From Clostridium pasteurianum DSM 525 = ATCC 6013 (GTDB lineage Bacteria > Bacillota > Clostridia > Clostridiales > Clostridiaceae), in contig NZ_CP009268.1 of the NCBI RefSeq assembly GCF_000807255.1, forward strand, positions 1,084,384-1,148,383: DNA of 64,000 bases, read 5' to 3'. Position 1 is the first letter of the stretch. The number at the start of each line of letters is the position of its first letter. The notes beneath the pieces were generated by a model that saw only the letters and a program-made list of their open reading frames with translations, was not told the DNA's origin and searched no databases. A program made the translations under genes and the position numbers. Below are positions 1-64,000 of this stretch, piece after piece.

Positions 1-4
1 GCCA

Positions 5-1114
5 ATGATTAATAAAAAGGTGGACAAGAAGGCAGGTACTTTACCACTGATTATAGGGATTACTATAATTATATTCTCCTTATATGTATTTTTTACTTTT
101 TTCAATCAGTCAAAAATTCAAAATGCATTGACTGGTGGTGGAAGAGGGAATATGTTATATGTGCAGCTGGTGAATTATACAATGCCCATAGTAAAAACTA
201 CAAGCTTTGATGAATCGGATATGGCAGAAAGTACCTTTTCCTTAAAAAGTGGAATTTTAAACTACATAGGAGTTAATTTAAATAAACCTGATGAATTTTT
301 AAAAAGAGAAATATCTTATTTTAAATTGGGTAATAACTATGTAGCCAATAATAATTTAAATGATAATAGTATAAATGTAAGTGATTTTCAGTTAAAAGAT
401 AGTGATATAACTAAAAATACTGGTGACAGCAATCAAAATAATAATGCAGCACAAAATGTTCCCAATGGGGGTTATCAGGTATATAATCCAAAATTAAAAA
501 AAACTCTTGATAATTCAAATCCACAAATACTTATATATCATACCCATACCACTGAAAGCTATGGATCTTTTGGACAAGATAATTTCGATCCAGAAAAGAA
601 TGTATGTGCTGTTGGGGCGGAACTTGCTAAAACCCTCTCAGATGATTATGGTATTTCTGTAATACATGATAAGACCATTCATAATGCTACAGCTTATAAC
701 AGCAGTTATATAAGATCTAGAGAGACTTTAGATAAATATTTAAATAAATATGGCGACTTTAAAATGATAATTGACATACATAGAGATTCAACTAAAAATA
801 AAAATCTTGTTACTGAAAATATAAATGGACAAAATTTAGGTAAATTTTGGTTTGTTATGGCAAAAAATAATCCTCATTTTGATAAAAATATGCTTATAGT
901 AAATTCTTTATTGAATACCGCTAAAAAGGATTTTCCGCAGTTAGTTATTAATGATGGATTATTACCTTACAATCATGCAAACGGTGTATTTAATCAAGAT
1001 AAGAGTAATAATGCGATTTTGATAGAAATAGGTGCTGTTTCTAATACACTTGATGAAGCAAAGGGAACATCAAAGTATGTTGCAAGAATGATTGCAGAAT
1101 ATTTAAATAAGTAG
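5..1114 (+). CDS. spoIIP: Stage II sporulation protein P (SpoIIP)
   Basis: SpoIIP is an N-acetylmuramoyl-L-alanine amidase that, with SpoIIM and SpoIID, thins septal peptidoglycan during engulfment. The 369-residue protein has a basic N-terminus and one membrane anchor (about residues 13-33). A low-complexity Asn-rich linker follows, then a catalytic domain with the family motifs IYHTHTTESY (first zinc-binding His region), DIHRD and LIEIGAVSN near the C-terminus. It begins four bases into the window, so its ribosome binding site and promoter lie outside; the length fits a complete protein. It is probably transcribed alone by a mother-cell sigma factor, which is family knowledge and not visible here. 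Confidence 0.93.
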   Translation: MINKKVDKKAGTLPLIIGITIIIFSLYVFFTFFNQSKIQNALTGGGRGNMLYVQLVNYTMPIVKTTSFDESDMAESTFSLKSGILNYIGVNLNKPDEFLKREISYFKLGNNYVANNNLNDNSINVSDFQLKDSDITKNTGDSNQNNNAAQNVPNGGYQVYNPKLKKTLDNSNPQILIYHTHTTESYGSFGQDNFDPEKNVCAVGAELAKTLSDDYGISVIHDKTIHNATAYNSSYIRSRETLDKYLNKYGDFKMIIDIHRDSTKNKNLVTENINGQNLGKFWFVMAKNNPHFDKNMLIVNSLLNTAKKDFPQLVINDGLLPYNHANGVFNQDKSNNAILIEIGAVSNTLDEAKGTSKYVARMIAEYLNK

Positions 1115-1167
1115 ATATGATAAAATGTTTTTGAAATTCCAATTTTTATTTGATAACAATGACAAGT

Positions 1168-1250
1168 TATTGAATAATTCATCTAAATTTAGCTGAAGTG
1201 CAAATACCAACTAAGTGAGATTATTTATAGTCATTAGTTATTTGGATTAA
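1168..1250. repeat. Degenerate copy of family B repeat 3' half
   Basis: This stretch repeats, in decayed form, the 1490-1555 sequence (ATTCATCTAAA, then a TTAGTTGG-like hairpin and AACTAAGT). The pairing of its hairpin is imperfect, unlike the perfect 12-bp stem of the downstream copy. It looks like an older duplicate of the same element. The 1115-1568 gap holds only these repeats and AT-rich DNA. Confidence 0.55.
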
Positions 1251-1440
1251 ATTGATGTTGAATATAGACTTTAATCAGGCAGTTGTAAAATTATGTTATC
1301 ATTTTTTCGTATTTATAGTATAATAAACTTATCTGGAAGTATTTCTGATCCTAATTTAGTGGAAAATTCAACAACTAATTGATAGTATATATTAGTAAAG
1401 GGAAGGAGAATTTTGGTGAGATTCTATCCTGTAACTAGCT

Positions 1441-1550
1441 GCTGTAACACTCCACCTTCTATAGGGTGGAGATAACAGCGACACGTTTCTGGATAATTCA
1501 TCTAAACTTAGTTGGAGTACAAACTCCAACTAAGTAAGATTCATTGATAA
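1441..1550. repeat. Family B hairpin repeat (copy B1)
   Basis: Two strong hairpins lie in tandem: CTCCACC-loop-GGTGGAG (about 1450-1471), then CTTAGTTGGAGT-acaa-ACTCCAACTAAG (about 1507-1534). The first hairpin and the following GCG...ACGTTTCTGGATAA resemble sequences at about 26228 and 31738, which defines a dispersed family. It ends just before the Nudix gene and would lie in its 5' leader. No transposase is associated with it. Confidence 0.6.
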
Positions 1551-1568
1551 TCTTACCGAAAATAAATT

Positions 1569-2177
1569 ATGAATAAAAATAGAATAAAAAAACTTTCAAT
1601 TTTAGCAAATACAAAATTTTTAAGCCTTTATGATGCTGAATATGAAAAGAAAAATGGGAAGATAGGAAATTGGTCCATAGCATCAAGAAAAGATATATCC
1701 ACTCTTAATGCTCAGTGCTTTGAAGGCAAGGAAGAGAGAACAGATGCTGCTATAATTGCTGCATTTCATGAAGAGGAAAACAAAATAGTATGCATAAAAC
1801 AGTTTAGAGTTCCTTTAAATGATTACATATACGAATTGCCAGCCGGTCTTATAGATGGAGAAGAAAAATTTGAAGAATCTGCTGCAAGAGAGCTTAGAGA
1901 AGAAACAGGACTTAAGCTTATAAGCATAAATCATGAAAAAACCAGAGCAAGAATATATGCATCTCCAGGTATGACAGACGAATCTGCAGCTATGGTGTTC
2001 TGCACCTGCACTGGTACTATTTCCGATGCATACCTTGAAGAAGAAGAGGATATAGAGGTACTACTTCTTTCAAGGGAAGAAGTAAAAGAACTTCTTAAAA
2101 GAGATGTAAAAATTGATATAAAAGCCTACATGGTATTCCAGACCTTTATGGAAATAGGAGAAAAACTGTTTAAGTAG
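1569..2177 (+). CDS. Nudix hydrolase, probable ADP-ribose pyrophosphatase
   Basis: Nudix hydrolases cleave nucleoside diphosphates linked to another moiety; this size class (202 aa) usually hydrolyses ADP-ribose in the cytoplasm. The Nudix box is complete around residues 98-120: GLIDGEEKFEESAARE followed by LREETGL, fitting GX5EX7REUXEEXGU. An N-terminal beta domain precedes it, as in NudF-type enzymes. No convincing Shine-Dalgarno sequence precedes the ATG, and a family B hairpin ends about 20 bases upstream, so translation may be weak or structure-dependent. It stands alone, with a bidirectional terminator after it. Confidence 0.88.
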   Translation: MNKNRIKKLSILANTKFLSLYDAEYEKKNGKIGNWSIASRKDISTLNAQCFEGKEERTDAAIIAAFHEEENKIVCIKQFRVPLNDYIYELPAGLIDGEEKFEESAARELREETGLKLISINHEKTRARIYASPGMTDESAAMVFCTCTGTISDAYLEEEEDIEVLLLSREEVKELLKRDVKIDIKAYMVFQTFMEIGEKLFK

Positions 2178-2262
2178 CAGTGTAGAGATAAGGGTAAAAT
2201 GTTAAGGGATACTTATCTCATTATTAAAAATTAGATTTTAGTAGCTCTTTTAACAGTAAAGT

Positions 2263-2310
2263 ACTGTCTCGCAATACATGCATGTGTATAAATTGTGAGA
2301 CAGTTTTTTG
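2263..2310. terminator. Bidirectional intrinsic terminator with shared palindromic core
   Basis: ACTGTCTC pairs with GAGACAGT, followed by a run of six T. It separates the convergent Nudix and histidine kinase genes. The loop (CAATACATGCATGTG) resembles the loops of terminators at 21184, 50647 and 58863. Confidence 0.8.
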
Positions 2311-2358
2311 TGTGAAATAGTATTGTAGTCCTGGTTGTGTTTCAGCATTTATGGATGA

Positions 2359-3261
2359 TTAGTTGGAAGAAAGCTTATTCCAAACAATAACAATTTTAAG
2401 TGTTTCATTGGAAAGATTTGCTGTAATTTCATGTCCAAGTTGTGTTATAAGAGATTTAGTAATGCTTAGTCCAAGTCCCGTATTTTCATTGGTTCTTGTT
2501 ATATCAGCTGTAAAGGTTCTGTCAAACAGGTGATTAATATTTTCAATCTTTAGATTAGAAGCATTATTGGAAAACTCCGTTAATATACAATTATCCTGAA
2601 GCTTTAAAGTTATAGTTACATTTTTTTCTCCATGTTTTATAATGTTATTTATCAAATTTGAGAATATACGCATTACGGCTTTTTCATCGGATATTATAGT
2701 GTAATTACCTTCTTCAATATTAATAGCAGGTTCAATATTATTTTTGGTAAAGTCATTGTAAGACAGTGCTATGGTTTCACATAGGATATCCTTTAAATTT
2801 ATGGACTTTAAATTAAACTTACAATCACCAGCATCGATTCTTGATAGTTCATAGAAATTAGTAATTAAATTCTGCAGTCTTGTAGTTCTTTTCTTCACAA
2901 TATCCATATATTTATCTCGCTTGTCTTTATTAAGATGATTTTCATCTATAAGCTGTACATATCCCATTATAGAGGTGAGAGGAGTCCTGAGATCATGGCA
3001 CATATTTGCTATGCTGCATCGCAGCTCTTCTTCACTATGCTTTATTTTAATATTATTTTGCTGGTTTATTTCGTATAGATTATTAATGGATAGTACCAAA
3101 TGTTCCAAATCCCTATTCAAAGTATTCATTTTTAGGTTTTGGTATTCACCATTACTGTTTATAATTTGTCTGGTAATGTATCTAACATCTTTTTTATATC
3201 TCACGAAGGATGTTGTTAAAATTAAAATTACTGCTATAAGCAATATAGTTAAGAGCCACAT
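2359..3261 (-). CDS. Sensor histidine kinase of an ABC-transporter locus
   Basis: A 300-aa membrane histidine kinase that should phosphorylate the response regulator at 5851-6546. It has one N-terminal membrane helix (about residues 3-20), a HisKA dimerisation domain with the H-box MCHDLRTPLTS (His near residue 89), and a HATPase domain with N-box LINNIIKHG and G-box TGLGLSITKSL. It is the last gene of the minus-strand operon. I chose the ATG at 3261, eight bases after AGGAGG, over a GTG at 3270 that overlaps the ribosome binding site. Lacking a large extracellular domain, it probably senses through the linked ABC transporter. Confidence 0.88.
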   Translation of the reverse strand: MWLLTILLIAVILILTTSFVRYKKDVRYITRQIINSNGEYQNLKMNTLNRDLEHLVLSINNLYEINQQNNIKIKHSEEELRCSIANMCHDLRTPLTSIMGYVQLIDENHLNKDKRDKYMDIVKKRTTRLQNLITNFYELSRIDAGDCKFNLKSINLKDILCETIALSYNDFTKNNIEPAINIEEGNYTIISDEKAVMRIFSNLINNIIKHGEKNVTITLKLQDNCILTEFSNNASNLKIENINHLFDRTFTADITRTNENTGLGLSITKSLITQLGHEITANLSNETLKIVIVWNKLSSN

Positions 3262-3283
3262 TTCGCTCACCTCCTAAATTTTA

Positions 3284-3296
3284 CACCCCTGGGGTG
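3284..3296. promoter_or_regulatory. CACCCC/GGGGTG palindrome upstream of kinase gene
   Basis: A perfect 13-base palindrome (CACCCCTGGGGTG) lies 22 bases upstream of the kinase start. A close match is at 3888-3900 and a partial copy at 3861-3870, upstream of the DUF1648 gene in the same operon. Possible operator or leader structure; its function is not established. Confidence 0.35.
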
Positions 3297-3323
3297 CTGT
3301 TTTCCCAATTTAATAGATAAAAA

Positions 3324-3836
3324 TTATTTAATAACAGGCTTATTCCTGTACATTTTAATTGTGAAGTATGCAGTAGTACCAAAGATTATCAATAAAAATA
3401 TAGGTAAAAATAAAGTACCAGGTCCATTAATTTTGCCTAAGCCAGAATATACTTCTGTTAAAGATATATAGAAAAAAAGACATACTATTTCTAGATTCAT
3501 TACAATCATTAATCTTCTTGCATTGGTATATTGATAATTGGCATTTTTTTCAGTAATGTTTACAGGATAATTATAAATGTGAGGAAATTTACTAAGTACT
3601 GCAAGTAATATAAATATAATCAGATTTATAATTGGAAGAATTAAAAGACTTTTTTTACTTCCCCAGCCATCGGGTTTACCATAAAAATTAAAATGTGTTG
3701 GTATTATAGAAGGCATTGACTTCCAATATATTATAATAAATGCAAAGCTTAATATAAGTACTATTACAGTTAATATAAATATAATTTTTTCGGTAATTGA
3801 ATATTTTAATTTTAATATAGGTCTTTTTTCAGTCAT
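3324..3836 (-). CDS. DUF1648 domain membrane protein
   Basis: A 170-aa integral membrane protein with about four helices and the DUF1648 signature (PSIIPTHFNFYGKPDGWGSK, near residues 43-62). The family also occurs as the N-terminal part of SdpI-type immunity proteins, so an immunity or signalling role in this locus is possible but unproven. The start chosen is the ATG at 3836 with AAAGGAGG upstream; the longer frame has no such site. It lies between the ABC permease and kinase genes of the operon. CACCCC-type palindromes precede it. Confidence 0.82.
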   Translation of the reverse strand: MTEKRPILKLKYSITEKIIFILTVIVLILSFAFIIIYWKSMPSIIPTHFNFYGKPDGWGSKKSLLILPIINLIIFILLAVLSKFPHIYNYPVNITEKNANYQYTNARRLMIVMNLEIVCLFFYISLTEVYSGLGKINGPGTLFLPIFLLIIFGTTAYFTIKMYRNKPVIK

Positions 3837-3887
3837 AATAATGACCTCCTTTAAGAATAACCTGGGGATGTAAAATTTCAATTTTTG

Positions 3888-3900
3888 CACCTCTGGGATG
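3888..3900. promoter_or_regulatory. Second CACC(C/T)C/GGG(G/A)TG near-palindrome
   Basis: CACCTCTGGGATG differs from the 3284 palindrome at two positions. It lies between the permease and DUF1648 genes; a half copy, CCTGGGGATG, is at 3861-3870. The repeated occurrence ahead of two genes in one operon suggests a regulatory site. Confidence 0.3.
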
Positions 3901-3958
3901 TGATTTTTCTATACTCATAAACCTCTTTTTGATAAAAAATAGTGTGCAGTTTTTATAA

Positions 3959-4846
3959 CTATTTTATATCCTGACTTTTAAGCACAAATATACCAGCTGA
4001 TAATGTTAACAGTAATGTAATAATTCCTACAGCTATAGCTTTTAAAATATCACTATTTACTGCATGAACAGAGGTTACTAGGGCCCAATTGTAAGGCAGA
4101 GTAGATTCATATATCTTATCAAACCAAGTATATTTTCCATATAAGAATGAAATTATTGTAGGCAAGAGAGAAAATATTACTACGCCTAGAATAATAGTTA
4201 TTCCATTGCTTTTTATGAGGGTAGACAATAGCATAATAAAAGATATTATTCCAAGGCCTACTATTGATGTCGCAATAAAGATTTTTAACAGTTGTAGTGC
4301 CTGATTTATATCAAAGGGTACTCCCCAACCATAGAGGATTGTACTGCCAACAGTAGTTACAGTAACCATTATTCCTAGTATTATAACAAATCCTATAGAA
4401 ATGGCAATTAATTTTGATATATAATAATATTCACGCCTTTTACCATAAGCCAGCATGTTTTTTATAGTACCTGAAGAATACTCACCAGCTACTATAGAAG
4501 CTATTAATACTGAAAGTAAGATTTCTATTACTCCACTACCAAAGGAACCATAAAACAATTCGCGTGCAGTGGGGTGAAATATATCTTTAGAAGGATTTCT
4601 CATACCAATGTTTCCAATTACTACTTTAGAATCAGAAGGGTTGTTAATTTTTTGAAGCTGTTCTATATATTGATCCTGCTGATTTTTAGGCATTCCCTTT
4701 AAACTACTTCTAAAAAAATCTTCTGAGGACATTATCTTAGATGTACCTATGGAAATAATGGCTAGTATTACAGCAACTATACATAATACTTTAAAGGTTC
4801 TAGTTCTAAATAACTTATATATCTCTGCATGAATCATTCTACACAT
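3959..4846 (-). CDS. ABC-2 type transporter permease
   Basis: A 295-aa permease with an N-terminal helix after a basic IYKLFRTRTFK segment, a long extracytoplasmic loop (about residues 40-100) and about five further helices. This architecture matches BcrB/LanF-type ABC-2 permeases of peptide-antibiotic resistance. The ATG at 4846 is eight bases after AGGAGG and overlaps the ATPase gene by eight bases, so translation is probably coupled. It should form the membrane channel for the ATPase at 4839-5762. Confidence 0.87.
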   Translation of the reverse strand: MCRMIHAEIYKLFRTRTFKVLCIVAVILAIISIGTSKIMSSEDFFRSSLKGMPKNQQDQYIEQLQKINNPSDSKVVIGNIGMRNPSKDIFHPTARELFYGSFGSGVIEILLSVLIASIVAGEYSSGTIKNMLAYGKRREYYYISKLIAISIGFVIILGIMVTVTTVGSTILYGWGVPFDINQALQLLKIFIATSIVGLGIISFIMLLSTLIKSNGITIILGVVIFSLLPTIISFLYGKYTWFDKIYESTLPYNWALVTSVHAVNSDILKAIAVGIITLLLTLSAGIFVLKSQDIK

Positions 4847-5762
4847 TATCCTCACCTCCTATGATGTTCAAAAAGTACTCTTCAAGGTTTTGTCCTTTGG
4901 ATAGAATTTTATCTACAGTTACTTGGTTAGTAGAAAGGAGTGTATTGATATTTCCTATTTGGCCCAAATGGCTGTATATTTTAATTATATTGTTTTCCTG
5001 TACTACATAGTTTTTTATATTGAGTTCAGTTTCTAATAGCACGACTGCCTTCTTGGCGTTACTTACTTTTAGTTCTATATATCTTTTACACTTTTCATTT
5101 AGTTCTTCTGAAGTGATTTCTTCCAGTAGTTTGCCATTATTGATTATTCCATAGCAGGTAGCTAGTTCCGAAAGTTCACTTAATATGTGACTGGATATTA
5201 ACATGGTTATATTTTTCTCCTTATTTATCTTTTTAAGAAGTTCTCTTATTTCCACCATGCTTACTGGATCTAGTCCGTTTATGGGTTCATCTAATATTAA
5301 AAAGCGTGGATTTCCTAAAAGTGCATTGGCAATACCCAGGCGCTGTTTCATTCCCAGGGAAAAGTTTTTAACCTTTTTTTTGTTTACATCTCTTAATCCC
5401 ACCAAATTTAAAACCTCATCTATACATTTCTTACCGGGAATATTTCTAACTAGTCTTGATACTTCAAGATTTTCTCTAGCAGTCATATTATTGTAAAAAG
5501 TAGGGGTTTCTATAACGCAGCCCATCATTATTCTGGATTGATCCAAAGCAGAGATACCTGAGCAGCCAAAAAGTTCAATTTCGCCACTAGTTTTATGAAT
5601 AAGACCCGTTATCATTCGGATCAATGTGGTCTTTCCCGCTCCATTTCTGCCTATAAAGCCATATATGTCTCCTTTGTTTATGGTCATGCTGACATTATTT
5701 ACAGCAAATTCACCGCCATATTTTTTGCAGAGTTTATGAGTTCTTAATACTATATTTTTCAT
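4839..5762 (-). CDS. ABC transporter ATP-binding protein (BcrA-like)
   Basis: A 307-aa ATPase with Walker A GRNGAGKTT, signature NFSLGMKQRL, Walker B FLILDEPINGLDP and a switch His in ISSHILSEL. A C-terminal extension of about 80 residues is typical of the bacitracin/lantibiotic-export (BcrA/LanF) subfamily. The start is the ATG at 5762, preceded by AAGGAGGAAAG. A close paralogue is at 25283-26197. With the next gene it would make a drug or peptide exporter driven by ATP hydrolysis at the inner face of the membrane. The substrate is unknown. Confidence 0.9.
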   Translation of the reverse strand: MKNIVLRTHKLCKKYGGEFAVNNVSMTINKGDIYGFIGRNGAGKTTLIRMITGLIHKTSGEIELFGCSGISALDQSRIMMGCVIETPTFYNNMTARENLEVSRLVRNIPGKKCIDEVLNLVGLRDVNKKKVKNFSLGMKQRLGIANALLGNPRFLILDEPINGLDPVSMVEIRELLKKINKEKNITMLISSHILSELSELATCYGIINNGKLLEEITSEELNEKCKRYIELKVSNAKKAVVLLETELNIKNYVVQENNIIKIYSHLGQIGNINTLLSTNQVTVDKILSKGQNLEEYFLNIIGGEDNV

Positions 5763-5850
5763 ATTTTCTTTCCTCCTTATATCTTTCCAATTTATTATCA
5801 TATACAATCTATAAGATGGATTAAATCAAATATTAAGAAAGCATTAAGAT

Positions 5851-6546
5851 TTATTCCTGAAGCTTAAAACCTATACCCCACACTGTTTGAATATATTTTG
5901 TATTATTGTCTGCTTGAGAAAGTTTTGTACGAAGATTGCTTATATGTACATTTATTGTATTATCATCACCAATAAATTTATCGTTACGGGCAGCTTCAAA
6001 TAGATTGGCTCTTGTAAACACTTTTTTTGGATTACTCATAAGTAAATTAAGTATTTTATATTCTGTAAGAGTTAAAATAATAGGTTTATCCCTTACAAAA
6101 ACTTCTTTTGCATCCGTATCTAAAATAATATTTTTATATCTCAGTTTTTTATCCTTTATATTGGAATTTGAAAATTCTTTGTATCTTCTAAGTTGAGCTT
6201 CAACTCTTGCCAGCACTTCATATACATCAAAGGGCTTTCCTATAAAATCATCTGCACCCAGCTTTAATACATTTATCTTATCCTGCTGGGCCACTTTTGC
6301 AGATATGACTATAATAGGCATGATTTTTAGCTTCCTTATTTCTGATATCAAATCTTCACCGCTGACTCCTGGCAGCATTAAATCCAGCAGTACTATGTCA
6401 TAGTCATATTGTTCCAGACACATCTTAGCCTCAGAGCCAGAGTAGGTAGGCCTTACATTATAACCTTTTCTTGTCAATATACTGCATAATAGTCCATTTA
6501 TATCTGTATCATCTTCACTTACTAATATATTGATATTTGATTTCAT
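5851..6546 (-). CDS. OmpR-family response regulator
   Basis: A 231-aa regulator: receiver domain with acidic pair SEDD, phospho-acceptor Asp in VLLDLMLPG and Lys in IGKPFD, followed by a winged-helix DNA-binding domain (about residues 130-230) ending TVWGIGFKLQE. It is the first gene of the operon that includes the ABC transporter and the kinase at 2359, and so probably regulates the transporter. The start is the ATG at 6546 after AAAGAGGTG, not the GTG inside that ribosome binding site. A 22-bp terminator separates it from the zinc-ribbon gene upstream. Confidence 0.9.
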   Translation of the reverse strand: MKSNINILVSEDDTDINGLLCSILTRKGYNVRPTYSGSEAKMCLEQYDYDIVLLDLMLPGVSGEDLISEIRKLKIMPIIVISAKVAQQDKINVLKLGADDFIGKPFDVYEVLARVEAQLRRYKEFSNSNIKDKKLRYKNIILDTDAKEVFVRDKPIILTLTEYKILNLLMSNPKKVFTRANLFEAARNDKFIGDDNTINVHISNLRTKLSQADNNTKYIQTVWGIGFKLQE

Positions 6547-6606
6547 GAAAATCACCTCTTTGTGAATTATAGCATATTTTGAATTTACTATTTATATGGT
6601 GAAAAA

Positions 6607-6664
6607 TAAAATAAAATCAATATACCCTATGAAAGTAAATTTTTCATAGGGTATATTGATTTTA
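6607..6664 (-). terminator. Strong intrinsic terminator downstream of zinc-ribbon gene
   Basis: A perfect stem of about 22 bp (AAAATCAATATACCCTATGA pairing with its complement, 6-base loop). It is followed on the minus strand by a T-rich tract. It should end transcription from the 6705-8111 gene before the response regulator. Confidence 0.88.
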
Positions 6665-6704
6665 AATTTCAGTAAAAACTTCAACTTTGAAACATTAACC
6701 AAAT

Positions 6705-8111
6705 TTATTTACTATCCATAATACTTGTAAGCTGATATCCACCTGTATTTTCATTATATTTGAAGCCGTAAGTATATCTAAAGGTCTTTGTAGAGGTTTT
6801 GCCAGAAGCATTAGTTATATCATAGACTTCCTCTGTAGTTATGGTACCAGAATTGTTATCATCTGAAATTTGAGTAGAAAGTACATTATAGGACATTATA
6901 TATTCTTTTATTCCATTATTATAAGTACTTGGGATATATTTTTGCTGTTCATTATATAATTCACTTCCTGGGTATATATAAGGCTGTACCTCTGAAAAGT
7001 TGTTATAATTAACGGCATTTGAAAAGGAGTTAGTATACCAATGTATCAGGTCTCTCAGCTGATCTTCTGTGCTGCTCAGTTCATATTCAGAAGAACTGAA
7101 ATTTAGGCTTATAGTCTTATCACCACTGGAAACTGTATATTCACTGCTTTTTAATTTTTTACCATCTTTATTTGCTACAGCATATATTTTCATGTCACTG
7201 CTTACAGGTCCAAAATTTGAGGCATCACTGATTTTAACATTACTGTTTCTATTGTTTACAAATATTTCTGCATCAGGATAATCACCATTTATCCGTACAT
7301 AGTTAAGATCTTCAAGAGCATTTATGTCAACCCTGCCGCTAGTTGAATTTATGAGATCCACATTATAGGTATTATTCAAAGAAGTGTACTTACCATTGTA
7401 ACTTGCATACAATTTATATTCTCCAGGGGCAAAGGGACCGAACTCTCTTGAAAAATTATCTGAATCACTTTTACCAATTTTACTGTTATTTAAAGAAAAT
7501 TGTACATCCTTTATACTGGTTTTAATATTAACAAAAGTTGGTTTTATAGATATTTTGTATCTTGGAAAAAAAGGTAGGGCATTTCCAGCGCTAACTATAC
7601 TGAAATTACTTTGAGACAGCATATTTCCATATCTTACATTATTAGTACTTATTTGATTATTTAAATTACCGATGGTGTTGTTCAAATAAGATGGATTATT
7701 CCTAAAGTATGCAAGTATAGTATCACTGGTTTTATCATCAATGATTAATCTGCTATCGCTGCAATATAATATTTTACTTAAATCAGACTTATTATTGGAT
7801 GCAATATCATTTTGAAAACGCAATACCAGTTTATAGGGATCTGCAGCAGATTTACCTATAAAAATGTATACACCTATGATAATTGCCAATATTATAAGTC
7901 CCGCTATAGTTATCTTAAATTTTTTTGAAGGAATAAAGCTTGTCTTATTAAAATTTTCATATTCATCATAATCTTTTTCAATTTCAACTGTAGTTTTATC
8001 TATAGGTACAGTATTATTTTTGTATTCCTTTGATTGAAAATCATAGCTGCAATTGGGACATACCAGTTTGCCTTCCTCTAATTTAGTACCACATTTAGTG
8101 CAAAAATTCAT
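6705..8111 (-). CDS. Zinc-ribbon, single-pass membrane protein (TcaA/YvbJ-like)
   Basis: A 468-aa protein starting with a zinc ribbon (CTKCGTKLEEGKLVCPNC, residues 4-21). A charged linker, one membrane helix (about residues 70-86) and a large extracytoplasmic part follow. The last 110 residues resemble an NTF2-like fold, as in TcaA and YvbJ, which are linked to cell-wall antibiotic response. That layout comparison is by architecture only. The gene has its own strong terminator and follows a second zinc-ribbon membrane protein, which suggests related roles at the envelope. Confidence 0.8.
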   Translation of the reverse strand: MNFCTKCGTKLEEGKLVCPNCSYDFQSKEYKNNTVPIDKTTVEIEKDYDEYENFNKTSFIPSKKFKITIAGLIILAIIIGVYIFIGKSAADPYKLVLRFQNDIASNNKSDLSKILYCSDSRLIIDDKTSDTILAYFRNNPSYLNNTIGNLNNQISTNNVRYGNMLSQSNFSIVSAGNALPFFPRYKISIKPTFVNIKTSIKDVQFSLNNSKIGKSDSDNFSREFGPFAPGEYKLYASYNGKYTSLNNTYNVDLINSTSGRVDINALEDLNYVRINGDYPDAEIFVNNRNSNVKISDASNFGPVSSDMKIYAVANKDGKKLKSSEYTVSSGDKTISLNFSSSEYELSSTEDQLRDLIHWYTNSFSNAVNYNNFSEVQPYIYPGSELYNEQQKYIPSTYNNGIKEYIMSYNVLSTQISDDNNSGTITTEEVYDITNASGKTSTKTFRYTYGFKYNENTGGYQLTSIMDSK

Positions 8112-8219
8112 ACATAATCACTCCAAGTTCCTATTGTATTTTATTCTTATAAAAATTCTCTTATAACTTCTATAAACATTATGAAAAAGAAGGTAAAGAG
8201 TAAAGTTTTTTTACATGAG

Positions 8220-8258
8220 GAGTTCTAAGTTTAAAACAAATAATAATACTTAGAACTC
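8220..8258. other. 11-bp inverted repeat between zinc-ribbon genes
   Basis: GAGTTCTAAGT and ACTTAGAACTC can pair around a 17-base loop. It sits downstream of the 8277-9197 gene, but no T-run follows on the minus strand. It may be a processing or weak termination structure. Confidence 0.5.
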
Positions 8259-8276
8259 TGGCTGATATTTTTGAAA

Positions 8277-9197
8277 TCATAGATTGAAATTTTTTATGGC
8301 GTTCATGATAGAAGCTGCTATATCAGTTACATCAGAAGCTATAAAACTTTTTAGACAAGCTGATAATGCAATTGCAGTAAATATAGCTGCTGCTGAAGCT
8401 GTAAAGACTGAAAAGTTTTTCGTAAAGGAAAGAGCAGTCCCTATAATTATTGAAAAACATGCCAATGAAATTATAAGCCCTAACAGAGCTATTGCTAAAC
8501 CTAAATTAATTGATAAATAGGAAAGCATAATTGAAAAAAACTCAAAGTATAAAGCTGGAAGTGTAATAATAAGTGCTGTTTTGTAGAATTTAAAAACTTC
8601 AACTTTACCTCTAGAGAACATGGAATTTGCCAAACATAAAATTATAAATACAATTAATACTGCTAATATAATTAAAGTGCAGTTCTGAATAAAAACTTTC
8701 CCATAGGGTATTTTTACATAAGGTCTGATTCTTTCTATTTCTCTTGTAAAGTATTCCAAGTCGTTAGAACTTAAGGCATTAGAAGAAGTTCCAGGTTGAA
8801 GTAAACTTATAAATTCCATTATTCTGTTAGTTATATTTATGGTAAGTTTATTTATATTGGAAATTATTTGGCTTACTTTCCACATGCCTAAAAACCCCTG
8901 TACAATTAAAACAAATATAGTTATTATAATTGCAATACTTCTATCTGCATTATTTATAAATTTTTCTGCTGTGGAGGCAGGTCTTAAAAACATATTTATG
9001 ATTACGTTAAAAGCATCTTTAAAGTTCACTGAGTTAGATACATTTGAAGTAATTGTACTATTTGAATTATTTAGCTCAGTATAATTTTTATGATTTTTTT
9101 CTTCTTTCTGTGAAAGAACAGGATTTTTTTCACCGCAATTAGGACAAAATAAGTCCTCGTTATTTAGCTTAGTGCCACATTTACAACAATAGGCCAT
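8277..9197 (-). CDS. Zinc-ribbon multi-pass membrane protein
   Basis: A 306-aa protein with an N-terminal zinc ribbon (CCKCGTKLNNEDLFCPNC), a Ser/Asn-rich linker and about five membrane helices from residue 85 onward. The helical part resembles the YIP1/DUF-type domains often joined to zinc ribbons in Firmicutes. No enzyme motif is visible, so the function is unknown. The start has AGGAGG eight bases upstream. It neighbours the TcaA-like zinc-ribbon gene on the same strand, and the two may be co-transcribed. Confidence 0.78.
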   Translation of the reverse strand: MAYCCKCGTKLNNEDLFCPNCGEKNPVLSQKEEKNHKNYTELNNSNSTITSNVSNSVNFKDAFNVIINMFLRPASTAEKFINNADRSIAIIITIFVLIVQGFLGMWKVSQIISNINKLTINITNRIMEFISLLQPGTSSNALSSNDLEYFTREIERIRPYVKIPYGKVFIQNCTLIILAVLIVFIILCLANSMFSRGKVEVFKFYKTALIITLPALYFEFFSIMLSYLSINLGLAIALLGLIISLACFSIIIGTALSFTKNFSVFTASAAAIFTAIALSACLKSFIASDVTDIAASIMNAIKNFNL

Positions 9198-9487
9198 TTT
9201 TCATTCCTCCTCAAGTAATTATAAAAATAATGTATTATGCAGTTTTACTTTCACCCCTCACTAATTTTTATAATTAAAAACAAGTTATTAACTTTAGATA
9301 ATTAAAATAGGATTAATAACATGTGTTAATAAATTATTTTAATATATGTAACATTATTCATAGATAATTATAATATGAAAATTAAATTATTTCTAGAATT
9401 TAATTTCTTAGGTAAAATATTTATTTAAAGAGTTTTATTTCTAATAGATAGCCAGTAACTTTAATAGTATACAAAACTAACCTAACG

Positions 9488-9501
9488 GTAAGTCTACTTA
9501 C
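9488..9501. promoter_or_regulatory. Palindromic operator candidate upstream of aldo/keto reductase
   Basis: GTAAGTCTACTTAC is a perfect 14-base palindrome 155 bases upstream of the reductase start, in an otherwise AT-rich 460-base gap. Similar dyads bind MarR/HxlR-type redox regulators in Firmicutes. No such regulator is in the window. Confidence 0.35.
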
Positions 9502-9656
9502 AAAAAAGTGCCTACTTGTTATAGAAATTGTATTTATTTATACTTTTCTTATGGGCATACTATATTGGAGTATTATAGAGATTAATCATAGTATAAAAAT
9601 CAATATTAACGTGCTGAATGTAACAAATTATATTTGACAATTGGGAGGAAATATTT

Positions 9657-10499
9657 ATGGTAAAGAGTATAAATGATACAACCACTCTAAATAATGGAGT
9701 GAAAATGCCTTGGCTCGGTCTTGGAGTTTTCAGGGTGGAAAATGGCCCAGAGGTAGTTAATGCAGTAAAAGAGGCTATAGTTCAAGGCTATAGAAGTATT
9801 GATGGTGCTGCTATATATGGAAATGAAGAGACTATGGGCAAGGGAATTGCAGAGGGAATAAAAGCAGCTGGAATCTCTAGAGAAGACCTATTTATAACTT
9901 CAAAGCTTTGGAATGCAGATCAGGGATATGAATCAGGTCTTAAAGCTTATGAGGAGAGCCTTAAAAAGCTTGGACTTGATTATTTAGATCTATATCTTAT
10001 ACACTGGCCTGTAAAGGGAAAATACAAAGAAGCTTGGAAAGCCCTTGAAACTATATATAAAGAAGGTCGAGTAAAGGCTATAGGGGTAAGTAATTTTCAA
10101 ATTCATCATTTAGAAGATTTACTTAAAGATTCAGAAATTGCACCAACAGTAAATCAAGTGGAATATCATCCAAGGCTTACACAAAAACCTCTTCAGAAAT
10201 TTTGCAAGGAGAAAGGAATTCAATTGGAAGCATGGTCTCCGCTGATGGTAGGTAAGTTGTTCGACAATGAAGTATTGAAGGAAATTGCAGATGCACATAA
10301 TAAATCTATTGCTCAAATTATTTTAAGATGGGATCTACAGAATGAAGTAGTAACTATTCCTAAATCTACAAACAAGGGAAGAATAAAAGAAAATTCTGAG
10401 ATATTTGATTTTGAATTGAGTAAAGAGGAATTAGAGAAAATAGATAGTTTAAATCAAGACCTTAGAGTAGGACCAGATCCTGATAATTTTGATTTTTAA
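9657..10499 (+). CDS. Aldo/keto reductase
   Basis: A 280-aa NAD(P)H-dependent carbonyl reductase of the AKR superfamily ((beta/alpha)8 barrel, cytoplasmic). Visible features are the catalytic tetrad (Asp in RSIDGAAIYGNE, Tyr in the same motif, Lys in ITSKLWN, His in YLIHWP), GVSNFQ after the lyase motif, and the cofactor-binding IPKSTNKGRIKEN near residue 240. The length and order match the AKR5 (2,5-diketogluconate reductase/YtbE-like) group. Substrates are probably short aldehydes or diketones. A GGGAGG ribosome binding site precedes the ATG. It is monocistronic, with its own terminator. Confidence 0.93.
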   Translation: MVKSINDTTTLNNGVKMPWLGLGVFRVENGPEVVNAVKEAIVQGYRSIDGAAIYGNEETMGKGIAEGIKAAGISREDLFITSKLWNADQGYESGLKAYEESLKKLGLDYLDLYLIHWPVKGKYKEAWKALETIYKEGRVKAIGVSNFQIHHLEDLLKDSEIAPTVNQVEYHPRLTQKPLQKFCKEKGIQLEAWSPLMVGKLFDNEVLKEIADAHNKSIAQIILRWDLQNEVVTIPKSTNKGRIKENSEIFDFELSKEELEKIDSLNQDLRVGPDPDNFDF

Positions 10500-10576
10500 G
10501 CTAAAGTGTTTAATTGCTTTACGTATCTTAAAATATTTATAAATATTAATTTAAATATACAAAATTAATATAAAAG

Positions 10577-10628
10577 AATGAGCTGTCTTGCAGAAAAATT
10601 GATACTCTGTAAATGAGCTCATTTTTTA
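10577..10628 (+). terminator. Terminator after aldo/keto reductase
   Basis: AATGAGCT pairs with AGCTCATT across a loop of about 30 bases, followed by a run of T. Confidence 0.6.
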
Positions 10629-10727
10629 TATTACATTTAGCAATAAAAACTTATATGTAAGGATAATTGAAATAAAAGTAATAAATATTTATACTTTTGG
10701 CAGGATATGTTGTATATAGACAAAAGG

Positions 10728-10752
10728 AATAAGACCTACTAGGGCCTTATTC
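10728..10752 (-). terminator. Probable terminator of the YvrJ-like gene
   Basis: AATAAG-CC-TACTA-GG-CTTATT imperfect hairpin abutting the stop codon of the small minus-strand gene. A T-rich tract (CCTTTTGTCT) follows on that strand. Confidence 0.5.
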
Positions 10753-10911
10753 ACAGTTTTGGTTTTTTATAACGGCAGCTATTTCTTTCTTTAAGTCCTG
10801 TATTGATTGTGTGAGGGAAACAATTTGTACGTTTATCTTAAAGAGAAGATATAGACTAACTGTTATAGGGAATCCAAGGGTATTTATGAGCTTTACAAAT
10901 TCATCAAGCAT
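10747..10911 (-). CDS. YvrJ-family small membrane protein
   Basis: A 54-aa peptide with one hydrophobic helix (about residues 10-27), then an amphipathic segment rich in Gln/Lys/Glu. The pattern FVKLINTLGFPITVSLYLLFK resembles the YvrJ family and some phage holin-like peptides. The start is the ATG at 10911, preceded by GGGAGGT; a longer frame upstream lacks such a site. Function unknown. It is isolated, and a hairpin follows its stop. Confidence 0.65.
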   Translation of the reverse strand: MLDEFVKLINTLGFPITVSLYLLFKINVQIVSLTQSIQDLKKEIAAVIKNQNCE

Positions 10912-11059
10912 AGTATTTACCTCCCTTGCCGTTATAATAATATATATGCTGGTTTGAAGCATTTTTCAGTGAATAATCATTTATTGTCCATATTTTTTAT
11001 CATAGAAAAGTAAATATATTAATTTTATGATATAATAATAACAATAGGGAGGCGATAAA

Positions 11060-11659
11060 GTGGGCAATACAGCAATTAATGATATGAGCACCAGTGAGCT
11101 AAAAAAATATATAAAAAAAACAGAAGATCATATTAGGCAGCTGTTAAAGGAATATAATGATGCAAATGAAGAAAAAATATTAATTAGCCAGGATATACAT
11201 GATTTGAGAAAAAGAGCATATAATATAAGAGAATTATATGAATATGCACAGTGGACAAATGATAAAATGGGTATTTTAGCCAATGTGAAATCAAGCCTTA
11301 ATATTAAGCCAAGGCGTGGAGAGATTTGGACCTGTAAACTAGGAAAAAATATTGGATCTGAAGAGAATAAAATAAGACCTACAATAATAGTTCAAAATAA
11401 TACGGGAAATGACAGAGGACCCACTACAATAATTGTTCCTATATCCAATAGACCTAAAAAGATAGCAACACATATTGAAATTAGAAAAAATGATTATATT
11501 CTCGTGCCTGGTGAAAAAAATATAATTACAGGTACCATTTTATGTGAACAGATTAAGGTTATATCAAAGGTTAGATTGGGTAGGCATGTGGCTACCCTTG
11601 AAGACGATTTCCTCAATAATATTTTAAAACCGAAACTAAAATTATCTATAGATGTATAA
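11060..11659 (+). CDS. MazF/PemK-like endoribonuclease with N-terminal coiled coil
   Basis: The C-terminal domain (about residues 84-195) carries MazF/PemK signatures: PRRGEIWTCKLGKNIGSEEN, RPTIIVQNN and TTIIVPISNR. The family cuts mRNA at short sequence motifs. Residues 1-80 form a charged, probably coiled-coil extension (ELKKYIKKTEDHIRQLL) that ordinary MazF proteins (about 115 aa) lack. The start is a GTG with GGGAGGCG nine bases upstream. No antitoxin gene is visible on either side. The extension could mediate self-inhibition or a partner interaction; that is speculation. Confidence 0.83.
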   Translation: MGNTAINDMSTSELKKYIKKTEDHIRQLLKEYNDANEEKILISQDIHDLRKRAYNIRELYEYAQWTNDKMGILANVKSSLNIKPRRGEIWTCKLGKNIGSEENKIRPTIIVQNNTGNDRGPTTIIVPISNRPKKIATHIEIRKNDYILVPGEKNIITGTILCEQIKVISKVRLGRHVATLEDDFLNNILKPKLKLSIDV

Positions 11660-11752
11660 GTGATAAAAATAACTATGGGATTTATAGAAAAATTTATAGA
11701 AAAACTATTGCATATATTTAAATTTAGTGATATTATAATTCTTGTACGGCTT

Positions 11753-11828
11753 ACATACCTAGTTTTGGCTAGGAGATTCTATCACATATTCTCATTTTGC
11801 TAACATACTCGACATGGGTCGGGAGATT
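11753..11828 (+). other. Two covarying tandem hairpins (possible RNA element)
   Basis: Two copies of ACATA-stem-hexaloop-stem-AGATT lie 50 bases apart: CCTAG/CTAGG at 11758-11773 and CTCGA/TCGGG at 11808-11823. Three stem base pairs change in both strands (T-A to C-G, A-T to G-C, G-C to A-T) while pairing is kept, which points to RNA structure. It lies between the MazF-like gene and the GGDEF remnant. Confidence 0.5.
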
Positions 11829-11992
11829 ATATAATATATATAAAAGGATATTTTAAAGGATTTACTACCATCTATCTTTTGAAATGTCCTTTTTAGATTG
11901 CTTTTTTATATTATCTAATACAATATATAAAGTTACTGATAACTCATTGGCTATCCTGAAAAACCCTCAAGAGATAGCTCACATCTTAAAGT

Positions 11993-12403
11993 TTGTTACA
12001 TAGTCATATTGACTCATCTATATCCTATAACGGTTTTGTTGGACATGTAGGAGGAGACGATTTTGTCTGTATTATTGAAAGTTCTTATGAAAATTGTGTA
12101 GATATATGTAAGAAATTTATTGAAATATTTGACAAAGAAATTTTGAGTTTTTTTAATGAAAAAGATAGGAGTAATGGATATTTAATGGCTTTGGATAGAA
12201 AGGGTGATTTTGATGTCTTTGGGTTGACTTCCATAGCTATTGCAGGTATCTATGGAATTTTTAATGATTTTTCAAGTTCATCGGAAATCTCTAAAGATGT
12301 TGCAGTAATAAAGAAAGAAGTAAAAAAACAAAAGAAAAGTGCTTATCTTATAAAAAAATTAACATATATAGAATACTTACAGAGCTGTGCTCATAGTACA
12401 TAG
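11993..12403 (+). pseudogene. GGDEF-domain remnant
   Basis: The frame opens at a poor TTG with no ribosome binding site and begins inside a domain, at the active-site strand GHVGGDDFVCII, a GGD(D/E)F motif of diguanylate cyclases. What follows is the C-terminal part of a GGDEF domain plus a Lys-rich tail (136 codons). The first two-thirds of the domain is absent. About 25 codons in another frame (11929-12003) run into it and may be further remains displaced by a frameshift. It probably makes no active c-di-GMP enzyme. Confidence 0.65.
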
Positions 12404-12443
12404 CATACCGATACACTATGAGTACAGCTATTAAATAAAATAA

Positions 12444-12572
12444 TTGAAGTAAGTTCTTAATTCAGATGGGGATTCTTTTACCCCATCTGAATTTTAGAAC
12501 TGCGAATGCATGGCTTACTTGGCGTTGAACTCCCACTTGAATAAGGGGGAGACTTACGCCAAGTTAGTCAGG
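12444..12572. repeat. Family A two-hairpin repeat (A1, full, no tip insert)
   Basis: First hairpin: TTCAGATGGGG-loop-CCCCATCTGAA (11 bp). Second hairpin: ACTTGGCGT...CTCCC-loop-GGGAG...ACGCCAAGT. Conserved ends are TTGAAG(C/T)AAGTTCTTAA and GTTAGTCAGG, with CTGCGAATGCATG between the hairpins. Copies recur at 19492, 28329, 45649, 48992 and 60051, plus solo ends at 28126 and 39931. Possibly an IS200/IS605-type MITE; no transposase is present. Confidence 0.85.
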
Positions 12573-12595
12573 TTAAAATTTCAAATTTTAAAGTT

Positions 12596-13090
12596 CTATT
12601 TTCTGCCGCATTCTGAGGCATTGCCTGTTAAAATGTCAATTCCGTGGGGAAGTGCTGGTAAAACTACCTCTAGATTTTCTACTGCTCCTTTAGGACTTCC
12701 AGGTAAATTTATTATAAGAGTATTTTTTCGTATACCGCTTACTGCTCTTGAAAGCATTGCTTTAGGAGTTATTTTAAGAGATTGAGATCTCATGGCTTCA
12801 GGAATACCAGGTACTTGCCTTTCTATGACAGCTAAAGTAGCTTCTGGAGTAACGTCCCTTTTAGAAAAACCTGTACCGCCATTTGTCAATATGAGATTTA
12901 CTTTTAAAGTGTCACAGAGATATATTAACTCCTTTTTTATTAAATCCAGTTCATCTGGTACTATTTTATAGTAGTCTATAGAATATTTATCCCTTGGCAG
13001 AGTATTATCTATGGAAGGCCCAGTAGTATCTTTACGTTCATTCTTTGAGCCTTTATCGCTTATAGTTAGGATTGCTGTACTTATTGCCAT
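12596..13090 (-). CDS. mogA: Molybdopterin adenylyltransferase (MogA/MoaB-like)
   Basis: A 164-aa MoCF-fold protein that adenylates molybdopterin before metal insertion by MoeA. Visible motifs are AILTISDKGS at the N-terminus, ILTNGGTGFSKRDVTPEA (substrate loop, about residues 65-82) and INLPGSPKGAVENL. It faces away from the fdhA-moe-mob operon and shares its upstream region. GAGGTG lies 14 bases before the ATG, a wide spacing. Its role fits the nearby MoeA, and no other adenylyltransferase is in the window. Confidence 0.88.
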   Translation of the reverse strand: MAISTAILTISDKGSKNERKDTTGPSIDNTLPRDKYSIDYYKIVPDELDLIKKELIYLCDTLKVNLILTNGGTGFSKRDVTPEATLAVIERQVPGIPEAMRSQSLKITPKAMLSRAVSGIRKNTLIINLPGSPKGAVENLEVVLPALPHGIDILTGNASECGRK

Positions 13091-13360
13091 AATTCTGAGT
13101 TTTCACCTCACTTTCTATATACAAATCTTTTTCACAATTATTTCTTAAATGATACTTCACTAACAGCTTCTTGTCAAAGAATTATTTTTAGGTGAAACTT
13201 AATTGTGGGAAAAGATGAAGGGAAAGCAAAGTATAAAGTTCGAAGAACAAATATGAAATGGAGAAAGTTAAGTTTTTAGTATGACGTAGTATATGATTAT
13301 ATTAAGTTGAAATATTTTATTTTATATGTCATAAAAGTGAAAAATAAGGATTATTATAGT

Positions 13361-13389
13361 TTGACTATAAAATTTAAAGATAGTAAAAT
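13361..13389 (+). promoter_or_regulatory. Predicted sigma-A promoter of fdhA
   Basis: TTGACT, a 17-base spacer and TAAAAT. Transcription would start near 13396, giving a leader of about 267 nt before the fdhA ATG at 13663. No other plus-strand gene precedes fdhA. Confidence 0.6.
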
Positions 13390-13485
13390 ATATACATAGA
13401 TTTATCGTATTTTTATTGGTATTTTATTGTAATATTGATGATAGGTGTGATTGAATAATTAGTGAGATTTAGTGAATGTATGGAT

Positions 13486-13640
13486 TTTATTGGCAAGGGT
13501 AATAGAGCGTTACAACAATAAAGTTAATAGACTCAATGGTTTCATTGAAAGGATAGATATTTATCGTTAATATTTTAGCTTTTAAATAGACCAGTGCAGA
13601 TGTATAAGATTAAAATGCATTGTACTGGTCTTTTGTTTTG
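13486..13640 (+). promoter_or_regulatory. Structured fdhA leader ending in terminator-like hairpin
   Basis: Elements in order: TTTATTG (13486-13492) pairs with CAATAAA (13516-13522) and encloses GTAA/TTAC. Next is TCAATG-gttt-CATTGA (13533-13548). Last is AGACCAGT (13588-13595) pairing with ACTGGTCT (13624-13631), extended by four pairs and followed by TTTTGTTTT. The final hairpin is an intrinsic terminator 31 bases upstream of the fdhA start with no gene before it, so attenuation is likely. The aptamer or antiterminator is not identified; it does not match the Moco riboswitch by eye. Confidence 0.6.
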
Positions 13641-13662
13641 TCTTATACAAAGGAGTGTTAAT

Positions 13663-15795
13663 ATGGAAAAAAAAGTTCTTACAGTATGTCCTTATTGTGG
13701 AAGCGGATGCAATTTATATTTGGTGGTGGAAGGTGGAAAAGTTGTCAGGGCAGAACCTGCAAAGGGAAGAAACAATGAAGGAAAGCTTTGTCTAAAGGGA
13801 TATTATGGATGGGATTTTTTGAATGATCCTAAGCTTTTAACTTCCAGGTTAAAAAAACCTATGATAAGAAAAAATGGAGTTTTAGAGGAAGTTTCTTGGG
13901 ATGAGGCTATAAAATTTACAGCAGAAAATCTTATGAAAATAAAAGCTCAATATGGTCCAGATGCAATTATGGGAACTGGTTCTGCAAGAGGTCCAGGAAA
14001 TGAACCAAACTATATTATGCAGAAGTTTATGAGAGCTGCTATAGGAACTAATAATATAGATCATTGTGCAAGGGTATGTCATGGACCTTCAGTAGCAGGG
14101 CTTGATTATTCATTAGGAGGAGCGGCTATGTCCAATTCAATTCCTGAAATTGAAGATACAGATGTAGTATTTGTATTTGGATATAATCCATCTGAAACTC
14201 ATCCTATTGTTGCAAGGAGAATAGTTAAGGCAAGAGAAAAAGGTGCAAAAATAATTGTAGCGGATCCAAGAAAAATAGAAACAGTAAAAATATCAGATCT
14301 ATGGCTTCAATTAAAAGGCGGTACTAATATGGCACTGGTTAATGCTCTTGGTAATGTACTTATAAATGAAGAATTATATGATGAAAAATTTGTAGAAAAT
14401 TGTACAGAGGGTTTTGAAGAATATAAAGAAGCAGTAAAGAAATATACTCCTGAATATGCAGAGAAGATAACCGGGGTAAGTGCAGAATATATAAGAAAAG
14501 CTATGAGAATTTATGCTAAAGCTAAAAAGGCTACAATTCTGTATGGAATGGGAGTCTGTCAATTCTCTCAAGCAGTAGATGTAGTAAAAGGACTAGCTTC
14601 TCTGGCACTTTTAACGGGAAATCTTGGACGTCCTAATGTGGGAATTGGTCCTGTGCGTGGACAAAATAATGTACAGGGTACTTGCGATATGGGAGTACTT
14701 CCTAACAGATTTCCAGGTTATCAGTCTGTTACAGATGAAAAGGCCCGTGAAAAATTTGAAAAGGCCTGGGGAGTAAAGTTATCAGATAGAGTTGGATATT
14801 TTCTTACAGAGGTACCAAAACATGTACTTAAAGAGGATAAAATAAAGGCTTATTATATCTTTGGTGAAGATCCTGCTCAAAGTGATCCAAATGCAGCAGA
14901 AGTTAGAGAAGCACTGGATAAAATAGACTTTGTAATAGTTCAGGATATATTCATGAACAAAACAGCTCTTCATGCAGATGTAGTTCTTCCAGCTACTTCC
15001 TGGGGAGAACATGATGGGGTGTATAGTGCAGCAGACAGATCTTTTCAGAGAATAAGAAAAGCTGTAGAGCCTATGGGAGAGGCTAAGGATGACTGGGAGA
15101 TAATATGTGAAATATCTACTGCTATGGGCTATCCTATGCATTACAATAATACAGAGGAAATTTGGAATGAAATGAGGAGCCTTTGTCCTAAATTTGCTGG
15201 AGCAAGTTATGAAAAGATGGAAAAACAAGGGGCAGTGCCATGGCCTTGTACTTCGGAGGAAGATCCAGGGACAGATTATCTATACGATGACGGTAAATTC
15301 ATGACAGAAAACGGCAGGGGGAAACTGTTTGCCTGTGAGTGGAGGCATCCTTTTGAATTAACAGATGAAAAATATCCTTTGGTTTTATCTACTGTAAGAG
15401 AAATAGGACATTATTCAGTAAGAACTATGACAGGAAATTGTCGTACACTTCAGAAGTTGGCAGATGAACCTGGATATATAGAAATAAGTGTGGAAGATGC
15501 AAAGGAACTCAATATAAAGGATCAGGAACTGGTAACTGTAAGTTCTAGAAGAGGCAAAATAATTACCAGAGCAGCAGTTGCTGAAAGAGTAAAAAAAGGT
15601 GCTACTTACATGACTTATCAATGGTGGGTTGGTGCTTGTAATGAATTGACTATTGACAGTCTTGATCCTATTTCAAAAACACCTGAGTTTAAATATTGTG
15701 CAGTAAAAGTGGAGAGAATCAAAGATCAACAGAAGGCAGAGCAAGAGATAGAAGAAAGGTATAGTAGTTTAAAGAAGCAGATGAAAGCAGAATAG
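13663..15795 (+). CDS. fdhA: Formate dehydrogenase catalytic subunit, cysteine type
   Basis: A 710-aa molybdo/tungsto-bis-MGD enzyme interconverting formate and CO2, close in size to E. coli FdhF (715 aa). The N-terminus binds one [4Fe-4S] cluster (CPYCGSGC, then Cys in GKLCLKG). The metal ligand lies in HCARVCHGPSVAGL at residue 139, where the codon is TGT, so this is a Cys and not a selenocysteine enzyme. The C-terminal molydopterin-binding domain (from about residue 590) is complete. The start is the ATG at 13663 after AAAGGAG. It leads an operon with moeA, mobB, two ferredoxin subunits and mobA, which probably supply cofactor and electron transfer. A terminator-like hairpin upstream suggests attenuation. 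Confidence 0.93.
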   Translation: MEKKVLTVCPYCGSGCNLYLVVEGGKVVRAEPAKGRNNEGKLCLKGYYGWDFLNDPKLLTSRLKKPMIRKNGVLEEVSWDEAIKFTAENLMKIKAQYGPDAIMGTGSARGPGNEPNYIMQKFMRAAIGTNNIDHCARVCHGPSVAGLDYSLGGAAMSNSIPEIEDTDVVFVFGYNPSETHPIVARRIVKAREKGAKIIVADPRKIETVKISDLWLQLKGGTNMALVNALGNVLINEELYDEKFVENCTEGFEEYKEAVKKYTPEYAEKITGVSAEYIRKAMRIYAKAKKATILYGMGVCQFSQAVDVVKGLASLALLTGNLGRPNVGIGPVRGQNNVQGTCDMGVLPNRFPGYQSVTDEKAREKFEKAWGVKLSDRVGYFLTEVPKHVLKEDKIKAYYIFGEDPAQSDPNAAEVREALDKIDFVIVQDIFMNKTALHADVVLPATSWGEHDGVYSAADRSFQRIRKAVEPMGEAKDDWEIICEISTAMGYPMHYNNTEEIWNEMRSLCPKFAGASYEKMEKQGAVPWPCTSEEDPGTDYLYDDGKFMTENGRGKLFACEWRHPFELTDEKYPLVLSTVREIGHYSVRTMTGNCRTLQKLADEPGYIEISVEDAKELNIKDQELVTVSSRRGKIITRAAVAERVKKGATYMTYQWWVGACNELTIDSLDPISKTPEFKYCAVKVERIKDQQKAEQEIEERYSSLKKQMKAE

Positions 15796-15895
15796 GTAAA
15801 ACAAATTTAAAAGAATATTGGGAGTCATTTAATGTAATAATTTAAGATTATAAGCAGCTATGGGAATAAGATAGTTAATTAAGGAGAAAAGTGAT

Positions 15896-17104
15896 ATGGT
15901 TAGTACAGAAAAAGCTTTAGATATAATTTTAAATGAAACATGTTTAGGCGGCATCGAAGATAAAAATATACTAGATAGTTTAGACAGAGTAGTTTCTGAA
16001 CATATTTATTCAAAGGATAGTCTGCCTCCTTTTAATAAAGCTGCTATGGATGGTTATGCTTTAAGAAGTGAAGATACCTTGGAAGCATCTGTAGATAAGC
16101 CCATAGAGTTTAATATTATAGGTACAGCTAAGGCTGGAGGGTCACTTGAAAAAGTATTGCACTCAGGTGAAGCAGTTAAAATAATGACAGGAGCACCTGT
16201 ACCTGAAAGTGCTGATACCATTATAGAAATAGAAAATGTAGAAAGTGATGGAGAACATGTTTTTGTAAAGGAAGCTGTAAAACCCTATAGAAATATAATC
16301 GAAAAGGGAGAAGAGGTTAAAGCTGGGGATATTGCTATTTTTAGTGGTTCCCTTATAAGACCTGTGGAAGTGGGGATTTTAGCTTCCCTTGGGTATAATA
16401 AAATTAGTGTTTATAAAGCTCCAGTAATTGCTCTTATAGTAACTGGAGATGAATTAGTTAATATAGAAGCTAAAATTGAAACTGGGAAAATAAGAAATAG
16501 TAATGAATACTTCCTAAAGGCAATTATGAAAAATGAGGGATTTGAATTTATATCCTTTGGAATAGTACAAGATAACAAGGAAGTTATAAAACAAAAGATT
16601 TTGGTGGCAATGGAAATAGCGGATATAGTTGTAACTTCAGGAGGGGCTTCTAAGGGGGACTATGACTTTGTAGAGGATATATTAGTGGAACTTGGGGCAG
16701 ATATAAAATTTGATTCTGTGGCAATAAAGCCTGGGAAACCTATAAGTTTTGCAACTATCAAAGATAAATTGATTTTTAGTCTTCCTGGGAATCCACTGGC
16801 GGCAATAACTACTTTTCAGGAGTTTATAGTACCAGCAGGTAAGAAGTTTATGGGTAAAAAATCCAGTGTAGATATTTTTCCAGTAATTTTATCTGATGAT
16901 TATATTTGTAAAAAAGGAAGAAAGAAATATATATACGTAAATATACAAAAAGTAAATGGAGTATATTATGGTCATAAGATAAAATGGCAAGGGTCTAGCG
17001 GTTTGGTTCCCATAAGCAGGGCTAATGGAATTGTAATAATACCTGAAGGAAAGGAATATGTAAAGTCAGGGGAGATTCTCAATGGATACTTTATCTGGAA
17101 GTAA
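15896..17104 (+). CDS. moeA: Molybdopterin molybdenumtransferase MoeA
   Basis: A 402-aa enzyme that inserts molybdate (or tungstate) into adenylated molybdopterin. It has typical four-domain MoeA layout: SLPPFNKAAMDGYAL near residue 42, IMTGAPVP about residue 100, the MoCF-like domain with TGDELV and TSGGASKGDYDF, and SLPGNPLAA near residue 300. GGAGAAAAG precedes the ATG. It follows fdhA by 100 bases and overlaps mobB by 23, so the three genes are probably co-transcribed. Confidence 0.93.
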   Translation: MVSTEKALDIILNETCLGGIEDKNILDSLDRVVSEHIYSKDSLPPFNKAAMDGYALRSEDTLEASVDKPIEFNIIGTAKAGGSLEKVLHSGEAVKIMTGAPVPESADTIIEIENVESDGEHVFVKEAVKPYRNIIEKGEEVKAGDIAIFSGSLIRPVEVGILASLGYNKISVYKAPVIALIVTGDELVNIEAKIETGKIRNSNEYFLKAIMKNEGFEFISFGIVQDNKEVIKQKILVAMEIADIVVTSGGASKGDYDFVEDILVELGADIKFDSVAIKPGKPISFATIKDKLIFSLPGNPLAAITTFQEFIVPAGKKFMGKKSSVDIFPVILSDDYICKKGRKKYIYVNIQKVNGVYYGHKIKWQGSSGLVPISRANGIVIIPEGKEYVKSGEILNGYFIWK

Positions 17105-17609
17105 AAAAGTAATCTCCATAGTAGCTTCAAAATCAAATATGGGGAAAACCACTTTAATTGAAGGACTTATTCCAATATTTAAAAAGAATGGCTATAAAGT
17201 TGGTGTATTAAAATATGATGTAAAAAAATTTGAAATGGATAGAGAAGGTAAGGATAGCTACAGGTTTACAAAAGCAGGAGCAGATACTATGATAATTGCT
17301 TCTGAAAATAAAATGGCTATGGTTAAAAATATAGAAGAAGATCATTCTATAGAAGATGTTATAAATTATTTTGAAAATATGGATCTGATAATTGTAGAAG
17401 GTTTTAAAAGTAATCATTATCCTCAAATAGAGATTCATAGAAAAGAGAGGAGCTCAAAGCTTCTCTATAGAGATAGCAGTTTTGATACTTCAAATTTTAT
17501 AGCAGTAATAACGGATGAACTTCTTAAGGATTTGAAACTTCCACAGCTTCACCTCAATAATATAGGGGAAATTGTAGAGTTCATTGAAAAAAATGTGATA
17601 AAAAAATAA
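17082..17609 (+). CDS. mobB: Molybdopterin-guanine dinucleotide biosynthesis protein MobB
   Basis: A 175-aa P-loop GTP-binding protein (ASKSNMGKTTLIEGL, residues 15-29; the usual GxxxxGK has Ala-Ser in place of the first Gly). It assists MobA in making the guanine dinucleotide form of Moco. Further family motifs are LKYDVKKFEMDREGKDSYRF and IIVEGFKSNHYPQIEIHR. The ATG overlaps the end of moeA, with AGGGGAG in the moeA coding sequence, which implies coupled translation. Confidence 0.9.
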   Translation: MDTLSGSKKVISIVASKSNMGKTTLIEGLIPIFKKNGYKVGVLKYDVKKFEMDREGKDSYRFTKAGADTMIIASENKMAMVKNIEEDHSIEDVINYFENMDLIIVEGFKSNHYPQIEIHRKERSSKLLYRDSSFDTSNFIAVITDELLKDLKLPQLHLNNIGEIVEFIEKNVIKK

Positions 17610-17677
17610 ACTCTTATTAGATGAGAAATTTTATAAAGTTATTTTTATATAGATTGTCAGGAAAGGTAGGCAAAGCT

Positions 17678-18196
17678 ATGAGTAGAGAAGTTAATTCTTT
17701 TGTTATAGGAGATGCCAGCAAATGTGTGGGCTGCAGGGCCTGTGAAGTAGCGTGCTTTAAAGCACACAGCAATAGAGAAGAGTCCAGTAAACCAATTTTT
17801 GTAAAAGGGAAAAGAAGAGATATAATAACCAGAATTCATGTAGTTAAAAATGAAAAGTTTTCAGTACCAGTGCAGTGCAGACAATGTGAAGATGCACCCT
17901 GTGCCAATGCATGTCCTGTAGGAGCTATTAAAGAGAAGGAACATGTATTAGTAGTGGAGGAAGAATTATGCATCGGATGTAAAGCCTGTGTAATGGCTTG
18001 TCCTTTTGGGGCTATAGAAGTTAAGAGAAAAAGTGAAGAGGTACGAAAGGTTGCCTATAAGTGTGACTTGTGCAGGAATAGAGATACCAAGGCCTGTGTG
18101 GAAATATGTTCTAAAAAGGCATTGAAATTATTTGATCCTGTAAAAGAAAGGAAACAACGTAATATAGATACGGTGAACAATCTGATAGATGACTAA
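17678..18196 (+). CDS. HycB/HydN-like 4Fe-4S electron-transfer protein (first copy)
   Basis: A 172-aa ferredoxin-like protein with 16 cysteines for four [4Fe-4S] clusters: CVGCRACEVAC, CRQCEDAPCANAC, CIGCKACVMAC, and CDLC...CVEIC. This is the HycB/HydN/DmsB-like pattern of subunits that pass electrons to or from formate dehydrogenases. No signal peptide is seen, so it is cytoplasmic. I prefer the ATG at 17678 (MSREVNSFVIGD) over an upstream in-frame start, because the core family begins here and AAAGG lies ahead. It is a paralogue of the next gene. Confidence 0.87.
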   Translation: MSREVNSFVIGDASKCVGCRACEVACFKAHSNREESSKPIFVKGKRRDIITRIHVVKNEKFSVPVQCRQCEDAPCANACPVGAIKEKEHVLVVEEELCIGCKACVMACPFGAIEVKRKSEEVRKVAYKCDLCRNRDTKACVEICSKKALKLFDPVKERKQRNIDTVNNLIDD

Positions 18197-18236
18197 CTTA
18201 TGTCACTTTCATCGGCAAAGGGAGGAGAGAATTATT

Positions 18237-18809
18237 ATGAATAGTTTTGTTATAGCAAATCCAAAGAAATGTATAGGATGTAAAACCTGTGAAGCTGGAT
18301 GTGCAATGGCTCATTCAGAAAAAAATATATTGAATAGAAAAAGTGATGAATTAAAATTTAATCCTCGTTTGAAAGTTATAAAGACTTGGGATGTTACAGC
18401 TCCTGTAATGTGCAGACACTGTGAAAATTCACCTTGTGCCAGTGTCTGTCCTAATGGTTCCATAACCAATAAGGAAGGAGTTGTTCTGATTAATCAAGAT
18501 ACCTGTATAGGTTGTAAATCCTGTATGGTTGCCTGTCCTTTTGGTGCTATAAATTTAATTGTGCAGCAGGACGGGGAAGGAAAGGCAATAACTCAGTCAG
18601 GGCTTAAGAAAACAGATGGAAAAGAAATAATTCATAAGGAAAAAATAGTTGCAAATAAATGTGATCTCTGTATAGAAAGAGATAAAGGGCCAGCCTGCGT
18701 AGAAGTATGTCCAACAGAGGCATTGAGATTGGTTAGTGGAGAAGACATAGAAGAATCTATTAAAGAGAAAAGAGAAGCAGCTGCTTTAGGGCTTTCTAGG
18801 ATAGGTTAA
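18237..18809 (+). CDS. HycB/HydN-like 4Fe-4S electron-transfer protein (second copy)
   Basis: A 190-aa protein with four [4Fe-4S] motifs (CIGCKTCEAGC, CRHCENSPCASVC, CIGCKSCMVAC, CDLC...CVEVC), aligning end to end with the preceding gene. It has an extra 20-residue insertion between the third and fourth motifs. Such subunits shuttle electrons between FdhA and a hydrogenase or ferredoxin. The start is the ATG at 18237 after GGGAGGAG. Two copies next to one catalytic subunit suggest either a duplicated partner or two electron acceptors. Confidence 0.88.
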   Translation: MNSFVIANPKKCIGCKTCEAGCAMAHSEKNILNRKSDELKFNPRLKVIKTWDVTAPVMCRHCENSPCASVCPNGSITNKEGVVLINQDTCIGCKSCMVACPFGAINLIVQQDGEGKAITQSGLKKTDGKEIIHKEKIVANKCDLCIERDKGPACVEVCPTEALRLVSGEDIEESIKEKREAAALGLSRIG

Positions 18810-18812
18810 ATT

Positions 18813-19448
18813 ATGGACAGGTTTAAAACAGCAGTGATTCTAGCTGGAGGAAAGAGTTCTAGAATGGGCTTTGATAAGCAGTTTTTAAAGATAGGTGAAA
18901 AGAGACTGATGGATATACTTATAAATGAAATTAAAGAAGAATTTCAGGACATAATAATTGTGACTAATAAGCCAAAAGAATATAAAAGCCTATATAAAAG
19001 CTGCAGAATTGTTTCAGATGAAATAGAAAGTCAGGGACCTCTATCGGGAATACACATAGGTCTTAAAGAAAGTAAAAGTAAATATGCCTATTTTATTGCC
19101 TGCGATATGCCAAAAGTGAATATTCCATATATAAGATATATGAAAGAAGAACTTATTAAAACTGATGCAGATGCCTGTGTTACTGAAGCTGGATGTAGAA
19201 TGCAGCCCTTTAATGCCTTTTATTCAAAAGAGGTATTTTATAAGATAGAAGATCTCCTTAGAGAAGGCAAGAGATCTATGTTCTCATTTATAAATATTAT
19301 AAATACTCATTTTATAGATGAAGATACAGCTAAAAAATATAATAAAGATTTTAATATGTTCTTTAATCTTAATACCCCTGAAGATTTAAAAGATTTTCAA
19401 GTAAAACTATACAACCCCAAAAATATGGATAAAAATATCGAAAAATGA
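18813..19448 (+). CDS. mobA: Molybdenum cofactor guanylyltransferase MobA
   Basis: A 211-aa nucleotidyltransferase joining GMP from GTP to Mo-molybdopterin. Signature VILAGGKSSRMGFDKQFL (residues 8-25), the metal-binding FIACDMPKV near residue 90 and QPFNAFYSKE are all present. It lies four bases after the second ferredoxin gene. It completes the bis-MGD pathway step that FdhA needs. The last 20 residues are less conserved. Confidence 0.9.
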   Translation: MDRFKTAVILAGGKSSRMGFDKQFLKIGEKRLMDILINEIKEEFQDIIIVTNKPKEYKSLYKSCRIVSDEIESQGPLSGIHIGLKESKSKYAYFIACDMPKVNIPYIRYMKEELIKTDADACVTEAGCRMQPFNAFYSKEVFYKIEDLLREGKRSMFSFINIINTHFIDEDTAKKYNKDFNMFFNLNTPEDLKDFQVKLYNPKNMDKNIEK

Positions 19449-19491
19449 TATAATCTTATAATTAGTATTACAAATATATATTATATTTAAT

Positions 19492-19575
19492 GAATTTTAG
19501 AACTGCGAATGCATGACTTACTTGGCGTTGAACTCCCACTTTAGGAAGAGGGAGACTTACGCTAAGTTAGTCAGG
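19492..19575. repeat. Family A repeat (A2, lacking the first hairpin)
   Basis: Contains only the ACTTGGCGT...ACGC(C/T)AAGT hairpin half of family A, from GAATTTTAGAACTGCGAATGC to GTTAGTCAGG. One base change (CTAAGT) weakens the stem. It separates mobA from moaA and ends about 40 bases before the moaA start. Confidence 0.8.
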
Positions 19576-19614
19576 TTAAATTTAGAATAAGTGTTTTATG
19601 ATTGGTGGGGTAAA

Positions 19615-20571
19615 ATGTTTGATTCATATGGACGAAGGATAAATTATTTGAGAATATCAGTTACGGATTTATGTAATTTAAGGTGTAAATACTGTATGCC
19701 TGAGAAGGGGATAAAAAAAATACCCTATGAAGAGATTTTAACTTTGGAAGAAATACAGAGCATAGCTGAAAGTTTTGTAGAGCTAGGTACAGATAAAATA
19801 AGAATAACTGGTGGAGAGCCCTTGGTAAAGAGGGGAATACTTAATTTAATAGAGGGAATAGGTAAGCTTGATAAAGTTAAGGATTTTGCCATGACTACTA
19901 ATGCTACGCTGCTCTATAAGTATGCTGAGGATTTAAAAAAAGCGGGACTTAAAAGGGTAAATATAAGTATGGACACTTTAGATAGAAAAAAGTATGGGGA
20001 TATCACCAGAAGGGGAGATCTTCAGGATGTATTAAAGGGAATAGAAGCTGCTAAAAAGGCAGGACTTACCCCTATAAAAATTAATGTGGTGCTTATAAAG
20101 GGATTTAATGAGGATGAAATAGAAAGTTTTGTGAATTTAACAAGATATGAAGATATAGATGTAAGATTTATAGAACTTATGCCTATAGGAAGTCTCAGGT
20201 ATTGGTCACTTAACAATTATATTTCTAATGATATAGTTCTTAAAAAAGTAGAAGAATTACAAGAAGTTTCAGCCTCAGATATTTCTTCTCCCGCTAAGTA
20301 TTACAGACTTCCAGAGGGAAAGGGAAAGGTTGGTCTTATTAATCCTATATCCTGTAAATTTTGTGAAAATTGCAATAGAATGAGACTTACCATAGATGGG
20401 AAAATAAAACCTTGTCTTCATTCTAATGAGGAGATAGATTTAAAAACACCCCTTAGGCAGGGAAAAAATATAAAAAAAATAATAGAAACTGTAATTTTAA
20501 ATAAGCCTAAGGAACACAATCTTGAAGATGGAAATTATATAAGCAGAGATATGATGGACATTGGTGGTTAA
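19615..20571 (+). CDS. moaA: GTP 3',8-cyclase MoaA
   Basis: A 318-aa radical SAM enzyme that starts molybdopterin synthesis from GTP. The N-terminal cluster motif is CNLRCKYC (Cx3Cx2C), with GGEPLV for SAM binding, and the C-terminal second cluster motif CKFCENCNRMRLT...CLHS. The start is the ATG at 19615 after GGTGGGG, giving the usual MFDSYGRRINYLRISVTD opening. A family A repeat precedes it, so it may be a separate unit from mobA or a read-through gene. MoaC, MoaD and MoaE are not in the window. Confidence 0.93.
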   Translation: MFDSYGRRINYLRISVTDLCNLRCKYCMPEKGIKKIPYEEILTLEEIQSIAESFVELGTDKIRITGGEPLVKRGILNLIEGIGKLDKVKDFAMTTNATLLYKYAEDLKKAGLKRVNISMDTLDRKKYGDITRRGDLQDVLKGIEAAKKAGLTPIKINVVLIKGFNEDEIESFVNLTRYEDIDVRFIELMPIGSLRYWSLNNYISNDIVLKKVEELQEVSASDISSPAKYYRLPEGKGKVGLINPISCKFCENCNRMRLTIDGKIKPCLHSNEEIDLKTPLRQGKNIKKIIETVILNKPKEHNLEDGNYISRDMMDIGG

Positions 20572-20692
20572 TGATATGTAAATCCATATGCCGATTCTAG
20601 ACTATTTTAATAGTATAATTTATGTAAGATTAAGAGGTAATAATAAATATAATTAGCAATATAGCATATATTAAGAGGAGTTGCTTTGGAGA

Positions 20693-21127
20693 ATGGCTAA
20701 AGTTTTAGCAATTAACATTAGTGATAAAAAAGGTGTTATAAAAACTTCTATAGATGAAGGAGTTTTTGTAGAGGACTATGGTCTTAAGGGAGATGCTCAT
20801 GCTGGAAAATGGCACAGACAGGTAAGCCTTCTGGCTAAGGAAAGTATAGATAAAATGACAGCAATGGGGATTACAGGGTTGGTACCGGGAAAATTTGCTG
20901 AGAATATTACTACGGAAGGTATAAATCTCTATAAGCTTCCTGTAGGTACAAGACTTAAAATAGGTGATACTATTCAGGAAGTAACTCAAATAGGCAAAGA
21001 ATGCCATAAGGGTTGTGCCATAAAGCAGCAGGTAGGAAAGTGCATAATGCCAACAGAGGGGATATTTACAAGAGTATTAAAAGGTGGAGTTATAAAACCT
21101 GATGATAGTATAGAAATAATAAAATAA
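20693..21127 (+). CDS. MOSC domain protein
   Basis: A 144-aa single MOSC domain, a family related to the Moco sulfurase C-terminal domain and usually encoded beside Moco genes. Visible family pattern: GLKGDAHAGKWHRQVSLLA, KFAENITTEGI, and ECHKGCAI with the conserved Cys. It probably handles sulfur or Moco transfer, though the exact reaction is not known. The ATG at 20693 is favoured over an in-frame TTG at 20681. A terminator closes the cluster 60 bases later. Confidence 0.87.
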   Translation: MAKVLAINISDKKGVIKTSIDEGVFVEDYGLKGDAHAGKWHRQVSLLAKESIDKMTAMGITGLVPGKFAENITTEGINLYKLPVGTRLKIGDTIQEVTQIGKECHKGCAIKQQVGKCIMPTEGIFTRVLKGGVIKPDDSIEIIK

Positions 21128-21183
21128 TAATAGATGTTTTAGTGGTCGCTCTAAACTTAGATCGGTTAATATAGAAAAAAATT

Positions 21184-21230
21184 TAAAGCTGCTGTTTCAC
21201 AATGTATGCATGAATTGTGAAACAGCTTTA
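21184..21230. terminator. Bidirectional terminator ending the Moco cluster
   Basis: AAAGCTG...GTTTCACAAT pairs with ATTGTGAAAC AGCTTT around a GTATGCATGA loop, then TATTTATT. It shares the CACAAT-GTATGCATG-ATTGTG core with other terminators here. Confidence 0.85.
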
Positions 21231-21231
21231 T

Positions 21232-22044
21232 TTATTCAGGTTCAATATTCAGTTCAACTATCTCTGGAGCTGCGAAAAATCTTATGGGAATTCTGCTACA
21301 GCCAAGTCCCTTTGAAGTTACTATTACTGAATTATTTTTATTATTTATAGTTTGTATAAATTTTTGTCCATAGGAAGATTCAGTTACAGGGGCATATAAA
21401 CCGAATAAATTTATCTGACCTCCGTGAGTATGGCCGCTGAGTCCTATATCAAAATTTACATTATATTCTTCAAAAAAGTCAGGATTATGAGAAATTGTAA
21501 TATTTAAATATTTTTCATTTATTTGTAAATTGTCAATGGTAAGTTGTCCACTTTTTAAATCATCTAAGCCATGGAAAAGTACTTTTGTATTTTCAAATTC
21601 CATAGAATAAGTTTTATTTATCAATATATTTACATTGTTTTTCTGCATACCCTCTAGCAGTGGTTTCATGTGTTCTTTAAGGTAGTATTCATGATTGCCA
21701 AGTACTGCAATAACGCCGTGCTTAGCTTTTATTCTATTTATTTCATCTAAAAATTTGTGTAAAATATCTTTGTTGAATTTTGTATTCTCTTCTACAAATA
21801 AGTAATCACCACCTAGTATTACCAGGTCTGGGTGAAGCATATTTGTCTTATTTACTATATTTTTCAATCTACCTTTAAAATAGTAATCACCATAGTGCAG
21901 ATCTGATATAAATACTATCTTGATTTTATTATTGGATTTTGTACTTTTTAATTTTATCTTGGTAATATTAATTGCTTGAGCTTCCAGTAATGCCCATAAT
22001 AGGCCTAGAGCTAAGAAGAAAACTATTATATACAGCAATAGCAT
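21232..22044 (-). CDS. Membrane-anchored metallophosphoesterase (YkuE-like)
   Basis: A 270-aa calcineurin-like phosphoesterase with an N-terminal membrane helix (residues 1-22). Metal-binding motifs in order: ISDLHYGD, GGDYLF, GNHEYYL, SHNPDF and GLSGHTHGGQ. This is the YkuE/PaeI pattern, in which some members act on lipid-linked or UDP-sugar substrates. I favour the ATG at 22044, nine bases after AGGAG; two in-frame ATGs lie at 22050 and 22053. The gene is monocistronic and divergent from the VanZ gene. Confidence 0.88.
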   Translation of the reverse strand: MLLLYIIVFFLALGLLWALLEAQAINITKIKLKSTKSNNKIKIVFISDLHYGDYYFKGRLKNIVNKTNMLHPDLVILGGDYLFVEENTKFNKDILHKFLDEINRIKAKHGVIAVLGNHEYYLKEHMKPLLEGMQKNNVNILINKTYSMEFENTKVLFHGLDDLKSGQLTIDNLQINEKYLNITISHNPDFFEEYNVNFDIGLSGHTHGGQINLFGLYAPVTESSYGQKFIQTINNKNNSVIVTSKGLGCSRIPIRFFAAPEIVELNIEPE

Positions 22045-22221
22045 GTACATCATCTCCTAAGAATTATGTATGCTCAATTATAAATGAATTAGATGTTTTA
22101 TGTCAAATTAAGCTTATGAACAATTAATTAAATATCATGTGTATTATACAAAAAATTTCCTTTTGAGGTATAATAGATTTATTATATTTTTAAGACAGAC
22201 TTTTATAAGGAGGTAATGACG

Positions 22222-22731
22222 ATGAAAAAAGCAATAATTTTAATAATATGTTTATTATGGTTTGGATTTATATTTTATAATTCCACAAAGTCTGGAGATG
22301 TTTCAAATGTCAAAAGCTATAATATCTTAAATAAAATAAGAGCACAATACAATCAATTAGAGGGTGAAGAAAAACGCCATTATAATAGTTTGCCTAAAAA
22401 CGCCAGAGAAGAGAAATTAAATCTTATTATAAGAAAAAATGCCCATGCTTTTGAATATTGTGTACTAGCTATAATAATTTCATTTGTGCTATTTCAATTC
22501 AATTTAAGAGGCAGAGGAACTATAATATATATAATGTTCATTTGTCTATTTTACGCTGTGCTGGATGAGTTTCATCAGATATATGTACCAGGCAGGACTT
22601 CCAGTGTAAGAGATGTATTGATAGATTTTACAGGTGCTGTAATAGGTATTACACTATATTATTTTGTTTACTATAAATTCATAAATAAAAAAAGATATGA
22701 GGATGAAAAAGTAAATTATATTCCTCAGTAG
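22222..22731 (+). CDS. VanZ-family membrane protein
   Basis: A 169-aa protein with an N-terminal helix, a hydrophilic stretch and three helices carrying the VanZ pattern (NAHAFEYCVLA, LDEFHQIYVPGRTSSVRDVLIDFTG split across residues 75-135). VanZ proteins are linked to low-level teicoplanin resistance or envelope functions of unclear chemistry. AAGGAGG precedes the ATG at 22222 by nine bases. A perfect 12-bp terminator follows. It is not clearly joined to its neighbours. Confidence 0.87.
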   Translation: MKKAIILIICLLWFGFIFYNSTKSGDVSNVKSYNILNKIRAQYNQLEGEEKRHYNSLPKNAREEKLNLIIRKNAHAFEYCVLAIIISFVLFQFNLRGRGTIIYIMFICLFYAVLDEFHQIYVPGRTSSVRDVLIDFTGAVIGITLYYFVYYKFINKKRYEDEKVNYIPQ

Positions 22732-22760
22732 TTGGCTCTTAATTTCAAATAAACATGTAT

Positions 22761-22800
22761 AATGCTGTTCAGCTTTACCTTAAGGTGAAGCTGAATTTTT
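22761..22800 (+). terminator. Terminator after VanZ gene
   Basis: TTCAGCTTTACC pairs with GGTGAAGCTGAA with almost no loop, followed by TTTTTGTTT. Confidence 0.85.
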
Positions 22801-22895
22801 GTTTAATAGTTTTACAGTGAATAGTAATTTGTTCTATTGAAAAAACTATTAAAAAATTAAATTAGTTATTTCATAGAGAGGAGAACTTGCTGTAA

Positions 22896-23723
22896 ATGTT
22901 CATTAGCATTAACAAACTTAAATGTGGAATTATAAATATGATTAAAAAGGCATGGGAAGACGATATACTGGCTTTATCTTCTCAACTTGCCTATAGTCTC
23001 CTATTTGCTTTTTTTCCATTTTTAATATTTTTGATGACAATAGTAGGTTATAGTGACATAAAGACTAGTGATATAATGAATAATTTAAAGGTTATAATCC
23101 CTGGAGATGCCTATCTTTTAATAGACAGGACTATTTCAGAGGTGATAAACAGTAAAAAAGGAGGACTTTTATCTATAAGTCTTATATTGACTATTTGGTC
23201 TGCTTCCTCAGGTTTTAATGCTGTAATAAAGGGATTAAATAAAGCTTATAATGAAAGAGAGTCAAGAAGTATAGTAAAAGTACAGCTTATATCTATAGCT
23301 TTTACTTTTGCTATGGCCATAGTGGTTATGTTTTCTGTATTTCTATTAATTTTTGGAGAGACCAACAGTAATTTTTTAATTAATTGGTTTGGTCTTCCAG
23401 ATAAATTTAAGATTATATGGAGCTTTATGAAGTATATACTTGGTATTATAATTATGGTAAGTATATTTGCTATTATATATAAATTTGCTCCCTGTAAAAA
23501 TCACAGTTTAAGGGATGTAATCCCTGGTGCATTATTTGCTGCTTTTGGATGGATAATATCTTCCCTATGTTTTTCCTTTTACATAAACAATTTTGGAAAT
23601 TATTCAAAGCTTTATGGAAGTATTGGAGCTGTAATAGTGCTGATGCTGTGGCTGCTTATTACTGCAGCTGTCATTATTTTAGGTGGTGAAATAAATTCAG
23701 TATTATTAAAAAATTGTAAATGA
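22896..23723 (+). CDS. YihY/BrkB-family inner membrane protein
   Basis: A 275-aa protein with about six membrane helices. Family features are LAYSLLFAFFPFLIFL near residue 30, WSASSGFNAVIKGLN near residue 105, and GAVIVLMLWLLITAAVIILG before the C-terminus. The family was once called ribonuclease BN, but it is now regarded as a membrane protein of uncertain role. GAGAGGAG lies 13 bases before the ATG. It is monocistronic. Confidence 0.87.
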   Translation: MFISINKLKCGIINMIKKAWEDDILALSSQLAYSLLFAFFPFLIFLMTIVGYSDIKTSDIMNNLKVIIPGDAYLLIDRTISEVINSKKGGLLSISLILTIWSASSGFNAVIKGLNKAYNERESRSIVKVQLISIAFTFAMAIVVMFSVFLLIFGETNSNFLINWFGLPDKFKIIWSFMKYILGIIIMVSIFAIIYKFAPCKNHSLRDVIPGALFAAFGWIISSLCFSFYINNFGNYSKLYGSIGAVIVLMLWLLITAAVIILGGEINSVLLKNCK

Positions 23724-23888
23724 TTTTTATTGAAATTATTTCCTGAAAATATTTATTTTAAGTTATTTACATAGGTGATTTTTTGATGTAGAATTCAATT
23801 TGTTGGTTAAATAATTAGACTAAAAAGATTTAGAAAACAGTAAATATATTGCTGGATTTTTTAAGTTTAAAGATAGAAGGTAAACAAA

Positions 23889-24524
23889 TTGAAAGGAACT
23901 ATTTTAAAGAAGATATTCATTGTAATTTTAGCATCATTGTTATTTACTGGATGTAATAGCAATTTACAAGTTAAAACAAAGGATACAAAAGCGCAAAATA
24001 CAAAAGTAACAAATAATACAAATAGAAGTACTCCAGAAGAAACTGTAAAAAGTTATTATAGAAGTGAAATTAGTAAAGATGCAGAATTTCTAAGTGAATA
24101 CTTTGTAAACCCAGTGATATCTGAAACTGGGTCTGTTAAAAAGAAACTAAATGCATTTAAAGTGGACAAAATGGAAGTAATAAAATTATTTAATGTAAAG
24201 AAACAGGGAAATTATGCAGTGATAATATGTTCCTTTAACACATATTTTAAGGGAATAAAAAATCCTAGGCCAGATATAGAAATTGCATCTTTAGTAAATA
24301 AAAATGGTTCCTGGTATATAATAAATGATTATGGAACTGTTTCAGATAAAGATATGGAGTGGCTTAATGCTTCCATTCTAGAAGAAAAACAATTTCTTGA
24401 AAAAGATAGTGATATTCAAAAAATGCTAAGTGAAAACAAAAAGTTTGATCAAATTAATAGTGCTTTTATATTAAGAGGTCAAAAAGCTATGATAGAAATG
24501 CAAACCTCCAATAGTTCTTTTTAG
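23889..24524 (+). CDS. Putative lipoprotein, unknown function
   Basis: A 211-aa secreted lipoprotein: basic start, hydrophobic helix and lipobox LFTGC (Cys near residue 22). A Thr/Asn/Lys linker follows, then a globular domain with SPEETVKSYYRSEISKD and SLVNKNGSWYIINDYG, which suggests an NTF2-like or DUF4829-type fold. No catalytic motif is visible. The start is TTG, preceded by AGAAGG. The stop codon lies inside the loop of its terminator. Confidence 0.75.
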   Translation: MKGTILKKIFIVILASLLFTGCNSNLQVKTKDTKAQNTKVTNNTNRSTPEETVKSYYRSEISKDAEFLSEYFVNPVISETGSVKKKLNAFKVDKMEVIKLFNVKKQGNYAVIICSFNTYFKGIKNPRPDIEIASLVNKNGSWYIINDYGTVSDKDMEWLNASILEEKQFLEKDSDIQKMLSENKKFDQINSAFILRGQKAMIEMQTSNSSF

Positions 24525-24545
24525 AGCTTGGAGGTTTGTATTTTA
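24501..24545 (+). terminator. Terminator overlapping the lipoprotein stop codon
   Basis: CAAACCTCCA pairs with TGGAGGTTTG and is followed by TATTTTAATT. The TAG stop lies in the 18-base loop. Confidence 0.75.
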
Positions 24546-24564
24546 ATTGATATTGGATAATTCC

Positions 24565-25290
24565 TCACAAATCTTGATGATTAAATGAGTATAGACTTAT
24601 TACCAGTCCCAATAAAGAGCAGCAGAATATAGATAAATATGCTATTGAACTAGAATCATTAAGTATACTTATTGAGCTGACTGCGGACCAAGGTATTAAT
24701 CGTCGAATATTTTCTGACCAATATAACCCTGCCAAATCAATGCCTGCTACTATACAGCTAAATAATAAACTGGGATAAAACGCATTTCTTTGGAAGATAC
24801 AAATAGCTAGAATTGGAGTCATTGACAATAGATTTAATACACCTGCTTTCAAACAAGTTTTAGTAATTTCAGGGAGAAATACTTGTAATTGAGAATTGCC
24901 ATACAGCAATGAAATTCCACCATAAGTTATCAATAAAAACAACACTGTTATGAATACAAACCATATGACCCAAACAATAAATTTTCCTAACAAAAACTTA
25001 TTTCTGTTTGCAGGAGCCGTTAATGTATTAATAATTGTTCGCTCCATATACTCTTTTTGAATTAAAAAAGTAATAACAAAACCACTTAGAACTGGATAAA
25101 CTATTAATTGAATGGGAAGTATTAAGCGACTGAGCCATTGCATAATAGTAAATTCTTCTAGCAATGAATTACTGTTCCGTATATCTGACCAAATCATTAC
25201 TAAGGGGAGAAGGATTCCTATTAATGTACATGTAATAACTAGTTTATTTCTTTTTAATTTCATTTTTTCATTAGCTAAAATATTAAGCAA
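24565..25290 (-). CDS. ABC-2 type transporter permease (second drug-resistance locus)
   Basis: A 241-aa membrane protein with about six helices and a basic N-terminus (NEKMKLKRNKL), of the BcrB/LanG type. The start is inferred as the TTG at 25290. Here GGGGGTG and an eight-base overlap with the ATPase gene mirror the junction at 4839-4846 in the first locus. A GTG at 25299 is the alternative. It should pair with the ATPase at 25283. Confidence 0.82.
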   Translation of the reverse strand: MLNILANEKMKLKRNKLVITCTLIGILLPLVMIWSDIRNSNSLLEEFTIMQWLSRLILPIQLIVYPVLSGFVITFLIQKEYMERTIINTLTAPANRNKFLLGKFIVWVIWFVFITVLFLLITYGGISLLYGNSQLQVFLPEITKTCLKAGVLNLLSMTPILAICIFQRNAFYPSLLFSCIVAGIDLAGLYWSENIRRLIPWSAVSSISILNDSSSIAYLSIFCCSLLGLVISLYSFNHQDL

Positions 25291-26197
25291 TGCCTTCACC
25301 CCCAGTTATCTTTTTAAAATAATCTTCTAAATTATCTGTACAAACTTCTAAATGGGTAATATCTATTTTTTCTTTTACAAGTACTTCATTAATTGTGGAT
25401 ATTTTATGATTTAAGTCATAAATACGAAGGTAGTTATTATCTTCTACGGAAAAATTATGAATACACAATTTAGACTCTAAAACATGAACAGCTTTAGGGA
25501 TATTTATTACTTGAATAGATAAATACTGTTCCGTATTTTTATGAAATTCTTCTATTGTACATTCTTCTATTAATACTCCCTTATGAATAATACCTATATC
25601 ATCAGCTATTAATGCAATTTCAGATAAAATATGACTAGAGATTATAATTGTTTTCCCCTGTTCTTCACATAGTTTTTTTAAGAATATTCGTATTTCTGAT
25701 ATTCCGATGGGATCTAATCCATTTGTTGGTTCATCAAGTATTAATAATTCCGGGTCATTTAATATAGCATTGGCGATTCCTAAACGCTGTTTCATACCTA
25801 GAGAATATGAAGAAAAAGTTTTCTTGTCATTATAAGGTAATCCAACCACACCTAATGCTTGTTCAATTGAATGAGAATTAATTTCTCCTCTTAACCTTGC
25901 AAAGACTTGTAGATTTTCAGCTCCTGTTAAGTTGGAATAAAAACCAGGTGTTTCGATAATTGAACCTATTCGAGGATATATGGTTTTTTGATTTCCTTGT
26001 AAGGTATCACCAAAAATTTTTATTTCACCAGAGGTAATTGAAGTTAATCCTAAAATCATTTTCATTATGCTTGTCTTTCCTGCACCATTTCTTCCAATCA
26101 GACCATATATTCTGCCTTTTTTTACGTTAAGGTTCACCTTATTCACAGCAGTTTGATCATTATATTTTTTTGTTAAATTATTAGTTGTGAGAATCAC
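25283..26197 (-). CDS. ABC transporter ATP-binding protein (BcrA-like, second copy)
   Basis: A 304-aa ATPase with Walker A GRNGAGKTS, signature SYSLGMKQRL, Walker B LLILDEPTNGLDP and the C-terminal extension of the bacitracin/lantibiotic subfamily. It is clearly paralogous to the ATPase at 4839-5762. GTG start, seven bases after AAGGAG. It lies 220 bases downstream of its probable two-component system, with a family B repeat between them. Confidence 0.9.
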   Translation of the reverse strand: MILTTNNLTKKYNDQTAVNKVNLNVKKGRIYGLIGRNGAGKTSIMKMILGLTSITSGEIKIFGDTLQGNQKTIYPRIGSIIETPGFYSNLTGAENLQVFARLRGEINSHSIEQALGVVGLPYNDKKTFSSYSLGMKQRLGIANAILNDPELLILDEPTNGLDPIGISEIRIFLKKLCEEQGKTIIISSHILSEIALIADDIGIIHKGVLIEECTIEEFHKNTEQYLSIQVINIPKAVHVLESKLCIHNFSVEDNNYLRIYDLNHKISTINEVLVKEKIDITHLEVCTDNLEDYFKKITGGEGIA

Positions 26198-26227
26198 TAT
26201 ACCACTCCTTTTTTGTTTACCCTACCA

Positions 26228-26350
26228 TCCGTATTACTCCCAACTTCTATCAAAGTAGGAGATAGCGCCTGCTACGTTCATGGATAAAGAGTTCTAAGTT
26301 TCAGATGGAGAAGAGTTTACCTGAAACTTGGAATCCTGTTTATATATTGA
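26228..26350. repeat. Family B hairpin repeat (B2)
   Basis: ACTCCCAACTTCTAT...GTAGGAGAT hairpin, then GCGCCTGCTACGTTCATGGATAA, TTCTAAGTTTCAGAT and a closing CTTGGAATCCTGTTTATA. The same blocks occur at about 31738-31920, and in part at 1441. It sits between the kinase and ABC genes of this locus. Confidence 0.65.
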
Positions 26351-26417
26351 TAATAACCTATAAATCTTGCCAAAACCTTGCGGGATTCTTATCTTTTTCT
26401 TGAAAAAACTCCCCACG

Positions 26418-27332
26418 CTAAATACGGGGGAGGTGGATTGTAAATATTGTTTCTTTATTTATTTTACTATTTAAAATAATTGTTCCTTTATGTGCATTGA
26501 TTAACTCTTGAACAATAGCTAAGCCTAAGCCATTTCCTCTAATACCTCTAGAAGAATCACATTTATATAGTCTGGTAAAGATATAAGGCCTATCTTTCTC
26601 AGAAATGCCTATACCATTATCCATAAGGTTAATTTCAACTATATCATCAATTTGTAAAATAGATATATTGATGTCAGTCGCCTGACTGTGATTTATAACA
26701 TTAGCAATAAGATTATCTATAATTCTTTCATATGCGGCAATATCCAGATTAACAATAATTGAATGGGCTGGAATATCAACATGATAATTAATCTGAGCCT
26801 GTTCAAAGGGGGAAATCCATTCAGCGATTAATGTTCTAGTTTTTTCGCAAATATCAACTTTATCAAAAGTATAGATCCACTCTCCAGACTCCAGTTTTAG
26901 CCATTCAAATAATGTTTGAATATATTCATTTAGGCTAAAGGCTTTATTTTTGGCTGTTTGAATATAGCTGTCTTTTTCTTTGCCAGTAACCAAATTATTG
27001 TCTATAGCATCAAGATAACCTACAAGAGAAGCAAGGGGAGTGCGAATGTCATGTGAAAGACTGGTTACCAGTTCTTTATAGGATTTTTCAGATTTATTTT
27101 GCTGAATTAATTGATTCTTACTTTCAATGACAATCTCGTTTATTTTGTAACATATATCACTGATAATGTCGTTTTGATTAGCAAATAAGCGTCTATCAAG
27201 ATTTCCCTTTAAAATATCATCAAGTATTTTTGAGATGTTTTTTATTTGACTTTTGGTATTTCTTATATGAAAGAAAAGGATAATCACTATAGTACTTAAT
27301 AGGATACAGAAAATAATTAGTACATTTAGCAT
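26418..27332 (-). CDS. Sensor histidine kinase (second ABC locus)
   Basis: A 304-aa kinase with one N-terminal helix (about residues 3-22), a HAMP-like linker, H-box SLSHDIRTPLASL (His near residue 94), N-box IIDNLIANVINHS and G-box GNGLGLAIVQELI. The start is the ATG at 27332 after AGGAGG, one base beyond the regulator's stop, so translation is coupled. Small sensor size again suggests sensing through the ABC transporter. Confidence 0.9.
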   Translation of the reverse strand: MLNVLIIFCILLSTIVIILFFHIRNTKSQIKNISKILDDILKGNLDRRLFANQNDIISDICYKINEIVIESKNQLIQQNKSEKSYKELVTSLSHDIRTPLASLVGYLDAIDNNLVTGKEKDSYIQTAKNKAFSLNEYIQTLFEWLKLESGEWIYTFDKVDICEKTRTLIAEWISPFEQAQINYHVDIPAHSIIVNLDIAAYERIIDNLIANVINHSQATDINISILQIDDIVEINLMDNGIGISEKDRPYIFTRLYKCDSSRGIRGNGLGLAIVQELINAHKGTIILNSKINKETIFTIHLPRI

Positions 27333-27333
27333 T

Positions 27334-28032
27334 CTATACCTCCTGGTTAAAACGATAACCAACGCCATGTATAGTTTGAATATAGATAAGATGAAATTTT
27401 TTATTCTCTATTTTCTTTCTTAATTTACTAATTAAAGACATTATATTGTTATCGTCAAAAGCATATTCATCTTGCCATACATGATTATATATTTGTTTTT
27501 TTGTAAATACCTGTCCTTGATGAGAAGCTAAATAATATAGCAGATCAAACTCCTTAGCAGTTAACTGGATGTCATTACCATTTAATTTTACATTCCGCTG
27601 GACTGGATTAATAATGATTCCTTTAAAACTCAAGGATTGCTGCTCTAAATCATTAGGATGATTAAAAATAGTGTAGCGTCTTATTAATGACTGGACTCTT
27701 GCAACAAATTCACTTTGTAAGAATGGTTTTGTTAGATAATCATCTGCACCTAATCTTAAACCGGAAACTTTATCTACTTCGGAATCTTTTGCCGTAAGCA
27801 TTAAAACTGGAACATTATTTTTTTGACGGATATTTGTCAAAACTTCAAAGCCATTTATTTGAGGCAGCATTACATCTAGAATAATGAGGTGATAATTATT
27901 ATACTCTAATTTATCTAATCCGCTTTTTCCATCGTGACAAAGGGTAACTGTGTATCCTTCTAGTTTCAAATATTTTTTTAATAGTATACACAAATCAATA
28001 TCATCATCTATAATTAAAATTTCATATTTCAT
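27334..28032 (-). CDS. OmpR-family response regulator (second ABC locus)
   Basis: A 232-aa regulator with receiver residues IDDD, the phospho-Asp in LIILDVMLP and Lys in LTKPF, then a winged helix ending YIQTIHGVGYRF. It is the first gene of the locus and is expected to control the ABC exporter genes downstream. GAAAGG precedes the ATG. Confidence 0.92.
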   Translation of the reverse strand: MKYEILIIDDDIDLCILLKKYLKLEGYTVTLCHDGKSGLDKLEYNNYHLIILDVMLPQINGFEVLTNIRQKNNVPVLMLTAKDSEVDKVSGLRLGADDYLTKPFLQSEFVARVQSLIRRYTIFNHPNDLEQQSLSFKGIIINPVQRNVKLNGNDIQLTAKEFDLLYYLASHQGQVFTKKQIYNHVWQDEYAFDDNNIMSLISKLRKKIENKKFHLIYIQTIHGVGYRFNQEV

Positions 28033-28125
28033 AGGGAGACCTTTCTTTTAGATATTTTGGGTTAACATAAGTATTTCTTTTATTATATTTCATGGCTTTG
28101 ATTTATACAATGAAATTTACGTAAT

Positions 28126-28157
28126 ATTGAAGCAAGTTCTTAATTCAGGTGAAAAAA
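28126..28157. repeat. Solo left end of family A
   Basis: ATTGAAGCAAGTTCTTAATTCAGGTGAAAA only, with neither hairpin complete. It matches the outer end of full family A copies and the fragment at 39931. Confidence 0.6.
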
Positions 28158-28195
28158 TTTGCCTCGCTGCTTAAATATATTTTATACTATACCTA

Positions 28196-28224
28196 TTGAC
28201 AAAATATGATTACCTTGATATCAT
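28196..28224 (+). promoter_or_regulatory. Predicted promoter of first NifDK-like pair
   Basis: TTGACA, a 17-base spacer and TATCAT. It would give a leader of about 410 nt that contains the whole 28329-28625 repeat before the NifD-like start codon. Confidence 0.5.
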
Positions 28225-28328
28225 TTTTATTAACAATAAAATCAATATTTAAGGTTGACTAGTAACACTAGAGACTTGTTTCCTAAGTTATTTTATAGGG
28301 GAATAGGTAGCTGGTGTTTTTTATTTTC

Positions 28329-28625
28329 ACATGACTAATTTGGCGTAAGTTTTCCACGCACTCTGTACAGCGATTCACACAAAATCCAAAAGAAGATTTT
28401 GGTTCTCTGCTTGCACTCTGTGAAAGCGATTCACACAAAATCGAAAAGAAGATTTTGGTTCTCTGCTTGCACTCTGTGAAAGCGATTCACACAAAATCGA
28501 AAAGAAGATTTTGGTTCTCTGCTTTTCTTCAAGTGAGAGTTCGACGCCAAGTAAGCCATGCATTTGCAGTTCTAAAATTCAGATTGGGTAAAAGAATCCC
28601 CACCTGAATTAAGAGCTTGCTTCAA
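28329..28625. repeat. Family A repeat with three tandem tip modules (A4)
   Basis: Reverse-orientation full family A element: TTGGCGTAAG...GACGCCAAGT hairpin, GCATTTGCAGTTC, a partly degraded TTCAGATTGGG hairpin, and AGAGCTTGCTTCAA. The tip of the larger hairpin is expanded by three 56-bp units. It ends at the ribosome binding site of the NifD-like gene, so this RNA structure would form in that mRNA. Confidence 0.85.
28370..28524. repeat. Tandem 56-bp module, three copies
   Basis: Units begin at 28370, 28426 and 28482 with GCGATTCACACAAAATC. Each holds a small hairpin (CAAAATC...GATTTTG) and ends CTCTGCTTGCACTCTGTGAAA-like. One unit occurs at 31766 and about two diverged units, inverted, at 49105-49195. 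Confidence 0.9.
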
Positions 28626-28640
28626 AGGGAGGGATTTTTA

Positions 28641-30140
28641 ATGAAGAAGATAAACTTAGATAATTCCTTGGTGCAGACTCGTGAGGAGAGGCTTGGAACC
28701 ATCATTTCATGGAAAACCGGCAAGGCATCAGAAATTTTAAGAGATTCTGAATATACCTGCGGCGGCTGCAAGGATAATGGAGGGAAAAGACTTTGCGAAC
28801 CCAGAGGACCTTTTACTCAAGGGTCCAAGTGCAGCGAAGAAATGGTATCATGTCAGCATAGTAATGTAAGAGATGCGGTTTTTATTCAGCATTCTCCGGT
28901 AGGATGTGGTGCAGGTCAGGTATTATCCAATTCACTATATCGTAATGGTCTTGCCATAAGAGGATTGCCTGTAGAAAATGTCAGGATAATCAATACAAAT
29001 ATGGATGAAAGTGATGTGGTTTTTGGAGGATTAAAAAAGTTAGAACAGTCTATAAGGGATGCCTTTAACAGGCACAATCCTAAAGTTATTTTTGTGGGTA
29101 CCTCTTGTGCTGCAGGAGTTATTGGAGAGGACATAGAAAGTGTAACAAATAAATTGCAGCAGGAATTTAAAATACCTGTAATTCCTACCTACTGTGAAGG
29201 ATTCAGATCAAAACACTGGACTACAGGTTTTGATGCAGCCTACCATGGAATTATAAGGCAGGTAGCCCGTAAAAATCCTAAGAGGCAGGAAGATTTGGTT
29301 AATGTAATTGACCTTTGGGGTGAAGATATATTTACACCTATGCTTGGAGAACTGGGACTTAGGGTTAATTATGTGGTGGATTTAGCCAGCGTAGAGGATT
29401 TAGAGCAGATGTCAGAAGCTGCTGCCAGTGTTTCCTTTTGTTATACACTATCTTCCTATCTATCTGCTGCTCTAGAAAAACAGTTTGGAGTTGTAGATGT
29501 TAAAGCTCCTCAGCCCTATGGGATTCTTGCTACAGATGCTTGGATAAGAGAACTGGGAAAAGTTACCCATAGAGAGGAAAAGGCAGAAGCTTATATAGAA
29601 AAGGAACATAAGAGGATAGAAAAAAGACTGCAGGAACTTAGAAAACTACTTAAGGGTAAAGTCGGCTATGTAGCTACGGGATCTTCTTATGCTCACGGTA
29701 TTATTGCAGTGCTACGGGATCTTGGTGTAGATATAGATGGATCTCTTACCTTTCACCATGAACCAATATTTGATGGTGAAGATGCGGATAAAAAGGATTC
29801 TCTAAAATTTTTAGTGGAGAACTATGGGGATGTTTCGCAGTTTAGTGTAAGTAATGGTCAGCAGTATCAATTTTATGGACTTCTTAAAAATATAAATCCT
29901 GATTTTATCATCATAAGACATAATGGGCTTGCACCTTTAGCTTCAAGAATGGGAATTCCAGCAGCACCTCTTGGAGATGGTCATCATGCAGTAGGCTATC
30001 AGGGAATTATAAATTTGGGAGAGACTATTCTTGAGATACTGGCCCGTAAGAAATTCCATCAGGATCTATCTGAAAATGTAGAATTGCCTTATACAGATTG
30101 GTGGCTCAGCCAAAAGGATCCCTATGTGCTTGCAAAGTAA
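28641..30140 (+). CDS. Nitrogenase component 1-like protein, NifD-type (pair 1)
   Basis: A 499-aa homologue of the nitrogenase alpha chain. P-cluster cysteines are at residues 64, 89 (PVGCG) and 156 (TSCAAGVIGED), and the cofactor-ligand Cys275 equivalent is C267 (SFCYTLSSYL). The motif CEGFR (185-189) matches NifD, but by-eye alignment puts Trp193 and Phe197 where NifD has Gln191 and His195. The His442 region is altered (GDGHH at 446-449). An N-terminal insertion adds C40, C43 and C52. These losses argue against N2 fixation; a nitrogenase-like reductase is more likely. GGGAGGG precedes the ATG at 28641. It pairs with the next gene; no NifH is in the window. Confidence 0.87.
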   Translation: MKKINLDNSLVQTREERLGTIISWKTGKASEILRDSEYTCGGCKDNGGKRLCEPRGPFTQGSKCSEEMVSCQHSNVRDAVFIQHSPVGCGAGQVLSNSLYRNGLAIRGLPVENVRIINTNMDESDVVFGGLKKLEQSIRDAFNRHNPKVIFVGTSCAAGVIGEDIESVTNKLQQEFKIPVIPTYCEGFRSKHWTTGFDAAYHGIIRQVARKNPKRQEDLVNVIDLWGEDIFTPMLGELGLRVNYVVDLASVEDLEQMSEAAASVSFCYTLSSYLSAALEKQFGVVDVKAPQPYGILATDAWIRELGKVTHREEKAEAYIEKEHKRIEKRLQELRKLLKGKVGYVATGSSYAHGIIAVLRDLGVDIDGSLTFHHEPIFDGEDADKKDSLKFLVENYGDVSQFSVSNGQQYQFYGLLKNINPDFIIIRHNGLAPLASRMGIPAAPLGDGHHAVGYQGIINLGETILEILARKKFHQDLSENVELPYTDWWLSQKDPYVLAK

Positions 30141-30252
30141 AATATATGAAATTTAGTTTTATTAAATTCGGTAGCATGATCATTAGTTTATATAAGCTTA
30201 GTGTAAATAAAAACTTAAGTCAGAGTTATTTAACATAAAAGGAGTTAGCATA

Positions 30253-31641
30253 ATGTCTATTTCAGAAGCAAATTATGGGAAAAGAGATTTGGGAGAATGT
30301 GAAAAATTAAAGAAGACAAATTCTATAGAACAGATTAGATATGGTTGTGCCTTAGGAGCTATACACAGTGTTTTTGCCATTCCAAGAGTAATTCCCATTA
30401 CCCATTGCGGTCCGGGATGTGCTCAAAAACAGGTTACTGCCATATCCTTTAACAATGGGTTTCAAGGTGGCGGTTATGGGGGCGGTGCCGTTATTCCAAG
30501 CAGCAACATAAATGAAAAAGAAGTTGTATTTGGGGGAGAAAACAGGTTAAAAGAATTAATTGAAGGCACTTTTAAAGTCTTAAAGGCAGATTTATTTGTG
30601 GTGATGACAGGATGTATTCCGGATACAGTGGGGGATGATGTAGGAGCTGTGGTAGGAGAATTCCAAAAGAAAGGACTTCCTATCGTATATGCGGAAACGG
30701 GAGGTTTTAAAGGTAATAATTTCACTGGTCATGAACTTGTTACCAAGGCCATTATTGATCAGTATGTAGGTGATTATGATGGACCTAAAGAAATGGGTCT
30801 TGTAAATGTATGGTCACTGCTTCCTTATCATAATACCTTTTGGAAGGGTGATCTTACGGAAATAAAGAGAATTTTAGAGGGTGTAGGATTAAAGGTCAAT
30901 ATTTTGTTCGGAAATAAAAGTGATGGGGTTTCAGAGTGGAAAAACATAAAAAAAGCACAATTCAATTTGGTGCTGTCTCCTTGGCTAGGGCTTCAGACAG
31001 CAGAGCACTTAAAAGAAAAGTATGGTCAGCCTTATCTGCATATTCCTGTAATTCCCATAGGAGCTAAGGAAACCAGTAGTTTTCTTAGAAAGGTAGTGGA
31101 TTTCGCAGGGATCGATAAAGAGAAGGCGGAGAGATTTATTGAACAGGAGAGAAAAGAATACTATAACTATTTGGAAGGATTTTCTGATTTTTATGCAGAG
31201 TATTTTTGGGGACTTCCAGCAAAATTTGCAGTTATAGGAGATAGTAACTATAACCTGGCAATAACAAAATTTTTAGTTAATCAGTTGGGAGTAATACCTG
31301 CAAGACAGATCATTACAGATAATCCACCTGAAAAATACAGAAGACTTATCGTGGAAGAATATAAAAATATAGCAGAGGATGTGTCTGTAGATGTGGAGTT
31401 TGAAGAGGATAGCTATATTATTCATGAAAAAATAAGGAAAACGGATTTTGGAAATAAGCCGCCTATTATTTTTGGTACTACCTGGGAGAGAGATCTGGTA
31501 AAAGAGCTGAGAGGGCATATAGTGGAAATAGGCTTTCCAGCTTCCTATGAGGTGGTTATATCAAAGTCCTATGTTGGGTACAGAGGAGCTCTTACTCTTC
31601 TTGAAAAAATTTATACCACAACAGTAAGTGCCAGTGCGTAG
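30253..31641 (+). CDS. Nitrogenase component 1-like protein, NifK-type (pair 1)
   Basis: A 462-aa beta-chain homologue with P-cluster cysteines at residues 32 (RYGCALGA), 56 (GPGCAQKQ) and 121 (MTGCIPDTVGDD); an extra Cys is at 52. It also has VNVWSLLPYHNTFWKGDL and KYGQPYLHIPVIPIGAKET, patterns seen in NifK-type chains. AAAGGAG precedes the ATG. It lies 112 bases after the NifD-like gene and probably forms an alpha2beta2 complex with it. A terminator at 31929 ends this unit. Confidence 0.87.
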   Translation: MSISEANYGKRDLGECEKLKKTNSIEQIRYGCALGAIHSVFAIPRVIPITHCGPGCAQKQVTAISFNNGFQGGGYGGGAVIPSSNINEKEVVFGGENRLKELIEGTFKVLKADLFVVMTGCIPDTVGDDVGAVVGEFQKKGLPIVYAETGGFKGNNFTGHELVTKAIIDQYVGDYDGPKEMGLVNVWSLLPYHNTFWKGDLTEIKRILEGVGLKVNILFGNKSDGVSEWKNIKKAQFNLVLSPWLGLQTAEHLKEKYGQPYLHIPVIPIGAKETSSFLRKVVDFAGIDKEKAERFIEQERKEYYNYLEGFSDFYAEYFWGLPAKFAVIGDSNYNLAITKFLVNQLGVIPARQIITDNPPEKYRRLIVEEYKNIAEDVSVDVEFEEDSYIIHEKIRKTDFGNKPPIIFGTTWERDLVKELRGHIVEIGFPASYEVVISKSYVGYRGALTLLEKIYTTTVSASA

Positions 31642-31737
31642 TGCAGAGATTGATCCTAGGTAAAATAGCATATTTTAGAATTGTCTATTATGAAGAATAG
31701 ATACTGATTATGAAAAAATGTATTTATCCTATGACTA

Positions 31738-31920
31738 TACACTCTAATACTCTCGTAGCACACAGCAAAAGCGATTCACACAAAATCAAAAAAAGATTTT
31801 GGTTCTCTGCTTTTCTTCAAGTGGGAGTAAAGAGTGGCTACGTCCCTGGATAACGACTTCTAAATATTAGGAATCATAAAGAAATTCCATATGATGCTAA
31901 GAATTCTGTTTATAGATAAG
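31738..31920. repeat. Family B repeat carrying one 56-bp module (B3)
   Basis: Starts TACACTCTAATACTC, contains one module (GCGATTCACACAAAATC...GGTTCTCTGC), then AAGTGGGAGTAAAGAGTGGCTACG, CCTGGATAA and AGAATTCTGTTTATA. The module seen in family A has therefore also entered family B. Confidence 0.65.
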
Positions 31921-31928
31921 TCGACTAG

Positions 31929-31985
31929 ATAAACTAGAGATTTAAATTCTTAAATTTAAGGATTTGAATTTCTAGTTTATTTTTA
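31929..31985 (+). terminator. Terminator between the two NifDK-like pairs
   Basis: AAACTAGA...TTAAATTC pairs with GGATTTGAATTTCTAGTTT, followed by ATTTTTATAT. It implies separate transcription of pair 2. Confidence 0.75.
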
Positions 31986-32143
31986 TATATAAAACTACTT
32001 AGTTCACATAGTATATCTAAATTTACTCAGATCTTAATAAAAGGATTAAATTTACTTAATATAATATATTTGGAAAAGATTGCTTTGGAATGCAATCAGC
32101 AGCTTTTATTGGGAGATAATTTGAAATTGTTGGGAGGATTAAT

Positions 32144-33649
32144 ATGAAAATTAATTTAGAAGTACCTGAGGTAGCGATAAGAGAAAAAAGACTTGGATCT
32201 ATTACGGGCTTTTGCGGAACAGCAGAGGGTTTAGTTAAAACAGCTAGATGCGGAAAACTTAAAGAGGAAAATCGAAGTTTCAGTCAATGGGCTGGCTGCA
32301 GTGTAGGTAAAGCTTTATGTCAGCTTTCCATGATACAGGACGCAGTAGTAATACAGCATGGTCCTATAGGGTGTTCAGGAGAATTTTCTATGTTTGGTTT
32401 TGTAAACAAGGTTGGACAGAAACAAAGAAATCTCACTGTAAAAAATATAAATGCAGTAAGTTCAAATTTGGAAGAGAAAGATACTATTTATGGTGGAGGA
32501 GCTAAACTTCGAAAGACTATAAAAGAGGTCTTTCAGGAGTTTAATCCAAAGGCAATATTTATAACTACTTCCTGCGCCTCAGGCATTATAGGAGATGATG
32601 TTGAAGCCATAGCGGACAAGGCAGAAAAAGAGATAGGTATACCAATAGTGTATATTTCCTGTGAGGGCTTTAAGTCCAGAGTATGGACTACAGGCTTTGA
32701 TGCTGCTTTCCACGGCATTTTAAGAAAAATTGTAAAACCTCCAGTGGAAAAGAAAAAGAATGTCATCAATATAATAAGCTTTTGGGGAAGTGATGAGTTT
32801 TCATATTTACTCCGAAAAATAGGTTTAGAGCCAAACTATATAGCTCCATTTTCAACTGTAGAGCAATTATCGAAACTGTCAGAAGCAGCAGCTACAGCAC
32901 AAATATGTTCCACTCTTGGAACTTATCTTGCAGCAGGATTACAACAGGAATATGGGATTCCTGAAGTGAAAGCTTCCCAGCCTTATGGGATAACAGGTAC
33001 TGATGCTTGGTTTAGAGAAATTGGAAAAATAATAGGGAAAGAACAGGAGGTAGAGGAGCTAATAAAATCAGAAAAGGAGAGAATAGCACCTAAGCTTGAG
33101 GAGTTAAGAAATAGATTAAAAGGGAAAACGGGATATGTCACTGCAGGAGCTGCCTATGGTCACATAATTTCTACATTACTTAATGAATTAAATGTAAAAG
33201 TAATTGGAGCCTGCGTTTATCATCATGATCCTGTTTATGATAATGGAGATATCGATGCGGATACTTTGAATTTTGTGGTTGAAAATTATGGAGACATACC
33301 TAATTATGATGTATCCAATAAACAGTCCTTTGAATTTGTAAATGCTATGAATAAAATAAGACCTGATATATGTGTAACAAGACATCCAGGAATGGCCATA
33401 TGGGGCATAAGACTTGGGATACCAACACTACTTTGGGCCAATGAAAATTTAAGCTTTGGTTATCAGGGATTAATTAATTTTGGAGAAAGGGTAGTAGATT
33501 TACTGGAAAATGATGAATTTGTAAAAAATATTGCGGAGCATTCAGAACTTCCATATACAGATTGGTGGATGAATCAAAATCCATATTCTTTTCTTGGAAC
33601 TAAAGGTAAAAAGACAGAGGAATTACAAAGAGAAAAGGTTGCTGAATAA
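32144..33649 (+). CDS. Nitrogenase component 1-like protein, NifD-type (pair 2)
   Basis: A 501-aa paralogue of the pair 1 alpha chain. P-cluster cysteines are at residues 52 (AGCSVGKAL), 77 (PIGCSGE) and 144 (TSCASGIIGDD); C255 (QICSTLGTYL) aligns with the NifD cofactor Cys275. Trp181 and Phe185 again replace Gln191 and His195. The His442 region reads WANENLSFGYQG, with no His, unlike pair 1. The CxxC insertion of pair 1 is absent. GGGAGG precedes the ATG. The difference at the His region suggests the two pairs carry different cofactors or act on different substrates. Confidence 0.87.
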   Translation: MKINLEVPEVAIREKRLGSITGFCGTAEGLVKTARCGKLKEENRSFSQWAGCSVGKALCQLSMIQDAVVIQHGPIGCSGEFSMFGFVNKVGQKQRNLTVKNINAVSSNLEEKDTIYGGGAKLRKTIKEVFQEFNPKAIFITTSCASGIIGDDVEAIADKAEKEIGIPIVYISCEGFKSRVWTTGFDAAFHGILRKIVKPPVEKKKNVINIISFWGSDEFSYLLRKIGLEPNYIAPFSTVEQLSKLSEAAATAQICSTLGTYLAAGLQQEYGIPEVKASQPYGITGTDAWFREIGKIIGKEQEVEELIKSEKERIAPKLEELRNRLKGKTGYVTAGAAYGHIISTLLNELNVKVIGACVYHHDPVYDNGDIDADTLNFVVENYGDIPNYDVSNKQSFEFVNAMNKIRPDICVTRHPGMAIWGIRLGIPTLLWANENLSFGYQGLINFGERVVDLLENDEFVKNIAEHSELPYTDWWMNQNPYSFLGTKGKKTEELQREKVAE

Positions 33650-33701
33650 ATTATTTGAAAAACATCATGTGAAAATATAAATTTTCAAGGGGGAAAAATA
33701 A

Positions 33702-35027
33702 GTGTCAGGTATAATTGAACAACCAAGATATGTATGTGCTATAGGAGCACAGCAGACTGTTTTAGCTATAGATAAAGCAATACCAATTCTAAATTCAGGA
33801 CCAGGCTGCAGTGAAAAAGTCTTTAGTGCTGTAAGCTTTAACTCTGGATATCAGGGAACAGGCTATGCAGGGGGAAGTACCATACCTTGTACAAACAGTT
33901 CAGAAAGAGAAGTAGTATTTGGAGGAGAAGATAGGCTAAGGGAAGTAATAGATGGTACCCTTAAGATTTTAAAAGGAGATTTATTCGTAGTATTAACAGG
34001 CTGTACTTCTGATATTATAGGAGATGATGTGGGACAAGTAGTTTCTGAATATCAGAAAAATGGAGTACCTATAGTATATGCTGAAACGGGAGGATTTAAA
34101 GGGAATAATTACTTAGGTCATGAGCTTGTAACTCAGGCAATTATAAATCAATTTGTAGGTGATGTACAGCCAAAAGTTGAAAAAGGTTTAGTCAATGTAT
34201 GGTCGGTAGTACCCTATCAGGATCCTTTCTGGGCTGGAAATCTATCAGAAATTAAACGATTGTTAGAGGGAATAGGACTTAGAGTCAATATATTATTTGG
34301 ACCAGAAGCTGGGGGAGTAGAAGAGTGGAAAACTATTCCTAACGCTGAATTTAATATTGTATTATCTCCCTGGGTAGGACTCAAAACGGCAAAACTGTTA
34401 AAAGATAAATATGGAACTCCATATTTATATCATCCCATATTTCCTATAGGTGCTAAACAAACTACAGAATTTTTGAGGAAAGTAGTGGAATTTGGAGATC
34501 TGGATAGAAATAAGGCAGAAGAGTTCATAAGAGATAAAGAAAGAATTTATTATTACTATTTACAGAGATCTGCAGATTTTTTTGTAGAATTCCGGTATGA
34601 TTTAATTCATAAATTTTTCACTATTACTGATTCCTTTTATGCTCTAGGTATCAATAAATTTTTAATAAAGGAGCTTGGACTTGTACCAGGTCAGCAGTAT
34701 ATAACTGAAAATACGCCTAAGGAATATGAAGACTTTATAAAAAGGGAACTTGAAAATTCCTCAAAAACTATTTCTGCAGAAGTAATATTTGAAACCAACG
34801 GCAGGAAAATTCATAAGGGCATAAGAAATTATGATCATAATAATCATAAGCCGCTAATTATAGGAAGCTTTTGGGATAAAGATATAGTTTCTGAATTAGG
34901 AGGCTATGGTTTAGATTTGTCAATACCTATACTTAACAGTATTGTACTAAATAAGACTTATGCAGGTTACAATGGTGCCTTAGCCTTAGTTGAAGATATA
35001 TATAATAGTATATTAAATCATTATTAG
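33702..35027 (+). CDS. Nitrogenase component 1-like protein, NifK-type (pair 2)
   Basis: A 441-aa beta-chain homologue with P-cluster cysteines at residues 12 (RYVCAIGA), 36 (GPGCSEKV) and 101 (LTGCTSDIIGDD). It matches the pair 1 beta chain nearly end to end but starts only about 10 residues before the first cysteine. GTG start with AAGGGGG upstream. It follows its alpha chain by 52 bases. A long inverted repeat follows the gene. Confidence 0.87.
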   Translation: MSGIIEQPRYVCAIGAQQTVLAIDKAIPILNSGPGCSEKVFSAVSFNSGYQGTGYAGGSTIPCTNSSEREVVFGGEDRLREVIDGTLKILKGDLFVVLTGCTSDIIGDDVGQVVSEYQKNGVPIVYAETGGFKGNNYLGHELVTQAIINQFVGDVQPKVEKGLVNVWSVVPYQDPFWAGNLSEIKRLLEGIGLRVNILFGPEAGGVEEWKTIPNAEFNIVLSPWVGLKTAKLLKDKYGTPYLYHPIFPIGAKQTTEFLRKVVEFGDLDRNKAEEFIRDKERIYYYYLQRSADFFVEFRYDLIHKFFTITDSFYALGINKFLIKELGLVPGQQYITENTPKEYEDFIKRELENSSKTISAEVIFETNGRKIHKGIRNYDHNNHKPLIIGSFWDKDIVSELGGYGLDLSIPILNSIVLNKTYAGYNGALALVEDIYNSILNHY

Positions 35028-35044
35028 AAGATAAAATTACATTT

Positions 35045-35151
35045 ATATATAGTGAAACTAGTTTCAAACTAAAACTAAAAAATTTATAAGCCTTGATAAT
35101 ACTATATTTGTATCTATTAATTTTAAGCTTAGATGTAGTTTCACTATATAT
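35045..35151. repeat. 16-bp inverted repeats enclosing 75 bases
   Basis: ATATATAGTGAAACTA (35045-35060) is the reverse complement of TAGTTTCACTATATAT (35136-35151). It could be the terminator of the NifK-like gene or a small MITE; only four T follow the right arm. Confidence 0.6.
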
Positions 35152-35328
35152 TTTAAAGGAATTTAAATTAATAACAAATTTTTATTCTAATTATATATTA
35201 ATGTGATTACAGATATCCAATTTCCTAATTAGATATTAATAAACATGAATAGCATTATCTGAAAAATTTATATTGCAAGTTGGATATATATATTGAAATG
35301 AATATGCAAATAAAAGGGGGTGAAAATT

Positions 35329-35451
35329 ATGACTGACTCAGAGGATGATTGTATGAAAGTTTACAGTATTTTGGAAGGAGGTATACGTAAAAATGTTCAT
35401 ACTATTTTTGATTATATCATCAATAAGAAAAAGATTTTATTTAGTGGATGA
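35329..35451 (+). CDS. Small peptide gene, paralogue 1 (40 aa)
   Basis: A 40-residue peptide not assigned to any family I know. The strong ribosome binding site AAGGGGG lies eight bases before the ATG, and a 16-bp terminator follows. It aligns with the peptide at 39188 across its whole length: shared DC(M/I)K at 7-10, YS at 12-13, a Gly-Gly at 17-18, KNV, IF, NK and an identical C-terminus KILFSG. About half of the residues are identical. The Gly-Gly and small size suggest a precursor or signal peptide, but no signal peptide or modification enzyme is visible. It lies between the NifK-like gene and an MFS exporter. Confidence 0.75.
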   Translation: MTDSEDDCMKVYSILEGGIRKNVHTIFDYIINKKKILFSG

Positions 35452-35539
35452 TTTAAAATAGAAACTAAATAGATACAATAAAAAAATGACAACTGTGAGA
35501 TTATAGAAAAATTATGTATATTAAAATGAAAAGAATATT

Positions 35540-35602
35540 AAATCCATTAGAATCTTGAAGATTGTATTTTAAAAATCATTATAGATTCTAGTGGATTTTT
35601 TC
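35540..35602 (+). terminator. Terminator of small peptide gene 1
   Basis: AAATCCATTAGAATCT pairs with AGATTCTAGTGGATTT (one G-T pair) and is followed by TTTT. Confidence 0.8.
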
Positions 35603-35699
35603 AGCTTCATAATACATGAGGATTGCAAATCTCTATATAATATATTTAAATTTAGCTGAACTTCAGTTAAACAGCAATTCATTCATTCATTAGACAATA

Positions 35700-35728
35700 T
35701 TGACATTGATAAATTATGCTAATATAAT
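35700..35728 (+). promoter_or_regulatory. Consensus sigma-A promoter upstream of MFS exporter
   Basis: TTGACA, a 17-base spacer and TATAAT: a perfect consensus promoter. Transcription would start near 35735, about 235 nt before the MFS start codon. Confidence 0.75.
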
Positions 35729-35816
35729 AAAAGGTAAATGTATATTATAAAATAATAATTTTAATTTTGGGATTTAGGTTTAGTAAATTATTTTTAAAGC
35801 TCACTTAATAAATAAG

Positions 35817-35867
35817 AGGCTTAATATTTCTTGATATTTATTTATCATGAATATTAAGCCTTTTTTG
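35817..35867 (+). terminator. Leader terminator before MFS exporter
   Basis: AGGCTTAATATT pairs with AATATTAAGCCT, followed by TTTTTTG. It lies between the promoter at 35700 and the MFS gene, so it either attenuates that gene or ends a small RNA of about 130 nt. A short frame MYIIK with a nearby AAAGG (start near 35738) precedes it. Confidence 0.75.
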
Positions 35868-35970
35868 TTTGGAAGTGGAAACTTATTCAGGGCTAGTAGT
35901 TTATTAGATTTGCTGATATTGTTCATGTGAGATATTTTGCAGTTGATAGTGTTGTTAGGAGGAATTTTAA

Positions 35971-37227
35971 GTGAATGGGTTACGGGGAGCAGAATTGCTG
36001 GGAGGAAAGCTGCCAATTAAAAAATTGTCCAATAAGTTAATTGAAAATTTTCCAGCTTTAAAGTATAAGTATTTTAGATATTTTTTAGCAGGACAATGTG
36101 TGTCACTTATGGGAACTTGGATACAGAGAACAGCTCAGCAGTGGGTTTTTTATAGTATTACTAAATCAGCATTTCTGCTTGGAATTTTAGGAGTTTTTCA
36201 GTTTACCCCCATGCTTTTATTTTCTCTCTTTGCAGGAGTTTTTGTGGATAGATTTCCAAAGAAAAAATTGTTACTAATAACACAGTTTTTACAGATGCTG
36301 CAGGCTTTTGTGTTTGCAATATTAATATTATCAGGACATATTAAATATTGGCATGTTTTAATATTAGCAGGTATTTATGGCATTGTTCAGACCTTTGATA
36401 TGCCAACGAGGCAATCATTTTTTATAGAATTGGTAGGTAAAGAGGATTTAATAAGTGCCATAGGGATGAATTCCACTATTGTGAATATAGCAAGAATACT
36501 GGGACCAGCAATTTCCGGAATTATATTGCTTAAATTGGGCCCTGTTTTTTGTTTTGCAATTAATGGTTTCAGCTTTATAGCAGTTATGATAGGATTAATG
36601 AGTATTAAATCTTATCAGGTAAATATAAGAAAACAAAATTGTAATATAATTAAAGATATTATAGATGGATTAAAATATATTAAGTCACAAAAGGTAATAC
36701 TTACATCAGTAATATTAATGCTTATTGTTGGGACCTTTGCATTTAACAATGAGGTGATTATACCTGTTTATGTAAAAGAAGTTTTGCATAAATCTGCTGG
36801 GGTTTACAGTACTCTTCTAACTGCTTCTGGTATAGGTGCATTAATTGGATCTGTAAAATTTGCTTCAAATAAAAAAAGAAGATCAAATGTAATATTCACT
36901 AGTGCTTTAATTTTATCAATGTGTTTGATAATCCAAGGTTTTATTCACACATATTATATTTCTATATTAATATTAACAGCCTATGGTTTTTTCAATATAA
37001 TTTTTATGGCATCAGTGAATTCCACAATACAAATAAATTCCAGTGATGAATATAGGGGAAGAGCAGTAAGTGTTTATAGTCTGGTACTTGTTGGAACTAC
37101 GCCCATTGGAAATCTATTTGCAGGTACAGTAGGCCAATATTTAGGAGCTAATATGAGCTTTTTGTCTTGTGGTATAATAACCTTGGTCTTAATGTCTATT
37201 ATGTTTTTTTATTTAAAAAGAGTTTGA
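35971..37227 (+). CDS. MFS exporter (EntS/MFS_3-like)
   Basis: A 418-aa major facilitator with 12 predicted helices. The pattern WIQRTAQQWVFYSIT, LFAGVFVDRFPKKKLL (loop 2-3 motif) and FDMPTRQSFFIELV fits the MFS_3/enterobactin-exporter group, which pumps out siderophores, drugs or peptides. GTG start after AGGAGG. A consensus promoter and an upstream terminator suggest attenuation-type induction. The gene overlaps the end of the convergent membrane gene by 15 bases. It is flanked by two related small peptide genes, and an export role for those is possible. Confidence 0.88.
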   Translation: MNGLRGAELLGGKLPIKKLSNKLIENFPALKYKYFRYFLAGQCVSLMGTWIQRTAQQWVFYSITKSAFLLGILGVFQFTPMLLFSLFAGVFVDRFPKKKLLLITQFLQMLQAFVFAILILSGHIKYWHVLILAGIYGIVQTFDMPTRQSFFIELVGKEDLISAIGMNSTIVNIARILGPAISGIILLKLGPVFCFAINGFSFIAVMIGLMSIKSYQVNIRKQNCNIIKDIIDGLKYIKSQKVILTSVILMLIVGTFAFNNEVIIPVYVKEVLHKSAGVYSTLLTASGIGALIGSVKFASNKKRRSNVIFTSALILSMCLIIQGFIHTYYISILILTAYGFFNIIFMASVNSTIQINSSDEYRGRAVSVYSLVLVGTTPIGNLFAGTVGQYLGANMSFLSCGIITLVLMSIMFFYLKRV

Positions 37228-38655
37228 CTTATAAAAATTGGAGTAAGACAATGAATATTTTGAAGTTACAGCGGCTATAAATTCACCTGTAAGCATATGT
37301 ATAAAGACATATATTTCATATCTGTATCTGGGCTGAGTCTCAATTAAAATATGAATTAATATAAATCCTAGGACCAAAAGAGAGAATAGGTCTATGTCTT
37401 TATTTTCATTTCTGAATTTTAGTATAAGTGAAATTAAGGCACATATAAGCAAAAATATATATTGTACATTTCCTGCTTTAATCAGAGTAAAAATATAATT
37501 ATTTATTTTATCTTTGGTAATGGCAAAATTATATTGATTATCTGTATATCCCATAAAATGATACATTTTATTTATCAAAAAAGGTACGGTAGTTTTATAA
37601 TTTACTAGAGAGTTCTTTATCGTTTCAATACACTCTTCATTATATCTATTATAGTCAAAATTTAGAGTTTTTAAATCAAAATAAACTTGGGTTTTTCTGG
37701 CGTTTTCCGTTGGAATATTGTATACGCCACTGCCTTTTAATCCTAATACAAACTTAAAATATTTTGCATTACTTTTACTAATAGGAGAGGGAGAAATATC
37801 ACTTTTTATTACAGCTATGTCAAAGCCCTTTACTATAATTATAAAAGCAATGAGAAAAATTATATATTTCTTAAAGTATTTATAATAGCTTTTTTCTTTT
37901 AACATCCTATGAATGTAAACTATGGAGAACCCCATGATTATTATAGCTGCAATAGGTCTTAATATTTGAGTGAATCCTAATAGAATACCAGCAAATAGTA
38001 AAGCTTTTGTGGTTGATTTCATCATAAAATATAAAGACAGACATAATAGTAGAGTGCTTATATGTTGATTGTTTATAACTGATGATCCCATAATATTTGG
38101 AATATACATAGCGTATAGAATTGAAGCAATAGCTGCTGCATCTTTATTAGATATAATTTCTACAAGTTTATAAATAGTTATAGATGTTGCTATCATACAA
38201 AGGGCTTCTGCTATTTTTATATATAGAAGTTTGTAGCCAAGGAGCTTTATAAAAGCAGCCAGATATACTGTATATCCAATCTGATAATTATAGAAATAAA
38301 AATAACTGGATTTATCAAAGCTTTCCTTGAAAAATATTCCTTTTGATATTTTATCTGCTCCCTCTAGAAGAATTCTGTAGTCACTAACAGGATTTGTAAG
38401 TGCATAGATATTCCACAAAAAGTAAATGGATGCTGATATCAATATTAATATAAGGAAAAAGGCTTTATTACTGTATCTGTTTATCTTAATAGACAAAAAT
38501 GTAGTGAATATGTTTAATGCTATTACAAAAATAATAATTGATATATTTATATTGGTTACCTTTACGGAGAAAGATGAATATATCATAATAAAAATTATAA
38601 TGGAGGATAAAAATAACAAGAAATTTTTGGGGTTAATAAATTTAAATATTGGCAT
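37213..38655 (-). CDS. Polytopic membrane glycosyltransferase-like protein (GT39/PMT-like)
   Basis: A 480-aa protein with about 12 membrane helices and a short Asp-containing first loop (TNPVSDYRILLEGAD near residue 90). A central soluble part lies near residues 285-360. The layout resembles polyprenyl-phosphate-dependent glycosyltransferases (ArnT/PMT type), which move sugars to lipids or proteins outside the membrane. Catalytic residues cannot be fixed from sequence alone. GGAG precedes the ATG. It is a single gene, convergent with the MFS gene. Confidence 0.7.
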   Translation of the reverse strand: MPIFKFINPKNFLLFLSSIIIFIMIYSSFSVKVTNINISIIIFVIALNIFTTFLSIKINRYSNKAFFLILILISASIYFLWNIYALTNPVSDYRILLEGADKISKGIFFKESFDKSSYFYFYNYQIGYTVYLAAFIKLLGYKLLYIKIAEALCMIATSITIYKLVEIISNKDAAAIASILYAMYIPNIMGSSVINNQHISTLLLCLSLYFMMKSTTKALLFAGILLGFTQILRPIAAIIIMGFSIVYIHRMLKEKSYYKYFKKYIIFLIAFIIIVKGFDIAVIKSDISPSPISKSNAKYFKFVLGLKGSGVYNIPTENARKTQVYFDLKTLNFDYNRYNEECIETIKNSLVNYKTTVPFLINKMYHFMGYTDNQYNFAITKDKINNYIFTLIKAGNVQYIFLLICALISLILKFRNENKDIDLFSLLVLGFILIHILIETQPRYRYEIYVFIHMLTGEFIAAVTSKYSLSYSNFYKSNSF

Positions 38656-39187
38656 AAATTACTCCATTCTTCTAATTTACTATAGGTTAATAATTATTTT
38701 AGCATATATCAATATATATTTCTATTGTACAAGTCTATTCTTTTAAAAATTATAATACAGTTAAAATTTTACTTAAAATCCAAAGTAATTATAAGTAAAC
38801 GTATTGACAAAGCACACATTATTTGATAATATGAAGATAAAGAAAATAAACTGAAAATTCACAATATGCAAATAATTGAATAATAATATTTATATAACAA
38901 AATATCGCTAGGATTTTCTTCATTAGAATAACATTTAAGATCTTATCGTTTCTAGGCTTTTTTATAACAATTATATAGCTGTAGAAAAGTGTGAATTTCA
39001 ATGTTTCAAGTCAATTTTATATAATTTACAAAACAGAAAAAATAAAAATATATTTGTTTGATTCTTTGAGTGATTTAAGTTAACAATGACACAATTAATT
39101 CATTATAGATTGTAGTTTTATATTACAATGTAAATAAATATAAAGATTAACTGCTGTTATAGTTGTATTATAAGGGAGTTGAAACCA

Positions 39188-39307
39188 ATGATTAATTTAC
39201 AACAGGATTGTATAAAGTTTTACAGTGATTTAAAAGGAGGTGTAAAAAATGTCAATAATATTTTTAATAATATCAGCAATAAAGAGAAGATTTTATTTAG
39301 CGGGTAG
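39188..39307 (+). CDS. Small peptide gene, paralogue 2 (39 aa)
   Basis: A 39-residue paralogue of the peptide at 35329, sharing DC(I/M)K, YS, Gly-Gly at 17-18, KNV, IF and the terminal KILFSG. One residue is deleted after the Gly-Gly. AAGGGAG lies nine bases before the ATG, and a long terminator follows at 39502. The DNA after the stop also resembles the region after paralogue 1 (CTGTGA...ATTAAAA blocks), so the whole unit was duplicated. It lies about 680 bases upstream of a peptide transporter operon. Function unknown; a secreted signal re-imported by that transporter is one idea. Confidence 0.72.
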   Translation: MINLQQDCIKFYSDLKGGVKNVNNIFNNISNKEKILFSG

Positions 39308-39501
39308 GGGAAAATAAGGAAAAGTTAAATTGAATGTTTTCTAGGAGAAAGGAATCACAGAGAACTGTGTTTTTATAGATTATCATATACTGTTAAGATG
39401 AAAGTTAGATTACAAAAACAAAGTTGAATTATGAGATAGCTGTGATATTAAAAGAACTATGTGCATTAAAATAGTTAAATGTATTAAAAACAAATATTTT
39501 T

Positions 39502-39552
39502 AAATAACCTATATGAAGTTTCTTAAATGAAATTTTATATAGGTTATTTTTA
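39502..39552 (+). terminator. Terminator of small peptide gene 2
   Basis: AATAACCTATAT pairs with ATATAGGTTATT and extends through AAGTTTC/GAAATTT; a T-rich tract follows. Confidence 0.82.
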
Positions 39553-39828
39553 TATTCAGTTTTTTAAAATTGGATAAAAATTAGGCGGACTATTTAACCT
39601 ATTAATCCTATTAAAAATAAAAAAAAATAGCTTTATTATAATATTTTTATTAATATTTATACTTAATAGACTTTAAATTAATAATTAATTAAGTCATTTT
39701 AAAACATAGTATAAATATAAGAATAGTAAATGGAAGCTTAGTTTATGGGCTTTTATAGTTGTTGAAATTTATAATCTGTTATGTATAATTTAAAATAAAA
39801 TAAAAAATAATTAATTTTGTTAAAAACT

Positions 39829-39844
39829 TGGCATAAAAGTTGCT
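39829..39844 (+). promoter_or_regulatory. Sigma-54 promoter of the peptide transporter operon
   Basis: TGGCATAAAAGTTGCT matches the -24/-12 consensus TGGCAYR-N4-TTGCW exactly. It lies 144 bases upstream of the first permease gene. A nearly identical site is at 48131, and a sigma-54 activator is encoded between them. Confidence 0.82.
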
Positions 39845-39930
39845 GAATAAAACATTAGTTTTATTTTTTATACAATTCATAAAAGGCCATTAATTGTTGT
39901 ATTATAAAATTTGTTGATTAAAATATTTGA

Positions 39931-39960
39931 ATTGAAGCAAGTTCTTAATTCAGGTGAAAT
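39931..39960. repeat. Solo left end of family A in transporter leader
   Basis: ATTGAAGCAAGTTCTTAATTCAGGTGAAA fragment only, between the sigma-54 site and the first permease gene. It matches the fragment at 28126. Confidence 0.6.
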
Positions 39961-39987
39961 AAAAGAAGATATTAAGGAGGTTTAAAT

Positions 39988-40905
39988 GTGGGTAAATATA
40001 TTATTAAAAGAATTGCTGCAAGTGCTTTAACTTTATTTGTAGTAATGAGTATTACGTTTTTCTTAATTAGAGCTATACCTGGTGGTCCATTTACAGAGGA
40101 AAAAAATATACCGCCGGAAGTAATGCAGACGGTTATGGAAAAATATAAACTTAATGATCCATTGTATAAACAATATATTGATTATGTATCAGATGCAGTA
40201 AGACTTAATTTGGGACCATCACTAAAGTATGAGGGGAGAACGGTAAATGACATAATAGCTGAAAGTTTCCCTATCTCAGCAAAAATAGGAGCATTGGCAA
40301 TACTGATTGCTCTTGCAGCAGGAATTCCACTGGGGGTATTAGCAGCAATTAAAAGAGGAACAATATGGGATAAGATTACATCTGTATTTTCTATTGTTGG
40401 TGTAACAATACCTAATTTCGTAATAGCTACAATACTTATTTATATTTTAGTTCTAAAGCTTAAAGTTATTTCTGTAGGTGTAACTTCATCCTTTACAGAT
40501 ATGATACCTGCAGCAGTAACGTTAGCAGGATTCCCAATGGCTTATATTTCAAGGATAGTAAGATCAAGCATGCTTGAGGTAATACAGCAAGATTATATAA
40601 GAACAGCTAGAGCAAAGGGAATGCTGGAAAATAAAGTTATATTTGTACACGCCCTTAGAAATGCGTTGATGCCAGTTCTTACTTATATGGGACCTCTTGT
40701 AGCAGGTATACTTACAGGGAGCTTTGTAGTGGAACAAGTATTTTCAATACCCGGCATTGGTACATATTTTGTAACAAGCATTCAAGATCGTGATTACACC
40801 ACTATTGTTGGAGTAACAATATTTTATAGTTTTTTACTTATAACCTTTAATCTAATAGTAGACATACTATATGCTGCATTGGATTCAAGAATAAATTTGG
40901 AATAG
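39988..40905 (+). CDS. oppB: Peptide ABC transporter permease (DppB/OppB-like)
   Basis: A 305-aa inner-membrane permease with six helices. It starts GKYIIKRIAASALTLFVVMS, typical of DppB/OppB, and has the EAA-type coupling loop (ARAKGMLENKVIFVHALRNA) near residue 210. AGGAGG precedes the GTG start. It is the first gene of a five-gene operon with a sigma-54 promoter upstream. The transported peptide is not predictable from the permease. Confidence 0.92.
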   Translation: MGKYIIKRIAASALTLFVVMSITFFLIRAIPGGPFTEEKNIPPEVMQTVMEKYKLNDPLYKQYIDYVSDAVRLNLGPSLKYEGRTVNDIIAESFPISAKIGALAILIALAAGIPLGVLAAIKRGTIWDKITSVFSIVGVTIPNFVIATILIYILVLKLKVISVGVTSSFTDMIPAAVTLAGFPMAYISRIVRSSMLEVIQQDYIRTARAKGMLENKVIFVHALRNALMPVLTYMGPLVAGILTGSFVVEQVFSIPGIGTYFVTSIQDRDYTTIVGVTIFYSFLLITFNLIVDILYAALDSRINLE

Positions 40906-40918
40906 AGGAGGAGAATAT

Positions 40919-41842
40919 ATGGATAGTTTCTATAATGAAGAGGAAATGTACTCTCCAGCAACGGAAGAAGAAAAAAGAAATAATGAATTTTTTAAACCTA
41001 GTGTCAGCTACTGGCATGATGCTTGGAATAGAATCAGAAAAGATAAGATGGCCCTAACTGGTCTTATAATAATTATAGTTATTTTACTTTTTGCTATATT
41101 TTCTCCGATTTTCTGCAAGTATACTTATGATTTTCAAGATTTAAGTCAGGCAAATCAGTGGCCTAGTGCACAGCATATTTTTGGAACTGATAATCTTGGC
41201 AGAGATCTTTTTGTAAGAACTATGTACGGAGCTAGAATATCTCTAAGTATAGGATTTGTTGCAAGTTTCATAAGTCTTACCATTGGTGTGCTTTATGGTG
41301 GGATTAGCGGACTTTTAGGAGGCAAGGCTGATATTATAATGATGAGAATAGTAGATATTCTCTATAGTATACCAAGCATGATATATGTAATACTTCTTAT
41401 GGTAATAATTGGGCCGGGACTTAAAAGTATATTTTTAACTCTAGGAATATCCTATTGGGTTGGAATGGCTCGTATAGTAAGAGGAGAAATACTTAAGCTA
41501 AAGCATGAGGAGTTTGTTTTAGCAGCACAAGTTATTGGAGCTTCAAAAAAGAGAATTTTGCTTAGAGAACTAATACCAAATGCTATGGGACCAATAATCG
41601 TAACTTTAACATTATCTATACCCGGGGCTATTTTTAATGAAGCTTTTTTGAGTTTTGTGGGACTTGGAGTTTCAGCACCTATGGCTAGCTGGGGAGTCCT
41701 TACAAATCAGGCAATAAGCTCACTTGAAGTTTATCCTTATCAGTTGTTTTTCCCAGCGGCTGCTATAACAATAACTATTTTAGCATTTAATTTTCTTGGA
41801 GATGGATTAAGAGATGCATTGGATCCAAGACTTAAAAGGTAG
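40919..41842 (+). CDS. oppC: Peptide ABC transporter permease (DppC/OppC-like)
   Basis: A 307-aa permease with a soluble N-terminus (about 35 residues) and six helices. The coupling loop AAQVIGASKKRILLRELIPN lies near residue 205. HIFGTDNLGRDLFVR near residue 85 is typical of DppC/OppC. AGAGGAGG precedes the ATG, 13 bases after oppB. It partners OppB in the membrane channel. Confidence 0.92.
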   Translation: MDSFYNEEEMYSPATEEEKRNNEFFKPSVSYWHDAWNRIRKDKMALTGLIIIIVILLFAIFSPIFCKYTYDFQDLSQANQWPSAQHIFGTDNLGRDLFVRTMYGARISLSIGFVASFISLTIGVLYGGISGLLGGKADIIMMRIVDILYSIPSMIYVILLMVIIGPGLKSIFLTLGISYWVGMARIVRGEILKLKHEEFVLAAQVIGASKKRILLRELIPNAMGPIIVTLTLSIPGAIFNEAFLSFVGLGVSAPMASWGVLTNQAISSLEVYPYQLFFPAAAITITILAFNFLGDGLRDALDPRLKR

Positions 41843-41851
41843 GTAGTTCAT

Positions 41852-42835
41852 ATGAAAAATATTATTGAAGTAAATAATTTAAAAACATCTTTTTTCACAC
41901 CAGCAGGAGAAGTAAAGGCAGTAAATGGTGTATCTTTCAAGCTTAAAAAGGGAGAGGTACTTGGAATTGTGGGAGAATCCGGCAGTGGTAAAAGTATTAC
42001 AGTCTTATCAATACTTAAATTGCTTGGAGGTACAGGCAAGATAATTAATGGAGAGATCATTTTAGACGGAGAAAATATTGTAGATAAAGATAATAAATAT
42101 ATGAGTACTATTAGAGGTTCTAAAATAGGAATGATATTTCAGGATCCAATGACCTCATTAAATCCAGTTTTTAAAATTGGTTATCAGTTAAGGGAACCAA
42201 TAATGAAACATTTAAAACTTTCTAAAAGTGAAGCTAATAAAAAGGCAGTAGAAATGCTCACTCTTGTAGGAATACCTGATGCAGAGAAGAGGATGAACTG
42301 TTTTCCACATGAATTTTCAGGTGGCATGAGACAAAGAGTTATTATAGCTATGGCACTTGCCTGTAATCCTGAATTAATAATTGCAGATGAACCCACTACA
42401 GCACTTGATGTAACAATTCAAGCTCAGATAATGGAACTTATGAAGAAGTTTCAAAAAGATTTTAATACATCAATAATACTAATTACCCATGATTTGGGAG
42501 TAGTTGCGGATTTAGCGGATAATATAATTGTTATGTATTCAGGAAGTATAATGGAGCGTGGTCCAGTAGAAGATATTTTTTATAATCCAAAGCATCCATA
42601 TACAAAGGGACTGCTGAATTCAGTGCCAAATCCAGATGAAATTATTAAAAAGAGGCTTATTCCAATTGATGGACAGCCACCTAATTTGTTAAATCCACCA
42701 AAAGGGTGCCCATTTAGTCCTAGATGTCCACATGCGATGAAGATATGTCTTGTTAAAAAACCAGAAACTGTTTGTGTAAATGAAAATCACCAAAACAGCT
42801 GCTGGTTGATGAATAAAGATATGAGGAAGGGGTGA
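41852..42835 (+). CDS. oppD: Peptide ABC transporter ATPase (DppD/OppD-like)
   Basis: A 327-aa ATPase with Walker A GESGSGKS, Q-loop GMIFQDPMTSLNPVF, signature FSGGMRQRV, Walker B LIIADEPTTALDV and the His switch in ITHDLGVV. The C-terminal oligopeptide-transporter domain has the Cys-rich CPFSPRCPHAMKIC motif, which may bind an Fe-S cluster in this family. It follows oppC by 9 bases. Confidence 0.93.
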   Translation: MKNIIEVNNLKTSFFTPAGEVKAVNGVSFKLKKGEVLGIVGESGSGKSITVLSILKLLGGTGKIINGEIILDGENIVDKDNKYMSTIRGSKIGMIFQDPMTSLNPVFKIGYQLREPIMKHLKLSKSEANKKAVEMLTLVGIPDAEKRMNCFPHEFSGGMRQRVIIAMALACNPELIIADEPTTALDVTIQAQIMELMKKFQKDFNTSIILITHDLGVVADLADNIIVMYSGSIMERGPVEDIFYNPKHPYTKGLLNSVPNPDEIIKKRLIPIDGQPPNLLNPPKGCPFSPRCPHAMKICLVKKPETVCVNENHQNSCWLMNKDMRKG

Positions 42836-42839
42836 TGTG

Positions 42840-43817
42840 ATGGAAACGATGCTAGAGGTAAAAAATCTTAATAAGTACTTCACCAAAAAAGTGGGGTTCT
42901 TTGGTGGAAAACAGCAGGTTGTAAAGGCTGTAGACAATGTAAATTTAAAAATAAAAAAAGGAGAAACCCTTGGACTTGTAGGTGAAAGCGGATGTGGAAA
43001 AACTACTACAGGCAGGACTATTGCAAGGATATATGATCCAACAGCTGGAAACATAATATTTAGAGGCCAGGATATTGCAAAACTATCTCAAAAGGAAATA
43101 AAGCCAATTAGAAAATGTATGCAAATGATATTTCAGGATCCTTATGCTTCTTTAAATCCACGTATGACAATTTCAGAGATTATAAGGACTCCGCTGGATG
43201 TACACAATCTCTATACAAAAGAGGAAAGAAAAGAAAAAGTTAAAGAACTTTTAAATATAGTTGGATTCAACTCAGAGCATGGGAACAGATATCCCCATGA
43301 ATTGTCCGGAGGTCAAAGACAAAGAGTAGGAATAGCAAGAGCACTTGCAGTAGAACCAGAATTTATTATATGTGATGAGCCGATTTCTGCATTGGATGTT
43401 TCCATACAGGCTCAGATTATAAATACCTTGGAGGACTTAAAAAATACACTTAATCTTACTTATTTGTTTATAGCACATGATCTTTCTATGGTTAAACATA
43501 TAAGTGACAATATTGGAGTTATGTATCTTGGAAATATTGTAGAGACAGCAGGAAGTGATGAATTATATAAAAATCCAGTTCATCCATATACTCAAACACT
43601 TTTGTCAGCTATTCCGCTGCCAGATCCTAGAAAGGCAAAAGAGAGAAAGAGAATAATGCTTGAGGGTGAAGTACCAAGTCCAATTAATCCTCCTACAGGA
43701 TGTAAATTTCATACAAGATGTAAGTATGCTGAAAAAGTCTGTAGTGAAATAGCTCCAGAGCTTAAAGATTGTGGTAACAACCATAGAGTTGCATGCCATT
43801 TAATTAATAAAATATAA
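42840..43817 (+). CDS. oppF: Peptide ABC transporter ATPase (DppF/OppF-like)
   Basis: A 325-aa ATPase with Walker A GESGCGKTT, Q-loop MIFQDPYASLNPR, signature LSGGQRQRVG, Walker B IICDEPISALDVS and C-terminal CKFHTRCKYAEKVC. The ATG at 42840 is four bases beyond the oppD stop with GAAGGGG upstream; a GTG at 42837 is the alternative. It forms the ATPase heterodimer with OppD. Confidence 0.93.
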   Translation: METMLEVKNLNKYFTKKVGFFGGKQQVVKAVDNVNLKIKKGETLGLVGESGCGKTTTGRTIARIYDPTAGNIIFRGQDIAKLSQKEIKPIRKCMQMIFQDPYASLNPRMTISEIIRTPLDVHNLYTKEERKEKVKELLNIVGFNSEHGNRYPHELSGGQRQRVGIARALAVEPEFIICDEPISALDVSIQAQIINTLEDLKNTLNLTYLFIAHDLSMVKHISDNIGVMYLGNIVETAGSDELYKNPVHPYTQTLLSAIPLPDPRKAKERKRIMLEGEVPSPINPPTGCKFHTRCKYAEKVCSEIAPELKDCGNNHRVACHLINKI

Positions 43818-43851
43818 TTATTAATAGATAAAATTGAAAGGGATGATCAAC

Positions 43852-45489
43852 ATGAAGGGAAGTTTAATGAAAAAGACAATGGTATTACTTTTGGCTGCAG
43901 TAATGGCTACATCTTTACTTGCAGGATGTGGATCAAGTAAACAGAAATCAAGTGGTGATACAAAAGCCCAAACAATAACTGCAAATTTAGGGGCAGAACC
44001 AAAATCAATTGATCCAGCAGTAAACTATGAGGCAAGAGGTTCTTCAATAATATATAATATTTTTGAAGGACTAACAAGAATAGGTGACAACAATAAAACT
44101 GAACCAGGTCTTGCAAAGAGTTGGGATATTGAGAACAATGGACTTAAATACATATTCCATTTAAGGGATGGATTAAAATGGTCAGATGGTTCCGAGCTTA
44201 CAGCAGAGGACTTTAGATATGGTATATTAAGAGTTCTAGATCCTAAGACAGGTTCTTCTTATGCATATTATGGATACAGCATAAAAAATGGTGAAGCTTT
44301 TAATAAGGGAAAAGCTAAGTCAGAAGATGTAGGAATAAAAGCAATTGATAAAAATACTCTTGAAATTGACTTAGACTATTCTGTGCCATATTTCTTAGAT
44401 ATACTTTCATGGCACTTGATGCTTCCAGTAAAGAAAAGTATTGTTGAAAGCAATCCTAGTGGATGGTCAACTGACGTAAAGAATCTTGTAGTAGATGGTC
44501 CATTTAAAGTAACAGAATGGAAACATAATGACTATATACAGCTTGAAAAAAATCCAAATTACTGGGATGCAAAAAATGTTAAACTCCAGAAACTAAAACT
44601 TACTATGATAAGTAATGAAAATACTGCTTTAGCAGCATATAAGTCTGGAAAATTAGATTTAGTACACACATTGGTTCCAGCTTCACAACTGCCAACACTT
44701 TTATCATCAAAACAAGCTGCAGCTAAAATGGAAATAGGAACAAAATTTATAATTCTTAATGAGACTAAAAAGCCATTTGACAATCCAAAGGTTAGAGAAG
44801 CTTTGTCTTTAGCATTAGATAGAAATGCTCTAGTTAACACAGTATTAAAGGGTGGTCAAAAAGCTGCAGATGCGTATATTCCGCCAACAACACCTGATAC
44901 TGTTGGAACTAAAGATTTTAGAACAAATGGAGGGAAATTCATACAGAGTAAGCCTGATGTAGAGAAAGCTAAAAAGGCTTTAGCAGAAGCAGGATACCCA
45001 GATGGAAAGGGATTTCCAACAGTTGAATATAGCTATTCAGCAGGAAGTCCAGTGGATCAATCCTATGTAGAAGCTCTACAGAATATGTGGAAGCAGAACC
45101 TAGGTATAAATATAACTCTTAAACCAATAGAATCAAAGGTATTTGTAGCACAATTAAAACAAGGTAATTATGAAATGGCTAATCTTGGATGGCTCTCAGA
45201 TTTCTTTGATCCAGGTTCAATGCTTGATATATTTGCTTCAGATTCACCAAATAACTGGGCTAAATATTCTAACCCTAAATACGATGAACTTGTAAAGAAG
45301 GCGCAAAAAGAGAATGACAAACAAAAGAGATCAGAGTATCTTCATGATGCTGAAAATATAGTGCTAAGTGATATGCCTGTAATACCTGTATACTATATGT
45401 CAATACCATATATGCAGAAGTCAAATGTTAAAGGTGTAAATATCTCACCACTTGGATGGATGTTCTTTAGAAGTGCTCATGTGGAGTAA
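43852..45489 (+). CDS. oppA: Peptide-binding lipoprotein (OppA/DppA-like)
   Basis: A 545-aa extracellular solute-binding protein of family 5: signal peptide with lipobox LLAGC (Cys near residue 26), then family motifs YNIFEGLTRIG, LKWSDGSELTAEDFRYGI and FIILNETKKPFDNPKVREALSLALD (in two parts). It captures peptides for the OppBCDF channel. The start is the ATG at 43852 after AAAGGG; an upstream TTG is less likely. Order B-C-D-F-A matches many clostridial operons. The ligand is unknown; gamma-glutamyl peptides are suggested by the neighbours at 48-50 kb. Confidence 0.93.
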   Translation: MKGSLMKKTMVLLLAAVMATSLLAGCGSSKQKSSGDTKAQTITANLGAEPKSIDPAVNYEARGSSIIYNIFEGLTRIGDNNKTEPGLAKSWDIENNGLKYIFHLRDGLKWSDGSELTAEDFRYGILRVLDPKTGSSYAYYGYSIKNGEAFNKGKAKSEDVGIKAIDKNTLEIDLDYSVPYFLDILSWHLMLPVKKSIVESNPSGWSTDVKNLVVDGPFKVTEWKHNDYIQLEKNPNYWDAKNVKLQKLKLTMISNENTALAAYKSGKLDLVHTLVPASQLPTLLSSKQAAAKMEIGTKFIILNETKKPFDNPKVREALSLALDRNALVNTVLKGGQKAADAYIPPTTPDTVGTKDFRTNGGKFIQSKPDVEKAKKALAEAGYPDGKGFPTVEYSYSAGSPVDQSYVEALQNMWKQNLGINITLKPIESKVFVAQLKQGNYEMANLGWLSDFFDPGSMLDIFASDSPNNWAKYSNPKYDELVKKAQKENDKQKRSEYLHDAENIVLSDMPVIPVYYMSIPYMQKSNVKGVNISPLGWMFFRSAHVE

Positions 45490-45648
45490 TTAAATATGTT
45501 ATAAAAGATATATAATAAAGGATTTAGTATTGGAAATAAAATGAATTTCCATACTAAATCCTATTTTTAATGGGGATATTAAATTTGTGTTTTAGAATAA
45601 GGCATGTGAAAATAAATAGTAAGTCAAAGATGCGACGAATATTTTTCA

Positions 45649-45778
45649 CCTGACTAACTTGGCGTAAGTCTCCCAGTTCTTCAAGTGGGAGTTCGACGCC
45701 AAGTAAGCCATGCATTTGCAGTTCTAAAATTCAGATGGGGTAAGAGAATTCCCACCTGAATTAAGAACTTGCTTCAAT
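45649..45778. repeat. Family A repeat (A6, full, no insert)
   Basis: Reverse orientation: CCTGACTAACTTGGCGTAAG, short tip, GACGCCAAGTAAGCCATG, GCAGTTC, TTCAGATGGGG-loop-CCCACCTGAA and AAGAACTTGCTTCAAT. It follows oppA and could act in 3'-end formation. The 45490-45963 gap otherwise holds AT-rich DNA and a 24-codon open stretch at about 45783-45855 that I could not assign. Confidence 0.85.
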
Positions 45779-45963
45779 CATACAAGGAAACAGGTTCTGA
45801 TGATAGTGAGCTATCTGAGGGTTCTGTTGACGCAGTAGGATTCAAAATAGGCTAGCATATTGACTAGTTATTTATTTGAATATGCCTAAATATAATATAT
45901 AATGCATAATTAGAGAAGTTAAGTTCATTTTACGTTTGAAAACTATTAAAGCAGGTGAAGTAA

Positions 45964-47991
45964 GTGAAAAATATTGCAGTTATTACTGATAGTAATTCAA
46001 AATTAGCACTTTTTTTAAAAGATAATTTAGAAGAAATCTTTAAAGGTTTTGTGAATATAAATAATTATTATCTGTCAGAAATGAAGGAAGGATTTGTTAT
46101 AGAAGACGATTTAGTACTTGTTATGATAGAAGAAAGGATTATAAATATAAGAAATTATGTAAAAGAGATAAGTAGAATAATGGTGGTTCAAAGAACTATA
46201 AGAGAAAAAGATGTATATAAAATATTTTCCATACCTGAAGGCATGGATGTTCTAGTTGTAAATGATAATAAAGAGACTACTTTACAAACTATATCTCTGT
46301 TATATGAAATAGGTATAAACCATTTAAATTTTATACCCTATTATGATAAGAGAGAATATCCTAATATAAAGGTTGCGATTACACCAGGAGAAATAAATAA
46401 AGTTCCTGAATATATAGAAAAAATAGTAGATATTGGTGATAGATGTATAGATTTTTTAACTTTTATGAAGATAATAAATAGACTTGAAATAGACAATGAT
46501 ATAATTCAGAACAGACTAATAAAATATTCTGATACCATAATAAACATAGCGAGCGGAATAAAAGAGCAGTACAGAGAATTATACAGCAAAAATCTTGAGA
46601 TGAAAACTGTTTTAAATCAGTTGAGTGAGGGAATTGTTTTAGCTAATAAAGATGGAAAGATAACTGTTTGTAATAACAGTGCTTTAAAAATGTTTGACAT
46701 GATGGAAGGAATATTAAATAAAAATATCTATGATGTATTTAGAGATGATTTTAAGATAGTGCTTCAGAAGAAGACATTAAAGGATGAAGTATTTAGATTT
46801 GGAAATAGATATTTAAATATAAACAAGAGAATAATCAATTATCTTGGAATGGAAAACGGTATACTTATAAATATCAGAGAAATAACTGAGATAAAAAAAC
46901 TGGAGCAGAATTTAAGCAGTAAGCTAAGAGAACGTGGTCAGATAGCAAGATATAGCTTTAAGGATATTCTTACGCAGTCTTCCAATATGAAAGAATGCAT
47001 AAGAATAGCAAAGAAAATAGCTGACTCGGATTTAACAGTGCTCATAACTGGAGAAAGTGGTACTGGAAAAGAACTGCTGGCTCAATCTATTCACAATGAA
47101 TCGAAAAGAAAGAATCAACCTTTTATTGCTGTAAATTGTGCGGCTATGCCGGAAAATTTACTTGAAAGCGAACTCTTTGGCTATGACAGAGGGGCTTTTA
47201 CAGGAGCACTCAAGGAAGGGAAAAAAGGTTTATTTGAAGCTGCTAATAATGGAACTATATTTTTAGATGAAATAGGAGATATGCCTCTGCATTTGCAAAC
47301 AAGACTTCTCAGAATTCTTCAGGAAAAACAGGTTATGAGAATTGGTTCAGACAAGGTAATTGATATAGATATAAGAGTTGTTGCTGCTACAAATAAAAAT
47401 TTGCACAATTTAATTGAAGGGGGAGATTTTAGAGAAGACCTCTATTATAGAATAAATGTATTACCAATTTTGATTCCACCTTTGAGAGAGAGAAAAGAAG
47501 ATGTGATGCTGCTGCTAAAACATTTTCTCAAGAATAAATATGAATTTTCTATTGAGGCTAAAAAAATAATTGAAGAGTATAATTGGCCTGGAAATATAAG
47601 AGAACTTATGAATATATCCTCTTATATCAACCTAATGAGTTCAGGTAAAGAGGTAACAGAAAAGTCACTACCTTTTTACATAATTAATAATAGTGATGAT
47701 TTTTCAAAAGAGATAGATATTCTAGATAAAAAATTAGGATATGATAAATATTTTTATATATTGAAATCTATAAAAAAACTTAATGCTGAAAATATTTCTG
47801 CGGGAAGAAGTAATATAATTGAAGAACTTAAAAAGGAAAATTTGAATTTTACTGAGGCTCAAGTCAGGTATTCATTAAAGCTTATGAATGATATGAATAT
47901 TATTGATTCAAAACTTGGAAGAGGTGGAAGTAAGATTAGTAAAAAGGGTGAAAAAATATTAAATAGGATAATTAATGGGATGCATGGATAG
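45964..47991 (+). CDS. Sigma-54-dependent transcriptional activator
   Basis: A 675-aa enhancer-binding protein. Residues 1-190 form a sensory region like the PrpR N-terminal domain (FSIPEGMDVLVVNDNKETTL), then a PAS domain (about 205-310). The AAA+ domain has Walker A GESGTGKE at 363-370, sigma-54 contact loop GAFTGA at 410-415 and Walker B FLDEIGD. The C-terminus lacks a clear Fis-type helix-turn-helix; it looks like a winged-helix region (NFTEAQVRYSLKLMNDMNII). GTG start after CAGGTGAAG. It lies between two predicted sigma-54 promoters, and is probably the activator for both. Confidence 0.9.
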   Translation: MKNIAVITDSNSKLALFLKDNLEEIFKGFVNINNYYLSEMKEGFVIEDDLVLVMIEERIINIRNYVKEISRIMVVQRTIREKDVYKIFSIPEGMDVLVVNDNKETTLQTISLLYEIGINHLNFIPYYDKREYPNIKVAITPGEINKVPEYIEKIVDIGDRCIDFLTFMKIINRLEIDNDIIQNRLIKYSDTIINIASGIKEQYRELYSKNLEMKTVLNQLSEGIVLANKDGKITVCNNSALKMFDMMEGILNKNIYDVFRDDFKIVLQKKTLKDEVFRFGNRYLNINKRIINYLGMENGILINIREITEIKKLEQNLSSKLRERGQIARYSFKDILTQSSNMKECIRIAKKIADSDLTVLITGESGTGKELLAQSIHNESKRKNQPFIAVNCAAMPENLLESELFGYDRGAFTGALKEGKKGLFEAANNGTIFLDEIGDMPLHLQTRLLRILQEKQVMRIGSDKVIDIDIRVVAATNKNLHNLIEGGDFREDLYYRINVLPILIPPLRERKEDVMLLLKHFLKNKYEFSIEAKKIIEEYNWPGNIRELMNISSYINLMSSGKEVTEKSLPFYIINNSDDFSKEIDILDKKLGYDKYFYILKSIKKLNAENISAGRSNIIEELKKENLNFTEAQVRYSLKLMNDMNIIDSKLGRGGSKISKKGEKILNRIINGMHG

Positions 47992-48130
47992 CCTATATAT
48001 CTCGCTAAACTTATAATTATGTGCAAATCAGAAATTTATTTATTCCTAAATTCTAATAGATTTTAGTGAAATATTGTATATACCTAAATTTAAGTTATTA
48101 ATTTTACTTAGTAATAGTTTGCAAATATAT

Positions 48131-48146
48131 TGGCATAAAGATTGCT
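48131..48146 (+). promoter_or_regulatory. Sigma-54 promoter upstream of class I amidotransferase gene
   Basis: TGGCATAAAGATTGCT matches TGGCAYR-N4-TTGCW exactly, 96 bases before the gene at 48242. It differs from the 39829 site at only two spacer positions. Confidence 0.82.
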
Positions 48147-48241
48147 TTATTACTAACATATATGCATAAAATTTAGAAAAAGGTTGTTGTAAAACAAATA
48201 TACGATTAAAATAATAACTTAAAATAATAGGAGGAAATAAG

Positions 48242-48964
48242 ATGAGCAGGAAACCTATTATAGGTATATCAGGGAATTTTATAATTGACAAGGGCGGAAT
48301 GTTTCCAGGGTATAAGAGATCCTATGTCAATAATGATTATGTAAAATCTGTAGCTATGGCAGGAGGATTACCTTATATAATTCCAATTGTAAGTGATGAA
48401 GATTTGGCAAAAGAACAAATTTCAAATGTAGATGCTTTAATTCTATCTGGGGGTCAGGATATAAATCCGTTAATTTATGGAGAAGAGCCCAAACAGAAGC
48501 TAGGGGCCATATTGTCAGAGAGAGATAAATTTGATTTATGGTTATTAAGAGAAGCTTGTAAAAGAAATAAGCCTGTACTTGGAATATGCAGGGGGATACA
48601 GCTTATTAATGCAGTTTTTGGAGGTACCCTAAACCAGGATTTATCTTATGATAAAAATTGTTACATAAAACATTTTCAAGAGACCAGTCCATCTACTGCA
48701 GGACATACGGTAGAAATTTTAGAAGGTAGCAGATTAAGCCATATATTGGGGTCAAAGATAATTACAAATAGTTTTCATCATCAGACTTTAAATAAAATAG
48801 CAGGAGGATTTAGAGTTACTGCAAGGGCAGAAGATGGAACTGTTGAAGCCATAGAAAAAGAAGGTGAAGAATTCGTAGTTGGAATTCAATGGCATCCTGA
48901 AATGATGAGCAGTAATTCTCATGTGATGCTTAATATATTTAAAGAATTAATAAAAAATATATAG
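48242..48964 (+). CDS. Gamma-glutamyl hydrolase-type class I glutamine amidotransferase (PuuD-like)
   Basis: A 240-aa peptidase C26 protein. The nucleophile Cys is in PVLGICRGIQLINA (near residue 115) and the catalytic His and Glu are in GIQWHPEMM. Relatives hydrolyse gamma-glutamyl-GABA or other gamma-glutamyl amides. No synthetase partner is fused. AGGAGG precedes the ATG, with a sigma-54 promoter upstream. Beside a peptide transporter and a cysteine desulfidase-type gene, it may release glutamate from imported gamma-glutamyl peptides. Confidence 0.88.
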   Translation: MSRKPIIGISGNFIIDKGGMFPGYKRSYVNNDYVKSVAMAGGLPYIIPIVSDEDLAKEQISNVDALILSGGQDINPLIYGEEPKQKLGAILSERDKFDLWLLREACKRNKPVLGICRGIQLINAVFGGTLNQDLSYDKNCYIKHFQETSPSTAGHTVEILEGSRLSHILGSKIITNSFHHQTLNKIAGGFRVTARAEDGTVEAIEKEGEEFVVGIQWHPEMMSSNSHVMLNIFKELIKNI

Positions 48965-48991
48965 AAGGCATTTGTTTTAGCTGAAGATTAG

Positions 48992-49226
48992 ATTGAAGCA
49001 AGTCCTTAATTCAGATGGGGATTCTTTTACCCCATCTGAATTTTAGAACTGCGAATGCATGGCTTACTTGGCGTTGAACTCCCACTTGAAGAAAAGCAGA
49101 GAGCCCAAATTTTAATTTGGTGCGAATCGCTTTCACAGAGTGCAATCAGAGAACCAAAATCTTGTTTTTGATTTTGTGTGAGAGCTGTACAGAGTGCGGG
49201 GGAGACTTACGCCAAGTTAGTCAGGT
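48992..49226. repeat. Family A repeat with about two tip modules (A7)
   Basis: Forward orientation: ATTGAAGCAAGTCCTTAA, TTCAGATGGGG-loop-CCCCATCTGAA, CTGCGAATGCATG, ACTTGGCGTTGAACTCCC. The tip holds about two diverged inverted modules (GCGAATCGCTTTCACAGAG is one junction). It closes with GGGGAGACTTACGCCAAGT. It fills most of the 48965-49257 gap and ends about 30 bases before the UPF0597 gene. Confidence 0.87.
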
Positions 49227-49257
49227 GAAAATTTGAATAAATAGAAAGGAAAAGTCC

Positions 49258-50547
49258 ATGTATAATACAAAATGGGATGAATATATAGATATAATCAAAA
49301 GAGAAGCAGTGCCAGCTATGGGATGCACTGAGCCAATAGCAATAGCCTATGCTTCCTCAAAAGCCAGTGAAATTTTAGGAGAAGAACCTGAAAGTATAGA
49401 AGTATATGCAAGTAATAGTATTTTAAAAAATGCTATGGGAGTGGGAGTCCCTGGTACAGGCATGGTTGGTATTCCTATAGCCGCTGCTGTAGGATGTATA
49501 GGTGGAAAATCATCCTATAAGCTTGAGGTATTAAAGGATTTAACTGAAGATCAAGTTCTCAAAGCAAAAAATATGGTAAATAATAATAAGGTACAGGTTA
49601 AATTAAAAGAAAACATAATTTACATATACATAGAAGTTCTACTTAGAAATAAAGAAAATTATTCAAGAGTTATTATAGAAAAAAGTCACTTAAATATTAC
49701 TTTTATAGAGCTAAATGGAGAGGTTTTATTTAAAAAAGCTGATGGTAAAAATGACTCTGAAGATTATTTAAAGGATAAAGAAATATTATCTATTGAAGAA
49801 ATATATGATTTTATATTAAATGTACCCTATGAGAAAATAAAATTTATAAGAGAAAATGCTAGGCTTAATGAAAATATAAGCAAAGAAGGTCTTGAAAATG
49901 ATTATGGACATAAGGTAGGAAAAGTACTTAAGAAATATATAAATTATAATTTGCTTAAAAAGGATATAATGATAGATACCATACTTAGAACAGCTGCTGC
50001 ATCAGATGCTAGAATGGATGGATGCTCATTATCTGTACTAAGCAGTTGTGGAAGCGGAAATCAGGGGATATTACTTTCTATACCAATAATTTCAATGGGA
50101 TATGAGCTTGAAAAAGATGAGGAAACTATAACAAGAGCTCTTACTATGAGCAATTTAATGTCCATATATATGCACAGTTATCTTGGAAGATTGTCTGCAC
50201 TATGTGGAGCTGTTTTAGCAGGAGCATCTGTTTCAGCTGCTATAACATTTTTACTAGGCGGTAATGAAAAACATATAAAACAGGCTATTCAAAATGTTTA
50301 TGGAAACATAACAGGAATGGTATGTGATGGTGCAAAAAATAGTTGTGCACTAAAAATATCCACCTGTGTTTTTGCAGCTATTACAGGAGCAATGCTGGCT
50401 ATGGAAGATATAAGTATTACAGATAAAGAGGGAATTGTGGAATCTGAGGCAGATAATACTATAAGAAATGCCTGCAATATTGGTTCTATAGCTATGCAGG
50501 AAACTAATAACATGATTCTTGATATAATGCTTAATAAGAAAAAATAA
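49258..50547 (+). CDS. UPF0597 / L-cysteine desulfidase-type protein (CyuA/YhaM-like)
   Basis: A 429-aa member of the UPF0597 family, related to the alpha part of Fe-S serine dehydratases. Some members break cysteine into pyruvate, ammonia and sulfide. Conserved cysteines suited to an Fe-S cluster lie in MGCTEPIAI (residue about 22), GCSLSVLSSCGSGNQG and GMVCDGAKNSCALK. AAAGGAAAAG precedes the ATG. A family A repeat forms its leader. Cysteine desulfidase activity is family inference; it could also be another deaminase. Confidence 0.85.
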   Translation: MYNTKWDEYIDIIKREAVPAMGCTEPIAIAYASSKASEILGEEPESIEVYASNSILKNAMGVGVPGTGMVGIPIAAAVGCIGGKSSYKLEVLKDLTEDQVLKAKNMVNNNKVQVKLKENIIYIYIEVLLRNKENYSRVIIEKSHLNITFIELNGEVLFKKADGKNDSEDYLKDKEILSIEEIYDFILNVPYEKIKFIRENARLNENISKEGLENDYGHKVGKVLKKYINYNLLKKDIMIDTILRTAAASDARMDGCSLSVLSSCGSGNQGILLSIPIISMGYELEKDEETITRALTMSNLMSIYMHSYLGRLSALCGAVLAGASVSAAITFLLGGNEKHIKQAIQNVYGNITGMVCDGAKNSCALKISTCVFAAITGAMLAMEDISITDKEGIVESEADNTIRNACNIGSIAMQETNNMILDIMLNKKK

Positions 50548-50646
50548 GTTTTTATTTTCATTGAAGAAGAGATTGATATCAGTAGATTATGAGCAAATTA
50601 TTTAATTTTACCTATAAGATTATGATTATAATAATATTATATATAA

Positions 50647-50691
50647 AAGGCTGTACTACAATGTATACATGCATTGTGGCACAGCTTTTTA
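50647..50691 (+). terminator. Terminator with shared core after UPF0597 gene
   Basis: AAGGCTGT...ACAATG pairs with CATTGTGGCACAGCTTTTT around GTATACATG; a T-run follows. Confidence 0.8.
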
Positions 50692-50815
50692 GTTATTTTA
50701 CTATTAAATATTCAGTTTTAATAAATAGATATAGAATCTAATGAATATTTATTCTTTTGAGATAGATATTTCGTTGAAAGTTATTCTAGGGCAATGGCAA
50801 AATAGGTGCGTCAGG

Positions 50816-53371
50816 TTAAACTATAAGTCCCTCAGAAAAAGCTTCATTAAGAGTTTTACCATCTTCCATAGCAAGTATAAGTTTAGCCCCTTCTGTAGTA
50901 TCACCTATAAGGTAGCCGCCTACGAAGACATCTTTTTTAAAGAATAAAGTCTTAATTTTGCCGCTGTTATCATCTGAAACCTCTATTTTCTTACCGTCTT
51001 TTGGTGAAATTTCTCCAAGAGAAAGTACAGAAGTATTTAATGCATTAAATATTACAGAAGAAACAAAGTCTTCAAATTTAACTTCATCGCCAGCAGCATT
51101 GCCTCCAGCTGTTTTTCCCATTTCTACAGCAGCATTCCAGTTGCCATAAACTATTCCATTAAATTCTGCTGCATCACCGCAGGCATAAATATCTTTTTTA
51201 TTTGTCTCCATTCTTTCATTTACGATGATCCCTCTTTTAACATCAATACCGGCATTTTCAGCAATCTCTTTATTTGGAACTATTCCTACAGAGAAGAGAA
51301 CTAAATCTGCGGCTATAATCTTTCCGCTTTTTAATTCAACCCCAGTAACCTCTTTATCCCCCTGTATTTTAACGGCACATTCCTCAAGTATTATATCTAT
51401 ACCTGATTTATCCGCAATGTCTTTAAATACTTTACCACCAGATTCGTCCAGTTGCTTAGGCAAGAGTCTGGAGATACATTCTATTACAGATACTTTTATG
51501 CCATGTTTTTTCATTTCCCAGGCCGCTTCAAGTCCAAGAAGTCCTCCGCCCACAACTACGGCATTTTTTACTTTGGAGAGTTTTTCTTTGATTTCTGAAG
51601 CATCATCCAGAGATTTTAGAGTATAAACACCCTTTTTATCAGTACCTTCTACAGAAGGAGGTACAAAGTTTCTGCTTCCATTTGCAAGTATTAGTTTATC
51701 ATAGGATTTTTCGCTGCCATCCTGTAAAATAATCTTTTTATCTTCTGGCTTTATTTCTTTTACAGTTTTATCTAAAGTAAGAGTCACATTGTTTTCAGTG
51801 TACCAGCTTTCTGGAGCTACATAGAGTTTATTGTCTGGAAGATCTTCACTTAAATAATCTGAAAGTTCTGGTCTATAGTAGGTTCTGTATTTTTCAGAGG
51901 ATATTATTTCAATTTCAGAGACTTTATTTCTGTTTCTTATAGCTTCAGCAGCATAGAAACCAGCAGCACCATTGCCTATAATAAGAAATTTTTCCCTGTT
52001 ATCTGAAGCAAAGGTTACATTTTCTGATTTTACCTCAATAAATTGATCTTGACCTGCACCGCATACTGGGCAGATTTCTGGTGGTTTACTTCCGTCGAAT
52101 ATTACACCGCACACAAGACATTTCCACTTCTTTGTACTGCTTTTCTTTTTAGTTTTTGCACTTTTATTAAGATGTTCTTTAATTTTCTCACCAAAACTTT
52201 CACCAAACTTATAGGCAGAAATAAAATCTTCTTCAGAGGGCTTGAAATTTACCTTTAGTCCTGGAGTTATTACATCCAATCTTAATTCTTTAAGTCTTCT
52301 TTCTATATTTGGGACTGCTTCACCGCTCCAACCATAAGAACCAAAAGCAGCAGCAGGTTTTCCGCCATGGATTATAGGATTTAATATATTGAGAAGATCT
52401 AAAATTGGTTTCAGAGCATCGCTGTTAATAGTAGGGGAACCAAACAGAATGCCAGCTGCAGTATTTAATTTGTTGATTACTTCATCCTGTTTATGATATA
52501 TTACATCCAGTAATTCCACATTGTAATCACCGATGGATTGTATGCCTTCACGTATTTTTTCAGCTAAGGATTTTGTATATCCATAAGCAGAAACATAGGC
52601 AATAACAATACTTTTGGGATCTAAAATATTTTCAGAAGCCCACTTTTTATACATATCAATTACTTCTTTATGATGTTTTCTTAGAATTGGTCCATGACCT
52701 GTACCTATTGTATCTATAGGAAGATCTTTGATTTTTTCTAAGGCTCTAAGTACGTAAGGTTTAAAAGGTCCCATAATGCCATCAAAATAGTATTTTAATG
52801 CTTCAAGATAATCATTGTAATTCTCTATTTTATCATCAAACATTTCTTCAGAGCAGTAATGACATCCAAAAGAATCACAGGTTATAAGCATATTGTCTTC
52901 CGGAATATAAGTATATATGGAATCAGGCCAATGGAGAAGAGGCGCTGAAATGAATTGAAGGGTTTTATCTCCAAGATCGAGAGTAGATCCATCTTTAACT
53001 TCTATATAATCAAAATCATGATTTACAATACCCTTTAAAAATTTTATAGCAGTAGAAGAACCTACTACTTTTGCATCCTTAGATATATCAAGAAGTTTTG
53101 CTACAGAGCCTACATGATCTGGTTCTGTATGGTCCACTACAATATAATCTATGCTTGTTATATCAATATTTAAAGATTGTAATCTTTCTAGGTATTGATC
53201 AAAAAATTTTTCTTTAACGGTTTCAAATACTACTGTTTTATTTTTACCTTTTACTACATAAGAATTGTAAGTTGTTCCAAAGGGTGTATACATTATAATA
53301 TCAAATATTCTAAGACCTGGGTCCAATGCTCCTACCCAATATATATTTTTTTTTACTTCTAGTGCCTTCAT
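50816..53371 (-). CDS. Class F flavodiiron protein (FDP-rubredoxin-NADH oxidoreductase fusion)
   Basis: An 851-aa soluble protein with four modules. A metallo-beta-lactamase-like diiron domain has HTEPDH (residues 81-86) plus LLHWPDS, CDSFG and GTGHGP. A flavodoxin domain with SAYGYTKS lies near residue 265. A short rubredoxin (WKCLVCG...ICPVCG) spans about 414-445. An NADH:rubredoxin oxidoreductase-like FAD domain runs from about 452 (IIGNGAAGFYAAEA, VVVGGGLLGLEAA, YACGDAAEF). This is the class F arrangement of clostridia, which reduces O2 (or NO) with NADH directly. It protects the anaerobe against oxygen. Monocistronic. Confidence 0.93.
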   Translation of the reverse strand: MKALEVKKNIYWVGALDPGLRIFDIIMYTPFGTTYNSYVVKGKNKTVVFETVKEKFFDQYLERLQSLNIDITSIDYIVVDHTEPDHVGSVAKLLDISKDAKVVGSSTAIKFLKGIVNHDFDYIEVKDGSTLDLGDKTLQFISAPLLHWPDSIYTYIPEDNMLITCDSFGCHYCSEEMFDDKIENYNDYLEALKYYFDGIMGPFKPYVLRALEKIKDLPIDTIGTGHGPILRKHHKEVIDMYKKWASENILDPKSIVIAYVSAYGYTKSLAEKIREGIQSIGDYNVELLDVIYHKQDEVINKLNTAAGILFGSPTINSDALKPILDLLNILNPIIHGGKPAAAFGSYGWSGEAVPNIERRLKELRLDVITPGLKVNFKPSEEDFISAYKFGESFGEKIKEHLNKSAKTKKKSSTKKWKCLVCGVIFDGSKPPEICPVCGAGQDQFIEVKSENVTFASDNREKFLIIGNGAAGFYAAEAIRNRNKVSEIEIISSEKYRTYYRPELSDYLSEDLPDNKLYVAPESWYTENNVTLTLDKTVKEIKPEDKKIILQDGSEKSYDKLILANGSRNFVPPSVEGTDKKGVYTLKSLDDASEIKEKLSKVKNAVVVGGGLLGLEAAWEMKKHGIKVSVIECISRLLPKQLDESGGKVFKDIADKSGIDIILEECAVKIQGDKEVTGVELKSGKIIAADLVLFSVGIVPNKEIAENAGIDVKRGIIVNERMETNKKDIYACGDAAEFNGIVYGNWNAAVEMGKTAGGNAAGDEVKFEDFVSSVIFNALNTSVLSLGEISPKDGKKIEVSDDNSGKIKTLFFKKDVFVGGYLIGDTTEGAKLILAMEDGKTLNEAFSEGLIV

Positions 53372-53621
53372 TATATCACTCCTTAATCATATGAGAATAT
53401 TATATATTAAATAATAATTAATATTGATTACATCATAATATATTTATGCATAATTTTCAATAGATTAAATTAGTTTTTGTTTAATTTTATATTTTATTCC
53501 TGTATTCAGAATAAAATATAAAAAATAACATTGTAAATTAATTAATATGATTATATATAGTATAACATTAACAGGCATATTTCACAAAAATTATACTATA
53601 ATTGTAATTTATAAAAGTTAA

Positions 53622-53668
53622 AAGCTGCCTTTCAGTGTATAAGATATACATTGTAAGACAGCTCCTTT
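53622..53668 (-). terminator. Terminator downstream of the 53749 gene
   Basis: AGCTG..TTTCAGTGTAT pairs with ATACATTGTAAGACAGCT with a few mismatches. It lies on the minus-strand 3' side of the 53749-54162 gene. Confidence 0.65.
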
Positions 53669-53748
53669 TAATTTTCATAGACTATGAATTGACTTTTACT
53701 TGTTAGAGATTTAAATTTAATATATTTTAAAAATTATTTGAAGATATA

Positions 53749-54162
53749 TTAATCTTCATAAATGAAGAATTTTTGAAGGCAAAAGTTTCTAAATTCCTCT
53801 AATTTGCTTATACCTTCAGGATTATTGGATTCTAAAGAAATTATTAAATCGCTTCCATCATCTGAAGCAGGATATAAAGACATTTCTACATTGGAATTGA
53901 AAAGTTTTTTCTCAGTATCAGAATTATCATAATTATTGAAAATTATTTTTACCCCAATATTATCACTGGCATAACCATATACATAGTGTTCTTTTTTCTT
54001 TGTTATTATATAAAAAGTTTCATTCATCTTATGAAGTATGTTCATAATTCCATTAATAATATAGTGTTCATCAGATTTATCTATTACTCCTAAAAGTTTC
54101 CTCGTTTCCTCAATGGATTGATACTCTTTTCCTTGCACAGGTTTTATAAACAATTTTTTCAT
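53749..54162 (-). CDS. Conserved-looking hypothetical protein
   Basis: A 137-aa soluble protein with mixed helix and strand and no membrane helix or signal peptide. No motif is recognised. Visible segments are an N-terminal KPVQGKEYQSIEETRKLLG, a Tyr-rich middle and a helical C-terminus. The start is the ATG at 54162 following AAGGAGTG. Codon use looks ordinary and the gene has its own terminator, so it is likely real. Confidence 0.65.
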   Translation of the reverse strand: MKKLFIKPVQGKEYQSIEETRKLLGVIDKSDEHYIINGIMNILHKMNETFYIITKKKEHYVYGYASDNIGVKIIFNNYDNSDTEKKLFNSNVEMSLYPASDDGSDLIISLESNNPEGISKLEEFRNFCLQKFFIYED

Positions 54163-54504
54163 CACAACACACTCCTTACAACAAATATTTTATAGAACGC
54201 AGATACATTGTAAAAACCTTTACATATATAATATTCTACATGAAAATTTAAAATCCTTCTAATTTCAGATTTTTATTAATTAATCTTATTAAAAGAAACG
54301 TCATTTTTAATATATTAATTATATTTGTAAATTATGACTTTAAAACATAGATTTTTATAAATATAATAAAATCTATGCTTTGAAGAAATTTTACTAATAT
54401 TAAGATGCTTTTGTTTTAAATTCCATATTAGACTATAAGTACCTGTATAGTATTATCTAAATTACACAATATACTAACAACTACTAAGGAAAGGAGAGAT
54501 ATAT

Positions 54505-54705
54505 ATGGCAAGCAGAAGTAGTAATAGACTTGTAGTTCCAGAAGCAAAAGAAGCTTTAAACCAGTTTAAATTGGAAGCTGCTAAGGAAGTTGGAACTCCA
54601 TTAACTAATGGCTATAATGGGGACCTTACTTCAAGACAGAATGGTTCTGTTGGTGGTCAAATGGTTAAGAAAATGGTTGAAGACTATGAAAACCGTATAA
54701 AATAG
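54505..54705 (+). CDS. Alpha/beta-type small acid-soluble spore protein (SASP)
   Basis: A 66-aa DNA-binding protein that coats spore DNA and shields it from UV and heat; it is degraded at germination. Both family signatures are present: KLEAAKEVGTPL (with the GPR protease site region just before it, FKLEAAKE) and NGDLTSRQNGSVGGQMVKKM. GGAAAGGAG lies ten bases before the ATG. Probably controlled by forespore sigma G; the promoter was not defined here. Confidence 0.93.
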   Translation: MASRSSNRLVVPEAKEALNQFKLEAAKEVGTPLTNGYNGDLTSRQNGSVGGQMVKKMVEDYENRIK

Positions 54706-54792
54706 TTTTATAGTATTTAACCTTTAACCTTACTGTGTAAAGTTCTCTAACCTATTAAGTAGAGAGCAATTAACATTCATAGTATAAAAATC

Positions 54793-54830
54793 CTATTGGC
54801 ACATAAGCTTAAGCTTATGTGCCATATTTG
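54793..54830. terminator. Bidirectional terminator after SASP
   Basis: TGGCACATAAGCTT and AAGCTTATGTGCCA form a perfect 14-bp stem with no loop, then ATATTTGG and later a run of T. It lies between convergent genes. Confidence 0.7.
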
Positions 54831-54857
54831 GTTTTTCAAAGTATAGCTATAAATGAT

Positions 54858-55772
54858 CTATAGGTTTTTTTTCGATTCCATATAAAGTACTTTTATAAAT
54901 TTTTTCGTATTTATTCGAATGTGAGAGTTGAGTATTTCGTTTTCCAGTTCCATCATCTTCTTTCTAACCTCTGTAAAGTCAAAAAATTTGGAAGCATAAT
55001 CTTCAAATTTGGGATTGGAATAATCCGTAAGACCTAAAGAGGCAATGTGGGTTAGTCCCTGCAATATGGCTCGGCGTACCCTCTGTTCAGAAGCTTTGAT
55101 TTCCTTCTTCAAATCTATTTCTTTATGAGACTTTCCCAGTCTTTTTTTTGATATGTTTATAAATAGATTTTTTAATGAAGGAAACTCATATTCGTTAGAA
55201 TTATTTTTGTCTAATTCAATTATGTATTGAAGCATGTCAAGAATATCTTTGCTGCCGCTTTCTGTGATCATGCCAAGATCAGTTAATATAAATTCTGCAG
55301 ATTCCAAGATAGTATTTTTAAATACAGGTTTTTCTTCAGAAGATCTAGATTTATTGAGGCCTAGAAGACTAAGAGTTTTCTGTATGTCACTTATAGATTT
55401 TTCAAGTTTTATATTTGATATAACTTTTTCTATAACTTTTATTACTTCCAATCGGTTGATTGGTTTTGTTATATAGTATTCTATACCTAGATTATAAGCT
55501 TCACCAATTATTTTTTTATCTTCTACCTGTGAAAGCATTATAATTTTAAAAGCTAGAGGCTTTCCAAAATCTTTTACAGTATGTATTCCGTCTTTAATGG
55601 GCATAAGCAGATCTATAATGAGGATATCTACTTTTTTAAAATTAAGCATTCCAATATCTATGAGGGCTCCATCTTCAGCTTGACCTACTACATTTCCAAG
55701 ATCGTAATCTTCGATAATTTCTGATATCATGGAACGAATAGCCTCATCGTCATCAACAATAAAAAAATTCAT
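54858..55772 (-). CDS. YcbB-family response regulator
   Basis: A 304-aa regulator: receiver domain (VDDDE, phospho-Asp in ILIIDLLMP, Lys in ITKPIN) followed by a YcbB-type C-terminal domain (about residues 150-300). The latter has ILTDLGMITESGSKDIL and ASEQRVRRAILQGLTHIASLGL, and is the GlnL-like output domain of B. subtilis. It is preceded by its kinase with a four-base gap. It probably controls the divergent glutamate/dicarboxylate symporter at 57546. Confidence 0.88.
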   Translation of the reverse strand: MNFFIVDDDEAIRSMISEIIEDYDLGNVVGQAEDGALIDIGMLNFKKVDILIIDLLMPIKDGIHTVKDFGKPLAFKIIMLSQVEDKKIIGEAYNLGIEYYITKPINRLEVIKVIEKVISNIKLEKSISDIQKTLSLLGLNKSRSSEEKPVFKNTILESAEFILTDLGMITESGSKDILDMLQYIIELDKNNSNEYEFPSLKNLFINISKKRLGKSHKEIDLKKEIKASEQRVRRAILQGLTHIASLGLTDYSNPKFEDYASKFFDFTEVRKKMMELENEILNSHIRINTKKFIKVLYMESKKNL

Positions 55773-55776
55773 TATA

Positions 55777-57057
55777 TCATCCTTTCTTCACTAAACTCTC
55801 AAGGGGCAGCTTTAACATAAAAGATGTACTTCTTATTTCTGTGCTACTTTCTATTTCTATAGATCCCCCCAGATTTTTTACCAGATTTTTTACATAGGGA
55901 AGTCCCATACCGGTAGATGAATTGCCATATTCATCGTATTTTGTAGTGTAACCTGGTTTAAAAATTAAATCTAATTTTTTCTTTGGAATGCCACCGGCAT
56001 TATCCTGTACCTTAAATTCTATATAATCTTTATTTTTAGAAACAGTGATGTTTATAATTCCATGAGCTTTAATTGCTTCTACAGAATTTGATACTAAATT
56101 GTTAATAAGAGAAAGAGTGGTATAAACATGAAGCATGGGTATATCATCTTTTATATCAATATTAAAATTTATGCTCTTATCTAATGAATAGGCATATTTT
56201 CTGTTCCCATTTATAATAATATCTCCTATTTCAGATATAGTCATATAATCCGCAGGGTTTTCAGTGGAAATCATTTTCGATATACCAGAGTATATTCTTT
56301 GATTATCTTTTTTTATATCATGGACTTCACCGGCAATAACTAATATTTTTTTTGATAGTTCTTTTTTACTCAATTTGAAATCTTCACTTTGCATATCCCT
56401 GTATAAATTATAACAGTTTCTCGTTATATTTTCTGCATCTTGAAGAGATTTTTTCAGTGCAACAGATTCCTCATATAAATTAGATATCAGTGATATAATA
56501 TGACTGTTTTGTCTTTGCTTATGTTCTACTTCTAGTTCTGCTTCATGAAGTTTAAGCATACTGAAAATTCCAAGTACAAAAACACTTCTGATGAGGGCTA
56601 ATAGTATTATTTGACTTATGATTACTGTATTTATATTATTGCCTAGAATAAAATATCTTAATATAAGTTCTATAATGTTTGAACATATTTCTATGAAGGT
56701 AGCTAAGAATATTAGTATAGATAATCGATGCTGATAATTTTTTACTTTTAGCAGATAAAATAAAATAGAGTAAGTAAAATAATAGAAGAATGAGGGAAAG
56801 ATTATTCTAAACGAAGATATAAATTCAAAATTGATGCCTGAATTAAAGTCTAAAAATAGTCTGAAAATAACTACCATAGCACCAACTACTACAGTAGGCA
56901 GAATTACAGGCATCTTTCGAGTCCATAACAAAAAGAAGAAGAAAATAGGTGTACCAATACTTACACGAAAGCTATCGTGAAAGGGAAAAAATTTAAATTC
57001 ACCTGCTAAAGGGATCAATAATACAAATATAACAAATATGTAAAAATTTTTTTTCAA
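55777..57057 (-). CDS. YcbA-like membrane sensor histidine kinase
   Basis: A 426-aa kinase with six to seven N-terminal membrane helices (residues 1-165) and a coiled coil. The phosphorylation region EVHDIKKDNQRIYSG (near residue 230) is of the HPK type found in GlnK/CitA-like kinases. The HATPase domain has NNLVSNSVEAI, DNAGGIP and STGMGLPYVKNLV. TTG start with AAGGAGTG upstream. It works with the YcbB-type regulator and may sense the solute carried by the divergent symporter. Confidence 0.88.
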   Translation of the reverse strand: MKKNFYIFVIFVLLIPLAGEFKFFPFHDSFRVSIGTPIFFFFLLWTRKMPVILPTVVVGAMVVIFRLFLDFNSGINFEFISSFRIIFPSFFYYFTYSILFYLLKVKNYQHRLSILIFLATFIEICSNIIELILRYFILGNNINTVIISQIILLALIRSVFVLGIFSMLKLHEAELEVEHKQRQNSHIISLISNLYEESVALKKSLQDAENITRNCYNLYRDMQSEDFKLSKKELSKKILVIAGEVHDIKKDNQRIYSGISKMISTENPADYMTISEIGDIIINGNRKYAYSLDKSINFNIDIKDDIPMLHVYTTLSLINNLVSNSVEAIKAHGIINITVSKNKDYIEFKVQDNAGGIPKKKLDLIFKPGYTTKYDEYGNSSTGMGLPYVKNLVKNLGGSIEIESSTEIRSTSFMLKLPLESLVKKG

Positions 57058-57545
57058 CTACAGGTCACTCCTTGATCATAGGATTTAATATATTTATAAT
57101 AAATAAAACAATATAAAATTGCAATAAAACTTGAATATATTTTTGATAAATGCAGGTTTTGTTGTAATTCTCATAAAAACAATTTCTAGTCTTTGTGGAT
57201 CTATATAATTAATATTGTAAAGTTTATTACAAAGTTGAAAAAAATCACTGAAGAGAGTAAATGGTAAGTAAAATTATATTGAAAAAGGAATGTCAATATT
57301 TATGACTAAAGCAGGCATATTATAAGAATTAATTTAATGTAAATAAATTCTTATATGTGAAATAAATTTATATAATACTTATAATTATTAAAATTTATTA
57401 GATGTTTTTTATTAATTTATTATATTAAAATGTTATTTTTTGTAGGATTTTGTAGTGCACATTATACAATAAAAAGCGGTCTAATAAATAATAGAAAAAA
57501 ATATTTTAAATAATGAATATAATACATACGAGAAAGGTGAATAAA

Positions 57546-58823
57546 ATGAAAAAGCTTAAATTTAGTTTAGCAGTACAAATTCTTATTGGATTAGTACTGG
57601 GTATTGCAGTAGGAGCTATTTTTTATGGAAATCCGAGAGTAGAAACTTATCTGCAGCCTATAGGAACTATATTTCTTAACCTTATAAAGATGATAGTTAT
57701 ACCTATTGTTTTTTCATCATTGGTAGTTGGAGTTGCCGGTGTAGGAGATATTAAAAAACTAGGCAGACTTGGTGGAAAGACTATTATATATTTTGAACTA
57801 ATAACTACTATTGCTATTATTTTAGGAGTTATGGTTGCAAATATATTTCATCCAGGAAGTGGTGTAAATATTCATGAACTTTCAAAGGTAAGCATAAAGA
57901 GCTATGTTAATACGGCTCAAACAACTCACCATAGTATTGCGGATACTTTTGTAAATATTGTTCCAAGTAATTTCTTCGAAGCACTTTCTACGGGAAATCT
58001 GTTGCCAATTATATTCTTTTCAGTTATGTTTGGATTAGGTGTAGCTGCTATCGGAGAAAAGGGAAAACCTGTATTAAACCTCTGTCAAGGTATTTCAGAT
58101 GCTATGTTTTGGGTAACTAATCAAGTAATGAAAACAGCACCTTTTGGTGTATTTGCTCTCATTGGAGTTACAATATCTAAATTTGGACTTGCATCTTTGA
58201 TACCATTGGTGAAATTGGTTATAACTACTTATGGTACAATGATATTCTTTATACTAGTTGTACTTGGAATTGTGGCAAAAATAGCAGGGACAAGCATCTT
58301 TAAGATGATTAGAATACTAAAAGATGAAATAATTCTTGCCTATACTACAGCAAGTTCAGAAGCAGTTTTGCCAAAGATAATGGATAAGATGGAAAAGTTC
58401 GGATGTTCAAAGGCAATTAGTGCTTTTGTTATTCCTACAGGATATTCTTTTAATCTAGATGGATCCACTTTATACCAATCCATAACAGCACTATTTATTG
58501 CACAAATATACGGAATTCATATGTCACTTCCTCAGCAAATCAATTTAATTATTGTACTGCTTATAGCTTCAAAGGGAATGGCAGGAGTTCCAGGGGCTTC
58601 TTTTGTAGTTTTGCTTGCAACATTGGGTTCTGCAGGTATTCCAATAGAAGGAGTTGCATTTATAGCTGGAATCGATCGTATTCTTGATATGGCTAGAACT
58701 GTAGTGAATGTATTAGGCAATTCTCTGGCAGCAGTAGCTATATCAAAATGGGAAGGAAAATATAATTCCATAAAGGGACAAGAATATTTTGAAAGCATAA
58801 ATAGAGCTAAGAAGATTGCTTAG
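57546..58823 (+). CDS. Glutamate/dicarboxylate:cation symporter (GltP/DctA family)
   Basis: A 425-aa transporter with eight helices and two re-entrant loops. Family features are LIKMIVIPIVFSSLVVGV near residue 50, TTASSEAVLPKIMDKME (first re-entrant loop; the usual SSSE is ASSE) and the AFVIPTGYSFNLDGSTLYQS motif. It takes up glutamate, aspartate or C4-dicarboxylates. The start is the ATG at 57546 after GAAAGGTG. It is divergent from its likely two-component regulator. Confidence 0.92.
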   Translation: MKKLKFSLAVQILIGLVLGIAVGAIFYGNPRVETYLQPIGTIFLNLIKMIVIPIVFSSLVVGVAGVGDIKKLGRLGGKTIIYFELITTIAIILGVMVANIFHPGSGVNIHELSKVSIKSYVNTAQTTHHSIADTFVNIVPSNFFEALSTGNLLPIIFFSVMFGLGVAAIGEKGKPVLNLCQGISDAMFWVTNQVMKTAPFGVFALIGVTISKFGLASLIPLVKLVITTYGTMIFFILVVLGIVAKIAGTSIFKMIRILKDEIILAYTTASSEAVLPKIMDKMEKFGCSKAISAFVIPTGYSFNLDGSTLYQSITALFIAQIYGIHMSLPQQINLIIVLLIASKGMAGVPGASFVVLLATLGSAGIPIEGVAFIAGIDRILDMARTVVNVLGNSLAAVAISKWEGKYNSIKGQEYFESINRAKKIA

Positions 58824-58862
58824 AAAGATTCTCTAAATTTAATAATAGTATTAATAACTTTA

Positions 58863-58917
58863 AAAGGGGATAATTCACAATATACGTATATGTATTGTGA
58901 ATTATCCCCTTTTTTAA
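58863..58917. terminator. Long perfect terminator after the symporter
   Basis: AAAAGGGGATAATTCACAAT pairs with ATTGTGAATTATCCCCTTTT (about 21 bp) around TATACGTATATGT, then TTTT. Shares the CACAAT/ATTGTG core. Confidence 0.9.
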
Positions 58918-59242
58918 TGTTAAAAAAATATTAACATATTTTTGTATAGCTAAATAAAACACAGATATGTAGTTTATTTAATTATGTTTTAACTAAAAAT
59001 ATCTTTTAAATGAATAATTTTAACTGTAAAATTATGATTAAAACAATTAAAAACCAATAAAAATAATTATAAATAAATATAAGCTATAATTTTTATTTTA
59101 TACTATACTGATGTATAATCGTAAATAATTAATATTAAGATATAAAAATATAAAAGGAAGAACTTTCATATTATTCTATACATAAAGATATTAAATTTTT
59201 ATGTATAGGCATATTAAGTATTATGTAAAAGGGGGAGCTTTA

Positions 59243-59434
59243 ATGGCCGGGCCGTTAATGAAAACTATTGGAATAATATATTTGATAATACAATTATCCA
59301 TAATATTTTTAATAATGTCGGTTTCCAGAAATAATATATACAAAGTTATAAAGATTTTAAGTAAAAATCCACATTTGATGATAATAGTATTAATTGTATC
59401 TATAACCTATAGTATAATTATGATAAAAAAATAA
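59243..59434 (+). CDS. Small membrane protein, unknown
   Basis: A 63-aa peptide with two hydrophobic helices (about residues 5-24 and 41-58) separated by a basic loop (SRNNIYKVIKILSKNP). GGGGGAG lies seven bases before the ATG at 59243. No family recognised. It could be a holin-like or stress peptide, but nothing in the sequence decides this. Confidence 0.6.
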   Translation: MAGPLMKTIGIIYLIIQLSIIFLIMSVSRNNIYKVIKILSKNPHLMIIVLIVSITYSIIMIKK

Positions 59435-59660
59435 AAAGAAATTGCTCTTAATTAAAATAAAAACATCTGTATATTTATCAAATAGATTTTCGCCCAAAAT
59501 TTAATAAAGGTAGAAATTATAATACATTATTCCATGTAATTCATTATTATAAAGTTAAGTTGTTAAATAAATTTATGGTATAATTTCATGAGAGAGTAAT
59601 GTTTCATAATTTTATTTTAAATTTCAATATAATAAAATTAGTTAATTTTTGAGGTGTACT

Positions 59661-60056
59661 ATGAAAAATAAATTAAAAAAAAGATATAATATAGGTGGTA
59701 CGACAGCTTTAAAAAGAACATGGAAAATAAAAAAAGACATTACAGCATTATATTTAGCCTATAAACGGCCAGATGTACCTTTTTATGCAAAACTCATTTC
59801 AATATTAGCATTAGTCTATACTTTAAGCCCTATTGACCTAATAGCTGATTTCATACCTATTGCAGGATATATTGATGACATTATTATATTTCCCCTTGGT
59901 ATTGCACTTTCAATAAAACTAATACCAGAGAAGATTATGAATGAATGTAAACAGCAATCAGAAAATATTTTTAAAGCAGGTAGGCTTAAAAGGTGGATTG
60001 TTAGAGCAATTGCAGTAGTTATTTTCATTATAATAATCAGCTGGATTTTAACCTAA
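59661..60056 (+). CDS. DUF1232 (YkvA-like) membrane protein
   Basis: A 131-aa protein with the DUF1232 core (YTLSPIDLIADFIPIAGYID, residues about 54-73) and a C-terminal helix. Function of the family is unclear. GAGGTG precedes the ATG at 59661. The last codons and the TAA stop lie in the end of a family A repeat (from 60051), so the repeat appears to have set the C-terminus. Confidence 0.85.
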   Translation: MKNKLKKRYNIGGTTALKRTWKIKKDITALYLAYKRPDVPFYAKLISILALVYTLSPIDLIADFIPIAGYIDDIIIFPLGIALSIKLIPEKIMNECKQQSENIFKAGRLKRWIVRAIAVVIFIIIISWILT

Positions 60057-60180
60057 CTAACTTGGCGTAAGTCTCCAACTTTTTCAAGTGGGAGCCCAAC
60101 GCCAAGTAAGCCATGCATTTGCAATTCTAAAATTCAGATGGGATAAAAGAATCCTCACCTGAATTAAGAACTTGCTTCAA
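60051..60180. repeat. Family A repeat (A8, full, no insert) overlapping DUF1232 stop
   Basis: Reverse orientation: CCTAACTAACTTGGCGTAAG, short tip, CAACGCCAAGTAAGCCATG, TTCAGATGGGA-loop-TCACCTGAA, AGAACTTGCTTCAA. It provides the stop codon of the gene before it. Confidence 0.85.
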
Positions 60181-60303
60181 TAAAAATAGTTCATAATTGG
60201 GTATAACTTTTCATAACGCTATAAAACAGTACTAAAGGAGAATAAAAATATAATTTATAATATAATTTATAGTGGATATACTGAATTTGAAAGGTTGATG
60301 TAA

Positions 60304-62250
60304 ATGAAACAAAAGATAATTAAAACAACCTGTACAAGAGATTGTCCAAATACCTGTGGATTGCTGGCTGTAGTTGAAAATAATAGAGTAGTAAAATTAA
60401 CTGGAAATAAAGAACATCCTATTAATGAGGGAAGAAGCTGTATAAAATGCAGTCATTATCTGGAGAGGGTTTATAATAAAGAGAGAGTGCTGCATCCATT
60501 AAAAAAAGTAAATGGGAAATTTAAGCGTATCTCCTGGGAAGAAGCTTTAGATGAAATTGCTGATAAAATGAAAAAAATATGCAAAGTGAAAACGCCAGAA
60601 TCCATACTTTATTATCAGGGGTTTGGTGCCAGAACAGCTCTTAAATTAGTAAATAGAAGATTTTTTAACTTATTAGGCAATACTACAATTACAAAGGGAA
60701 CTATTTGTGGTGGGACAGGCCAAGGTTCTCAAGATTTGGATTTTGGGAATAGGATATCCCATGATCCAAGAGATTATGGCAATAGTAATTCCATGATTTT
60801 GTGGGGAAGAAATCCAGCGGCTACGGGAATTAATCTATTGTCAAGGATGACAAATATAAAAAAGCGGGGAGGCAGAGTAATATTAATTGATCCTGTTAAC
60901 ACGGAAACAGCTCCATTGTGTTCTATGCACATCAAACCAAAGGCGGGGAGTGATTCCTATTTAGCTTTGGCACTATCGAGAATTCTTCATGATGAGGGAG
61001 CGGAAGATAAGGAGTTTTTGAAGGAACACTGTATAAATTATGAAGAGTACAAGAAGATTGTATATTCACATACCGTAGATGAATATTCTGAACTATGCGA
61101 TGTTCCTGTGGAGCAGATTTTAGAGGCAGCAGAGGTGATAAAGCATATGAAACCAACTGCTTTTGTACTTGGTTGGGGATTACATAGGTGGGAATATGCC
61201 CACACAACCCTGAGAGCAATTGATGCACTGGGGGCAGCCGCAGGTTCTATAGGAGTATCTGGAGGAGGAGTAAGTCAGGGCTTTGAGGAATATGCACCCT
61301 ATGATTGGAACATATGGGGAGATCAGCTTCAGCCAAAGAGAAGAAAATTTTATATGCAACTCTTAGGAGAGGAACTTAATAAAGCTGATCCTAAAATAGA
61401 AATAGCGATGATAACTGCAGGAAATCCAGTTTCAATGCTGCCTGATGCTAATGCTGTAAAAAAAGCTCTTTCACAAATTCCATTTTTAGTAGTGGCAGGA
61501 CATTTTTTAGATGATACGGGAATTTTAGCTGATATTTTTCTGCCGGTTACTACATTTTTGGAAGAAAAGGACATAGTAGCAGCTTATGGTCATGATTTTA
61601 TTGGACCATTAAACCAAGCAATATCACCTGTTGGTGAATGTAAATCAGATTTTCATATTTTTATGGAGCTTGGCAAGCGTTTTGATTTTGCAAATGAATA
61701 TGTGAAGCCTTTAGATCAATGGCTGAAAATTATTATGAAGCCAACTATAGAAAGGGGAATATCCTTAGAAGAAATATTCCAGGGGGGAACTAATAATCCA
61801 GAAGCTCCAAAGGTTCCCTATGAAGATAAAAAATTTCCTACACCTACAGGTAAGTTTCAGCTTATGAAAGAATTTGAACTGCCAAAGGGCAGGGATCAGG
61901 ACTATCCATATCAATTAATGTCAATTGCTTCAAGAGAGTGGCTGTGTTCTGAGGTGACCTTAAGTGAACAGAAAGAACTGCTGCCTATGAAGATAAACCA
62001 AGAGGAAGGAATAAAACTTGGATTAAAAGATGGAGACAAATGTATTGTGGAAAATCAGTTTGGATCTATAGAATGTATTGCTAAATTTGATAAAACTCAG
62101 AGAAGAGATTTAGTAGTCATACCAAGAGGCGGCTGGGGTCAGGCTAAACGTAATGTAAATGAGCTTACAAGACCATTGGTTTCAAAAGTAGGAGCTGGTA
62201 CGCCTTATTATGAGACAAGGGTAATTGTGCGAAAAATGTATGGTAGATAG
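60304..62250 (+). CDS. Molybdopterin oxidoreductase (DMSO reductase family)
   Basis: A 648-aa bis-MGD enzyme. The N-terminus has a [4Fe-4S] motif (CTRDCPNTCGLL, then SCIKC); KGTICGGTGQGS near residue 135 may supply the metal ligand Cys. RISWEEALDEIADKM and the C-terminal molybdopterin-binding domain (from about 520) are intact. Relatives include acetylene hydratase, thiosulfate/polysulfide reductase subunits and formate dehydrogenase-like proteins, so the substrate is undecided. No signal peptide or partner subunit is adjacent. The Moco genes at 12-21 kb would supply its cofactor. Confidence 0.85.
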   Translation: MKQKIIKTTCTRDCPNTCGLLAVVENNRVVKLTGNKEHPINEGRSCIKCSHYLERVYNKERVLHPLKKVNGKFKRISWEEALDEIADKMKKICKVKTPESILYYQGFGARTALKLVNRRFFNLLGNTTITKGTICGGTGQGSQDLDFGNRISHDPRDYGNSNSMILWGRNPAATGINLLSRMTNIKKRGGRVILIDPVNTETAPLCSMHIKPKAGSDSYLALALSRILHDEGAEDKEFLKEHCINYEEYKKIVYSHTVDEYSELCDVPVEQILEAAEVIKHMKPTAFVLGWGLHRWEYAHTTLRAIDALGAAAGSIGVSGGGVSQGFEEYAPYDWNIWGDQLQPKRRKFYMQLLGEELNKADPKIEIAMITAGNPVSMLPDANAVKKALSQIPFLVVAGHFLDDTGILADIFLPVTTFLEEKDIVAAYGHDFIGPLNQAISPVGECKSDFHIFMELGKRFDFANEYVKPLDQWLKIIMKPTIERGISLEEIFQGGTNNPEAPKVPYEDKKFPTPTGKFQLMKEFELPKGRDQDYPYQLMSIASREWLCSEVTLSEQKELLPMKINQEEGIKLGLKDGDKCIVENQFGSIECIAKFDKTQRRDLVVIPRGGWGQAKRNVNELTRPLVSKVGAGTPYYETRVIVRKMYGR

Positions 62251-62364
62251 AAATTTGTTTCTAATTATTACTAGATATATATAAAGAACGCACACAGATT
62301 TGATTTACATAAATCCATGTACGTTTCTAATAATATGAATATCTGAAGAACCCTGGTGATAAAT

Positions 62365-62640
62365 TTAAATATCTTCCATTTTTACAACCCGTTTGTGCCA
62401 AACACTTCGCAGCATATCCTTACATATATTGGTGCTTATTCTGATGAGCCAAGCTTTCTCATGTTCATCATCAGCAAATTGTGGACTTTTATACATAAGT
62501 TTTAAAAAGGTTTCTTGCATAGCTTTTTCTGCATCTTCTTTATTACCAAGATAAACCATACAAATTCTAAAAAGCATATTACCGTAAAAACTGTACTTCT
62601 CTGAAAAATTATTGTCTGTCTGCTGTAGTAGTTTGTGCAT
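62365..62640 (-). pseudogene. Truncated ECF-type sigma factor (region 2 only)
   Basis: A 91-codon frame matching sigma-70 region 2 (YLGNKEDAEKAMQETFLKLM and HEKAWLIRISTNICKDML, then a stop). Region 4, which binds the -35 element, is missing, and the DNA downstream shows no sign of it. AGGAGG precedes the ATG at 62640, so it may be translated. A remnant is more likely than a functional sigma factor. Confidence 0.75.
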
Positions 62641-62873
62641 AAAATAAAACCTCCTCTCATACATAACACGAACGGGAATGGAGAATAGTCACATTTTTTT
62701 ATAATTAATCTAAAAATAGATGATATACACCTGTATGATTTATAAATCAAATTTTAAAAATCTATAATACAATTATCTCAGAAAAAGTAATTTATTATAA
62801 GAAGGTAGGTTAAAATATGTGATATAATCTATATTATATTTTAACTAATAATAGTTAAATAGGAGGCTAGAAG

Positions 62874-63632
62874 ATGTTGTATGATGAGGCAGTGAAGGTG
62901 TGGAGAAAAGGGAAAACTAAGGATTTATTAAATAGATTCTTTTTGAAATTTACATATTCTTCAAATAAGATAGAAAACAATGAAACAAGACTTAGGGACG
63001 TTGAAACTGTTTTTAGAGGAGAGAAAGTTACAGATTTCACAGGAAATAAGAAGACAATTAAAGAGATTGAAAACCATAAAAAACTTTGCGGAAATATTAT
63101 AAAATTAGGTGAAGAAAATAGCTCAAAACTTTCCATTGACTTAATTAAAAATTTTCACTATGTTTTAATGAAAGATTGTTTCACAGAAAATTTGTTAAAG
63201 AAAGGTGAAAAACCGGGACAATTTAAAAAAGGTGATTACATAGTTGGATTACATGATGTAGGTGTTAGTCCATTAGAGGTAGAAGAAAATTTAAAGTCAT
63301 TAATTCAAGAAATTAATGATATACAGATAAATGATAATAATGTTTTAAAAGTAGTTAGTTATTTCCATTGTTGGTTTGAGACCATACATCCTTTTGCAGA
63401 TGGCAATGGGAGAGTAGGGAGAATGCTGCTTAACTATCTGCTTATAGGTAATAATCTTCCGCCAATTGTTCTATTTGAGAATGATAGAGAAGAATACTAT
63501 TTAGCATTAGAATATTTCAACGAAACCCAGGAAATAAATAAAATGGTTGATTTTTTAGATAGTCAAGCTTACAAAACATGGATTAAGGATTATAATTTAA
63601 AAGTAAAGAATTTGAAAGACTTTTTGGATTAA
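62874..63632 (+). CDS. Fic-domain protein with N-terminal inhibitory motif
   Basis: A 252-aa Fic protein. The catalytic motif HPFADGNGRVGR begins at His172 and is complete, so AMP transfer to a protein target is likely. An inhibitory motif (S/T)xxxE(G/N) appears at residues 30-35 (SNKIEN), which marks a class II, self-inhibited Fic enzyme; Glu34 would block ATP. GGAGG precedes the ATG. No separate antitoxin is visible. The gene ends at a broken XRE regulator. Confidence 0.88.
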   Translation: MLYDEAVKVWRKGKTKDLLNRFFLKFTYSSNKIENNETRLRDVETVFRGEKVTDFTGNKKTIKEIENHKKLCGNIIKLGEENSSKLSIDLIKNFHYVLMKDCFTENLLKKGEKPGQFKKGDYIVGLHDVGVSPLEVEENLKSLIQEINDIQINDNNVLKVVSYFHCWFETIHPFADGNGRVGRMLLNYLLIGNNLPPIVLFENDREEYYLALEYFNETQEINKMVDFLDSQAYKTWIKDYNLKVKNLKDFLD

Positions 63633-63727
63633 TAGAAACAGGTCAATTTTGTCCAACGGCAAAACTTGCTCTTGTTTTATGTGTTGCATTGGATAAAAAA
63701 TTTGAAGATTTATTTTATTTTGATTAG
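63632..63727 (+). pseudogene. C-terminal remnant of an XRE-family regulator
   Basis: An open stretch with no start codon encodes ETGQFCPTAKLALVLCVALD and then KKFEDLFYFD, the typical end of a short HTH (YgzD-like) regulator. The helix-turn-helix part is missing, so this is the tail of a deleted gene joined to the Fic gene end. Confidence 0.7.
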
Positions 63728-63800
63728 AATTATGGACATAATTTAACTTAACTTATGTTATGGTATAATAAAATCATAATCATAATTGAGGAGAAACAAT

Positions 63801-64000
63801 ATGCTTAAAGTAATAATCTGTGAGGATAACTCAGTCCACAGGACTAAACTGAAACAACTTGTTGAAAATACTATTTTGAGAGAAAAACTGGATTTAGATG
63901 CAGCTCTTTGTACAGGAGAACCTGGGAAGTAATAAATTATATAGAAAAAAAACATATTACAGGAATTTATTTTTTGGATGTAGATTTGAAGAATAATATG
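63801..64000 (+). pseudogene. AgrA-like response regulator, frameshifted and cut by window end
   Basis: The receiver start MLKVIICEDNSVHRTKLKQL follows GAGGAG by six bases. After 43 codons a stop appears at 63930, but the next frame continues as VINYIEKKHITGIYFLDVDL, which carries the expected phospho-Asp strand. A single missing base near 63923 restores one frame. It could be a real frameshift or a sequence error. LytTR-domain output would lie beyond the window. Confidence 0.7.

Follow-up and report, generated by a model that had tools for sequence, protein, structure and literature searches.

Two tandem nitrogenase-like gene pairs of Clostridium pasteurianum: a predicted methylthio-alkane reductase, a putative sister subfamily and a candidate leader element common to both

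Introduction

What do two NifDK-like gene pairs, placed in tandem and apart from any nifH or nifB gene, accomplish in Clostridium pasteurianum, the first organism in which cell-free N2 fixation was observed, as recounted in its genome paper (PMC5027557)? A preliminary description of the locus had proposed that the pairs encode nitrogenase-like reductases rather than nitrogenases, possibly acting on sulfur or carbon substrates, of which there may be two. Here, the window, meaning the whole analysed stretch of 64,000 nucleotides of strain DSM 525 (contig NZ_CP009268.1, positions 1,084,384-1,148,383), was compared with solved structures, with the remaining genome and with loci of related genomes.

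Results

Organization of the locus

The following features were annotated, where R1 denotes the model built for the leader element and both elements belong to its training set.

Leader element of pair 1: 28252..28275, plus strand, GGUUGACUAG-UAACA-CUAGAGAC; R1 E-value 1.3e-6
Intrinsic terminator of pair 1: 28265..28322, plus strand; 5' arm equals the 3' half of the element, fold of -22.6 kcal/mol, ends counted by hand
D1: 28641-30140, plus strand; open reading frame with ATG start, predicted MarD, alpha chain of methylthio-alkane reductase
K1: 30253-31641, plus strand; open reading frame, predicted MarK, beta chain of methylthio-alkane reductase
Leader element of pair 2: 31918..31941, plus strand, GUCGACUAG-AUAAA-CUAGAGAU; R1 E-value 1.1e-5
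Intrinsic terminator of pair 2: 31929..31985, plus strand; overlaps the element, arms 31929-31954 and 31955-31980 followed by a T-run, whose end was counted by hand
D2: 32144-33649, plus strand; open reading frame, Mar-like alpha chain of a sister clade, with Val180 in place of MarD His194
K2: 33702-35027, plus strand; open reading frame, Mar-like beta chain matching D2 in type, clade support 0.995

Both pairs are intact, with all four reading frames open; for D1, an in-frame TTG at 28617 is also listed as a start. Alignment bears out the residues that had previously been assigned by eye. All twelve P-cluster cysteines are present across the four chains (C64, C89 and C156 in D1; C52, C77 and C144 in D2; all three MarK-equivalent cysteines in each of K1 and K2), the Cys275 equivalents are C267 in D1 and C255 in D2, and the places of Gln191 and His195 are taken by Trp and Phe (W193 and F197 in D1, W181 and F185 in D2). 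On the other hand, the remark that pair 2 lacks the histidine of the GDGHH/His442 region proved misleading, as the cofactor histidine of Mar sits on another loop, in the residue pair Arg428-His429 (PMC12552129), whose equivalents are R426-H427 in D1 and R413-H414 in D2. The terminator and the repeat said to separate the pairs are real: the terminator arms of 26 nt span 31929-31980, and one copy of a 56-nt repeat lies at 31770. This repeat precedes both pairs and is dispersed in the genome, where a 17-mer of it occurs in 29 copies with at most one mismatch.

Pair 1 as a predicted methylthio-alkane reductase

Among chains of solved structure, the best relative of D1 is MarD of Rhodospirillum rubrum (9fmg_A, E-value 1.1e-226, the best non-Mar chain reaching 8e-29) and that of K1 is MarK (9d9u_C, 5.9e-228, the next chain reaching 3.2e-24), with identities of 65.7% and 74.5%, respectively. 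In the phylogenies, D1 and K1 were placed with the R. rubrum chains in Mar clades of 22 and 20 rows, both with support of 1.0, and all 13 inspected positions are invariant in the Mar clade, D1 included. In comparison with R. rubrum MarHDK (9FMG, 9D9U; PMC12552129), pair 1 has the ligands of the P-cluster and the L-cluster, comprising six P-cluster cysteines and the equivalents of Cys270 and Arg428-His429, as well as the pocket residues Cys73, Gln74, His194, Trp195, Phe199 and His375. The R. rubrum arrangement with marB and marH beside marDK is absent from the window, and NifH lies in the same run in 11 of the 21 Mar-clade rows other than MarD, the remaining rows being without it. Such adjacency is a feature of arrangement and not a criterion of homology. 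Taken at the level of sequence, these comparisons point to pair 1 being a methylthio-alkane reductase proper, with its activity, the ATP-dependent cleavage of dimethyl sulfide (DMS), ethyl methyl sulfide (EMS) and 2-(methylthio)ethanol (MT-EtOH), predicted. Of the groups named earlier for comparison, Mar therefore stands for pair 1, which falls inside a characterised clade, a placement that the preliminary description had itself listed beforehand as speaking against an uncharacterised group; CfbCD is not close.

Several other identities were rejected. A nitrogenase or NifEN identity fails on scores and residues, and the highest matches to models of the CfbD/DPOR/COR enzymes remain at most 105.7 bits for DPOR_BchB (cut-off 490.35), 53.6 for CfbD (268.4) and 59.6 for BchZ (529). 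Identity with Isr was rejected on the cysteine pattern, as both pairs keep the P-cluster cysteines and the Cys275 equivalent. No Mar-named model occurs among the NCBIfam matches listed.

Pair 2 as a sister subfamily

MarD is also the best solved relative of D2 (E-value 7e-142), and D2 keeps the equivalents of C66, C73, Q74, C91, C158, W195, F199, C270, H375, H376, R428 and H429, so that pair 2 retains the ligands of both clusters and differs from the R. rubrum residues compared for pair 1 only at H194, where it has Val180. Unlike pair 1, it lies outside the Mar clade, in a separate clade with support of 0.95 for the D chain and 0.995 for the K chain, the latter holding 13 other rows, one of them a duplicate record. 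MarD position 194 is aliphatic in all 18 counted rows of the pair-2 clade (15 Ile and one each of Val, Met and Leu), while His is found there in 22 of 22 Mar rows and in none of the 57 Mar-like rows that fall elsewhere; two rows, the duplicate record L112 and a fragment in L117, were dropped from these D-chain counts. Judged from its residues, pair 2 would represent an uncharacterised subfamily with the same cluster ligands as Mar and an aliphatic residue instead of the second-sphere His194.

A SAM riboswitch lies upstream in 9 of 16 scanned rows of pair-2 relatives and a MetNIQ-like transporter lies beside 6 of 18. K2-clade rows whose run includes MetQ or a SAM riboswitch were found in L100, L102, L107, L110, L111, L114, L115, L035/L112 and L118; among the nine scanned pair-2-relative loci L035-L043, only L035 has the riboswitch. 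One related genome (G003) keeps K2 and is devoid of D2, and a stop codon breaks the frame of one pair-2-type D in another (G113), which makes pair 2 dispensable.

Fe protein, NifB and paralogues elsewhere in the genome

Within the window, PF00142 and TIGR01290 give zero matches, in line with the reported absence of NifH and nifB, while the suggested search of the genome found both outside it. Six strong NifH matches are present, the nearest at contig position 1,208,188, along with a single NifB and a second, shorter protein of the NifB type; one of the six NifH and the shorter NifB-type protein belong to Mar-like loci. The genome also holds an intact nif set and, besides nitrogenases, 13 alpha chains of the Mar-like clade. 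Its NifD identity agrees with C. pasteurianum, the source of structures 4wes and 1mio, while an acetogen was rejected because the CdhC model PF03598 finds nothing in the genome. Positions 73, 74, 194 and 376 differ among these paralogues and are largely constant across species; copy numbers per genome are lower bounds, as at most 13 or at most 4 candidates were scored in each.

Sulfur context

A scan of 443,348 bases from 33 Mar-like loci found 22 SAM riboswitch aptamers, distributed over 16 loci, where 1.5 would be expected from 191 in 58 Mb. Operon partners of Mar-like genes in relatives include MetY, CysK, Ssu-type and Met-type ABC genes, and DmsA/DmsB. Sulfonate-type (Ssu) importers accompany many Mar-like paralogues, and sulfonates may therefore be substrates as well. 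The window has no SAM riboswitch at threshold, and the other loci scanned in the same genome have only one in all, before metK. No sulfur gene was recognised by eye in translations of the neighbours at 24-41 kb of the window. The proposed link of the locus to sulfur is therefore drawn from its relatives and from the common leader.

The leader hairpin element

A hairpin of 24 nt, with covariation in its stem, stands ahead of each pair and overlaps the terminator there. When 34 distinct rows are aligned, pairing holds in 238 of 238 cells and four of the seven pairs are changed on both sides; the covariation score was matched by none of 500 shuffles, which ignore relatedness, while 21 of 500 reach the weaker measure of further pair types. 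Among 127 distinct candidates, 39 have a terminator, and all four of four stem pairs are formed in 38 of these versus 23 of the 88 without one, in a set that is biased because it was drawn mostly from Mar-like loci. Wherever a terminator is present (29 instances), the element contains the start of the terminator's 5' arm, in its 3' half or in its loop.

Model R1 was trained on an alignment (A2) of 37 references and four copies added by hand (window 31918, L113 12414, L101 11225 and L178 6343, the last included although the automatic terminator test failed there); two candidates were omitted, one in L097 and the other, with three pairs, at window position 11809. Matches in the same genomes are therefore partly circular. 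Outside the training set, 31 matches were obtained, 24 with a terminator (random positions, 205 of 1500) and 7 without. None of the 29 testable matches lies inside a reading frame (random positions, 1620 of 2000), the other two being in L174, where reading frames were uncalled. R1 matches 15 of 17 genomes that bear Mar-like genes versus 1 of 99 other genomes of the family. In a different set of matches to the element, three (G006, G088 and G097) fell outside the longer pattern on which the terminator test relied.

The element is located upstream of Mar-like, nifH, nifB-type, metQ-like, metY, ssu, moeA-like and dmsA-like genes, and also of a macrolide-family glycosyltransferase, which has no obvious sulfur fit. 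At the element itself, no Rfam family reached the gathering threshold in the window, the own-genome loci or those of relatives; by E-value, only sub-gathering matches appeared, mostly of miRNA models on the terminator hairpin. Titles and abstract openings on nitrogenase together with SAM riboswitches or antitermination contained nothing on the present leader. We regard the element as a candidate for a new RNA switch or attenuator common to sulfur-salvage genes.

RAT elements, the targets of the BglG/SacY/LicT antiterminators, are likewise short internal-loop hairpins overlapping the 5' arm of a terminator, but they differ in sequence and serve a sugar regulon instead of a sulfur regulon.

As a separate observation made by eye, copies also occur before a short-chain dehydrogenase and a response regulator, with no obvious fit.

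Discussion

Homology, residue conservation, clades, operon contexts of relatives, leader covariation and co-occurrence form the computed basis from which we infer cluster content, activity, the compound that pair 2 cleaves, the supply of partner proteins in trans, and the direction and signal of attenuation. In the explanation that we consider probable, the locus serves sulfur scavenging, with both pairs acting as Fe-protein-driven C-S reductases under leader control, pair 1 as Mar and pair 2 as a separate subfamily. Each pair would form a D2K2 heterotetramer as the catalytic component, carrying a P-cluster and an L-cluster ([Fe8S9C]); Mar has been called the sole described nitrogenase-like enzyme with such large clusters (PMC12552129). 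Other loci would supply in trans both the Fe protein (NifH or MarH) and the protein that makes the L-cluster (NifB or MarB), and the two enzymes would serve to obtain sulfur, at the level of methanethiol, from organosulfur compounds. Sulfur substrates, one of the two kinds suggested earlier, are most likely for both, and the two pairs probably have two different ones. Pair 2 most likely would cleave another methylthio compound, imported via a MetNIQ-type transporter and in some species reduced beforehand by an enzyme of the DMSO-reductase type, and the methanethiol released would pass to O-acetylhomoserine sulfhydrylase. Transcription of each pair would be set by the leader, where the conserved hairpin and the intrinsic terminator are mutually exclusive. 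A broader reading, towards which we lean slightly, is that of a sulfur-starvation regulon in C. pasteurianum and its relatives, in which one cluster scaffold is furnished with varied pockets, each for another organosulfur compound, and governed by a terminator-overlapping RNA element that is nearly limited to Mar-like genomes and in many cases occurs in series with a SAM riboswitch. In this reading, pair 2 is of a class partly linked to MetNIQ, and its substrate may be DMS itself or an amino-acid thioether derived from a sulfoxide.

It is possible, but we think rather doubtful, that pair 2 is a second Mar isoform with the same substrates and another affinity or expression. It matches Mar at 12 of the 13 inspected positions, and genes of its type accompany a Mar pair here as well as in L110, L111, L115, L117 and L118, with K2 alone doing so in L051. 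Yet D2 and K2 each fall into a separate clade, in which His194 is never found and 29 columns are mostly fixed to residues differing from those of the Mar clade, and the transporters differ within a genome, Met-type versus Ssu-type (L111; L112 versus L113). Much less probable is a NifEN-like scaffold or maturase on which the cluster of pair 1 is completed or carried, as the DKDK order, which resembles nifDKEN, and the scaffold role proposed for four-gene arrays (PMC3464626) could suggest, since pair-2-type operons exist without a Mar pair in the stretch analysed (L102, L107, L114, L035, L100, L103), both cluster ligands are present in pair 2, and R. rubrum MarDK is reported to be active with only MarB and MarH added (PMC12552129), in an R. 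capsulatus host that may itself supply nif maturation genes. We give still less weight to the reduction of a sulfonate such as isethionate by pair 2 or by both pairs, as proposed for Isr of Rhodobacter capsulatus. Several Mar-like operons do have Ssu-type importers, with the SsuA match below cut-off, but MetQ is in the run for six pair-2-type rows, and IsrD is described as having one of three P-cluster cysteines and no Cys275 equivalent (PMC11423573), all of which pair 2 has. A degenerate or true nitrogenase deserves practically no credence: weak NCBIfam matches to nifD, nifK and nifE exist, but those to nifD reach 130 and 143.2 bits against a cut-off of 653.55, every match is below its family cut-off, Trp and Phe stand for Gln191 and His195, and the intact nif set is located elsewhere.

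Regarding the leader, we judge it unlikely that the hairpin is a DNA operator or the mere expression platform of a SAM riboswitch and not a separate RNA switch. Inverted repeats covary in DNA as well, and many copies come after a SAM riboswitch. Against this stand the overlap with the terminator arm in every instance that has a terminator, both window copies, which are free of a SAM riboswitch, L035, L102 and L115, where the riboswitch with its own terminator (by eye) is followed by the element and a second terminator, and L069, where the element and its terminator precede the riboswitch.

The locus departs from R. rubrum MarHDK in its tandem pairs, its attenuator-like leaders, marB and marH that are not adjacent, and a pair 2 of another clade with Val for His194. 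IsrBHDK of R. capsulatus is alike as nitrogenase-like sulfur assimilation, with Ssu-type importers near other paralogues here, while IsrD differs from both pairs in the cysteines mentioned (PMC11423573). Group IV-A Mar-like genes near type I mlp clusters are likewise clostridial and accompanied by methionine transporters, with a proposed role in methionine salvage; in the available text of that study, roles are proposed without assays and the word riboswitch does not occur (PMC10418091). Paralogue expansion is also described for Syntrophobotulus glycolicus, with nine nitrogenase-like pairs, whose Cys275-bearing types adjoin O-acetylhomoserine sulfhydrylase and cysteine synthase (PMC3464626), whereas C. 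pasteurianum has 13 Mar-like-clade alpha chains with pocket types largely constant across species.

These varied-pocket chains in a culturable model could offer a natural set for studying how a scaffold tunes a nitrogenase-precursor cluster to different bonds. If the proposed explanation is true, clostridia would release methane and ethylene from methyl sulfides, and the leader element, if confirmed, would be a new attenuator tied to sulfur, with which such enzymes could be traced. Finally, the gene that corresponds by order to nifH4 heads a Mar-like locus, which the genome paper labels a smaller nitrogen-fixing cluster (PMC5027557), and this position could account for some of the additional nifH copies of the species.

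Pair 1 is a methylthio-alkane reductase and pair 2 a sister type

The window (contig positions 1,084,384-1,148,383) lies inside one contig of 4,352,101 bases and holds four intact genes for NifD-like (D, alpha) and NifK-like (K, beta) chains at 28641-35027 (window coordinates), each pair preceded by the same leader element, a 24-nt hairpin overlapping an intrinsic terminator:

28252-28275, leader element of pair 1
28641-30140, (+), D1
30253-31641, (+), K1
31918-31941, leader element of pair 2
32144-33649, (+), D2
33702-35027, (+), K2

Pair 1 is a methylthio-alkane reductase (Mar). The best match of D1 is R. rubrum MarD (9fmg_A, E 1.1e-226), with the best non-Mar chain at 8e-29, and K1 matches MarK at 5.9e-228, against 3.2e-24 for the next chain. 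The FastTree phylogeny of alpha chains (MAFFT alignments) places D1 in a Mar clade of 22 rows (support 1.0), MarD among them, and these rows do not differ at any of the 13 inspected positions. Excerpts of the Mar structure paper (PMC12552129) name the P-cluster residues C66, C91 and C158, together with C73, Q74, H194, W195, F199, C270, H375, R428 and H429 (MarD numbering), and every residue named there is preserved in pair 1. By analogy with R. rubrum Mar, pair 1 should cleave dimethyl sulfide, ethyl methyl sulfide and 2-(methylthio)ethanol. At the counterpart locus of the related genome G003, D1 is 97.0%, K1 94.2% and K2 83.4% identical, and D2 is absent.

Pair 2 is a sister type of Mar. The best solved relative of D2 is still MarD (E 7e-142, 44.0% identity), which it matches at 12 of 13 inspected positions, the exception being Val180 for His194. 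Histidine occupies position 194 in all 22 rows of the Mar clade and in none of the 57 Mar-like rows elsewhere in the tree; within the pair-2 clade, 15 of the 18 counted rows have Ile there, and one each Val, Met and Leu. This alpha clade has a support of 0.95, the inner node joining D2 with riboswitch-linked rows 0.647, and K2 clusters with 13 other beta rows at 0.995. The preliminary description was right in assigning P-cluster cysteines to the four chains and the Cys275-equivalent ligand to both alpha chains. It also had pair 2 losing His442, but no cofactor histidine is lost, as Mar, according to excerpts of PMC12552129, carries that histidine on a different loop, where it is present in both pairs.

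Distribution and genomic context

Mar-like alpha chains (profile A1, E 1e-80) are found in 17 of 116 family genomes and 25 of 391 class genomes. Their surroundings were inspected in 40 stretches flanking Mar-like genes in other family genomes, and in 19 more from the relatives G003 and G001 (L handles denote loci, whether of this genome or of another). Operon frequencies are not random samples, because most loci were picked for holding Mar-like genes; the A1, SAM aptamer, pattern-search and R1 counts were obtained separately, genome-wide. Genes without a family call (MFS, response regulator, short-chain dehydrogenase) were named by eye.

An Rfam scan of 33 loci (443,348 bases, G003 and G001 excluded) gave 22 SAM aptamers, one of them cut off, across 16 loci, where 1.5 would be expected from the 191 found in 14 genomes (58 Mb). 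Against such a linkage, the scanned own-genome loci hold a single SAM aptamer, upstream of metK, and among L035-L043 only L035 has one. According to operon maps, 9 of the 18 counted pair-2-type rows (16 of them scanned) share a run with a SAM riboswitch (L035, L100, L102, L107, L109, L110, L111, L114 and L115), and six with MetQ (L035, L102, L107, L111, L114 and L118). In L035, MetI scores above its NCBIfam cut-off, with MetN and MetQ as sub-threshold best matches; downstream of the pair come DmsA (923.5 against a cut-off of 777.7 bits), DmsB (231.7 against 214.1) and a TorD-like protein that falls short of its cut-off; in L110, a protein clustering with the L035 DmsA sits ahead of the pair. 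Because a MetQ-type importer, a SAM riboswitch and a sulfoxide reductase adjoin its relatives, these neighbours point to a different methylthio compound as the substrate of pair 2.

Among the 21 Mar-clade rows besides MarD, NifH is in the run in 11 and Ssu-type importer genes in seven; MetY, CysK and NifX-like genes recur in Mar-like operon maps. A Mar pair and pair-2-type genes are co-located in the window, L110, L111, L115, L117 (where the pair-2-type D is broken by a stop) and L118, and L051 has a Mar pair with K2 only.

A leader element shared by Mar-like operons

Conservation with G003 extends to the region 5′ of pair 1. The leader there reads GGTTGACTAG-N5-CTAGAGAC and runs into an intrinsic terminator; that of pair 2 has the same arrangement, with TCGAC. 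Across 116 family genomes this pattern occurred 38 times and its reversal four times, and the eight genomes combining pattern and terminator all have Mar-like genes. When stem letters were left free, at loci mostly chosen for Mar-like genes, 39 of 127 candidates had a terminator; the stem was complete in 38 of these 39, compared with 23 of the 88 others. In the element alignment (A2; 41 sequences, 34 distinct), 238/238 cells are standard pairs, four of seven stem pairs are changed on both sides, and the covariation score was reached in 0/500 shuffles. No Rfam family reached its threshold at the element.

The model built from it (R1) detected another 31 sites at E ≤0.02, of which 24 have a terminator, a test passed by 205 of 1500 random upstream positions. 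None of 29 testable sites lies inside an ORF (random positions, 1620/2000), and of the 27 that have a called downstream gene, 25 lie ≤400 bases ahead of it. Genome-wide (E 0.001, strict filters), R1 matched 16 of 116 genomes, among which its own training elements originate: 15 of the 17 bearing Mar-like chains (G033 and G086 gave none) and, of the 99 lacking them, G115 alone (one match, 6.3e-4).

Downstream genes, read for part of the genome-wide sites, include Mar-like D, nifH, NifB-type, metQ-like, metN-like, metY and ssu-type genes, a MoeA-like protein below MoeA cut-offs, and a DmsA-like oxidoreductase scoring 451.3 against a cut-off of 777.7 bits, accompanied by DmsB (215.0 against 214.1). 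The element also heads an ABC operon whose last gene encodes S-methyl-5-thioribose kinase (439 against 275 bits), and occurs in series with the SAM riboswitch in both orders. At L174 (6292-6314) the gene that follows it codes for a macrolide-family glycosyltransferase (above the TIGR01426 cut-off), which fits a sulfur regulon poorly.

In the genome of the window, R1 (E <0.01) marks seven nitrogenase-like units, three of them in the training set:

pair 1
pair 2
2.555 Mb (no terminator found at the R1 site)
3.636/3.630 Mb
3.661 Mb
4.152 Mb
2.075 Mb (a pair placed immediately outside the Mar-like clade)

Sequence features are what the analysis demonstrates directly; for the most likely mechanism we infer the cluster content, chemistry, substrate and signal. 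Under sulfur shortage the leader would permit read-through transcription; the D and K chains, once made, would be supplied with an L-cluster ([Fe8S9C]) by a NifB-type enzyme, take electrons delivered by a common NifH-type Fe protein, and cleave C-S bonds reductively, with the methanethiol probably passing to methionine via MetY.

Paralogues in the own genome

NifD of this genome is identical across 533 aligned residues to 4wes_A, a structure which we take to be of the Clostridium pasteurianum protein. The nif gene order with a NifN-B fusion, six strong NifH matches and two more nitrogenase sets, in both of which a small ORF separates D from K, fit the account of C. pasteurianum in excerpts of PMC5027557. 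In these two sets (L022 and L033), which are additional to the Mo type, the ORF has 114 or 116 aa and may correspond to a G subunit. Judged by gene order, the nifH4 cluster, the "smaller nitrogen-fixing cluster" in the same excerpts of PMC5027557, falls within the 3.61-3.64 Mb loci, which hold NifH, Mar-like pairs, MetY and CysK (both above cut-off), and SsuA-type and NifB-type proteins (both below).

PF00148 has 41 matches across the genome; 13 alpha-type chains fall inside the Mar-like clade and one further chain (2.075 Mb) outside. Positions 73, 74, 194 and 376 vary among these paralogues, and the types are preserved in G003 and G001 orthologues with few exceptions. In the 1.626 Mb paralogue, a Mar-like D chain (L024, 6424-7917), Ala stands at position 429 in place of the cofactor histidine, and in the Mar-like D chain at 2.365 Mb (L028, 6838-8232) Cys270 is replaced by Ser and His375 by Lys. 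In L026 (5854-7304; genome 2.0959-2.0973 Mb) a nitrogenase-like alpha chain is broken into two overlapping ORFs of 110 and 373 aa, and L030 holds two closely grouped Mar-like D genes (6315-7781 and 12586-14052), one without a K partner.

Repeats near the leaders

A 56-nt repeat occurs in three tandem copies ahead of pair 1 (28369-28536) and once between the pairs (31770-31825); a 17-mer from it has 29 genome copies at ≤1 mismatch. A 25-nt inverted repeat (28127-28151/28601-28625, 96% complementary, 449 nt apart) flanks the leader element and repeat array 5′ of D1, and with its contents could possibly be a small mobile element.
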